Source: Desulfovibrio sp. (GTDB taxonomy: Bacteria > Desulfobacterota > Desulfovibrionia > Desulfovibrionales > Desulfovibrionaceae). From it: 38,077 nt of DNA. The stretch is from positions 1 through 38,077 of the forward strand of contig JAFQED010000063.1 of the NCBI GenBank assembly GCA_017415765.1, given 5' to 3'. The notes under the pieces are model-generated. The model was not told the DNA's origin. It saw only the letters and a program-made list of their open reading frames with translations, and searched no databases. Shown piece after piece: positions 1 through 38,077 of the stretch. Positions within the stretch are counted from its first letter, which is position 1. Every line of letters starts with the position of its first letter. A program made the position numbers and the translations under genes.

Positions 1-119
1 AAATGTGCTGTGGCCGAACCCCCATGCAAACTCTGCTGGAGGGTAAAAACATCTGGATGGAGAAGGTCGGACAGCTCAACTAAACGGACAGTTGACCATC
101 AAAACGGAGCTTACTGTCA
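1..119 (+). mobile_element. Right end of an insertion sequence (transposase C-terminus)
   Basis: An open frame enters from the left edge and ends at a TAA at 81-83. Its last residues (GRTPMQTLLEGK, then an acidic/basic tail) resemble the extreme C-terminus of DDE (rve-type) transposases such as IS481 or IS3 family enzymes, where a [KR]TP motif precedes the end. The remaining bases to about 119 would be the IS right end, with a probable terminal inverted repeat around CTGTCAG at 114-120. The exact boundary cannot be set because the left end and target duplication are outside the window. Family assignment is tentative. Confidence 0.5.
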
Positions 120-465
120 GATCAAGTCGGAACCAGTACATGTCAGCATTACCTCTTATTTCACCTTCACAAGTTAGGCCATAACGAGTTAAATCTTCTT
201 GTACTTCTGTTATATCGCCTTCGCACAAAATTGTCCATATACCTGCAGGTGTTGCTTCATATTGAACAGATAAATTATAGACAGATCTAAACATCTGACC
301 GACTTTTCGCAAAATATCACCAGCGATTTGACCTGCTCTTTCAGGATTATCAATATAGGATCCCCATTTTTTGTATGGTAAGCGAATTCGGAAAACATCT
401 TCTGCATTCCCAAACACACCGCCGCCGATTATCAAACCAAGTAAATATGCTCTATCTGTATCCAT
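76..465 (-). pseudogene. Partner gene of the methyltransferase, truncated by IS insertion
   Basis: The frame starts at ATG 465, 11 bases after the methyltransferase stop, with a fair Shine-Dalgarno AAGGTG seven bases upstream, so it is translated from the same operon. Only about the first 114 residues look native. The last ~15 (from 'LTVSS' on) are encoded by the insertion-sequence end. The N-terminus YLLGLIIGGGVFG loosely resembles a LAGLIDADG motif, but the acidic residues of that motif are absent, so an endonuclease fold is only a guess. By position it is the likely restriction endonuclease or an accessory protein of the R-M system. I do not recognise the family. Base composition is AT-rich like its neighbour. 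Confidence 0.6.
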
Positions 466-476
466 TTTGTTGCACC

Positions 477-1772
477 TTATTCTTTGTTGGAATTAGGAGT
501 AAAGACCTGATCCATGATAGCCTTAGCAATGTTGTACGCCAAGGTAACGGGGACGGCATTACCAATAACCTTATACATGGCAGTAATATTTCTAGGAGTA
601 TCTGTAATGAACTTGAAATCATCAGGAAATGTTTGGATACGTGCAACTTCTCGAACAGTATATCTTCTATTCTCCGTAGGATGAATAATACCACAGTTTT
701 CAGGCTGTGCAGATGCAGTCATTGTTCCGCAGATTTCATTTCTAGAAAATCGGCGATAAAAATTCGGGGAGTGATATTTTTTCATATCATCACGAATTCT
801 CTGGAAGCGAGGAGCCAAATGCTCATATGGAACATCTTTCCAAGAGCCGCCTTCTGGAATATATTTAATCATATCCAAAGCCTGAGGAGATAACGGCCAA
901 TCAATATGATTTTCCGTATCTGCAGGAATATCCAAAATGTTTTTTATCGCAAGCTGTTCTTTGCTCTGCTTTGAAGGAAAAACAAATGTCTTACCCAAAT
1001 CCTTGCGAACGCCAACAAAAAGGACTCTCTGGCGATTTTGTGGTACTCCATAATCTGCTGCGTTTACAAGTTGATACACAACGTTATACCCAATGTCGTT
1101 CATGGAAGATAAATCTTCTACAATTACGTCTGCAAGATTTTGTCCGTCTATGTATTTGGTCGAGAGCAACCCTTTAACATTTTCAAAAACAATAACTTTA
1201 GGCATTTTTTTTGAAATGATACGCAAGCACTCTTTATACAGCAGACCACGAGAATCGTGAACTCCCTTACGATTACCAGCATTGGAAAATGGCTGGCAAG
1301 GGAAACCTGCGGTCAAAATATCTCCGTCTGGGATGTCATCTTCATTAACAGTTAAAATATCACGCTTGTCGATTTTACCCAGGTTAAGTGAATATACCGC
1401 TTGAGCATCAGAATCAAAATCATTTGCCCAGACGATATTAAACCCTGCTTTTTCAAACCCAAGATCCATTCCGCCACAGCCAGCGAACAAGGAAATTTGC
1501 TTAGGGGAGTTTTTGATAGGCGCATGTTTTCTTTTGTTGGTATCCACAATCAGATTGTTATCTGTTTTTGTATCTGAAAAAACTTCCAATTCAATTGGAA
1601 AATTTGAAGTGGACGATAAATATGAATCTATATCACTAGTTCGAATACGCCATGTACGCTTGCTAAGCTTAGAGGCCTGAAGGATTCCATCTCCAATCAT
1701 GCGGCGCACAGTTTTTTCAGATAGCTGCAGATATTTAGCTGTTTGTGCAACAGTCAATAGCTTAATATCCAT
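477..1772 (-). CDS. dcm: DNA (cytosine-5) methyltransferase with N-terminal helix-turn-helix
   Basis: This enzyme transfers a methyl group from S-adenosylmethionine to carbon 5 of cytosine in a specific DNA site. Residues about 1-55 form an excisionase/MerR-like helix-turn-helix (LLTVAQTAKYLQLSEKTVRR). A linker follows, then the catalytic domain: motif I FAGCGGMDLG, motif IV GFPCQPFS with the catalytic Cys, motif VI ENV, motif VIII QNRQRVLFVGVR, and motifs IX-X ending in IGNAVP. All core motifs are intact at 431 residues, so it should be active. The HTH could act as an autorepressor, as in other R-M controllers, or aid target binding. The downstream partner gene is interrupted by an IS, leaving an orphan methyltransferase. 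The AT-rich composition differs strongly from the GC-rich genes after 2400, which suggests transfer. Confidence 0.95.
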   Translation of the reverse strand: MDIKLLTVAQTAKYLQLSEKTVRRMIGDGILQASKLSKRTWRIRTSDIDSYLSSTSNFPIELEVFSDTKTDNNLIVDTNKRKHAPIKNSPKQISLFAGCGGMDLGFEKAGFNIVWANDFDSDAQAVYSLNLGKIDKRDILTVNEDDIPDGDILTAGFPCQPFSNAGNRKGVHDSRGLLYKECLRIISKKMPKVIVFENVKGLLSTKYIDGQNLADVIVEDLSSMNDIGYNVVYQLVNAADYGVPQNRQRVLFVGVRKDLGKTFVFPSKQSKEQLAIKNILDIPADTENHIDWPLSPQALDMIKYIPEGGSWKDVPYEHLAPRFQRIRDDMKKYHSPNFYRRFSRNEICGTMTASAQPENCGIIHPTENRRYTVREVARIQTFPDDFKFITDTPRNITAMYKVIGNAVPVTLAYNIAKAIMDQVFTPNSNKE

Positions 1773-1808
1773 AAAGTATGTACCCCTTTGGCTTTATCCT
1801 TTTTGGAC

Positions 1809-1837
1809 TTTATAACATTTTCGTATAAAAGATTCAA
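1809..1837 (-). promoter_or_regulatory. Sigma70-type promoter of the methyltransferase gene
   Basis: Read on the minus strand, a TTGAAT -35 box (1832-1837) is separated by exactly 17 bases from a TATAAA -10 box (1809-1814). Transcription would begin near 1802, about 30 bases before the ATG at 1772, with an AAAGGGG ribosome-binding site between. The match to consensus is good and the position is right. Confidence 0.7.
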
Positions 1838-1856
1838 TGCTACGAAGGTATATTTG

Positions 1857-1875
1857 TGGACATTTTTGGACATTT
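1857..1875. repeat. Tandem TGGACATTT boxes upstream of the methyltransferase promoter
   Basis: TGGACATTT occurs at 1857-1865 and again at 1867-1875, an exact 10-base period, so both copies face the same side of the helix. A third partial copy (TTGGACTTT) lies at 1803-1811, against the -10 box. The arrangement suits an operator, for example for the methyltransferase's own helix-turn-helix, but binding is inferred. Confidence 0.45.
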
Positions 1876-1876
1876 G

Positions 1877-2360
1877 AGTACTATACGAGCCACACCATAG
1901 CCAATACATGTCATTATGATAGCAAGTGAAGCTGTCTGAACCATAGCCAGAAGCCTCTCATTAACCCTCTGAGGCCCTTTTGAAATTTTTTTGACCTGTG
2001 GGTCAGGCTGGACAATTTTGATGGCTGAGAAGCACCAATAAACACATATATTTCAATATGTTATAGGACATCTCTGCCCAATCTGCCTAATCCACATTTT
2101 TTGTGAAGCCATGTGAAGCTTTGTGAAGCTCAAATAGCCCCTTGCTGATGCCACCTATCCAACTGGGGAGGCAGCCCATCTGCCAGTTAGTATCTAATTG
2201 TAAAAATTTCGAGTATTATTCCTAAGTTGATATCCTTTTACTTCTCTTTTCCTCCAGACAAATGGTTCCGCATTTTGGTTATACGCATCAACAAAAGCCG
2301 CGATTTATATCCTTATTTTGCAACTAGACACTAGCGGGGGGGGGTCTACATACCAGCAAC
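1877..2360. other. Gene-free AT-rich island margin
   Basis: No convincing gene is seen on either strand. The stretch holds three phased TGTGAAGC repeats, a possible weak hairpin GCCTC/GAGGC followed by T-rich sequence (about 1952-1992), and a run of nine G at 2336-2344 where composition switches from AT-rich to GC-rich. The switch point is a plausible island boundary, but no att duplication or integrase is visible. Confidence 0.5.
2102..2129. repeat. Three TGTGAAGC repeats at exact 10-base spacing
   Basis: TGTGAAGC begins at 2102, 2112 and 2122. A related AGTGAAGC lies at 1925-1932. Short direct repeats phased to one helical turn are typical of protein-binding arrays such as integrase arm sites or operators. 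The binding protein is unknown. Confidence 0.5.
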
Positions 2361-2384
2361 ACGGGCCGCCCTCAGGCGGCCCGT
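2361..2384 (-). terminator. Strong hairpin downstream of the zinc-ribbon gene
   Basis: A perfect 10-base-pair stem (ACGGGCCGCC / GGCGGCCCGT) has a CTCA loop. It lies 44 bases beyond the stop of the minus-strand gene at 2428. There is no clear T-tract on either side, so termination is likely but unproven. Confidence 0.55.
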
Positions 2385-2427
2385 CGTATTTGCCGGACTG
2401 GCAGGACAAAGGAGAACAGGCAGCAGC

Positions 2428-2925
2428 TCAGGCCGTACCGTACCAGCGCGGGCGGCGTGAAGCCAGACCGGAACCAATGCGGCACACTTGCAGGGTATAG
2501 GCTTTCCTGCCGCCGCAGGCAGGGCAGGAATCTGTTATCAACGCACAGCTTGCGTCCAGTTCCAATGGGTCGATGCCTACCGCATCAAGGATACGTCGGG
2601 TACGCCCCTCCCCCCAAAGGACTGGCGCGCCACAGCGGGCACATTCCACAAAAAGCAATTCCGGATCCCACGGCTCACGGCTGCCCGGCAGGGGGGCTGC
2701 CCGAAAGCTGAACATGGCTGCTGCCTGGCGCAATTCCTCCAGTCGGGCACGGGCCGCCCGCAAGAACTTGCGCCGTTTCAATTGCCCTTTGGCGAAGGCC
2801 GCCCGGCGTGCTGCCAGACTGCGCCGCCGCTGGCAAAGGTCTTTCCCACCTGAGCCTTTCGTGTCCGGCTTGCCATGTGGCCGTTGGATGCCTAAACTGT
2901 GTGGATGGCAAAAACTCTTCGTCAT
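2428..2925 (-). CDS. Hypothetical protein with C-terminal zinc-ribbon-like cysteines
   Basis: The product is unrecognised. It has a strongly basic, Arg-rich N-terminal half (about residues 30-65, probably a charged helix) and a C-terminal half with two CxxC pairs, C95/C98 (CARC) and C134/C137 (CPAC), that could bind one zinc ion. GC content and codon use match the core genes. The longest frame starts at ATG 2925 and overlaps the 5' end of mutL on the opposite strand. A shorter start (for example a TTG near residue 49) is possible because no good ribosome-binding site supports the first ATG. It is divergent from mutL and ends at the strong hairpin. A nucleic-acid-binding role is only a guess. 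Confidence 0.6.
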   Translation of the reverse strand: MTKSFCHPHSLGIQRPHGKPDTKGSGGKDLCQRRRSLAARRAAFAKGQLKRRKFLRAARARLEELRQAAAMFSFRAAPLPGSREPWDPELLFVECARCGAPVLWGEGRTRRILDAVGIDPLELDASCALITDSCPACGGRKAYTLQVCRIGSGLASRRPRWYGTA

Positions 2926-4881
2926 ATCCGCTTGCTACCACCTGACTTGCGTAACCAGATCGTCGCTGGCGAAGTGGTGGAACGCCCGGCCAGCGTGGTC
3001 AAGGAATTGGTTGAAAACAGCCTCGATGCCGGTGCCGAACGCATTGACGTACGGCTGGACAACGGCGGCCAGGCCCTCATCCGCGTTCAGGACGACGGCT
3101 GCGGCATACCCCCCGAACAGCTGGAACTGGCTGTCACTCGCCACGCCACCAGCAAGATCAGTAGCATGGATGAGCTGGAGCGCATTGCCTCCTACGGTTT
3201 CCGGGGTGAGGCCCTGCCGAGTATAGCCTCGGTCTCGCGTTTCTCCATTGTTTCGGCATGGGAGGATGCTGCCCACAGCCTACAGGTAGATTATGGTCAT
3301 GTCCAGCCATTGGCCCCGGCGGCCCTGCACCGGGGCAGTCTGGTGGAAGTGCGGGATCTTTTTGCCAATATCCCGGCGCGGCTCAAATTTCTCAAATCTC
3401 CGGCTACAGAACTGAAGCGGGCGCAGGACTGGCTGTCGCGTCTGGCCCTGGCCCGGCAGGAGGTGGGCTTCAGCCTTGCCGCTGGCGAGCGGGAGACTCT
3501 CAAGTTCCTGCCCCGGCAAAGTCTGCGGGAACGCCTTGCCCAGCTCTGGCCACGTCTGGTGGTGGAGGCCCTACGTCCGGTGGACGATACACGCCACGGC
3601 ATCCGTGTACACGGGCTGGCGGCCCTGCCCAATGTCAGCCAGCCGCGTGCCGACCGCATCCTTTTTTACGTCAATGGCCGGGCCGTCAGTGACAAACGCT
3701 TGCTGGCCGCCGTGCGCGAGGCCTACAAGGGGCGGCTGACCAGCCGGGACTATCCGCAGGCAGTCCTCTTTCTGGAGCTTGACCCGCGCGAAGTAGATGT
3801 CAACGTCCATCCCGCCAAGAGCGAAGTGCGTTTTCGGGACGAATCCGCTGTTTTTTCTGCCTGTTTGCACGCGCTCCAGGCCGCGCTGCTCACATCCTTT
3901 GCGGCTGCCTGTCCTGATGGGGCCAGTCCTCTTGCCGACAGTGGCAGCGTGGGGACAATAGCCCCCCCGCAAGCGACTGCACGCCGCCCCGACGGCTTTT
4001 GGGGGCGGCTGGACGAAGCCCCCCTGCTTGGGGCAAACCGCACGGAGACGCTCCCCGGCAATGGGGATGAGGACTGGCAGGTGTATCAGCCTCGGCCTTT
4101 CCCCCAACAGCAGATATTGGCTGAAGCCGCCAGCCCCTACGGCGAGGACACAGTTACCCCCAATTTGCCGGGTGATGTCAGCCTGGACAGCGAAGAGACT
4201 GTCGCCCCTGCCGGACACAGCCAGCCCTCCCTGTTGCCGGATGTGCCCCAGCCCATCCCTGCGGCCGCAAGCCCCGACTCTCAGCCTCCCCCGCCAGGAG
4301 CAGAGGCAGACGCAGCCTTCCGCCCGGTGCAGATTGGACAGCTTTGCTACTTGGGACAAGTGGCGGACACCTACCTTGTCCTGCGGGACACTGCCGGGGC
4401 ATTGCTGCTGCTGGACCAGCACGCCGCGCACGAGCGGATACTCTATGCCCGTTTGCGGCGGGGTGCCTTTGCGGGAATGGGGCAATGCCTGGCCCTGCCG
4501 CTGGAACTGCATCTGCATCCGACCGAGCGTCAACGCTTGCAGGAATTGCGGCCTGGCCTGGCCCAGATGGGTTTTGAGCTGGAATGTAATGACGGGCTGC
4601 TGCAAGTGCGGGCCGTGCCACCTGTCCTGTCCAGCGCGGAAGCTCGCCTCTTTTTGCGCGAGGCCCTGGCCGGGCGCAAGGATGATTTGGCCGGACTGTT
4701 CATCAACGCAGCCTGCAAGAGTGCCATCAAGGCCGGGCAACGCCTCACCACTGATGAAGCTGCCGGACTGCTCCAGCAATGGCTGGAAACCCCGGAACGG
4801 GAATATTGTCCACACGGACGGCCCTGTGTCCTGCGTTGGGATGGCCCGGCCCTGGAACGACTGTTCAAACGGAAACAGTAA
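2905..4881 (+). CDS. mutL: DNA mismatch repair protein MutL
   Basis: MutL links mismatch recognition by MutS to strand removal. The N-terminal GHKL ATPase is complete: ELVENSLDAG (catalytic Glu and Asn), DDGCG, and YGFRGEAL. The transducer domain follows (NGRAVSDKRLL, VDVNVHPAKSEVRF), then a Pro-rich linker of about 150 residues. The C-terminal dimerisation/nuclease domain contains DQHAAHERILYARL near residue 505, ACKSAIKAG and CPHGRP, which are hallmarks of endonuclease-type MutL. The final Glu of the canonical DQHA(x)2E(x)4E motif is Ala here. Length (about 658) is normal. I prefer ATG 2905; GTG 2899 is possible. No clear Shine-Dalgarno is present for either. Confidence 0.96.
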   Translation: MAKTLRHIRLLPPDLRNQIVAGEVVERPASVVKELVENSLDAGAERIDVRLDNGGQALIRVQDDGCGIPPEQLELAVTRHATSKISSMDELERIASYGFRGEALPSIASVSRFSIVSAWEDAAHSLQVDYGHVQPLAPAALHRGSLVEVRDLFANIPARLKFLKSPATELKRAQDWLSRLALARQEVGFSLAAGERETLKFLPRQSLRERLAQLWPRLVVEALRPVDDTRHGIRVHGLAALPNVSQPRADRILFYVNGRAVSDKRLLAAVREAYKGRLTSRDYPQAVLFLELDPREVDVNVHPAKSEVRFRDESAVFSACLHALQAALLTSFAAACPDGASPLADSGSVGTIAPPQATARRPDGFWGRLDEAPLLGANRTETLPGNGDEDWQVYQPRPFPQQQILAEAASPYGEDTVTPNLPGDVSLDSEETVAPAGHSQPSLLPDVPQPIPAAASPDSQPPPPGAEADAAFRPVQIGQLCYLGQVADTYLVLRDTAGALLLLDQHAAHERILYARLRRGAFAGMGQCLALPLELHLHPTERQRLQELRPGLAQMGFELECNDGLLQVRAVPPVLSSAEARLFLREALAGRKDDLAGLFINAACKSAIKAGQRLTTDEAAGLLQQWLETPEREYCPHGRPCVLRWDGPALERLFKRKQ

Positions 4882-4911
4882 GGGAAGCGCAGACGCTGTC
4901 TACGCTTCCCT
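4881..4911. terminator. Hairpin between mutL and the convergent gene
   Basis: The stem AGGGAAGCG / CGCTTCCCT encloses an inner AGAC/GTCT stem. It begins at the last base of the mutL stop codon. The symmetric structure between convergent genes probably serves both, though T-tracts are weak. Confidence 0.6.
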
Positions 4912-4949
4912 GAACCGCTTGCTGACGATGCATCGCTCTACGCAAACAC

Positions 4950-5465
4950 TCAGCCCAGCAGATAATCACCCCGGTTAAACTTGAACTTTTCTGTGGCAGT
5001 CAGCACTTCCAGCTCATTGAGCAAGCTGTCGAAGCCGGGGTTCTGGCCACGTACGCCAGCGGTATCCTGACGCAGCCGGGCCACCTGGGTTTCAATGCCT
5101 TCCAGCATTGCCCACGCATCCTTCAGCGAACTGCCCTCGCCCGCAGAACCAATGGCTCTGGCATAGCCGTCCCACATGTCCAATGTGCCGGAAGCCTGCG
5201 CAAAAGCGGCCTGCAGCACTGCGGCATCAGGGTCAATAGCCTGCGCCGGGGCAGTACCCTGCAGGAGCATCTGGCTGATCAGCCCACTTTGGGCAGAACC
5301 CGGTGCCAACGGCTGCCCGCTGTCAACCGCCCCCCCCATGCCCAGCTCTTGCGCCAGCAGGGCCTCAAAGCCCTGCCCCTGCTGCCCGGCCTGCTTGCGA
5401 AGCGTTGCGGCTTGCTGTTCCTGCAAGCGCAGCAAGGCTTCCAGTTGGTCGGTATTGATGTTCAT
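4950..5465 (-). CDS. Hypothetical protein, alpha-helical, cytoplasmic
   Basis: I do not recognise this 171-residue protein beyond a general likeness to uncharacterised proteins of sulfate reducers. It starts MNINTDQLEALLRLQEQQ, has a helical first 35 residues rich in Gln and Leu, a Gly/Ala/Pro-rich middle, and a helical C-terminal third ending with the polar FNRGDYLLG. There is no signal peptide or membrane segment. The start is well supported by GGAGGC five bases before the ATG. It is convergent with mutL and monocistronic. A coiled-coil or chaperone-like role would fit the composition, but nothing specific can be claimed. Confidence 0.7.
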   Translation of the reverse strand: MNINTDQLEALLRLQEQQAATLRKQAGQQGQGFEALLAQELGMGGAVDSGQPLAPGSAQSGLISQMLLQGTAPAQAIDPDAAVLQAAFAQASGTLDMWDGYARAIGSAGEGSSLKDAWAMLEGIETQVARLRQDTAGVRGQNPGFDSLLNELEVLTATEKFKFNRGDYLLG

Positions 5466-5676
5466 ATTGCCTCCAGGGTTGGCGTTCGCCTACCTGCTCA
5501 CGATATGCAAAAATTCTGCCAGTTTAGAATTTTTTGTAACATATTGATTTAACAAGTATATTTTGGAAAGACAGAGGAATTTTTTGCCCGACAGCAGGGC
5601 TTTCCCGGCAGTCTCAGGCGCATTTGATCGGGGGCTGGTAAAAATTACCTCCATCCCATGCAGGGTATCACCGGCT

Positions 5677-5711
5677 GCCCCTGCCACACAAGGGATTTTG
5701 TTGTGCCAGCC
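5677..5711 (+). repeat. Direct repeat copy 1 flanking the small-peptide locus
   Basis: This stretch, beginning CCCCTGCCACACA and ending TGTGCCAGCC, recurs at 6066-6101 with roughly 80 percent identity by eye and one indel. The two copies bracket the putative small-peptide locus. Function is unknown. Confidence 0.55.
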
Positions 5712-5733
5712 CTGCCCTTGGTCACGCAGCACC

Positions 5734-5762
5734 TTGACACGGACAAGGCCTGTGCATACAAG
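5734..5762 (+). promoter_or_regulatory. Sigma70-type promoter directed at the 3' side of the small peptide gene
   Basis: TTGACA (5734-5739), a 17-base spacer and TACAAG (5757-5762) form a near-consensus promoter. The start would be near 5769. No plus-strand coding sequence follows, which suggests it drives a small RNA. Confidence 0.55.
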
Positions 5763-5768
5763 GAGGGC

Positions 5769-5875
5769 ATGGAGGCGGTAACCTCCATGCCCAGTGTGGG
5801 GCACGTCCCCCGCGAGTTAGTGTCTCGCAAGATTTGCGCCCCGACAGGAGAGTCGCCTCCTGCCGGGGCAACTTG
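5769..5875 (+). ncRNA. Candidate antisense small RNA (possible type I antitoxin)
   Basis: Starting from the promoter just upstream, the RNA would open with the stem around ATGGAGG / CCTCCAT (wider DNA inverted repeat 5765-5775 / 5782-5792) and continue to the long hairpin at 5839-5868. It would overlap the 3' region of the minus-strand peptide message tail to tail, as in TxpA/RatA-type systems. The end is uncertain because no T-tract follows the hairpin. This is a prediction only. Confidence 0.35.
5839..5868. terminator. Long hairpin after the small peptide gene
   Basis: CCCCGACAGGAG (5839-5850) pairs with CTCCTGCCGGGG (5857-5868) with one mismatch, which is a G-U wobble in the minus-strand RNA. 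It lies 12 bases beyond the stop of the small minus-strand frame. No U-tract follows on either strand, so it may act as a stabilising 3' structure or a shared terminator. Confidence 0.5.
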
Positions 5876-5879
5876 CGTG

Positions 5880-5963
5880 TTAGAGGTTCAGCAAACGAAC
5901 CACCACAGCCGCAAGGACGGCGGCCAACAATGCGGCCAGCACATCCCGGAGGAAACGTCTCAT
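5880..5963 (-). CDS. 27-residue hydrophobic peptide, candidate type I toxin
   Basis: A tiny frame (ATG 5963, TAA 5880) encodes a basic N-terminus MRRFLRD followed by an unbroken Leu/Ala/Val helix and a short RLLNL tail: one predicted membrane span. A perfect AAGGAGG Shine-Dalgarno stands 7-8 bases upstream of the ATG and is embedded in a stem AGGAG/CTCCT (5973-5977 with 5984-5988), so translation is probably self-masked. It has its own promoter (6006-6034) and a 3' hairpin, and an opposing promoter points at its 3' end. Size, hydropathy and layout match type I toxins (TisB, DinQ, Fst/TxpA-like), although I see no family-specific sequence match. A KdpF-like small membrane subunit is an alternative. 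Confidence 0.55.
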   Translation of the reverse strand: MRRFLRDVLAALLAAVLAAVVVRLLNL

Positions 5964-6005
5964 GGGGATACCCTCCTTTGCAGAGGAGCATTACCCCACA
6001 GCGAT

Positions 6006-6034
6006 TTTTTAGCAGAAGCCCTTATCCCTGACAA
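6006..6034 (-). promoter_or_regulatory. Promoter of the 27-residue peptide gene
   Basis: On the minus strand, TTGTCA (6029-6034), a 17-base spacer and TAAAAA (6006-6011) predict a start near 5999. That gives a leader of about 36 bases which folds over the ribosome-binding site. Confidence 0.5.
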
Positions 6035-6065
6035 TCAGACATCCACTACAGGAGGGCGAACGCTG

Positions 6066-6101
6066 TACCCCTGCCACACAGGGGAATTGGGCTGTGCCAG
6101 C
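6066..6101 (+). repeat. Direct repeat copy 2 flanking the small-peptide locus
   Basis: This is the second copy of the element at 5677-5711. Here it can form two small hairpins, CCCCTG/CAGGGG and GGCTG/CAGCC. It lies in the leader region of the stress-protein gene, so it may instead be a 5' regulatory element that was duplicated. Confidence 0.5.
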
Positions 6102-6209
6102 CAAGTCCCCTGCAAAAGTCCTTGTCTATTCTGGCAAAAGGCTCTAGTCTTGCAACAAGAAGGCGAGGATGAAAAACACCTGTATCCACAAGGCAGAAAG
6201 GAGCCGAGC

Positions 6210-6665
6210 ATGAAGCAAATCAAAAAGATTCTCTGCGCTGTCGATCTTTCCGACCACAGCAAGGCCGTTGCCGAATATGCCGTCCTGCTGGCCAAGGGCA
6301 TGAACGCTGAGGTGGTTGTCGTGTATACGGCTCCCTCTCTCAGCCAGTATGTGGGTTTTCATGTCCCCCCCAATACCATTGAAAACTTTGTGGGAGAAAT
6401 CGTCACCGGGGCAGAAAAATCCATGGAAGCCTTCGTGGCCGAGCACTTCCCCGGTGTCACCGCGCGCGGTCAGGTGCTTATCGGTTATGCCGCAGAAGAG
6501 ATCCTGCGCCGTGCCCATGAGGAAGAGGCCGACCTCATCGTCATGGGTACCCACGGCCGCAAGGGTATTGACCGCATCCTGTTTGGCTCTGTGGCAGAAA
6601 AGGTGGTCAAGAATGCCGACATGCCCGTGCTGACCATCCGCCCCAGTGCCCCTGCATCCGTATAA
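6210..6665 (+). CDS. Universal stress protein (UspA family)
   Basis: This is a single-domain USP of 151 residues, a cytoplasmic nucleotide-binding protein induced by stress in other bacteria. The family nucleotide motif G-x2-G-x9-G-S/T is present as GTHGRKGIDRILFGS, so it belongs to the ATP-binding branch. The N-terminal strand KKILCAVDLSDHSK, with Asp of the adenine pocket, is also typical. The frame is open far upstream, but the start at ATG 6210 is fixed by AAAGGAG six bases before it and by the family's length. It is monocistronic, closed by a textbook terminator at 6690-6716. Its target or partner cannot be read from sequence. Confidence 0.93.
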   Translation: MKQIKKILCAVDLSDHSKAVAEYAVLLAKGMNAEVVVVYTAPSLSQYVGFHVPPNTIENFVGEIVTGAEKSMEAFVAEHFPGVTARGQVLIGYAAEEILRRAHEEEADLIVMGTHGRKGIDRILFGSVAEKVVKNADMPVLTIRPSAPASV

Positions 6666-6689
6666 GCTTGCCAGACGACAGTACAGACT

Positions 6690-6716
6690 GCCGCCGCAAC
6701 AGCGGCGGCTTTTTTT
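6690..6716 (+). terminator. Rho-independent terminator after the universal stress protein
   Basis: GCCGCCGC and GCGGCGGC form a perfect 8-pair stem with an AACA loop, followed directly by seven T. The hisC ribosome-binding site (GGGAG at 6717-6721) starts immediately after the T-tract. Confidence 0.92.
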
Positions 6717-6726
6717 GGGAGTAACC

Positions 6727-7872
6727 ATGCCAGAGCCACGTTCCGGCATCGCCGGTCTCAAACCCTATGCGCCGGGCCTGTCCATAGCCCAGATCCAGCA
6801 GCAGTATGGCCTTTCACAGGTCATCAAGCTGGCCAGTAACGAGAATCCCCTGGGGGCCTCTCCGCTGGCGCAGGAGGCCGTGCGCCGCCATGCGGCCTCG
6901 CTCTTTCGTTATCCGCAGGGGGGCAACCCCCGGCTGGTGAGCGCACTGGCAGAGCACCACAAGGTTGCCCCCCAACGGGTGGTGGTGGGCAACGGCTCTG
7001 ACGAACTGATCGACCTGCTTCTCCGCATCCTTGCTGAACCGGGCCGCCATTCGGTTGTCTGCTTCAAGCCTTGCTTCAGCATCTACCCCATCCAAAGCCG
7101 CATTTGCGGGCTGGAGGTACGTCGCCAGCCGCTCAACGCCGATTTTTCCTTTGATTTTGAGGCCCTGCTTGCACAGGTGGACGACACCACCCGGCTGGTT
7201 TTCATCACCACGCCGGACAATCCCTCCGGCTATTGCCCGGCACGGGAAGATGTGGCCCGGCTGGCCGAAGCCCTGGCCCGGCGCGCACCGCAATGTCTGC
7301 TGGTGGTGGACGAAGCCTATGCCGACCTTGCCGATGACGAGACAGCCGTCTCACTGTTGGCTGCGGGCAACCTGCCGGAGAATACGGCCTTTTTGCGGAC
7401 ATTTTCCAAAAGCTGGGGTCTGGCGGGCATGCGCCTTGGCTATGCCGTACTGCCGCCGGAGGTGGCCGATTACTGCTGGCGGGCGCGGCTGCCTTTTTCG
7501 GTGAATATCCTTGCCGAAGAGGCCGGGCTGGCAGCCCTGGCAGACACGGCCTTCCGCGAGGCGACCCTGCGGACAGTGCGGCAGGGGCGCGTCTGCCTGA
7601 GCGAAGGGCTGCAATCCCTTGGCTGCACGGTCTGGCCCAGTGCGGCCAATTTCCTGCTCTTCTCCCTGCCACGGCAGGGGCAAGGCTCTGACGCGGCACA
7701 CGAATCCAATACCCGTGCCTGCTTTGAATTTCTGCTCCGCCGGGGCATCATCATCCGTCCACTCACAAGCTATGACCTGCCCGGTCACCTGCGGGTCAGT
7801 GTGGGGGACAGCTCGGAAAACGCGGCATTTCTGGCTGCCATGCGAGATTTTTTGCAGGAGCTGCGGGCATGA
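6727..7872 (+). CDS. hisC: Histidinol-phosphate aminotransferase
   Basis: HisC is a PLP-dependent class I/II aminotransferase that converts imidazole-acetol phosphate to L-histidinol phosphate in histidine synthesis. Recognisable elements are KLASNENPLG at the N-terminus, the NGSDELIDLL strand, TPDNPSG, DEAYADL, the PLP-lysine segment TFSKSWGLAGMRLGYA, and the C-terminal Arg in HLRVSVG that binds substrate carboxylate or phosphate. ATG 6727 has GGGAG five bases upstream. At 381 residues it is slightly longer than average. It overlaps cmk by four bases (ATGA), so the two are translationally coupled. There are no other his genes nearby. Close relatives can use aromatic amino acids, so substrate range is inferred. 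Confidence 0.93.
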   Translation: MPEPRSGIAGLKPYAPGLSIAQIQQQYGLSQVIKLASNENPLGASPLAQEAVRRHAASLFRYPQGGNPRLVSALAEHHKVAPQRVVVGNGSDELIDLLLRILAEPGRHSVVCFKPCFSIYPIQSRICGLEVRRQPLNADFSFDFEALLAQVDDTTRLVFITTPDNPSGYCPAREDVARLAEALARRAPQCLLVVDEAYADLADDETAVSLLAAGNLPENTAFLRTFSKSWGLAGMRLGYAVLPPEVADYCWRARLPFSVNILAEEAGLAALADTAFREATLRTVRQGRVCLSEGLQSLGCTVWPSAANFLLFSLPRQGQGSDAAHESNTRACFEFLLRRGIIIRPLTSYDLPGHLRVSVGDSSENAAFLAAMRDFLQELRA

Positions 7873-8558
7873 CAGCAGAACAGCTCATTGTGACACTGGA
7901 CGGCCCGGCCGGGGTGGGCAAAACCACGCTGGCCCGGCAGGTGGCCCAACGCCTTGGGCTGGCCTGGCTGGACACTGGTGCCATGTTCCGCAGTCTGGCC
8001 TTGCGGCTTGGCCCTGGTGCGGACACGCTGCCCGAAAACATCCTGCGCGCGTCCTGCGCCCAATGGCAGTTCAGTCTGTCCGGCGTGGGGGCCGATACCG
8101 TACTTTCCTGCAATGGGACACCCATCGGCAACGAGATCCGTACCGAAGGAGTGGCCCTGCTGGCTTCCCGCATTGCAACACTGCCCGTGGTGCGTCAATG
8201 TCTGCTGCAAGCCCAGCAGGAAATGGGCCGCCGCTTCCCTCTGGTGGCCGAAGGACGCGACATGGGCACAGTGGTCTTTCCCACAGCGCGCTTCAAGTTC
8301 TTTCTGGATGCCAGCCCGGAAGTACGGGCGCGCCGCCGTCTGCACGACCTTGCCAGCCGTGGGGAACAGGCTGATTTGCAGACTCTGGCCGAGCAGATCC
8401 GCCAGCGGGACGAGCTGGATCGCAACCGCCCTGTGGCCCCGCTGCGCCCCGCACCGGATGCCCTGCTGCTGGATACCTCCGAGCTGGATATCCCGGGCGT
8501 ACTGCAACGCCTGTTGGAGCATATCCGCGCCAAGGGCGGCCCGATGCCGCTGCCCTGA
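7869..8558 (+). CDS. cmk: Cytidylate kinase
   Basis: CMP/dCMP kinase makes CDP or dCDP using ATP. The P-loop GPAGVGKT lies at residues about 12-19, followed by LDTGAMFRSLAL (NMP-binding, normally DTGAMYR), EGRDMGTVVFP, and the lid segment DASPEVRARRRLHDL with Arg residues. The length of 229 is normal. ATG 7869 overlaps the hisC stop. The pairing of hisC and cmk on one transcript has no direct metabolic logic and looks like a conserved gene-order habit of this lineage (recalled, not checked). Confidence 0.95.
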   Translation: MTAEQLIVTLDGPAGVGKTTLARQVAQRLGLAWLDTGAMFRSLALRLGPGADTLPENILRASCAQWQFSLSGVGADTVLSCNGTPIGNEIRTEGVALLASRIATLPVVRQCLLQAQQEMGRRFPLVAEGRDMGTVVFPTARFKFFLDASPEVRARRRLHDLASRGEQADLQTLAEQIRQRDELDRNRPVAPLRPAPDALLLDTSELDIPGVLQRLLEHIRAKGGPMPLP

Positions 8559-8912
8559 CAAAACATTGTCGGGCAGCTCCGGCTCAACAGCTCCAGACAG
8601 CCTCTTCCCGGCAAAAATTTCCCGGCCCGGCAAAACCTGCCGGGCCAAAAACAAGCCCAACCAAGCTATCCCAGTCAGCCCATCCCTCCGTTTACCCCTG
8701 TCTGCCACACGGCCCGCCACGCCACACACGGGCTGGCACAGGCAAGCGTGCAGCGTCAAAGCTCAGTCACCTGTTCCCTGTCCGTACGCGGCCAGAAAAT
8801 CTTATCTATTGATTTTATTTGATTTTTTACTTCTGGCATACAATCTGCATCATTTGTGGCACAGACGCGGCGCAGATCGCACCGCTGATAAACGTCTCCT
8901 GGGGAGGAAGAC
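8559..8912. other. Intergenic region with hairpin and putative -10 box
   Basis: No gene is seen here. A perfect 9-pair hairpin at 8624-8646 (GGCCCGGCA / TGCCGGGCC) probably ends the hisC-cmk transcript, though no T-run follows it on the plus strand. An AT-rich patch at about 8810-8845 includes TACAAT, a likely -10 box for the TPR gene. A matching -35 at the right distance is not obvious. GGGGAGGAAG just before 8913 is a strong ribosome-binding site. Confidence 0.5.
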
Positions 8913-9476
8913 ATGAGCAACCAACTGGATTACGAAATCAACAAGGAATTAGGCGAGTGCTACCTGTTCATGGGCGATTTTGACAAGGCCGAAGAATACT
9001 ACCGCAAGGCCGCCAACAACAACGCCGAAAGCGCAGCTCCCTATATGGGTCTGGCCACCGTGGCCGTGCAGCGCGCCGAACTGGACAAGGCCCTCGTGCT
9101 CTACAAGAAAGCCGCTGCCGTGGAAGAAACCGACAAGGCTCTCTGCGGTATCGGTCTCGTCCAGATGGAACTGGGTGCCCATGAAGAAGCTTTCACCCAT
9201 TTTGCCCGTGCGCTGGACAAGGCTGCCGGCAATATGGTGGCCCTGAACTGCCTTGTGCGCGAAGCCTATCAGCTTGCCCGCGTGGAAGACGTGCTGCCCT
9301 ATCTGGAAGCCGCCCTTGACGCCAGCGAAGAAAGCGAAGCCGTGCGCGTGACGCTGGCCGGTTGCCTTATCTACCTTGGCCGTGGCAATGAAGCCCGCCA
9401 GCATCTGGAAATGGTGCTGGGTGCCAACCCCGCCAACTACAATGCCAAGGAACTTATTGAAACCATGGCCGCTTAA
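8913..9476 (+). CDS. TPR-repeat protein
   Basis: This 187-residue soluble protein consists almost wholly of tetratricopeptide-like helix pairs. The clearest repeat is GECYLFMGDFDKAEEYYRKA (about residues 13-32). Others begin near APYMGLA, ALCGIGLV, ALNCLVREA and VTLAGCLIYLGRGNEARQHLEMV, giving five units. No signal peptide, membrane span or catalytic motif is present, so it is a cytoplasmic scaffold for protein contacts; the partner is unknown. It has low GC variability, a strong ribosome-binding site and biased codons, which suggests good expression. It is monocistronic, ended by a hairpin at 9486-9502. Confidence 0.85.
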   Translation: MSNQLDYEINKELGECYLFMGDFDKAEEYYRKAANNNAESAAPYMGLATVAVQRAELDKALVLYKKAAAVEETDKALCGIGLVQMELGAHEEAFTHFARALDKAAGNMVALNCLVREAYQLARVEDVLPYLEAALDASEESEAVRVTLAGCLIYLGRGNEARQHLEMVLGANPANYNAKELIETMAA

Positions 9477-9485
9477 GCAACGCAT

Positions 9486-9505
9486 GCCGGGCTTGTCCCG
9501 GCTTT
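9486..9505 (+). terminator. Terminator after the TPR gene
   Basis: GCCGGG and CCCGGC pair around CTTGT, followed by TTT. The stem is short but well placed, nine bases after the stop. Confidence 0.6.
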
Positions 9506-9525
9506 GCAGATACTCCCCTCCCCAC

Positions 9526-9608
9526 AGATTTTCCGGCCTTTGGCGGGTGTCGGAGGCCGGGAAATCTTATAAACGGGGAAGCAGCGCCGGCAGGTTGTAC
9601 CTCCGGCG
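9526..9608. other. Two large hairpins of unknown role upstream of pyrB
   Basis: A 14-pair stem with one wobble (9526-9539 with 9554-9567) is followed by a second (CGCCGG/CCGGCG enclosing AGGT/ACCT, 9585-9608) and then TTTCTG. They precede the pyrB promoter, so they may be extra terminators or part of a small RNA. No coding sequence is seen. Confidence 0.45.
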
Positions 9609-9660
9609 TTTCTGTTGCCCGGCAATCGCCAGCAACAAACAAAAGCCCTGACTTTTCCCT

Positions 9661-9689
9661 TTGACAAAGGGCTGGGCCAGACGTACATT
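9661..9689 (+). promoter_or_regulatory. Promoter of the pyrBC operon
   Basis: TTGACA (9661-9666), a 17-base spacer and TACATT (9684-9689) predict a start at about 9696. The -35 is perfect and the -10 is fair. Confidence 0.6.
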
Positions 9690-9695
9690 TGCGGC

Positions 9696-9821
9696 ATGGA
9701 AACAAAAACATCCATACGTTGCACCCGGTTTGCCCGGCTTGTCAAAGTATCTTGCCCCGTTGCCCTCAGCGGGGATTTTTTTTGCCCGTGCATCAAAGTA
9801 CACGAAACAGCCCAACCCTGA
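9696..9821 (+). CDS. Putative pyrB leader peptide (41 aa)
   Basis: The frame begins METKTSIRC at the predicted transcription start, so it would be translated without a leader. It runs through the terminator at 9755-9783 and stops 12 bases before pyrB. The terminator's T-tract encodes GDFFCPC, which is reminiscent of the end of the E. coli PyrL peptide (GAFFCP), as recalled. This is the arrangement expected for transcription-translation-coupled attenuation by UTP. pyrB itself lacks a clear Shine-Dalgarno, so coupling from this frame may load ribosomes. It could also be a fortuitous open frame. Confidence 0.45.
   Translation: METKTSIRCTRFARLVKVSCPVALSGDFFCPCIKVHETAQP
9755..9783 (+). terminator. 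Putative pyrBC attenuator
   Basis: CCCCGTT pairs with AGCGGGG (loop GCCCTC, one G-U pair), followed by A and eight T. It is a strong intrinsic terminator lying between the pyrB promoter and its start codon, with no gene in between, hence an attenuator. I did not find a PyrR-binding signature. Confidence 0.7.
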
Positions 9822-9833
9822 ATCCGTACAGCC

Positions 9834-10790
9834 ATGACCGACACCCACCACTACCACTGGCCGCACAAGGATTTGCTTGATGTCACCCAGCTTGCTCCGG
9901 CAGATGTCCACCATCTGCTGGATCTGGCCGAAACCTTCCGGGAGATCAACAGCCGCCCGGTCAAAAAGGTGCCCACCCTCAAGGGCAAGACCGTGGTGCT
10001 GTTCTTTGTGGAAAACAGCACGCGCACCAAAACCTCGTTTGACATGGCGGGCAAACGTCTTTCAGCCGATACCTTTTCACTTGGCAAGGCCGGCTCCAGC
10101 CTGAACAAGGGCGAAAGCCTCAAGGACACAGCCCTGACCCTGCAAGCCATGTCGCCGGATGTCATCGTCATCCGGCACTCCAGCAGCGGTGCGGCAGCCT
10201 ATCTGGCAGATCTGCTGCCCTGCGGCATCGTGAACGGCGGTGACGGCTGGCATGCCCATCCCACCCAGGCATTGCTGGACAGTTTCAGTCTGCGGCAGGT
10301 CTGGGGACGGGACTTCAGCGGCAAAAGCCTGCTGATCTTGGGGGACATTGCCCACAGCCGGGTAGCACGCTCCAATATGCACCTGCTGCACGCGCTGGGT
10401 GTGCGTGTGCGTATCTGTGCGCCGCGTACCCTGCTGCCTGCCGGTGTGGAGCATTGGCCGGTGGAGATTTTTTCTGACCTGCGGCAAGCCGTACGCGATG
10501 TGGACGCTGTCATGTGTCTGCGCTTGCAGCTGGAACGCCAGCAGGCCGGTCTCTTGCCCGATCTGTCCGAGTATGCGCGCCGCTTCTGCCTTGGTGCCGA
10601 ACATTTGGCACTGGCCGCGCCAGAAGCCAGGGTGCTGCACCCAGGGCCCATGAACCGGGGCCTTGAAATCGCCAACGATATTGCTGATGCCCCGGCCTGT
10701 CTGGTGCTTGACCAGGTTTCTGCCGGTGTTGCCACGCGCATGGCCATCCTTTACCTGCTGGCCATGCGCAACGAGGGAGGAACCGTCTGA
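9834..10790 (+). CDS. pyrB: Aspartate carbamoyltransferase catalytic subunit
   Basis: PyrB condenses carbamoyl phosphate with aspartate, the committed step of pyrimidine synthesis. Carbamoyl-phosphate residues are seen in [12 protein letters not shown] (S-T-R-T). The pocket loop is [11 protein letters not shown] with its Lys, VIRHSSSGA carries the His, and HPTQALLD and the C-terminal HPGPMNRG are typical. The length of 318 matches the catalytic chain. No regulatory chain (pyrI) follows, and pyrC lies downstream with a one-base overlap. That suggests a pyrB-pyrC arrangement that may form a complex, as in other bacteria with this order. ATG 9834 is placed by homology; no good ribosome-binding site is visible. 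Confidence 0.97.
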
Positions 10791-12049
10791 TGCTTTGCAT
10801 AGCCAATGCCCGCCACCTTGAAGCCCCTGTGGACTTGCTGGTCAAGGACGGCAAGATAGTGACCATGACCCCGGCCGGCCACCAACCCCCGCCGGAAGAC
10901 TGCAAAATCCTTGACGCCGCCGGGCTGTTGCTCTTTCCCAGCCTGATCGACTGCCATGTCCACCTGCGGGAACCGGGCTTTGAATACAAGGAAGACATCG
11001 CTTCAGGGCTTACTGCCGCAGCGCACGGGGGCTTTGGGGCGGTCATGTGCATGGCCAATACCCGCCCTGTCAATGATTCTGCCGCTGTGACCACCTTCAT
11101 GCTGGAACGGGCACGGCAAAGCCATCCCCACGGGCCACGGCTGTACCCCTTTGCGGCAGCCACCATGGGCCTCAAGGGCGAGAGCATGGCCCCGCTGGCA
11201 GAGCTGAAGGAGGCCGGCTGCAAGGGGGTGTCCAATGACGGTCGCCCGGTAGAAAATACCGAACTCTTCCGCCGCATCATGGAATACGCGGCCGATCTTG
11301 GCATGATCATCTCTGACCACTGCGAAGACCCCTGGCTGGCCCGTGGCTGGCTGATGAACGAAAGCCGTACAAGTGGCCTGCTGGGCGTCAAGGGACAGCC
11401 GTGGACAGGCGAGGCCCTTCAGGTCGCGCGTGATGTGCTGCTGGCCGAATATCTTGGCCTGCCCATCCATATAGCCCACGTCTCCTGCAAGGAGGCTGTG
11501 GATCTCATTGCCTGGGCCAAGGCCCGTGGCGTAAAGGTGACAGCCGAAACCTGCCCCCATTATCTGCTGCTGGACGATACCGCCCTGGAGGGCTACCGGG
11601 CCAATGCTAAGGTCAGCCCCCCCCTGCGCGGCCCCGAAGACCGCGAGGCCCTGCGCCGTGCCGTGCGCGATGGGATTATCGACATCCTTGCCACAGACCA
11701 CGCCCCACACGCCCCACATGAGAAAGACGGCACACTGGACGAAGCCGCCTTTGGCTTTACCGGGCTTGACCTTGCCCTCAGCCTCTGCTGGCGACTGGTG
11801 GAAGAAGGCGTGCTTGGCGAGGCAGATCTGCACCGGCTGTGGAGCCGCCGCCCGGCTGAAATTTTTGACCTGCCGTGGAACGGCTTTGCCCCCGGCGACC
11901 CGGCAGACTTCTTCCTGTGGGATGCAGAGGCAAACTGGCAGGTCTCGCCGGAAACCATCCATTCCAAAAGTTGCAACACTCCCTTTGCCGGGCAGAATCT
12001 GCGGGGACGGGTCAAGCATCACTGGCTGCAGGGACGGCAGCTCTTTTGA
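10790..12049 (+). CDS. pyrC: Dihydroorotase
   Basis: PyrC interconverts carbamoyl aspartate and dihydroorotate. The 419-residue length and the sequence place it in the type I group found with pyrB: DCHVHLREPGFEYKEDI provides the HxH zinc ligands and substrate Arg, ANTRP follows, ISDHCED and IHIAHVS supply further metal His, and ATDHAPH holds the catalytic Asp. The conserved SNDGRPVEN segment is intact. No metal ligand appears lost, so this is an active enzyme rather than the inactive paralogue known in some PyrB complexes. Start and pyrB stop overlap as TGATG, giving tight coupling. Confidence 0.96.
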   Translation: MLCIANARHLEAPVDLLVKDGKIVTMTPAGHQPPPEDCKILDAAGLLLFPSLIDCHVHLREPGFEYKEDIASGLTAAAHGGFGAVMCMANTRPVNDSAAVTTFMLERARQSHPHGPRLYPFAAATMGLKGESMAPLAELKEAGCKGVSNDGRPVENTELFRRIMEYAADLGMIISDHCEDPWLARGWLMNESRTSGLLGVKGQPWTGEALQVARDVLLAEYLGLPIHIAHVSCKEAVDLIAWAKARGVKVTAETCPHYLLLDDTALEGYRANAKVSPPLRGPEDREALRRAVRDGIIDILATDHAPHAPHEKDGTLDEAAFGFTGLDLALSLCWRLVEEGVLGEADLHRLWSRRPAEIFDLPWNGFAPGDPADFFLWDAEANWQVSPETIHSKSCNTPFAGQNLRGRVKHHWLQGRQLF

Positions 12050-12057
12050 GTTCGGCA

Positions 12058-12942
12058 ATGTTGATACGCCAGCCGATAGTGGCCGGTCGTTTTTATGACG
12101 GCGATGGAGCGGCCCTGGCCGCTCAGGTGCGTGCATGGCTGGAGGCGGGGCAAAACTCGCCAACTGCCGGACAGCCAGGCAGACAGCCCGCCGGGGAGGC
12201 GGCTCAGGGCCGCCTTTGGGGGGTGATGCTGCCCCATGCCGGGCATATCTATTGCGCCCATGTGCTGGCGGCCACTCTGGCGGGGCTGCATTTGCCGCCA
12301 CGGCTGGTCATCCTCTGCCCCAACCACACAGGGCGGGGGCATCCCCTGGGTGTCTGGCCTGACGGTGCCTGGCGCACTCCACTGGGGTCTGTATCGGTGG
12401 ACGACAGGCTGGCTGCTGCCCTCGTCCAAAGCGGGGCCGGTTTCGCGCCAGACAGATCGAGCCATCTGGGAGAACATTCCATTGAGGTTCTCCTGCCTTT
12501 CCTGCAACTGGCCGCAGTGGAAGGCTTGCAAATCACCCCGATCTGCGTGGGCACGCAGAATGCAGCCGCGCTCTCTGCCGCAGGCATGGGGCTTGCCCAG
12601 ATCCTGGCCCACTGCCCCGCCGGGGAAACACTGGTTATCGTCAGTTCGGATATGAACCACTTTGATGATGAGGCCCATACCCTTGCCAAGGACAAACTGG
12701 CATTGGCCCGCGCCCTGGCTGCCGACCCGCATGGTCTGCTGCAAACCGTGCAGCAGGAAAACATCAGCATGTGCGGCGCAGGGCCGCTGGCCCTGGCTCT
12801 TTTTGCCGCACAACAGGCGGGGAAACCCAACCTGCAACTGTGCGCCCACGACACCTCGGCCAGCGTATCAGGTGACCGCAGCCATACCGTGGGCTATGCG
12901 GGGCTGAGACTCTATCTTGCAGACGATGTAGGGAGGCCATGA
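12058..12942 (+). CDS. amrB: AmmeMemoRadiSam system protein B (Memo-like)
   Basis: This belongs to the MEMO1/class III extradiol dioxygenase-like family. Diagnostic segments are RQPIVAGRFYDGD at the N-terminus, VMLPHAGHIYCAHV (metal-type His), CPNHTGRG, SSHLGEHSIEVLLPFLQ, VSSDMNHFD and the C-terminal CAHDTSASVSGDRSHTVGYAG. In many anaerobes the gene sits with a radical-SAM protein and an AMMECR1 protein (AmrS, AmrA), but here neither is adjacent. The start is ATG 12058, eight bases after pyrC; the longer open frame upstream lies within pyrC. Biochemical role is not settled. Reading of the family is secure. Confidence 0.92.
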   Translation: MLIRQPIVAGRFYDGDGAALAAQVRAWLEAGQNSPTAGQPGRQPAGEAAQGRLWGVMLPHAGHIYCAHVLAATLAGLHLPPRLVILCPNHTGRGHPLGVWPDGAWRTPLGSVSVDDRLAAALVQSGAGFAPDRSSHLGEHSIEVLLPFLQLAAVEGLQITPICVGTQNAAALSAAGMGLAQILAHCPAGETLVIVSSDMNHFDDEAHTLAKDKLALARALAADPHGLLQTVQQENISMCGAGPLALALFAAQQAGKPNLQLCAHDTSASVSGDRSHTVGYAGLRLYLADDVGRP

Positions 12943-13406
12943 TGCCCTGGAAATATGTTACCCTCTCCTTGCTGCTGCTCGTGCTTTGTGCCAGTCAGGC
13001 CAAGGCGCAGGAACTGACCTGTGACCAACTCAGCCTGACCCTGCCTGAAGGCTGGGAGGTCGTGGGAGAGCCTATGCGCTCTGGCGATATTTGCAGCTTT
13101 ACCGTGGGCAAAAGTGACCGCAGCGTTCTGGTGGCCACCACCCTTGGCCCGGCCAAGAGGCGTGATGCCAGGGCTATGGCGCAGGAGATGGCACATCGCC
13201 TGTCCATTCCAACAGAACCAGTGGAACGAGAGGGACAATACGTCTTTGCGGTAGAAATCAACGGACAGCCCGGTTCCTGCACCACGGCTGTACAGGACGA
13301 CATCTGCAGCTTTACCTGTGTGCTGGGCAAAAAACCAGAGGATGCAGAGGCCGTGCTGGAAGGCTTCCACAGTAAAAGCCATCCCGGCCTACTGCCGCAT
13401 TTTTGA
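12939..13406 (+). CDS. Secreted hypothetical protein
   Basis: A 155-residue protein with a clear signal peptide: a Lys, a Leu-rich core (residues 7-18) and an AKA cleavage motif near residue 23, so it is exported to the periplasm. The mature part contains five Cys (in LTCDQL, GDICSFTV, GSCTTA, DDICSFTC) that may form disulfides. The segment around residue 35 (LPEGWEVVGEP) is typical of small lipoprotein/secreted domains. I do not know the family. It overlaps the Memo-like gene by four bases (ATGATG; start 12939 or 12942, GGGAGG just upstream), making it the last gene of the pyrBC operon. Confidence 0.85.
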   Translation: MMPWKYVTLSLLLLVLCASQAKAQELTCDQLSLTLPEGWEVVGEPMRSGDICSFTVGKSDRSVLVATTLGPAKRRDARAMAQEMAHRLSIPTEPVEREGQYVFAVEINGQPGSCTTAVQDDICSFTCVLGKKPEDAEAVLEGFHSKSHPGLLPHF

Positions 13407-13427
13407 CATCATTTGGCAGGAGACCAG

Positions 13428-13464
13428 ACAGGGGCTAGACCAATGCGGTTCAGCCCCTGTTTTT
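13428..13464. terminator. Terminator between convergent operons
   Basis: ACAGGGGCT and AGCCCCTGT form a 9-pair stem followed by TTTT on the plus strand. It ends the pyrBC operon and may also serve the minus-strand operon, whose last gene stops at 13478. Confidence 0.85.
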
Positions 13465-13477
13465 GTTTCGCTACGCT

Positions 13478-14305
13478 CTAAATCTCACTCTGCGGCGCAC
13501 GGGTCAGCAGGGCATCCAGGGCCCGCACAGCCCCCGCACTGTCCATGCCCTGTCGGCGGGCCAGTTCCGGCAGGTTCTCCACCGCATCGCAGGGCCGCAG
13601 ATAGTACGGCTCAATATCTGCGGCAAAATAATCCCCATGTCGGGCCAACAGGCAAAGGGCTGCGGTGTCCGGGCTGACCAGCTCCGCCAGCGGCGTGCAG
13701 GCTGGCGCGCCAGCCGGGCCATGCCCTGTGCTGACCGGCGCAAACAGTTCGGGGTAACGGGCCAGACCGCTGCCACAGGCATGACCGGCCCCACCTTCTG
13801 CCGCCATACGGGCCAAAGCCTCGGCCGGGGGCAGGAGGCTGGCCTCTGCCAGAGGTTGGGCCGGGATAACCGGCCCGAAGGAGAGAAAGGGCTGAAAGTG
13901 GACCAGATTCCTGCGGGCATGGGTCAGCGTCCAAATACGCGCACCGTGCAACAGGCCGCGCTGCATGGCCGCCGTGGTTGCCAGAGCCTGAAGATGATCC
14001 AGCCCCGCCAGCAGGGTTTGCCCCGCTGGGGCAGACCGGCGCAGGGCCGCAGCAGTTGTCAGTGTGAGTCGGATGCCGGTAAAGGAGCCAGGGCCGCGCA
14101 CACAGGCAATACGGCGAAAGCCCGCGGGTGCGATGCCCAGCAAGCTGCATATCCCTTGCAGGGCCGGGGCCAGTATCTCGGTGGCGCGGTCACTGCGTCC
14201 CCAGCTCTGGGCGCAGAGCAGGACTCCGTTCTCCGTAACCAGCACCTGCAACGGGCCTTCTGCGGCATTGAGGATGAGTTCCAGCCCGGTGGAATACCCC
14301 CGCAT
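13478..14305 (-). CDS. tsaB: tRNA threonylcarbamoyladenosine modification protein TsaB
   Basis: TsaB is the partner of TsaD in making t6A37 on ANN-decoding tRNAs. It has the family hallmark GPGSFTGIRLTLTTA at about residues 70-84 and the ASKHA-type N-terminus LELILNAAEGPLQVLV. The length of 275 is longer than the usual ~220-230, with a Cys/Gly/Ala-rich C-terminal extension. ATG 14305 has GGGAG six bases upstream. It is the last gene of the pyrH-to-tsaB operon, 31 bases after rseP. The normal N-terminal ILAIDTS is only loosely kept (ILNAAEG), so the Asp is lost. That could matter for nucleotide contacts but is common in TsaB, which is not catalytic. Confidence 0.88.
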   Translation of the reverse strand: MRGYSTGLELILNAAEGPLQVLVTENGVLLCAQSWGRSDRATEILAPALQGICSLLGIAPAGFRRIACVRGPGSFTGIRLTLTTAAALRRSAPAGQTLLAGLDHLQALATTAAMQRGLLHGARIWTLTHARRNLVHFQPFLSFGPVIPAQPLAEASLLPPAEALARMAAEGGAGHACGSGLARYPELFAPVSTGHGPAGAPACTPLAELVSPDTAALCLLARHGDYFAADIEPYYLRPCDAVENLPELARRQGMDSAGAVRALDALLTRAPQSEI

Positions 14306-15415
14306 AGTACGCTCCCGGTTACGTATGGTTTCGCGGCTAGCCGCTGACGATGCGCCAGATGTCGTTGAAAGTCGCCAGCACCATCAGGCCTATCAGCAGG
14401 GCCAGCCCCACGCGCATGGCCCATTCCTGCACCCTGGGACTGAGGGGCTTGCGGAAGGCCATCTCCCAGAGGCAAAAGACAATGGTACCGCCGTCCAGCA
14501 TGGGAATGGGCAAAAGGTTCAGGATACCGAGGTTGATGCTGATAAGGGCGGTCAGTGCCAGCAGCCCGGCCATACCGGCGTGGGCCTGTTCGCCCACCAT
14601 CTGGGCTATCATGATGGGGCCGCCCACCTGATCCAGGGGCACGACACGCTGGGCCAGCTTGACAAAACTCTGCCATGTCAGTGAGACCATTTGCCCGGTC
14701 TGCTGCATACCGGCCCATGCTGCCTCAAAAAAGCCGCGAGTCTCGGTGATGACCTGATTCCCCGCACGGATCCCGATGAGCCAGGCTGTTTCGTCCTCAC
14801 CAAAGATGGTCTTGCGCATGGCCCGCTCTGCTGTCACTTCAACCTGGAGGACAGTAGAGCTAGAGGCATGTGTGCCGCGCTCTATCTCAAGACGCATGGG
14901 CTGGCCGTCAGAGGCAGCAATGGCCGCACTCATGGCCTCCCAGCTTTTCAGGGGCTGGCCGTCTATGCTCAGGATACGGTCACCGGGCAGGATACCTGCC
15001 CTGGCGGCCGGGCCTTCAGCGGTGATGGCCCCGACCACGGGTTGCAGCACGGGCGTCCCCCAGCCAAAGGCCAGTGCCCAGCACAGCAGCCATGCAAGCA
15101 GGATATTGGCCACTGGCCCGGCTGCCACTACCAGCAATCGCTGCCAGGCCGGACGCAGGGCAAAGCTCTCCTCCCGGCTGAAGCCTTCGGGCAATTCGTT
15201 TTCATCACTCTCGCCTACCAGAGCCACATAGCCGCCCAGCGGCACCAGCGAGAGGGCATATTCTGTCTTGCCCCTGGTGAATTTGAGCAACTTGGGCCCG
15301 AAACCCAGCGAAAAGGTGGATACGCCCATGCCCAGCCAGCGGGCTACGGCAAAATGCCCCAGTTCATGAAAAAAAATCAGGCCGCCCAGTACGAGGACTA
15401 CGGCAAGGATGGTCG

Positions 15416-16747
<1,332 letters not shown>

Positions 16748-16762
16748 CAGTCACGCCCTGTG

Positions 16763-17572
16763 CTAGAAGAAGGCAAACCACTGATCCACCACAGCCACCA
16801 TGGGCATGGCAAAGAGCAGACTGTCGGCCCTGTCCAGGATGCCACCATGCCCCGGCAAAAGTGAGCCGGAATCCTTGACGTTGACCGAACGCTTCAACGC
16901 CGATTCAAACAGATCCCCCAACTGGGCAAAGGCATTGATGGCCACCCCCAGCAGGGCAAAGGACAGGACACCCGCGTGGCCAAACCAAAGCCCGTACAGG
17001 ATGCAGAAGAGGACACAGCCCACAAGGCTGCCTATCGCGCCCTCGGAGCTTTTCTTGGGGCTGACGCGGGGCCAGAGCTTGTGATGCCCGAAACGCGTCC
17101 CCACAAAATAGGCTGCCGTGTCCGAAATGGCCACCGCAGCGATCACGAATATCAGCTTGACCGGCGGCAGATAGGTGGCCGGCAAGAGCAGCAGGGGCAC
17201 ATAGGCCAGCCCGGCCATGAAGATGCCACTTGAGCCGAAGGCATTATCCTCTTCCACCACATCCCAGCGAAAGAGAAAGCTCAGTGCAGCCAGCACGAAG
17301 CCTGCCCCCAGGCAGACCAGGGCATCCTGCGGGCGGTGCAGCCAGGTCAGACAGAGCATGGCCCAGCCAAGGGCGATGGCACACAAACGACTGGGGATGC
17401 GCCCCTGCGGCCCCCAGAACAGGGAGTAGAACTCCCACAGGCCCAGCGCGGCCACCAGCAGGATGACGAAGAGCAGGAACCAGCCCTGCACAAAGATGGC
17501 CGTCAGCAAAACCGCTGCCAGGGCCAGCCCGGTAAGGATGCGCCGCTTGTCCACGGCATGGTCAACTGCCAT
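16763..17572 (-). CDS. cdsA: Phosphatidate cytidylyltransferase
   Basis: CdsA activates phosphatidic acid with CTP to give CDP-diacylglycerol for phospholipid synthesis. It is an integral membrane protein with about eight hydrophobic helices through 269 residues. The family signature near the C-terminus is complete: SALKRSVNVKDSGSLLPGHG then GILDRADS. It overlaps uppS by 11 bases and precedes dxr by 15. The start ATG 17572 lies inside uppS, and a basic DKRRILTG directly precedes the first helix, as expected. Confidence 0.96.
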   Translation of the reverse strand: MAVDHAVDKRRILTGLALAAVLLTAIFVQGWFLLFVILLVAALGLWEFYSLFWGPQGRIPSRLCAIALGWAMLCLTWLHRPQDALVCLGAGFVLAALSFLFRWDVVEEDNAFGSSGIFMAGLAYVPLLLLPATYLPPVKLIFVIAAVAISDTAAYFVGTRFGHHKLWPRVSPKKSSEGAIGSLVGCVLFCILYGLWFGHAGVLSFALLGVAINAFAQLGDLFESALKRSVNVKDSGSLLPGHGGILDRADSLLFAMPMVAVVDQWFAFF

Positions 17573-18290
17573 CTATCTGCTCCTGTGTTTTACCAAAACG
17601 CCGCGATCGCCCGGCATAGACAGCCAGCGCGGCGTCCAGTTCTTCCTGTCCAAAGTCCGGCCACGGCACGGGGGTGAAATACAATTCGCTGTAGGCGCAC
17701 TGGTAGAGCAGGTAGTTGCTCAGACGCTGCTCCCCACTGGTACGGATGAGCAGATCGGGGTCTGGCTGTCCTGCCGTATAGAGATGCCCGGCCAGGGTTG
17801 CCTCGTCAATGGCTTCGGCGGGCAGCCCCTCGCGCACTATGGAGCGTACCGCCTGTACCAGCTCGGCCCGGCTGCCATAGTTGAGGGCAAGGTTCAGGGT
17901 CATGGCCGTGCCCCCGGCCGTGCGCCTGATGGCATGGCGCAGGGCTGTGCGCTGGGCCAGCGGCAGACCGTCCAGATCGCCCAGCACCTTGAGACTGATG
18001 CCCTTTTCTGCCAGCAGGGGGACTTCCTGCTGCAAAAATTCCAGCAGAAGGCTGAACAGAGCTGTCACCTCGGCCCTGGGGCGGTTCCAGTTTTCGCTGG
18101 AAAAGGCATACAGGGTCAGATAGCGGATACCCAGCTCCCGGCAGCGCGTGACTATCGTGCGGACAGTTGCCGCTCCGGCCCTGTGCCCTTCCGAACGGGA
18201 AAGGCCGCGGGCTTGCGCCCAGCGGCCATTGCCATCCATGATGATGGCCAGATGAACCGGCAACGTGCCGTGAGGATCCTGCTGTAGCAT
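17562..18290 (-). CDS. uppS: Undecaprenyl diphosphate synthase (di-trans,poly-cis)
   Basis: UppS builds the C55 lipid carrier for peptidoglycan from farnesyl diphosphate and isopentenyl diphosphate. The motif IIMDGNGRWA at the N-terminus carries the essential Asp, followed by GHRAGA, LTLYAFSSENWNRP, LNYGSRAEL, and the C-terminal DLLIRTSGEQRLSNYLLYQ with its substrate Arg residues. The length of 242 is normal. The start has no obvious Shine-Dalgarno. It lies 18 bases after frr in the pyrH operon and is the typical partner of cdsA, with which it overlaps. Confidence 0.96.
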   Translation of the reverse strand: MLQQDPHGTLPVHLAIIMDGNGRWAQARGLSRSEGHRAGAATVRTIVTRCRELGIRYLTLYAFSSENWNRPRAEVTALFSLLLEFLQQEVPLLAEKGISLKVLGDLDGLPLAQRTALRHAIRRTAGGTAMTLNLALNYGSRAELVQAVRSIVREGLPAEAIDEATLAGHLYTAGQPDPDLLIRTSGEQRLSNYLLYQCAYSELYFTPVPWPDFGQEELDAALAVYAGRSRRFGKTQEQIDGS

Positions 18291-18308
18291 GGGAGACAGT
18301 CGCTTGCC

Positions 18309-18869
18309 CTAGATTTCCATGATTTCCTTTTCCTTGGCGGTACACTTCTTGTCCACCTCGGCCACAAAGCGGTCGGTGAGCTTCTGTACGTCATCCACGG
18401 AACGCTTGAGATCGTCCTCGGTAATGGCCTTGTCCTTTTCCAGCTTTTTCAGGCTGTCATTGGCATCACGGCGCACATTGCGCACGGCCACCTTGGCTTC
18501 CTCACCATACTTGCGCGAGACCTTGCCCAGCTCCTTGCGGCGTTCCTCGGTCAGCGGCGGGATGGAGATACGGATGATCTTGCCGTCATTGACCGGCGTC
18601 AGGCCCAGGTCGGATTTGAGGATAGCCTTTTCCACAGCGGCGATCCCGCCCTTGTCCCACGGCTGGATAGTCAGGGTACGGCTGTCCGGCACGGCCACGG
18701 AGGCCATCTGGCTGATGGGGGTGGGAGTTCCGTAGTAGTCGGCCTTGATGCCGTCCACCAGCGAGGTGGAGGCACGCCCGGTGCGGAGTTTGGCAAAATC
18801 CCGTTCAAGGGAGGCCAGGGCCTTTTCCATACGCTCTTCGGTGTCCAGCAGTATGCTGTCAATATCCAT
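18309..18869 (-). CDS. frr: Ribosome recycling factor
   Basis: RRF, together with EF-G, splits the post-termination ribosome. The 186-residue protein shows the whole family pattern: a helix with [23 protein letters not shown], then [20 protein letters not shown], a hinge, [12 protein letters not shown] and the long C-terminal helix KAVEDDLKRS-like segment ending [11 protein letters not shown] 18869 is supported by AAGGAG five bases upstream; the open frame continues 38 codons further but without conservation. It follows pyrH by 38 bases, as in most bacteria, with tsf and rpsB not in this window. Confidence 0.97.
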
Positions 18870-18907
18870 ATCTGCTCCTTGAAAATTCTGGCGAATACCA
18901 GGGGCTG

Positions 18908-19624
18908 CTAGATGTCGTGAACGATAGTGCCAACACTTTCGCCAAGCAGGGCCCGGCGGATGTCCCCACCGAACATGCGGCACACGATGATGGGCACATG
19001 GTTGTCGCGGACAAGGGCAAAGGCCGTGGCGTCCATGACGCCAAGGCGGCGGGCCAGGGTCTCGTCATAACTGATGCTGTCAAACTTTACGGCATCAGCG
19101 TGCTTGACGGGATCCTTGTCGTAGATGCCGTCCACCTTGGTGGCCTTGATGATGGCGTCACACTTCAGCTCCATGCCGCGCAGGGCTGCCGTGGTGTCTG
19201 TGGTAAAGTAGGGATTGCCCGTACCGGCGGCGCAGATGACCACCCGCTTCTTTTCAAGGTGGCGCAGGGCGCGACGGCGGATGAAGGGTTCGCAGACTTC
19301 GCGCATATTGATGGCTGACAGCACACGGGTGGGATAGCCCTGCTTTTCCAGCATATCCTGCACGGCCAAAGCGTTGAGCACCGTGGCCAGCATCCCCATG
19401 TAATCAGCCGAGGAGCGTTCCATGCCCTTGGCCGAGCCGGAAAGCCCACGAAAGATATTGCCCCCGCCGATGACGAGGGCCATTTCCACCCCCATATCAA
19501 GCACCGTGCCGATTTCACCGCAGATGGCGGCCACGGTATCGGGATCGATGCCAGTCTTCTGTTCGCCCGCAAGGGCTTCACCGCTCAGTTTGAGCAGGAC
19601 ACGCCTGTATTTGAGTGTGGACAT
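18908..19624 (-). CDS. pyrH: Uridylate kinase
   Basis: Bacterial UMP kinase, a hexameric amino-acid-kinase-fold enzyme that makes UDP and is controlled by UTP and GTP. Recognised segments: [10 protein letters not shown] at the N-terminus, [10 protein letters not shown], the [13 protein letters not shown] helix, the [11 protein letters not shown] nucleotide loop, [12 protein letters not shown] and a C-terminal GT-I. Length is 238. The start ATG 19624 has GGAG close upstream, while the longer frame to 19681 lacks conservation. It heads the pyrH-frr-uppS-cdsA-dxr-rseP-tsaB operon with its own promoter at 19711-19738. Confidence 0.97.
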
Positions 19625-19710
19625 GGCTCCGCCTTGGCAAAAGGTACGAAAGGACGAGAGGTCACGGCCTGAAGATCCCAAAAGTTCCCGGCCTGACCTG
19701 CATCAGGCAA

Positions 19711-19738
19711 ACCATAGCAAAAAATGCCGCCAGCTCAA
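19711..19738 (-). promoter_or_regulatory. Promoter of the pyrH operon
   Basis: On the minus strand, TTGAGC (19733-19738), 16 bases, then TATGGT (19711-19716). The start would be near 19704, giving a leader of about 80 bases. The DUF4911 gene upstream ends at 19759, so read-through from it is also possible. Confidence 0.5.
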
Positions 19739-19758
19739 AGTCTTTTTGCACGGGCCGG

Positions 19759-20046
19759 TCAGTCGGCAGGAGCAGGACAGGCCGCAAAAGGCCATGCCAT
19801 GACTTCCAGCGGGACAGTTGCGGCAATGGCGGCCAAAGCGGCCCGCACTTCTGCCTCCATATCCGCGCTGAAAAAAACCTTGAGCAGGGCCGGACGACGT
19901 TCCAGCACGCTGAAACCAGCCAGATTCTCGTAACTTTCCAGCAAAAAACGGAACATGGCCACATCTGCCGTGGCAAGACGCACCAGCAGACACGCACTCT
20001 GCCGCTGTGGCGGCGGGGCTGGCCGGGGCTTGCGGCGCGGCGGCAT
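19759..20046 (-). CDS. DUF4911-like small protein
   Basis: A 95-residue cytoplasmic protein: a basic Pro/Arg-rich start (MPPRRKPRPAPPP), then a compact alpha/beta domain with LLVRLATADVAMFRFLLESYENLAGFSV and a terminal EVMAWPF strand. The pattern resembles DUF4911, short proteins of deltaproteobacteria with no known function; this match is from memory. ATG 20046 overlaps the azlD stop as TGATG, so I prefer it over the ATG at 20064. It is the last gene in the NYN-azlC-azlD series. Confidence 0.7.
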   Translation of the reverse strand: MPPRRKPRPAPPPQRQSACLLVRLATADVAMFRFLLESYENLAGFSVLERRPALLKVFFSADMEAEVRAALAAIAATVPLEVMAWPFAACPAPAD

Positions 20047-20375
20047 CAGTACAGGCCGCTCCATCGGGCCAGCACCACCAGCCCGATGCCAAAGGCAATG
20101 GTCAGAAAATAATTGCCAAATTTCCAGGCCACCAGCAGCGAGGGCAGGGCCACCACCAGAAAGAGATTGGACAGGCCCACATTGAACTGCCCTTCATAAA
20201 AAAGGACATCCGGCCCTACCAGCGCGGCCATGACAGCTACTGGCACAAAACCCAGCCAGTGCCGCAGCACAGCGGGCAGGCTATCTCCCTTGAGAAAGGT
20301 CACGGGTACGACCTTGGGCAGGATGGTCACCAGCGTGCTGCCCAGAAAGCAGAGCAGCAGGGTGGTATCAGACAT
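20046..20375 (-). CDS. azlD: AzlD-type branched-chain amino acid transport subunit
   Basis: The small partner of AzlC in a two-subunit inner-membrane exporter for branched-chain amino acids (BrnE-like). It is 109 residues with four hydrophobic helices. The family pattern TILPKVVPVTFLKGDSLPAVLRHWLGFVPVAVMAALV is clear. It overlaps azlC by eight bases and DUF4911 by one, so the three genes are co-translated. Substrate is inferred from family; related pairs may export other amino acids. Confidence 0.92.
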   Translation of the reverse strand: MSDTTLLLCFLGSTLVTILPKVVPVTFLKGDSLPAVLRHWLGFVPVAVMAALVGPDVLFYEGQFNVGLSNLFLVVALPSLLVAWKFGNYFLTIAFGIGLVVLARWSGLY

Positions 20376-21141
20376 GGCTTACCCCCTCTGGCGGGCGTTT
20401 CCAGCCGTACTTTTTGTAAAGGAGTGCAACACCCAGGCTGGCCCCCAGCACGGTGGCAAGGGCCACATTCCACTGGCTGATACCGGCAGCCTTGAGCGCG
20501 ATGGACAGGGATGCCGTAAACACGGCCACCAGCACATGCAGTCGGCTCACGCACTGCGGCACCACAAGGGCCAGAAACATGGCGGTAATGGCATAATCCA
20601 GGCCCAGCGGACGCACATCACTGACCAGCCCACCGCAAAAGGCCCCCACAGCGCAACCGCTTATCCAGCCCAGATGGGTGGCGCAGTTGCAGGTAAAAAG
20701 CGTGGTCAGGCGAAGCCGCCAGCCCTGTTGCAGGGCCGTGATGTGGACGGCAAAATTCTCATCCGTCAGGCCCAGCCCCAGCAGAAAGCGGATACCACGC
20801 GGCAGGCTTGCCATCCAGGGTGCCCACGCCGCCGACATGAGCAGATAGCGCAGGTTGACGATGGACACCGCCGCAATGATGGACAAGGCCCCGGCCCCGG
20901 CTCCCCACAGTCCGGCAAAAACAAACTGCCCGGAGCCGGAAAACATGGATACCGCCATGAGCACGGCCAGCCCCGGAGGGATGTCGTTCTTGACGGCCAG
21001 CACACCAAAGGCAAAGCCTACAGTCACATAGCCCAGGATGATGGGCAGGGCGCGGCTCAGGCCCTCGGCAAAGGCCCTGCCGGCAGAAACAGTTGGCGCA
21101 GGGCCACCACTGGCCTCGGACGCGGGGAAAGGGCTGGACAC
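20368..21141 (-). CDS. azlC: AzlC-type branched-chain amino acid transporter, large subunit
   Basis: A 257-residue inner-membrane protein with about eight hydrophobic helices. AzlC hallmarks are ALPIILGYVTVGFAFGVLA, the reentrant-like MFSGSGQFVF, NLRYLLMSAA, and LGLTDENFAV. A Ser/Pro-rich N-terminal tail of about 25 residues precedes the first helix. Together with AzlD it should form an export pair for Leu/Ile/Val. It lies 12 bases after the NYN gene and overlaps azlD. No Lrp-type regulator is seen nearby. Confidence 0.93.
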   Translation of the reverse strand: MSSPFPASEASGGPAPTVSAGRAFAEGLSRALPIILGYVTVGFAFGVLAVKNDIPPGLAVLMAVSMFSGSGQFVFAGLWGAGAGALSIIAAVSIVNLRYLLMSAAWAPWMASLPRGIRFLLGLGLTDENFAVHITALQQGWRLRLTTLFTCNCATHLGWISGCAVGAFCGGLVSDVRPLGLDYAITAMFLALVVPQCVSRLHVLVAVFTASLSIALKAAGISQWNVALATVLGASLGVALLYKKYGWKRPPEGVSHV

Positions 21142-21153
21142 GACATCCCCCTG

Positions 21154-21876
21154 TCAGCAGTTGCCGGGGCCAACGGTTTCATCGTCTTCGCTGTTTTCCT
21201 CATGGGGCCGCTGGCCCAGGCTGATGATCCGCGCTGTCTCCATCCGCTCCGGGGCGGGCAGGGGGGCTGCATCCATCATCACGCCCCCCCTGGGTTCGTC
21301 CGCGTCTGCCTTTTCCTCGCGGTAGTCGGGCCGTTCGTCCTTGAGAGCCTGCTGGATAAACCAGTCCTCACGGATACGCCAGGATGCTGCTGCCGTATAG
21401 GCCGGGGAGGAGTAGCCCACCGAAAGCAGCAGGGTGCGGCGGGCATGCTCCTGCAAGCGGATAAGCAGGGGGGTGAAGTCCGCATCGCCGGACAGGATGA
21501 TGAATTCATCAAAATGGGTGGAGTGGGAGAGGTCATCCATGCAGTCCATGACCAGATGGATGTCCGTGCTGGTCTTGCCGCGAGTGGTCAGGGGCGGGCA
21601 GTCCACCACCTGAAAGGCACTGCGGATGAAGGGATTGCGAAACTCCTGATACCGCTGCGGGTTGAGGTAGCACATCCGCTTGATGATGCGGCGGCGCACG
21701 CCATCGCCGTACAGGATGCGCAGGGAATGGTTTTCCAGCCAGCGTACCCAGCGGTAGGGCGTCAGGCCAAAGCTGCGGGCTGCCTCGGCGTCCTGTTCCA
21801 GAAAACGGGTATAGATATTGTCAAAATCCACATACAGCGCGCTGAGAACTTCATCAAAACCACTGAAACGAGCCAT
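21154..21876 (-). CDS. NYN domain (LabA/PIN-like) protein
   Basis: A 240-residue protein whose first ~180 residues form a NYN/PIN-like nuclease domain. The acidic active-site residues are seen in YVDFDNIY (residues ~15-22), KTSTDIHLVMDCMD, and FIILSGDADFTPLLIRLQEHARR. All are intact, so metal-dependent RNase activity is plausible. A C-terminal tail of about 50 residues is acidic and low-complexity. ATG 21876 has GAGGT seven bases upstream. It is the first gene before azlC-azlD-DUF4911 and downstream of, but probably separately transcribed from, thyX. RNA target is unknown. Confidence 0.88.
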   Translation of the reverse strand: MARFSGFDEVLSALYVDFDNIYTRFLEQDAEAARSFGLTPYRWVRWLENHSLRILYGDGVRRRIIKRMCYLNPQRYQEFRNPFIRSAFQVVDCPPLTTRGKTSTDIHLVMDCMDDLSHSTHFDEFIILSGDADFTPLLIRLQEHARRTLLLSVGYSSPAYTAAASWRIREDWFIQQALKDERPDYREEKADADEPRGGVMMDAAPLPAPERMETARIISLGQRPHEENSEDDETVGPGNC

Positions 21877-21970
21877 GTAATACCTCTAACTTGTTATAAA
21901 AAATATAAAACAGACCGCATGGTAGTGTGTGCGGCAGATCCAGGCAAGGGGAAATACCAGCCCGCACAGG

Positions 21971-22777
21971 CTATGCCGTGTCCTCCCCGTCTGCTTCCAG
22001 TTCATCCTGCAGATGCCCGACACTGCCGCGTCGCAGCTGTTGCAGGGCTTCATCCTTCGTCAGGATATGCCCCTTGCAGCGTGGGTGCTGGCGGCTGTTT
22101 TCCGGGCAGTAGCCCAGTTGCAGACAGTTGGGCCCGGCCCCCTCAAAGAGGTCTGGCGCGGCCTTGCGGCACAGGCGCAGCATCTTCCAGGCCAGATCGC
22201 GGATCTCGGCTTGGGCGTTGCGGCAGCAGCGGATGGCAAACCAGTCGTGCAGGGCATGGGCGTTCATAGCGATAATGGCCTTGAACTCCGTGGCCTGCGG
22301 CTTGAGGTAGCGCAGATCTTCCTCAGCCAGGCCAGCCTCAAGCCCGGCCTCATACCATTGACGGGTCAGCTCTGCCAGTTGGCGGCCGGAAAGCTGACAG
22401 GTGCTGCCGTCCGGCAGGGTCAGGGCAGCCGTAAATTCTGCGACCGCAGCGGGGTACACCACGCTGAAGCGTCGCTTGCCGCCCAGCTCGGCCCGGCCGG
22501 ACTTGATAAGATAGGAGGCCAGCCTCTTGCGTACCAGCTGGGTTTCGGTAACGCGGGAATAGCCCTCCACGGCAAAGATGAAATGGTCAAATTCCAGCGC
22601 AGCGCGATGCCCGCTGGAAAGTATGTTGCGGACTATCTGCCGCGAATAGGGAGAGGCGACTATCTCATCCAGTTCACGCTCGCTCCGCACGAAACGGGCC
22701 GCAATGTCGGTATAGATCCTGCCGCCGCCTGCCAGCAGCAGTACCCTGCCCTTGCCCGTATATTTCTCATCAAGCAT
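21971..22777 (-). CDS. thyX: ThyX-like flavin-dependent thymidylate synthase, degenerate signature
   Basis: Overall this 268-residue protein reads as ThyX, which methylates dUMP with CH2-THF and FAD. The SGHRAALEFDHFIFAVEGYSR segment and the C-terminal AGPNCLQLGYCPEN-type Cys motif are both seen in ThyX proteins. The signature RHRxxSxNExSxR, however, reads RKRLASYLIKSGR (residues 83-95): the His, Asn and Glu are replaced, and the usual LEH is LEF. It may be a divergent enzyme of this lineage or a paralogue with another role. ATG 22777 fits the family; the open frame 20 codons upstream has no conservation. It is divergent from nadK. Confidence 0.75.
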   Translation of the reverse strand: MLDEKYTGKGRVLLLAGGGRIYTDIAARFVRSERELDEIVASPYSRQIVRNILSSGHRAALEFDHFIFAVEGYSRVTETQLVRKRLASYLIKSGRAELGGKRRFSVVYPAAVAEFTAALTLPDGSTCQLSGRQLAELTRQWYEAGLEAGLAEEDLRYLKPQATEFKAIIAMNAHALHDWFAIRCCRNAQAEIRDLAWKMLRLCRKAAPDLFEGAGPNCLQLGYCPENSRQHPRCKGHILTKDEALQQLRRGSVGHLQDELEADGEDTA

Positions 22778-22873
22778 ATCTGCCCTTCTCCCCGATTTTT
22801 TGCGCGAACCGCCTCTTGATAAAGGAGATCCGTCCAATCAGTGCTGGCGCAGGGGAACACCTGTCCTGCCCCC

Positions 22874-22902
22874 TTGCGAGAAGAGGTTCAATAACGTATT
22901 TT
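22874..22902 (+). promoter_or_regulatory. Promoter of nadK, probably giving a leaderless mRNA
   Basis: TTGCGA (22874-22879), a 17-base spacer and TATTTT (22897-22902) place the transcription start at 22909-22911, which coincides with the nadK ATG. No Shine-Dalgarno is present before that ATG. Confidence 0.5.
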
Positions 22903-22910
22903 TGTTCGTT

Positions 22911-23756
22911 ATGCAAAACGTCCATCCCAAGCGTATCCTCCTGGTCAGCAAGGCAGGCCATGCCGCAGCGGGCGATTTGTGCCGCGAGGTGGCCCAATGG
23001 CTTCTGGCACGCGGGCATCAGGCCACGACCATTGCCGCCGGGCAGGACGACAGGGCCTTTGCCTCGCCGCTGGATCTGGCTATCGTGCTGGGCGGTGATG
23101 GCACCATGCTGGGCACATGCCGCCGTCTGGCCGGGCGGGCAGTCCCCATTTTGGGGATAAACTTTGGCAGGGTAGGCTTTCTGACAGAAGTCCAGCCCCA
23201 GGAATGGCAGGCCCGCCTTACGGATTGCCTGGCCGGGCGGTTGCCCTTGCGGCGCAGCCTTGTCCTGCACTGGCGGCTTTTGCGCCATGGGCAGGAACTG
23301 GCCGGAGGCCATGCCGTCAATGACGTGGTGCTGGGCCGGGGTACGCTGGCGCGGTTGGTGTGCCTGGACATTACTGTGGATGACCAGTGGCTTGGGCATC
23401 TGCACAGTGATGGCCTGGTCATTTCCACACCGCTGGGCAGCTCCAGCTACTGCGTGTCCGCAGGGGGGCCGTTGATCTGTCCCGGACTGGATGCCATGAC
23501 CTTTACCCCCATCTGCCCCTTCCTGCACGTTATCCCCCCCATGGCCTTTCCCTGCGGCTCGGTATTCCACCTGCGGGTGGATGAAGGCTCCATCGACTGC
23601 CACATCACCATTGACGGGCAGGAAGGACAGGCCGTGGCCATCGGTGATGTGATCGAGGTCTCCTGTCTGCCGGGAGCCGTGCTGATCTACGGCAGCGAGA
23701 TCCCGTTTTTTGAGCGTTTGCGCAAGCGCGGCCTGATGCCGGAGGGAAAGAAATGA
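22911..23756 (+). CDS. nadK: NAD kinase
   Basis: NadK phosphorylates NAD to NADP with ATP. It contains the GGDGTMLG motif with the catalytic Asp (residues ~62-69), NDVVLGRG, and the DGLVISTPLGSSSYCVSAGGPL segment, all intact. The length of 281 is normal. The start ATG 22911 gives MQNVHPKRILLVSK. The upstream frame reaches into the thyX region and is not conserved. It overlaps the next gene by four bases (ATGA), so the ARMT1-like protein is co-translated. The promoter lies directly upstream. Confidence 0.96.
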   Translation: MQNVHPKRILLVSKAGHAAAGDLCREVAQWLLARGHQATTIAAGQDDRAFASPLDLAIVLGGDGTMLGTCRRLAGRAVPILGINFGRVGFLTEVQPQEWQARLTDCLAGRLPLRRSLVLHWRLLRHGQELAGGHAVNDVVLGRGTLARLVCLDITVDDQWLGHLHSDGLVISTPLGSSSYCVSAGGPLICPGLDAMTFTPICPFLHVIPPMAFPCGSVFHLRVDEGSIDCHITIDGQEGQAVAIGDVIEVSCLPGAVLIYGSEIPFFERLRKRGLMPEGKK

Positions 23757-25504
23757 ACCGCCACACGCCCACGCCATGCACGGCTGCCGCCATCCGGCTG
23801 GAAGAGGACACCCGCTTTGATGCGTGGCTGTACAGTATGATGATGGATAACAACCTGGCCTTCAGGATGAATCCGCACATCATTGTCAGCCCGGAACAGT
23901 TGGCCTTTATGGTGCATCTGGACGAACAGCAGGTCTATCTGCCCTGTTCTGACAGCATTTTTCGGATGCTCTGCACGGATGACAGGGCCAGTCTGCGCCA
24001 GCCCTACAACCGCGCCTGGCGCATCATCATGCGCCTGATACGCTCCTGCCTGCCCTCGGCAGAGGAGCGGCGGCGGGTAGTGCGCTTTTGCCGCTACCGC
24101 TATGCCCAGTACATTGCCCAGGGGACGCTTATCCCCTCACGCCTGGTCAAGCGCATGACCGATCTTGTGCTGGCCCAGAGCGTCCTGCCGGACGACCCGT
24201 GGGCAGAACGGCGGCAGCTGGCCAATGCCCTGCAACAAAAAATGCTGGAGCTGCCGGAGATCCGCACCAATCTTGAGGCCATGCCGCAGGAAGCCCTCCC
24301 GGCAGACATGCCCGCAGCCCGACAACGGCTGAACCAGCTGGAGCTTGCCCGCAAGCTCTGCCTCTCGGCCTTTGCCAGAGAATGGCAGCAAGACCTGCCA
24401 CCCTCCGCCACCATCCGGCAGAAAATGCAAGAGGCCGATGCTTTGACGCGCCCCCTGTTCGGCCAACTTGCCAGCCTGGGCAAACAGCACCTGACCATCC
24501 TCTTCCTGTGTGATGCCGACGGGGGCTTTGTCTTTGACCTGGCCATGCTGCACGGCCTTATCCGTCTGGGGCATCGGGTCATTTGCGCGGTCAAGGCGGG
24601 CTTCTATTTCTTTGCGCCCACCCGCAGCGATCTGCAGACCGATCCCACGCTGGAACCGTGGCTGCGCAAGGCCTTCGTGCTGCACGACCCGCAGGTAAGC
24701 AAAAACGACCTGCTCCACCACCTGCGCGAACACAAGCTGGTGTTCATCGACGATGGCACGCGTGAACGCCTCAACCTCTACCGCGTCTCGGTGACATTTT
24801 CCCGCGCCTGGAAGGAGGCCGACCTCGTTATTGCCAAGGGCTGGCGTATGGCTGATACCTTGCTCGGCACGAGCCACAGCTTCACCCGCGACATTATCTG
24901 CTACTGGCAGGACGCCCAGGGCCTGCATGTGGAGCTGCGCCCCCACGCGCCGCAGGTGCGCAAGTTCAGCGAGGAGGACATCGCCGCCCAGTCCGATGCC
25001 ATTATCAAGGAGATGCGTCAGGCCAGGGCAGCGGGGCGCACGGTCATGTTCTACAGCTGCATCATTGGCAGCATCCCCGGCCAGACCGCACAGGCCATTG
25101 AACTGGCCTGCACCTTTGTGGGCAGCCTGCGCCAGCGGATGGACAATGTCATGATCATCAATCCGGCTGAACATTTTGTGGAAGGCATGGACGGTGACGA
25201 CCTCATGTACATGTGGGAGCGCGTCCAGCGCAGCGGCTTTATTGACGTCTGGCGTTTCCAGACCTTTGAAGACATTGAGGAAAGTTTCGCCATCCTTGGG
25301 CGCAAGGTCCCCCCGCAATGGTCGGGCAAGGATGCCACCTACTCCACGGGCTGCACCAAGGAAATGCGCATCGCGCTGGACATGCAGGCCAAATTCCGCG
25401 AAATGCAGATCATCGGGCCAGACCCCCGGCTTTTCTTCCGCCGGGGGGAATACGGCGTGGGCAAGTATTTTGATGCCACCATCAGCCGCCCCAGTGCGCG
25501 CTGA
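23753..25504 (+). CDS. Large ARMT1/DUF89-like protein
   Basis: A 583-residue cytoplasmic protein. The C-terminal half (from about residue 235) resembles DUF89/ARMT1 (protein-glutamate methyltransferase or damage-control phosphatase). [20 protein letters not shown] aligns with the metal site D-N-(S/A)-G, with the Asn replaced by Ala. [17 protein letters not shown] and [15 protein letters not shown] match the later KG segment. The N-terminal half (CxxxR-rich helices, Arg/Leu-rich) is the less familiar part of that fold. Cys occur at several places but not as CxxC. It starts four bases inside nadK and ends 45 bases before gatB. Function in this group is unknown, and association with NAD(P) metabolism is only inferred from context. 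Confidence 0.6.
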
Positions 25505-25548
25505 ACAACAGCCAAGGGCGCGCTGCGCCGCAGGAGATGACACCCATC

Positions 25549-26982
25549 ATGGCAGAGTATGAAGCCGTCATCGGCCTTGAGGTCCATGTACAACTGGCAA
25601 CGGCCTCCAAGCTGTTCTGTTCCTGCTCCACACGCTTTGGGCAGCCGCCCAACGTCAATGTGTGCGAGGTGTGTGCCGGTATGCCGGGGGCATTGCCCGT
25701 ACCCAACCGTCAGGCCATCCATTATGCCGCCCTTGTGGGCATGGCAACGGATTGCCAGATCAATACGCGGTCCATTTTTGCCCGCAAAAACTACTTTTAT
25801 CCCGACCTGCCCGCTGGCTACCAGATCTCGCAGTTTGACCTGCCCATCTGCGAGCACGGGCATCTGGACATCGTGGTGGACGGGCAGGAAAAACGCATCG
25901 GCATCACCCGCATCCATATGGAAAATGACGCCGGCAAGAACATCCACGCCCAGGGAGAAAACGCCAGCTATGTTGACCTGAACCGTGCCGGGACCCCGCT
26001 GGTGGAAATAGTGTCCGAGCCGGATATGCGCTCGGCCGCCGAAGCCGTGGCCTATCTCAAAACCCTGTATGGCATCGTGACCTATCTCGGCGTTTGTGAC
26101 GGCAATATGGAAGAAGGCAGCTTCCGCTGTGATGCCAATGTGTCCCTGCGCCGCAAGGGGGCTACTGCCTTTGGCACACGCACGGAGCTGAAGAACCTCA
26201 ATTCCTTCCGCAATGTGCAGCGGGCCATCGAGTACGAGATCGCCCGTCAGCAGGATGTACTGGATGACGGCGAGGCCGTGGTGCAGGAAACACGCCTCTA
26301 CGATGCCAACAAGAATATCACGGCCTCCATGCGCAGTAAGGAGGAGGCCCACGACTACCGCTACTTCCCCGACCCGGACATCCTGCCGGTAGTCATTTCT
26401 GATGCGGATCTGGCCGCCTGGCGGGCCGAATTGCCCGAACTGCCACAGGCCCGCGCGGCCCGTTTTACAGCCATGACGGGCCTGCCTGAAGCAGAGGTGG
26501 AAGTGCTGGTGCAAAGCCGGGCCCTGGCCGACTTTTTTGAGGCAGCCGCCCAGAAGGCCGATGCCCGCAAGGTGGCCAGCTATATGCTTGGGGCCTTGTT
26601 GCGGGAATGTAATGCCCGCAATATCCCCACGGGGGATCCATCCGCCTGGGCCATGACGCCGGATGCCCTGGCCGAGCTGGTCAACATTGTGGACAAGGGC
26701 CTGATCAGTGCCAAGATCGCCAATGATATTTTTGGAGAACTGCTGCTGAGCGGGGCCAGCCCCGAAGCCTATGTGAAGGAAAAGGGCCTTGTGCAGATCT
26801 CTGACAGCTCTGCCCTGGAAAGCGCGGTGGACGAGGTGCTGGCCGCCAACCCCGCAGAGGTGGAAGCCTATCGCGGCGGCAAGACCAAGCTGATCAGCTT
26901 CTTTGTGGGGCAGGTCATGCGGGCCACCAGGGGCAAGGCCAATCCCGCCCTGGTCAATGAATTGCTGGCCAAAAAGCTGTAG
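25549..26982 (+). CDS. gatB: Aspartyl/glutamyl-tRNA(Asn/Gln) amidotransferase subunit B
   Basis: GatB is the tRNA-binding kinase subunit of GatCAB, which converts Glu-tRNA(Gln) or Asp-tRNA(Asn) to the amidated form. The start [12 protein letters not shown], the four-Cys zinc site (FCSC...[11 protein letters not shown]), [34 protein letters not shown], and the [16 protein letters not shown] segment are all present. The C-terminal YqeY-like domain covers about the last 150 residues. Length is 477. ATG 25549 fits homology better than ATG 25537, which would have its GGAG touching the start. gatA and gatC are not in the window. Confidence 0.97.
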
Positions 26983-27010
26983 AGAACGCCAACAAGCAGA
27001 AAAGCAGAAA

Positions 27011-27032
27011 GGGAAGCCCGAACGGGCTTCCC
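27011..27032. terminator. Hairpin after gatB
   Basis: GGGAAGCCCG and CGGGCTTCCC pair perfectly (10 bases). There is no T-tract, and a second hairpin follows. Confidence 0.6.
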
Positions 27033-27043
27033 CTGGTGTACGC

Positions 27044-27076
27044 AGAAAGACCGCCGGTATCGCCGGTGGTCTTTCT
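27044..27076. terminator. Bidirectional terminator between gatB and the malic enzyme
   Basis: AGAAAGACC and GGTCTTTCT close a stem with an inner CCGG/CCGG helix. It lies in the 105-base gap between the convergent stops (26982 and 27088) and is symmetric, with T-rich and A-rich flanks. Confidence 0.75.
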
Positions 27077-27087
27077 ATTCCTGTCAG

Positions 27088-28347
27088 CTACGCCTTGCTC
27101 TGCCTGGCAAGCCGCTGGCGCAGGTTTTCCGCCACGGTCTCCGGGGCCACCTGCACGCGAGCTATGCCGCTTTCCATGGCGGCACGGGCCGTTGCCGCAG
27201 CCACTGCCGGGGCTACTGCCGGGTCAAGGGAAGAGGGGATGATCTTTTCCGGCCCAAGTTCGTCCGGCCTGACCAGATCGGCCAGGGCCTGAGCTGCGGC
27301 TATCTTCATGGCATCGTTGATGTCTGTGGCGCGCACGTCCAACGCCCCACGGAAGATGCCGGGGAAGGCCAGCACGTTGTTGATCTGGTTGGGGCAGTCC
27401 GAACGCCCGGTGGCCACGACCCTGGCCCCGGCGGTATGGGCGCGGGAGATGGGCCAGATCTCCGGGATAGGGTTGGCCTGGGCAAAGACCACCGGATCCT
27501 TGGCCATGCTGCCGATCATGGCTTCTGTCAGCGTATCCGGGGCTGACACACCTATAAAGACATCCGCCCCCCGGATGGCCTCGGCCAGCGGGCCCTTGAC
27601 CTTGTCAGGATTGGTACGCCGGGCGATCTCTTCCTTGTAGGGGTTCATGCCCTCGGCCCGGCCATCCCAGATGGCCCCACGGGTGTCGCACATGATGACA
27701 TTTTGCAGCCCCACGGCCATGAGCAGCTTGATGATGGCAATGCCCGCTGCCCCTGCGCCACTGGTCACCACGGTAATGTCCGAGAGCTTCTTGCCCACCA
27801 CCCGAAGGGCGTTGACAAGGCCGGCCAGTGTCACCACGGCCGTACCGTGCTGGTCGTCATGGAAAATCGGCCCCTGGAAGACGCCGTTTTTCTTGAGGCT
27901 GTCCTCAATGACAAAACATTCCGGGGCCTTGATGTCCTCAAGGTTGACGCCGCCAAAGGTGGGGGCCAGCATCTCCACCAGCTCCACGATCTTGGCGCAA
28001 TCCTTGCTGTTGACGCAGACAGGAAAGGCATCCACATCCCCAAAGGTTTTGAAAAGCAGGGATTTCCCCTCCATGACCGGCATGGCTGCCCCTGCGCCGA
28101 TGTCGCCCAGGCCCAGCACCGCCGTACCGTTGGAAACCACACAAACAAGGTTGGAATGGTTGGTATAGGTATCCAGCAGGGCCGGATCCTTGTGGATCTC
28201 CATGCAGGGTTCGGCCACACCGGGCGAATAGGCCAGCGTCAGGTCATCGTTATCGCGCACGGGCACCTTGACGCGCACCTCGATTTTGCCCTGATAGTCC
28301 TTGTGCATGGCAAGGGCTTCTTCTCGCAGATTTTTGATACGGGACAT
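27088..28347 (-). CDS. Malic enzyme (malate dehydrogenase, oxaloacetate-decarboxylating)
   Basis: Converts malate to pyruvate and CO2 with NAD(P) reduction. Typical features are LAYSPGVAEPC, VVSNGTAVLGLGDIGA, the EGKSLLFKTFGDVDAFPV segment, the GIFHDDQHGTA-type metal site (IFHDDQHGTA, Asp ligands), and the Rossmann TSGAGAAGIA. At 419 residues it is the short form without a phosphotransacetylase domain. ATG 28347 has AAGGGGGG upstream; the frame extends seven codons beyond. Cofactor preference cannot be read confidently. Convergent with gatB; monocistronic. Confidence 0.95.
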   Translation of the reverse strand: MSRIKNLREEALAMHKDYQGKIEVRVKVPVRDNDDLTLAYSPGVAEPCMEIHKDPALLDTYTNHSNLVCVVSNGTAVLGLGDIGAGAAMPVMEGKSLLFKTFGDVDAFPVCVNSKDCAKIVELVEMLAPTFGGVNLEDIKAPECFVIEDSLKKNGVFQGPIFHDDQHGTAVVTLAGLVNALRVVGKKLSDITVVTSGAGAAGIAIIKLLMAVGLQNVIMCDTRGAIWDGRAEGMNPYKEEIARRTNPDKVKGPLAEAIRGADVFIGVSAPDTLTEAMIGSMAKDPVVFAQANPIPEIWPISRAHTAGARVVATGRSDCPNQINNVLAFPGIFRGALDVRATDINDAMKIAAAQALADLVRPDELGPEKIIPSSLDPAVAPAVAAATARAAMESGIARVQVAPETVAENLRQRLARQSKA

Positions 28348-28368
28348 GGTTCCCCCCTTTGTTCTCAA

Positions 28369-28535
28369 TGTTTGGCCCTGATGGGCAGCCCCATCAGTAT
28401 GGCGCAGAGCCGCTGCAAGGGCAAATCCTTTCTGCCCTGCGGCTGGGGTAATCGCATGAAGGAGGAGGTATTAAAAGGTTTAGATATTTTCTAAAATAGG
28501 CTATTTCCTTCTCGCGGAGGTAGCCAATGGGGAGC
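28369..28535. other. Malic enzyme leader region with hairpins
   Basis: No gene is found. CTGATGGG and CCCATCAG (28378-28397) form an 8-pair hairpin close to the start codon of the malic enzyme, and a longer imperfect stem (AGCCGC...GCGGCT enclosing AGGGC/GCCCT) lies at about 28407-28448. An AT-rich patch near 28470-28510 probably contains the promoter, but no convincing -35/-10 pair is seen. Structured leaders can be regulatory; no known riboswitch is recognised. Confidence 0.4.
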
Positions 28536-28557
28536 GTTTCAATCAAAAAATGCTCTA
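28536..28557 (-). repeat. Remnant of the hairpin repeat found at 37890-38077
   Basis: Read on the minus strand, TAGAGCATTTT, three bases, then GATTGAAAC matches the first bases of the element at the right edge of the window (TAGAGCATTTTCCGATTGAAAC). Only this arm is present here, directly downstream of the tRNA-Pro terminator. Confidence 0.6.
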
Positions 28558-28591
28558 AAAAAGAAAGCACTTACGAAATTATCGCAAGTGC
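28557..28591 (-). terminator. Terminator of tRNA-Pro
   Basis: GCACTTGCG and CGTAAGTGC pair with one wobble on the minus strand, followed by TTTCTTTTTT. Confidence 0.88.
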
Positions 28592-28601
28592 CTGAAACTA
28601 C

Positions 28602-28678
28602 TGGTCGGAGCGAAAGGATTTGAACCTTCGACCCCCTGCTCCCAAAGCAGGTGCGCTACCAAACTGCGCCACGCTCCG
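28602..28678 (-). tRNA. tRNA-Pro (TGG)
   Basis: A full cloverleaf: acceptor CGGAGCG/CGCTCCG, D-arm with GCGCAGTTTGGTAGCGC, anticodon loop TTTGGGA (anticodon TGG), T-loop GGTTCAAATCC, discriminator A, and an encoded CCA (28602-28604). Length is 77 with CCA. Confidence 0.97.
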
Positions 28679-28680
28679 AT

Positions 28681-28714
28681 AAAAAGCCCCGCGCCGTGGC
28701 TTGTGGGCGCGGGG
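28681..28714 (-). terminator. Terminator between tRNA-His and tRNA-Pro
   Basis: On the minus strand CCCCGCGCC and GGCGCGGGG pair perfectly, followed by C and five T. It would end tRNA-His before tRNA-Pro, so Pro expression needs read-through or another start. Confidence 0.85.
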
Positions 28715-28723
28715 AAAATCTGG

Positions 28724-28800
28724 TGGGGCGAAAGATGGGACTTGAACCCACGGCCACCTGGGCCACAACCAGGTGCTCTACCAACTGAGCTACTTCCGCC
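28724..28800 (-). tRNA. tRNA-His (GTG)
   Basis: Acceptor GCGGAAG/CTTTCGC with an extra encoded G at -1 opposite C73, the His identity element. D-arm GCTCAGTTGGTAGAGC, anticodon loop TTGTGGC (anticodon GTG), T-arm GGGTTCAAGTCC, and encoded CCA. Confidence 0.97.
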
Positions 28801-28811
28801 ACAGAAAATTT

Positions 28812-28840
28812 TCTATACGCTGCTTTTAGAGAGTTGGCAA
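28812..28840 (-). promoter_or_regulatory. Promoter of the tRNA-His/tRNA-Pro unit
   Basis: TTGCCA (28835-28840), 17 bases, then TATAGA (28812-28817) on the minus strand, placing the start a few bases before tRNA-His. Confidence 0.65.
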
Positions 28841-28856
28841 GTAAATTTTACTAGCT

Positions 28857-28885
28857 GGCTGTAATCAGAGCCGCGCTCTACAGCC
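28857..28885 (-). terminator. Hairpin overlapping the cheZ stop
   Basis: GGCTGTA and TACAGCC pair, enclosing GAGC/GCTC, on the minus strand. The stem begins within the cheZ stop codon. The T-tract is weak. Confidence 0.5.
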
Positions 28886-29531
28886 CCAGCTGGGCCAACA
28901 TATCGTCAATGGCTCCCTGAGAAATGCCGTCCTTGGACGGGCCCTTGAGGCGTGAGCCCACTTGTCGATTCTGGCGGAAGTCCTCCACGGCCTTGCTGGC
29001 CTCGGCCTTCAGTGTTGCTGCGTCCTTGGCCGGATCTTTATCTGCCGCATCCATGATCAGGCCGGAGGAGACATACAGCTCCACCACGCTGTCCTCGATC
29101 TTGCTCAAGGCCTGCATGACACGTTTGATGCGTTGGCCGGTGATGTCCTGAAAGCTCAGGGCCGTGAGCAGATTGGTCAGGTCATCACCCAGGCTGCGGT
29201 TGATGGCAGCCAACCGCTCCAAATGTGCTGCGGCTGCTGCCCCTCCCGGCTGCCCAGCCAGGCCTTCGTGCAGGGCCTGAAGACAGGCCGCGCTTTCGCT
29301 TTGCAAGTCAAGCTGACGTTCCACCACTTCCATGATGTCCATGGCTGCACTTTCCGTGGCCTTGAGCACCTCGTCCAGATCATCGGAAGCCTCGTGGAAA
29401 AGGGCATCTGTGGCAGCGGGGGTGGCCTGTTCGCCCGATGCCGTGGAAATTTGCTGGTAGATGACCTTCAGGCCCTGCCGCATATCGTTGCTGAGCTGCC
29501 TGAAGACTGTAGTATCCTGCTGGTCAGACAT
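28878..29531 (-). CDS. cheZ: CheZ-family protein phosphatase
   Basis: CheZ removes phosphate from CheY-P in chemotaxis. The catalytic helix carries the FQDITGQRIKRVM sequence, matching the Asp and Gln of E. coli CheZ (FQDLTGQVIKR). The C-terminal QGAIDDMLAQLGL matches the CheY-binding tail after a flexible linker. Length is 217. The start is ATG 29531; a GTG four codons upstream lacks good spacing. It lies directly after the CpoB-like gene, which is odd for chemotaxis; cheA/cheY are not in the window. Confidence 0.85.
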   Translation of the reverse strand: MSDQQDTTVFRQLSNDMRQGLKVIYQQISTASGEQATPAATDALFHEASDDLDEVLKATESAAMDIMEVVERQLDLQSESAACLQALHEGLAGQPGGAAAAAHLERLAAINRSLGDDLTNLLTALSFQDITGQRIKRVMQALSKIEDSVVELYVSSGLIMDAADKDPAKDAATLKAEASKAVEDFRQNRQVGSRLKGPSKDGISQGAIDDMLAQLGL

Positions 29532-29545
29532 GGTATCTTGCACCC

Positions 29546-30442
29546 TTACGTGTTGGTCTTCAGGAAGGACTTGGCCCGTGCAGCCTCAGGCGAAGACGGG
29601 AACTTGCGGATCAGTTCCTGCAAGCGGGCCTTGGCAGCAGCCTTCTGATTCAGCTTGCTGAAGCTGATGCCCTGCTTGAGATAGGCCCCCGGTGCGCGTG
29701 AGGACTTGGGATGATTTTTGATGATGGTGTCATAGCCAAGGGCGGCATCCGCAAACTGGTTGCGCTGGAAGTAACATTCGGCCAGATAGAACTGGGCATC
29801 CGGCAAAAGATTGTGCGTGGGATAATTTTTCAGGAAGTCGGCAAAGGAGCGTTGGGCCTCATCGTATTTGCGGGCATTGTAGGCATTGACCCCAGCATCA
29901 AACAGGGCCAGCGACATGTCCTTTTGCGGGGCTTGCAAAACAGGCTGGGGCGTGGGCTGCCCCCACGTGCCTTCGCCGGGGCCTTGTACGTTTGTCCCTG
30001 GCTGGGCCATGGACGGGGCCTGTACCGTGCCTGTGGCAGCCGGTGCAAAGGGGGCTGCCGCAGGATTGGCAGGGATACTGGCGGGATAGGCCGTGGGCAC
30101 AACAGGCATGGGGTCACCCAGGCCAAGATCAAGGGCCATGCTGCGTTCTACCTGACGCAGGGCATTGTCGTGCGTGCTGACACGGTTTGCCAGTGCCCGC
30201 GCCCCGCCAATGTTTTGCAGGTCGTCAAGCTGCCCCCGGATGGTGTTCAGCTCCTGCCGCATGGCCTGGAGCTGGTTCCAAGTATCGGCCTGCGAAGGCT
30301 GCAACTGCTTGAGCTGGGCTTCATGCCGTTGCACCTGCTGTTCAAGGTTCAGGGTATTGCTGCCGCTGGAACCGCTGGAAACACAGGCCCCCAGCAGGGC
30401 GCAGCACAGGGCCAGAATCGGCATATGAACAAAAGTTTTCAT
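29546..30442 (-). CDS. cpoB: CpoB/YbgF-like outer-membrane-associated TPR lipoprotein
   Basis: A 298-residue exported lipoprotein: signal sequence with lipobox LLGAC, Cys20. Next is a coiled-coil (residues ~32-100), a Pro/Ala-rich linker (~105-175), and three C-terminal TPRs (FDAGVNAYNARKYDEAQRSFADFL, then AECYFQRNQFADAALGYDTII, then GISFSKLNQKAAAKARLQELI). This is the CpoB (YbgF) layout that coordinates peptidoglycan synthesis with Tol/Pal. E. coli CpoB is soluble periplasmic, whereas this one is lipidated, so detail differs. tol/pal genes are not adjacent. Start ATG 30442. Confidence 0.88.
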   Translation of the reverse strand: MKTFVHMPILALCCALLGACVSSGSSGSNTLNLEQQVQRHEAQLKQLQPSQADTWNQLQAMRQELNTIRGQLDDLQNIGGARALANRVSTHDNALRQVERSMALDLGLGDPMPVVPTAYPASIPANPAAAPFAPAATGTVQAPSMAQPGTNVQGPGEGTWGQPTPQPVLQAPQKDMSLALFDAGVNAYNARKYDEAQRSFADFLKNYPTHNLLPDAQFYLAECYFQRNQFADAALGYDTIIKNHPKSSRAPGAYLKQGISFSKLNQKAAAKARLQELIRKFPSSPEAARAKSFLKTNT

Positions 30443-30443
30443 C

Positions 30444-30662
30444 TCAGCCTCTTGCCTGTTTTTGGATTTTGGACAGAGCCTTGCGGCGGCCCGTCACGAT
30501 ATAGATGATGCCGCCCAGCACTGGCACAAAAACCACCAGCACCAGCCAAAGGGCGCGCTGTTGCGGGTTTTCAAACTCGTGTGCCCAGATATGCCAGATG
30601 CTCCAGAAAGTGGGGAGCATGGGCAGCAGGGCCACCAGAAGATGCCACCATTCAAAGCTCAT
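30444..30662 (-). CDS. Small PLDc_N-domain membrane protein
   Basis: A 72-residue membrane protein with two hydrophobic helices (LLVALLPMLPTFW and ALWLVLVVFVPVLGGIIYIV) separated by a polar loop, ending in a basic tail (GRRKALSKIQKQ). The pattern matches the PLDc_N domain, normally at the N-terminus of cardiolipin synthases; here it stands alone, as in many free-standing homologues. ATG 30662 overlaps the lspA stop (TAATG) and has GGGAG upstream. It is two bases from the CpoB gene, so the genes are co-transcribed from ileS. Function unknown. Confidence 0.82.
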   Translation of the reverse strand: MSFEWWHLLVALLPMLPTFWSIWHIWAHEFENPQQRALWLVLVVFVPVLGGIIYIVTGRRKALSKIQKQARG

Positions 30663-31159
30663 TACTGTTTCTCCCGTGCGGGCTGGTTGCGTCCCTGTCG
30701 CCAGGCAGCCAGACAGGCCAGACCTGCCCCCAGGCAAATGCCCATATCGGCCACATTGAAGGCTGGCCAGTGCCACGCCCCCCAGTAAAAGTCCAGAAAA
30801 TCCACCACCGCCCGAAAGCGCAGCCTGTCCACAAGGTTGCCCAGCGCACCACCCAGCACCAGCCCCAGCCCACTGAACAGCCAGGTATCATGCTGCGAAC
30901 TGCGCACGATGCTCACAATGGCCCAGACGGCCACAAGAGTGGCCAGCAAAAACAGCCAGAACTGCCACTCAATGTCAGAGCGGTTCAAAAAGCCAAAGGC
31001 CGCCCCCCGGTTGCGGATGTTGACCAGGTCAAAAAAACCGGGGATGATCTGCACCGGGCGGTATTCTGGAATGTGGCCCATGACCCACCATTTGCTGGTT
31101 TGATCCAGCACTATGGTCAGCAGGGCCAGCCCGCCGGTAAGGGCGTAGCGTCGCTTCAT
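30662..31159 (-). CDS. lspA: Lipoprotein signal peptidase (signal peptidase II)
   Basis: LspA cleaves the signal of diacylglyceryl-prolipoproteins in the inner membrane. It has four membrane helices and both catalytic Asp motifs: [11 protein letters not shown] (Asp) with VVDFLDF and the second in [10 protein letters not shown]. The upstream [12 protein letters not shown] matches the conserved N..G.AFG box. Length is 165. It overlaps ileS by four bases, a common arrangement. The CpoB-like lipoprotein downstream would be a substrate. Confidence 0.96.
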
Positions 31160-33993
31160 GCCTGCCCTTCATCTCCGGGGGCAGGATGATCCCGCAGCAC
31201 GGCCGCACAGCGCGGGCAGAGTGTGGGATGGGCCGCATCGCCACCCAGCTCCGTGCTGTATATCCAGCAGCGTTCACATTTTTCACCCTGAGCTTTTTCT
31301 ACCAGCAGAGCAAGGCCGGGCACTTCGGCATCGCGCACGGCAGTTCCCGGCGCAGCGTCCAGCGGGGCCAGCACAAGCTGGGAGACAAGGCAAAATTCGC
31401 GCAAGTCCGTACCAAGGCTGTCCAGCCGTTCACGCAGGTCGTCTGCCAGCCAGAGGGTGATGCGCGTGTCCAGCGCATGCCCCACCACGCCTTCCCGCCG
31501 CAGTGGCTCGATGGCACGGGTCACGGCTGCGCGGATGTTCATGAGCACGTTCCAGTCATCGCGCTGATGGTCGGGCAAAAGCAAATCATGTCCGTCCAGC
31601 GGGGGCAGGGCAAAGACCGTGGGTACGTCCTCGCGCAGGGCCGCCGGGATGTGCTTTTGCACTTCCTCGGCGGTAAAGGAAAGCACCGGGGCCATATCGC
31701 GCAGGAGCAGCCGCACTATCTGCCAGATGGCCGTCTGGGCCGAGCGGCGTTCGCGGCTGGCCGGGGCCGAGGCGTAGAGGCGGTCCTTGAGAATATCGAG
31801 ATACAGTGCCGAAAGGTCTGTCACGCAATAGTTGTAGAGGCTGTGATAGACCTTGTGGAATTCAAAGTCTGTATAGGCCTGCTGCACTCGCTGATGCACA
31901 CGGGCTGCCGTGTCCAGCGCAAAGCGGTCAAGGGGCAGCAGCTCGTCCACGGGCAGCAGGTCAGCCGTCGTCAGGTCAGGGATATTGCCCAGCAGATAGC
32001 GGAAGGTGTTGCGGATGCGGCGGTAGGCATCCACAAGGCGGTTCAGTATCTGATCAGAAATACGGATGTCTTCGCGGTATTCCACCGAGGAGACCCAGAG
32101 CCGCACGATTTCTGCCCCGAATTTTTCAATCAGCTCCTGCGGGGCAATGACGTTGCCAATGGACTTGGACATCTTGCGGCCTTCGCCGTCCACCACATAG
32201 CCGTGGGTCAGCACAGCGCGATAGGGGGGCTGTTGCCGCGTACCCATGCTGATAAGCAGTGAGCTGTGGAACCAGCCCCGGTGCTGATCCGAGCCTTCAA
32301 GGTAGAGATCCGCCGGGGCAGAAAGCTCTGGCCGGGCTTCCAGCACAGCGGCAAAACTGCTGCCGGAATCAAACCAGACATCAAGGATGTCGGTTTCCTT
32401 TTTCCAGTGGCTGCCGCCGCAGTGCGGGCAGCTCAGGCCCTGCGGGACAACATCTTCCAGCGTGCTTTCATACCAGTAGTCGCAGCCAGTGGGGTGAGCG
32501 GCAATCTTGTCGCAGATACCACGCATCCAGGCAGGGTCGTTCCAGGCTTCGCCGCAGTCTTCACAACGCAAGGCAAGGATGGGTACACCCCATTGACGCT
32601 GACGCGAGATGCACCAATCGGGCCGGAATTCGATCATATTATGGATGCGCTCACGGCCCCAGGCGGGTATCCAGCGCACGTCACTGTCAATGGCTGCAAG
32701 GGCTTTCTGCCGCAGGTCGTTGCTGTCCATGCTGATGAACCACTGCGGGGTGGCCCGGAAGATGACCGGATTCTTGCAACGCCAGCAATGCGGGTAGGAG
32801 TGGCTGATTTTGGACTGATGCAGCAGCCTGCCCCGCTCTTCCAGGGTTTCGATGACCCTGGGGTTGGCCTCGGTGATGGTCAGACCGGCAAACAGCTCCA
32901 CCGTGGGCAAAAAGCGACCGGCATCGTCCAGCGGCGAATAGATCTCAAGGCCGTACTTCAGGCCCACTTCGTAGTCTTCGCGGCCATGCCCCGGCGCGGT
33001 GTGGACGCAGCCCGTGCCTGTTTCCAGCGTTACATGGCCACCCAGCGTCATCAGGGAGTCACGCTCATAAAAGGGATGGCGGGCCATCAGACCTTCCAAC
33101 TGTGCGCCAGTCGCCGTGCCCAGGGTTTGGACATCCTGCCAGCCAAAGAGTTTGGCGCAGGCTTCCAGGCGTTCTGCCGCAAGGATATACTGCGCGCCAT
33201 TGGCCTCTGCAAGCACATAGGAAAATTCTGGATGCAGGCAAACCGCCATATTGTCGGGCAGGGTCCAGGGCGTGGTCGTCCAGATGACCACATGGGCGCG
33301 GGCCGGGTCTGCCGCTGCAAAAATGTCTTTCAGGCGCGGGTCTGGCAGGGGAAAGGCCACATGGATGGAGGGGGAAACATGGTCGTAGTACTCCACCTCT
33401 GCCTCGGCCAGTGCCGTATGGCAGGAACAGCACCAGTAGATGGGCTTGCGGGCGCGCATCACGCTGCCCTTTTCCACAAAGGCGGCCAGCTCACGGGCGG
33501 TGGCGGCCTCGTAAGCCGGGGTCATGCTCAGATAGGGATCTTCCCAGTCGCCCAGTACCCCCAGCCGCTTGAACTCCTTGCGCTGCACGTCGATCCACTT
33601 GCTGGCGTAGTCCCGGCAGAGCTTGCGAACCACATGGGGGGGCAACTCCTTCTTTTTGGCCTTCAGCTCCTGCTCCACCTTATGCTCGATGGGCAGACCG
33701 TGGCAGTCCCAGCCGGGAACATAGCGGGCGGCCTGGCCCTGCATATTGCGCGACTTGATGACCATATCCTTGAGGATCTTGTTCAGGGCCGTACCCATAT
33801 GGATATGACCGTTGGCGTAGGGGGGGCCATCGTGCAGCATGTAGCTGCCCTTGCTGCCAGATGCGTCTGTCATAAGGCGGGCCGCCCCGATCTCATCCCA
33901 GAACTTGAGGGTTTCTGGTTCTCGCTGGGCGAGATTGGCCTTCATGGGAAAATTGGTCGTGGGAAGATTCAGGGTTTTTTTATAGTCGCTCAT
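31156..33993 (-). CDS. ileS: Isoleucyl-tRNA synthetase
   Basis: IleS charges tRNA-Ile and edits mischarged Val. Class I motifs: HIGH as [15 protein letters not shown] near residue 66, and KMSKS as [14 protein letters not shown]. The CP1 editing domain is present ([12 protein letters not shown]). A C-terminal zinc finger CERCW...CPRC is seen, placing it in the bacterial type (IleS1). Length 945 is standard. Start ATG 33993; a divergent promoter region lies upstream. A TTGACT at about 34071-34076 on the minus strand may be its -35, with a weak -10. Confidence 0.98.
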
Positions 33994-34128
33994 GCCGTCT
34001 CCCGACTGCTCTGCCCGCCTTGCTGCGGATGAAGAAAAATCGCTTTAGTGTGGGCAAAGAGCGTTGCAAAGTCAAGAAGTGCGTTTGGTCCGCGCAGGCT
34101 GAAGGCTACGGAAAGCCCATACCCACTC

Positions 34129-34157
34129 TTGGCAAGCGGGCTTCCCCGACGTATAAT
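34129..34157 (+). promoter_or_regulatory. Promoter of the pepA operon
   Basis: TTGGCA (34129-34134), 17 bases, then a perfect TATAAT (34152-34157). The start would be about 34164. AAGGAG at 34176-34181 is the ribosome-binding site. Confidence 0.75.
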
Positions 34158-34189
34158 ATAGTGTTCAAGACTGATAAGGAGCTTCCCCA

Positions 34190-35692
34190 ATGGATATACG
34201 TTTTCAGAATCTTGGCCCTGAGCAGTGGAAAGGAGCCGTCATGCTGGCCCCTGTCTGCGAAGGCGAAAGCCTGCCAGGCCAGCCAGAGTTGGACAAGGCC
34301 GCCCCGTGGCTGGCCATCGCGCCCGCCCTGCGTGACTTTAAGGCCAAAAAGGACGAACTGGCCCTGCTGCACGGCCATCCAGAGCTGCCGATCCCGCGTG
34401 TACTGGCCATTGGCCTTGGCCCGCGCGACAAGTTTGACATCTCCGGCCTACGCAAGGCCGTGGCCGCTGCCGTACAGCGATGCCACAGCCTGGGGCTGGA
34501 GTCCATCCTCCTGCCAGAACCCTGCCTTGCCCGTCTGCCCGGTGGTCGCGAACGGCTGGTGGAAGAAGCCGTACTGGCGGCCTGTCTGGCCCTGTACAAG
34601 TTCACGGTGCTGAAAAAGCCCGCCGAAGACGAGCCCGCGCCCCCGCAATGGCTGGCCCTGGGCTTTGACGGAGAAAGCGTGCCGGATGCAGCCCATGCTG
34701 CTGCGCGCCGGGGCGAACGTGCCGCTACCGCCGTAGCCCGTGCCCGCGACCTGGCCAATATGCCGGGCAACCTGCTCTATCCCGAAGTCATGGCCGAACG
34801 CGCCATGGAACTGGCCCAGTCTGCCGGCTTCACCTGCCGCGTGCTGGATGTGCCCGCGCTGGAAGCCGAAGGCATGGGGGCCATGCTGGCCGTGGGTCAG
34901 GGGTCTGCCCGGCCGCCGCGCCTTGTGGTTTTGGAATACGCCCCGGCCGGACATGAGCAGGAAAAACCGCTTATCTTTGTGGGCAAGGGCATCACCTTTG
35001 ACTCTGGTGGCATCAGCCTCAAACCTTCGGCCAATATGCACCAGATGAAGTCCGACATGAGCGGCGCGGCCGCCGTGCTGGCGGCCATGACCGCCCTGGC
35101 CGAAGAAGAAACACCGCGCCGTCTGGTGGGTTTGCTGGCCTGTGCCGAAAACATGCCCGATGGCCAGGCAACCCGCCCCGGCGATGTGGTGCGCGCCGCC
35201 AACGGTGATACGGTGGAAATTGTCAACACCGATGCCGAAGGCCGTCTGGTGCTCTGCGATGCCCTTGTCTATGCCCAAAAGCATTGGACGCCCGCTGCCA
35301 TTGTGGATGTGGCGACCCTCACCGGGGCTTGCATGGTGGCCCTGGGCACGGGCCTTGCCGGGCTTTTCAGCGATGACGATGACCTATGCGAACGTATCAT
35401 GGCTGCGGGCGGCGTGGGGGGCGAACATTTCTGGCGTCTGCCCCTCTGGCAGGACTATGCCGAACAACTCAAAAGCGAGACAGCCGACATTTGCCATGCC
35501 GGGCCACGGGAAGGCGGGGCCATCAATGCCGCGCTCTTCCTCAAGCATTTTGTGCGCGAAGGCGTGCGCTGGGCGCATCTGGACATTGCCGGTGTGGACT
35601 GGAACTCTAAGACCAGCCCGCTCTGCCCGGCCGGAGCCGCCGGTTTTGCCGCCCGAACCCTGCTGGAACTTGGCCGTGGAGGTGTACAGTGA
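34190..35692 (+). CDS. pepA: Leucyl aminopeptidase (M17)
   Basis: A cytosolic hexameric metallo-aminopeptidase. The signature NTDAEGRLVLCDAL carries metal and substrate residues. Metal ligands also occur in VGKGITFDSGGISLKPSANM, then KSDMSGAAAV. The Arg of the catalytic bicarbonate site lies in the signature. Length 500 is normal. The start ATG 34190 has AAGGAG eight bases upstream. It overlaps cobA-hemD by four bases (GTGA). PepA can also serve as a DNA-binding protein in E. coli, which is not evident here. Confidence 0.96.
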   Translation: MDIRFQNLGPEQWKGAVMLAPVCEGESLPGQPELDKAAPWLAIAPALRDFKAKKDELALLHGHPELPIPRVLAIGLGPRDKFDISGLRKAVAAAVQRCHSLGLESILLPEPCLARLPGGRERLVEEAVLAACLALYKFTVLKKPAEDEPAPPQWLALGFDGESVPDAAHAAARRGERAATAVARARDLANMPGNLLYPEVMAERAMELAQSAGFTCRVLDVPALEAEGMGAMLAVGQGSARPPRLVVLEYAPAGHEQEKPLIFVGKGITFDSGGISLKPSANMHQMKSDMSGAAAVLAAMTALAEEETPRRLVGLLACAENMPDGQATRPGDVVRAANGDTVEIVNTDAEGRLVLCDALVYAQKHWTPAAIVDVATLTGACMVALGTGLAGLFSDDDDLCERIMAAGGVGGEHFWRLPLWQDYAEQLKSETADICHAGPREGGAINAALFLKHFVREGVRWAHLDIAGVDWNSKTSPLCPAGAAGFAARTLLELGRGGVQ

Positions 35693-37209
35693 AAGTCTAT
35701 CTGCTTGGTGCAGGCCCTGGCGACCCCGGCCTCCTGACCCTCAAGGCGCGGGACGTACTGGCCCGTGCCGATGTGGTGGTGTATGACGCCCTTGCCAACG
35801 ACAGTTTGCTGGGCCATGCCCGCCCGGATGCCGAAATCATCTATGTAGGCAAGGTGGCGGGCAACCACGCCCTGCCCCAGCACGAAATCAACGCCCTGCT
35901 GGTGGCAAAAGCCAAAGAAGGCAAGGTGGTGGCCCGCCTCAAGGGTGGCGACCCCTACATCTTTGGCCGTGGCGGTGAAGAGGCAGAAGAACTGCTGGCC
36001 GCCGGTGTCCCCTTTGAGGAGGTGCCGGGCATCAGCAGCACCATCGCTGCCCCGGCCTATGCGGGAATCCCCGTAACGCACCGCGACTTTGCCTCGTCCG
36101 TTACCATCATCACCGGGCACGAAAACCCGGATAAACCCGGTTCTGTCCACAACTGGCAGGCTCTGGCGCAAAGTGCTTCCACGCTGGTCTTTGTCATGGG
36201 TATGAAAAACCTGCCCGACATTGCCCGTAATCTGCTGACTGCGGGCCTTGCGCCCGACACCCCGGCAGCCCTTATCTACCGGGGCACCACTGCCCGCCAC
36301 CGCAGCCTTGTCTCCACCATCGCCCAACTGCCCGAAGCAGCCGTGGCCGCTGGTTTTACCAATCCTTCGGTCATCGTGGTGGGCAAGGTAGCCAGTCTGC
36401 GGGACAAGCTGAACTGGTATGAGCAAAAACCCCTGCTTGGCCGGAGCATCGTTGTTACCCGCGCACGCGAACAGGCCAGCGGCCTTGCCCAAAGCCTGAC
36501 CGAACTGGGGGCCGAGGTCATCCAATGCCCCACCATCGAGATCCGTCCGCTGCCCGATTATGCAGAGCTGGACGCCGCCATTGCCAGGCTGGCCGACTAC
36601 GGCTGGATAATTTTTACCTCGGTCAACGGGGTCAAATACTTCTGGCAACGTCTGGCTGCCCTTGGCAGGGACAGCCGCGCCATCGGCGCATGCCGAGTGG
36701 CTGCCATCGGCCCGGCCACCGCAGATGCCCTGCGTGAACGCGGTATCTGCCCGGACTTTATCCCGGAACGCTATGTGGCCGAAGGCGTGGTGGAGGGCCT
36801 CAAGGCCCGTGAAGCCGGCAGACTGGCCGGGATGCGGATGCTCCTGCCGCGTGCGGCCAAAGCCCGCGAAGTTCTGCCCGAAGAACTGGGCAAGGCCGGG
36901 GCCGTGGTGGATGTGATCAGTGCCTATGAAACCGTGCCCGCTGCAAGCCGTAAGGATGAGGTAGTGGCCCGTCTTGCAGAAGGCAGCCTTGACTGCGTGA
37001 CCTTTGGCTCCTCCTCCACCGTGGAGAATTTTCTGGAGCTTGTCCCGGCAGCCAGTCTCAAGGCCCACCCCACGACCCTGCTTGCGGCCATTGGCCCGGT
37101 CACGGCCGACACGCTGCGCAAGCATGGCCTTGAGCCACACATCCAGCCGGAGGCATATACCATCCCCGCGCTGGTGGAAGCCATCAAGGCCCATTTTGCA
37201 AAGGCATAA
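35689..37209 (+). CDS. cobA-hemD: Bifunctional uroporphyrinogen-III C-methyltransferase / uroporphyrinogen-III synthase
   Basis: A 506-residue fusion. Residues ~1-245 are SUMT (CobA): GAGPGDPGLLTLKA, VYDAL, VARLKGGDPYIFGRGGEE and the FVMGMKNL segment, needed to make precorrin-2 for siroheme and cobalamin. Residues ~255-506 are HemD: RSIVVTRAREQASGLA, IFTSVNGV, the VAAIGPATADAL segment, and FGSSSTVENF. Both parts look complete. The fusion agrees with that described for Desulfovibrio, where siroheme and heme derive from precorrin-2. GTG 35689 is the start, overlapping the pepA stop. purN follows by two bases. Confidence 0.95.
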   Translation: MKVYLLGAGPGDPGLLTLKARDVLARADVVVYDALANDSLLGHARPDAEIIYVGKVAGNHALPQHEINALLVAKAKEGKVVARLKGGDPYIFGRGGEEAEELLAAGVPFEEVPGISSTIAAPAYAGIPVTHRDFASSVTIITGHENPDKPGSVHNWQALAQSASTLVFVMGMKNLPDIARNLLTAGLAPDTPAALIYRGTTARHRSLVSTIAQLPEAAVAAGFTNPSVIVVGKVASLRDKLNWYEQKPLLGRSIVVTRAREQASGLAQSLTELGAEVIQCPTIEIRPLPDYAELDAAIARLADYGWIIFTSVNGVKYFWQRLAALGRDSRAIGACRVAAIGPATADALRERGICPDFIPERYVAEGVVEGLKAREAGRLAGMRMLLPRAAKAREVLPEELGKAGAVVDVISAYETVPAASRKDEVVARLAEGSLDCVTFGSSSTVENFLELVPAASLKAHPTTLLAAIGPVTADTLRKHGLEPHIQPEAYTIPALVEAIKAHFAKA

Positions 37210-37211
37210 GC

Positions 37212-37892
37212 ATGGCTCTGAACATCGGCATACTGGCCTCAGGCAGTGGTACCAATGCCCAGGCCATGATCGACAAGGCCGCTGCGGGACTGCTGGATGT
37301 GGATATTCGCCTTGTGTGCAGCAACCGGCCGGGAGCGGGCGTGCTGGAGCGCGCCCGTGCGGCGGGGCTGCCCCATCTGACCATTGACCACACCACCTTT
37401 GCCTCCCGCGCTGCATATGATCGCGAACTGGCGGCCACACTGCGCAGCCACGGGGTTGAGTGGGTGGTGCTGGCTGGCTATATGCGTCTGCTTACATCGG
37501 ATTTTCTGGCAGCCTTTGACGGGCAGGTGGTCAATATCCATCCGGCCATCCTGCCCAGCTTTCCCGGTGCGCACGGCGGGCCGGACGCACTGGCCTATGG
37601 GGTCAAGCTCACGGGCTGTACCGTCCATTTTGTGGAAGAAGCCATGGACAGCGGCCCCATCATCATCCAGGCGGCAGTGCCAGTCACTGCGGGGGAAGAG
37701 CTGGAAAACCTCATGGCCCGTGTCCACCGTATGGAACACCGTATTTACCCACAGGCACTGCAATGGCTGGCAGAAGGACGCATCCAGCGGAAGGGAAGGC
37801 AGGTGCATCTGGCCCCGGCCTCCCCTGCCAGACCGACGCTTTCCCCTGATGGGCCGTGGCTGGTCTGGCCTCCGCTGGAGGAAGGTTTCTAG
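37212..37892 (+). CDS. purN: Phosphoribosylglycinamide formyltransferase
   Basis: PurN transfers a formyl group from 10-formyl-THF to GAR in purine synthesis. NIGILASGSGTNAQAM is the phosphate loop. The substrate site NIHPAILPSFPGAHG has the catalytic Asn and His, and GCTVHFVEEAMDSGPII carries the catalytic Asp. The length of 226 is slightly above average, with a C-terminal extension (about 25 residues, Pro-rich). It is tightly coupled to cobA-hemD. The stop TAG is the first three bases of the repeat element at 37890. Confidence 0.96.
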   Translation: MALNIGILASGSGTNAQAMIDKAAAGLLDVDIRLVCSNRPGAGVLERARAAGLPHLTIDHTTFASRAAYDRELAATLRSHGVEWVVLAGYMRLLTSDFLAAFDGQVVNIHPAILPSFPGAHGGPDALAYGVKLTGCTVHFVEEAMDSGPIIIQAAVPVTAGEELENLMARVHRMEHRIYPQALQWLAEGRIQRKGRQVHLAPASPARPTLSPDGPWLVWPPLEEGF

Positions 37893-38077
37893 AGCATTTT
37901 CCGATTGAAACACAGCGTGTTCGATCGGAAAATTCTCTAGAGCGAAATGCCATTGAAAATGGCAGTCGCTCTGGCGGACGCGAGAGCGGACGCCCGCGCC
38001 GTAAGCAAGCGGGAAAACCGCGCTTTTCCCGCGAAGCGTAGGCAGCGTGACGATTGAAACACAGAGTGTTTCAATCA
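37890..38077. repeat. Hairpin-rich MITE-like repeat at window end (incomplete)
   Basis: Four hairpins follow each other: AGAG-ATTTTCCGAT / ATCGGAAAAT-CTCT (37891-37938), AGAGCG-TGCCATT / AATGGCA-CGCTCT (37939-37972), GCGGGAAAA / TTTTCCCGC (38009-38032), and GATTGAAACAC / GTGTTTCAATC (38052-38076). The motif GATTGAAACACAG occurs at 37903 and again at 38052. The element begins TAGAGCATTTTCCGATTGAAAC, and its last visible bases (GTTTCAATCA) resemble an inverted copy, so it is probably a small inverted-repeat element continuing past the window. A remnant lies at 28536-28557. Confidence 0.65.

What the first reader, a model, noticed from the sequence alone, without database searches (positions are those of the whole stretch)
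5734..6034. Possible type I toxin-antitoxin locus with a 27-residue membrane peptide
Seen: a minus-strand 84-base frame (5963-5880) encoding a basic-start Leu/Ala/Val helix. It has its own promoter (TTGTCA-17-TAAAAA), a Shine-Dalgarno hidden in an AGGAG/CTCCT stem, and a 3' hairpin. A strong opposing promoter (TTGACA-17-TACAAG) has no gene after it and would make an RNA that overlaps the message's 3' end. Known: TxpA/RatA, BsrG/SR4 and TisB-like systems share this architecture. Inference: a new family of membrane toxin and antisense RNA. The peptide is too short for ordinary gene finders.
Basis: partly seen in the sequence, partly recalled or inferred. Interest (0 to 1): 0.7.

Follow-up and report, generated by a model that had tools for sequence, protein, structure and literature searches.

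The report
Likely membrane toxin with antisense switch
A tiny, unannotated gene for a 27-residue membrane peptide, facing an opposing RNA promoter, is one copy of a widespread element in Desulfovibrio-type bacteria and some of their phages, with a conserved RNA pairing that ties the two ends of its message together.

Summary
The 27-codon frame (5963-5880, minus), its start-site hairpin, its promoter and the opposing promoter are present. They recur together in relatives: 60 non-redundant copies were collected, falling into 38 flank clusters, some in tandem arrays and in IMG/VR contigs. The frame is under purifying selection (pN<pS in 147 of 154 pairs). The best opposing promoter ends 108-130 nt past the stop in 47 of 59 copies.

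New here: the message's 5' arm, which closes the Shine-Dalgarno (SD), is also complementary, with covariation, to a 3'UTR segment inside the stretch that the antisense RNA would cover. Folding predicts that this pairing halves the cost of opening the SD, and that occupying the 3'UTR restores the tighter closed state.

Best reading: a type I toxin-antitoxin module whose antisense RNA blocks an SD-loosening 5'-3' interaction; like bsrG/SR4 in effect, opposite in predicted polarity to hok and aapA. Peptide matches to known type I toxin models are weak, and none was shown to pass a curated cut-off. Toxicity, transcripts and polarity are untested.

The parts
6029..6034 (-). -35 box (TTGTCA) of the peptide mRNA promoter
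   Evidence: sequence; sense promoter score 6.69 in 58 copies vs 5.33 shuffled and 5.15 opposite strand
6006..6011 (-). -10 box (TAAAAA) of the peptide mRNA promoter; start predicted near 5999
   Evidence: sequence; the -10 ends 3-7 nt before the 5' arm in 53 of 58 copies
5985..5999 (-). 5' arm (GTGGGGTAATGCTCC): upstream anti-SD, and one side of the long-distance interaction
5971..5976 (-). Shine-Dalgarno sequence GGAGGG
   Evidence: sequence; SD and anti-SD motifs recognised by a loose script rule in 58 of 60 copies
5880..5963 (-). 27-codon gene for a hydrophobic peptide (MRRFLRDVLAALLAAVLAAVVVRLLNL), candidate toxin
   Evidence: pN<pS in 147 of 154 pairs; GRAVY 1.55
5838..5869 (-). post-stop hairpin H1
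   Evidence: a hairpin of at least 9 bp in the first 62 nt of the 3'UTR in 58 of 60 copies
5796..5811 (-). 3' segment of the long-distance interaction (GGGGGACGTGCCCCAC), resembling the SD-side strand
   Evidence: duplex with 5' arm -21.1 kcal/mol, P = 0.81 in the predicted window mRNA; covariation
5765..5792 (-). distal hairpin H3; T-rich run near this place in 44 of 60 copies, not in the window copy
5734..5739 (+). -35 box (TTGACA) of the opposing antisense promoter
   Evidence: best opposing site ends 108-130 nt past the stop in 41 of 54 and 47 of 59 non-redundant copies
5757..5762 (+). -10 box (TACAAG) of the opposing promoter; antisense RNA start predicted near 5769
   Evidence: mean score 7.90 vs 6.28 shuffled and 6.47 same strand, 54 copies
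5769..5879 (+). predicted antisense (antitoxin) RNA, complementary to the 3'UTR; 3' end not established
   Evidence: inference from promoter position; A/U-richness beyond H1 partly due to stop codons

Best explanation
This is a type I toxin-antitoxin module. A short mRNA encodes a small membrane peptide (24-32 residues in the copies kept); an opposing promoter makes an RNA complementary to the mRNA's 3'UTR. Supported by sequence comparison: the peptide is conserved and under purifying selection; its SD can be closed by the mRNA's own 5' arm; the same 5' arm can instead pair with a 3'UTR segment; both promoters are conserved in place. Inferred: the 5' hairpin closes the SD during transcription; when the 3'UTR is complete, its SD-like segment takes the 5' arm away, leaving the SD held by a weaker stem, usually with codons 4-6; the antisense RNA covers that 3' segment, so the 5' arm falls back on the SD and the message stays silent (and is probably cleaved as a duplex). 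If the antisense RNA disappears, for example after loss of a prophage, the peptide is made and damages the membrane.
For: Peptide homologues and repeated anatomy. Purifying selection. Opposing promoter. 5'arm-3'UTR duplex: cognate mean -24.4 vs non-cognate -19.2 kcal/mol, 58 copies, 0 of 5000 permutations; one copy per distinct arm (38), 662 of 703 swaps favour the cognate pair, 0 of 20000 permutations reach it; at least 11 bp in 55 of 58 copies, swap test 94% against 41%, 60%, 60% and 81% in four control windows. In A3 (55 rows) 46 doubly changed cells vs 20.5 in shuffles and 75.4% cells paired vs 69.8%, both 0/500. SD opening cost 4.6 kcal/mol with the interaction forced, 5.4 in the unforced full-length RNA, 9.5 without the 3' segment, 9.9 with the 3'UTR kept unpaired; forced lower than truncated in 58 of 58, unforced lower than truncated in 55 and than occupied in 54 of 58. 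Several copies per genome and tandem arrays, prophage carriage, varied contexts: usual for type I modules. Weak matches to type I toxin models.
Against: No transcript, toxicity or probing data. Folding is thermodynamic, 37 C. Even with the interaction the SD is mostly paired (mean unpaired 0.16, only 1 of 58 above 0.5; window 0.04), so the 'open' state is a weaker closed state. Forcing the interaction costs 3.6 kcal/mol on average over the unforced RNA (median 1.25), and it has P<=0.5 in 15 of 58 (one of these is the window copy, cut wrongly there and 0.81 when corrected). 'Pairs changed on both sides' (200/500 shuffles as high) and 'further pair types' (55/500) do not exceed shuffles, and a slide of +1 is nearly as good (70.7% paired), the alignment not being in register in every row. 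The control window codons 2-6 also prefers its cognate UTR, 81%. No clear terminator for the antisense RNA. Hydrophobic helices also give weak matches to unrelated models, such as PAP2 in 8 of 44 (best 0.0039) and Syndecan in 8 of 44, so the toxin-model matches are soft. The pairs in the pN/pS count are not independent.
Confidence: 0.6

Rival explanations
1. Same type I module, opposite polarity: the 5'-3' interaction makes a translationally inert full-length mRNA, as in hok and aapA, with the SD kept shut by the start of the frame; a nuclease step (for example removal of the 5' arm) makes the active form.
For: In full-length RNA the SD pairs on average 0.45 with the first 30 nt of the frame, mostly around codons 4-6; window SD unpaired only 0.04. 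aapA3 uses an upstream aSD1, an in-frame aSD2 and an LDI, full-length inert and 3'-trimmed active (PMC6733600, passages seen).
Against: Here the 3' segment pairs with the anti-SD arm, not with the SD, and 3' truncation is predicted to close the SD more tightly (9.5 vs 4.6 kcal/mol, 58 of 58), the reverse of aapA.
Confidence: 0.25
2. An antisense-controlled small membrane protein that is not a toxin: a stress or phage regulatory peptide, or a lysis helper in prophages.
For: Two IMG/VR copies lie beside endolysin genes (L117, L120); toxicity is untested; the toxin-model matches are weak.
Against: Tandem and dispersed copies, own promoter and opposing promoter, closed SD; other viral copies sit by integrase, terminase or tail genes.
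Confidence: 0.12
3. Chance frame in a structured non-coding element.
For: The RNA is strongly structured and short hydrophobic frames arise easily.
Against: pN 0.175 vs pS 0.406, pN<pS in 147 of 154 pairs; SD hairpin directly before the start in nearly every copy.
Confidence: 0.02

Closest known systems
bsrG/SR4 (Bacillus subtilis prophage SPbeta type I TA)
   Same: Opposing RNA overlaps the 3' end of a small membrane-toxin mRNA; antitoxin binding there extends SD sequestration from 4 to 8 bp (PMC6562991, figure legend and passages seen). Here SD opening cost is predicted to rise from 4.6 (interaction forced) or 5.4 (unforced) to 9.9 kcal/mol.
   Different: No peptide relation shown; here a covarying 5'arm-3'UTR duplex competes with the SD hairpin. 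Whether bsrG has one I did not test.
aapA/IsoA (Helicobacter pylori) and hok/Sok
   Same: Short toxin mRNA with an SD-closing upstream aSD1, a second aSD in the frame and a 5'-3' long-distance interaction said to be conserved between loci and species (PMC6733600, passages seen).
   Different: There the 3' end traps the mRNA in an inert form and 3' trimming activates; here the 3' segment pairs with the anti-SD arm and is predicted to loosen the SD.
Clostridioides difficile type I toxins (NF047374; CD2517.1-RCd8 and kin)
   Same: 34 of 44 peptides match the model at E<=1, best 2.3e-5; convergent toxin and antitoxin genes, 34-59 residues, many in prophages, several copies (PMC6563280, passages seen).
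   Different: Cut-off 60 bits not reached by the window peptide (12.3) nor in any of 79 genomes. Most peptides here lack the lysine-rich tail described there.
Ldr and Fst toxins (Pfam PF13940, PF13955; NF033608)
   Same: Weak matches: Ldr 10 of 44, best 4.7e-4; Fst Pfam 1 of 44, 0.015; Fst NCBIfam 5 of 44, 0.0018. Ldr loci are tandem in E. coli (recalled).
   Different: The window peptide matches neither; unrelated membrane models match about as weakly.

Membership tests
type I toxin-antitoxin system | small (<60 aa) hydrophobic membrane peptide | tested here: met
   24-32 aa (frames over 36 aa had been left out), GRAVY 0.88-2.11, median 1.5 in 60 copies; membrane location not assayed
type I toxin-antitoxin system | antisense RNA complementary to the toxin mRNA | tested here: inconclusive
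   conserved opposing promoter (54 copies; 47 of 59); no transcript data
type I toxin-antitoxin system | toxin translation restrained by mRNA structure | tested here: inconclusive
   SD/anti-SD motifs in 58 of 60 and SD predicted mostly paired; the effect on translation is not tested
type I toxin-antitoxin system | peptide toxic, antidote is the RNA | not testable with these tools
   needs expression assay
C. difficile type I toxin (NF047374) | score over the curated 60-bit cut-off | tested here: not met
   window peptide 12.3 bits; 0 of 79 genomes over the cut-off
Ldr/Fst toxins | match of the window peptide to the Pfam/NCBIfam models | tested here: not met
   none for the window peptide; weak matches in other members
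hok/aapA-type LDI regulation | 5'-3' long-distance interaction conserved with covariation | tested here: met
   one search mixed (three of five measures beyond all shuffles, two not)
hok/aapA-type LDI regulation | 3' truncation opens the SD | tested here: not met
   predicted opposite: SD opening costs more in the truncated RNA than with the interaction forced in 58 of 58; folding only, no experiment
any Rfam family | match to a covariance model | tested here: not met
   only two tRNAs in the window at gathering scores; 0 at E<=1 for 5600-6150

The most novel reading that the evidence does not exclude
A type I antitoxin RNA that works by occupation of a switch: the mRNA's 3'UTR carries an SD-strand mimic (an anti-anti-SD) that must capture the 5' arm to loosen the SD; the antisense RNA, whose matching stretch resembles the 5' arm, occupies that mimic and so shuts a start site about 150 nt away. 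The element would be a self-contained, mobile ON-switch, opposite in polarity to hok and aapA, spread through Desulfovibrionaceae and some of their phages.
Probability: 0.45. Interest if true: 0.8.

Novelty: new variant of a known kind. Interest (0 to 1): 0.62.

Why it matters
A 2025 paper states that type I modules had been identified only in Proteobacteria, Firmicutes and Tenericutes, and attributes this to search bias (PMC12390103, abstract and passages seen). This adds a candidate family in Desulfovibrio-type bacteria (Deltaproteobacteria in older naming), including Desulfovibrio piger ATCC 29098, and in viral contigs. The covarying 5'-3' pairing offers a testable answer to how an antitoxin that binds only the 3' end can stop translation at the 5' end.

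Tried and rejected
Chance frame: rejected. Opposing promoter belonging only to the downstream stress-protein gene: rejected, since a promoter in that place recurs in copies with other flanks. Known RNA family: none. Plasmid or named-phage homologues: none by tblastn of the window peptide; the other peptides were not tried there. L022 was dropped as a spurious hit inside a long frame. Codon bias for the in-frame anti-SD: CTC at Leu5 17 of 52 vs 50 of 251 elsewhere, suggestive only. A terminator for the antisense RNA: inconclusive (A in the 9 nt before H1 4.1 vs 1.7 background, at least 5 in 22 of 60, partly stop codons). The window copy's 5' end was cut wrongly, in A3 and's promoter distance; corrected. 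Rows dropped: 7 of 61 before the 54 (four with short flank, three with long frames); 83 collected and 60 kept as non-redundant, after leaving out frames over 36 aa, short flanks and high E-values; 2 of 60 without recognisable SD/anti-SD before the 58; L069_1500, L044_1500 and L043_885 left out of A3 (55 of 58). 15 of the 60 came from a pattern that requires the SD stem, so they are no independent support for that stem. Context clusters rest on flanks of at most about 2 kb; some singletons may only reflect short flanks.

Full report
What is there. On the minus strand lie, in order: promoter TTGTCA-17-TAAAAA (6034-6006), a 5' arm (5999-5985), the SD (5976-5971), a 27-codon gene (5963-5880), a hairpin after the stop (5869-5838), a G-rich/C-rich segment (5811-5796) and a distal hairpin (5792-5765). 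On the plus strand TTGACA-17-TACAAG (5734-5762) points into the 3' end. The RNA 6007-5751 folds far better than shuffles (z -6.6). Neighbours are ordinary chromosomal genes: mutL upstream, a universal stress protein and an aminotransferase downstream.

Conservation. tblastn of the peptide in 61 relatives matched 12 genomes at E<=10, all in one genus. A profile of 12 peptides reached 24 of 79 genomes of the genus at E<=0.001 (my count). A profile of 44 reached 49 of 297 genomes drawn from the order (10 of 55 genera) and 6 of 395 drawn from the phylum, three of these outside the order. A DNA pattern for the SD hairpin plus start hit 36 stretches in named genomes: 21 of 22 with Desulfovibrio, Desulfovibrionaceae, Mailhella or Deltaproteobacteria in the title held the peptide, and 0 of 14 from other groups (L080 is the one without). 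Equal contig lengths and peptides tie genus g1 to Desulfovibrio (for example G019:C14 and L074). Named hosts include Desulfovibrio piger ATCC 29098 (two copies) and Deltaproteobacteria bacterium Smac51. Of 13 IMG/VR contigs, 9 held it. No phage or plasmid record matched the window peptide. In the window's own genome (91% complete) only this copy was found at E<=0.1.

Mobility. 60 non-redundant copies fall into 38 clusters by shared flanking proteins, 26 of them singletons. Arrays occur: five copies 300-307 bp apart in G282, three in G160, four (one cut by the contig end) in G157. In viral contigs the element lies between an HTH/terminase-small-subunit-like gene and an endolysin (L117), after such an HTH gene (L110), beside an endolysin (L120), near a terminase large subunit (L112, L118), and between an integrase and tail-fibre genes (L113). 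Such positions are typical of phage 'moron' genes (recalled).

It is a gene. Between equal-length pairs 70-97% identical, mean pS is 0.406 and pN 0.175, with pN<pS in 147 of 154 pairs, which are not independent. Copies with a lost start or an internal stop also exist (L015, L043, L135), as expected for selfish or dispensable modules.

Two promoters. In 54 of 61 copies that could be examined, the best opposing site scores 7.90 on average against 6.28 for shuffles and 6.47 for the other strand (shuffles keep base composition only); its -10 ends 108-130 nt past the stop in 41 of 54, median 119, and in 47 of 59 of the non-redundant set, in a searched stretch of 60-260 nt. The sense promoter scores 6.69 vs 5.33 shuffled, and its -10 ends 3-7 nt before the 5' arm in 53 of 58. 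The mRNA thus begins near the arm that closes the SD. A post-stop hairpin of at least 9 bp is predicted in 58 of 60 and a T-rich run near the distal hairpin in 44 of 60.

The hidden switch. The 5' arm is complementary not only to the SD strand but also to a segment starting 50-95 nt past the stop (56 of 58). Examples of cognate pairs: L102 GTGGGCACGTTCTCC with CGGGGAACGTGCCCC; L040 GTGGGCGTTGCCTCC with CGGAGGCAACGCTCCACC; L039 CATGAGTTGACCTCC with CGGAGGTCAACTCGATGG. L130, from a different family of the phylum and not used in the tests, shows 13 bp; L134, from another, only a poorer duplex (-16.0). Cognate pairs beat non-cognate ones (-24.4 vs -19.2 kcal/mol; 0 of 5000 permutations). With one copy per distinct arm (38), 662 of 703 swaps favour the cognate pair, 2 ties. 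Controls: SD window 41%, promoter window 60%, codons 14-18 60%, codons 2-6 81%, arm 94%. On the MAFFT alignment of 55, not in register in every row, cells paired are 75.4% vs 69.8%, doubly changed cells 46 vs 20.5 and covariation score 0.254 vs 0.188 (each 0/500), while two other measures do not exceed shuffles (200/500, 55/500) and a slide of +1 gives 70.7%. The SD hairpin itself: 82.6% vs 80.5% paired, 19/500; covariation score 5/500.

Polarity. Opening the SD costs on average 4.6 kcal/mol with the long-distance pairing forced, 5.4 in the unforced full-length RNA, 9.5 without the 3' segment and 9.9 with the 3'UTR kept unpaired as a stand-in for bound antisense RNA. Forced is below truncated in 58 of 58; unforced is below truncated in 55 and below occupied in 54 of 58. 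In full-length RNA the SD pairs mostly with the start of the frame, around codons 4-6, or with the arm. In the window copy the pairing has P = 0.81, twelve base pairs around a 3x3 internal loop, yet the SD is unpaired only 4% of the time; its opening costs are 4.9 (full), 5.4 (forced) and 9.7 (truncated). So 'open' means 'easier to open'. These are equilibrium predictions.

Known systems. bsrG/SR4: antitoxin binding at the 3' end extends SD sequestration (PMC6562991, passages), the kind of effect predicted here. aapA3: upstream aSD1, in-frame aSD2 and an LDI that silences, with 3' trimming to activate (PMC6733600, passages): similar parts, opposite predicted polarity. Peptide models at E<=1: C. 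difficile type I toxin 34 of 44, best 2.3e-5; phrog_738, unknown function, 35 of 44, best 9e-6; Ldr 10; Fst 1 and 5; but also PAP2 8 and Syndecan 8. Searching the C. difficile model against 79 genomes gave 10 places at E<=0.1, six of them copies already found here, none over cut-off. I therefore say it works like a type I module and may be distantly related to those toxins, but do not file it in any named family.

Print. Searches for Desulfovibrio or Deltaproteobacteria with type I toxin-antitoxin, antisense RNA or small proteins listed nothing that looked like this element by title or abstract start (listings only; a non-coding RNA survey of a Desulfovibrio relative, PMC11124144, was listed and not opened). 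'Anti-anti-SD' gave one paper, on a riboswitch and small RNAs (listing). T1TAdb and the 2017 distribution survey were not held, so an entry there cannot be excluded.

Noticed in passing
5678-5711 and 6068-6102: Two direct repeats (pieces of 20-21 nt, 80-90% alike) flank the element about 390 bp apart; their core pattern occurs only at these two places in the held genome. Could be a duplication from insertion or the trace of a lost tandem copy.
   Followed up: partly
5764-5792 and L002 1501-1529: The distal hairpin sequence is 93% identical over 29 nt to a terminator-like hairpin elsewhere in the same genome, which there has a T-run.
   Followed up: partly
codons 2-6 of the gene versus its 3'UTR, 58 copies: This window also prefers its cognate 3'UTR (81% of swaps), hinting at a second pairing, perhaps with the G-rich arm of the post-stop hairpin.
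   Followed up: no
L071 1200-2415 (G282:C182): Five tandem copies with the same GGCAAGTCC core in the 5' arm, so their antisense RNAs might cross-silence.
   Followed up: no
L118 8365-8595: A viral copy lies about 1.2 kb from a frame matching phrog_353 (moron, toxin), a second candidate toxin.
   Followed up: no
L136 (G014:C5): A more distant candidate found by the C. difficile toxin model, with a CTCC..GCCCC leader and a similar post-stop hairpin.
   Followed up: partly
4950-5465 minus: 171-residue frame beside the element without a Pfam match; its only NCBIfam match is far below cut-off.
   Followed up: no
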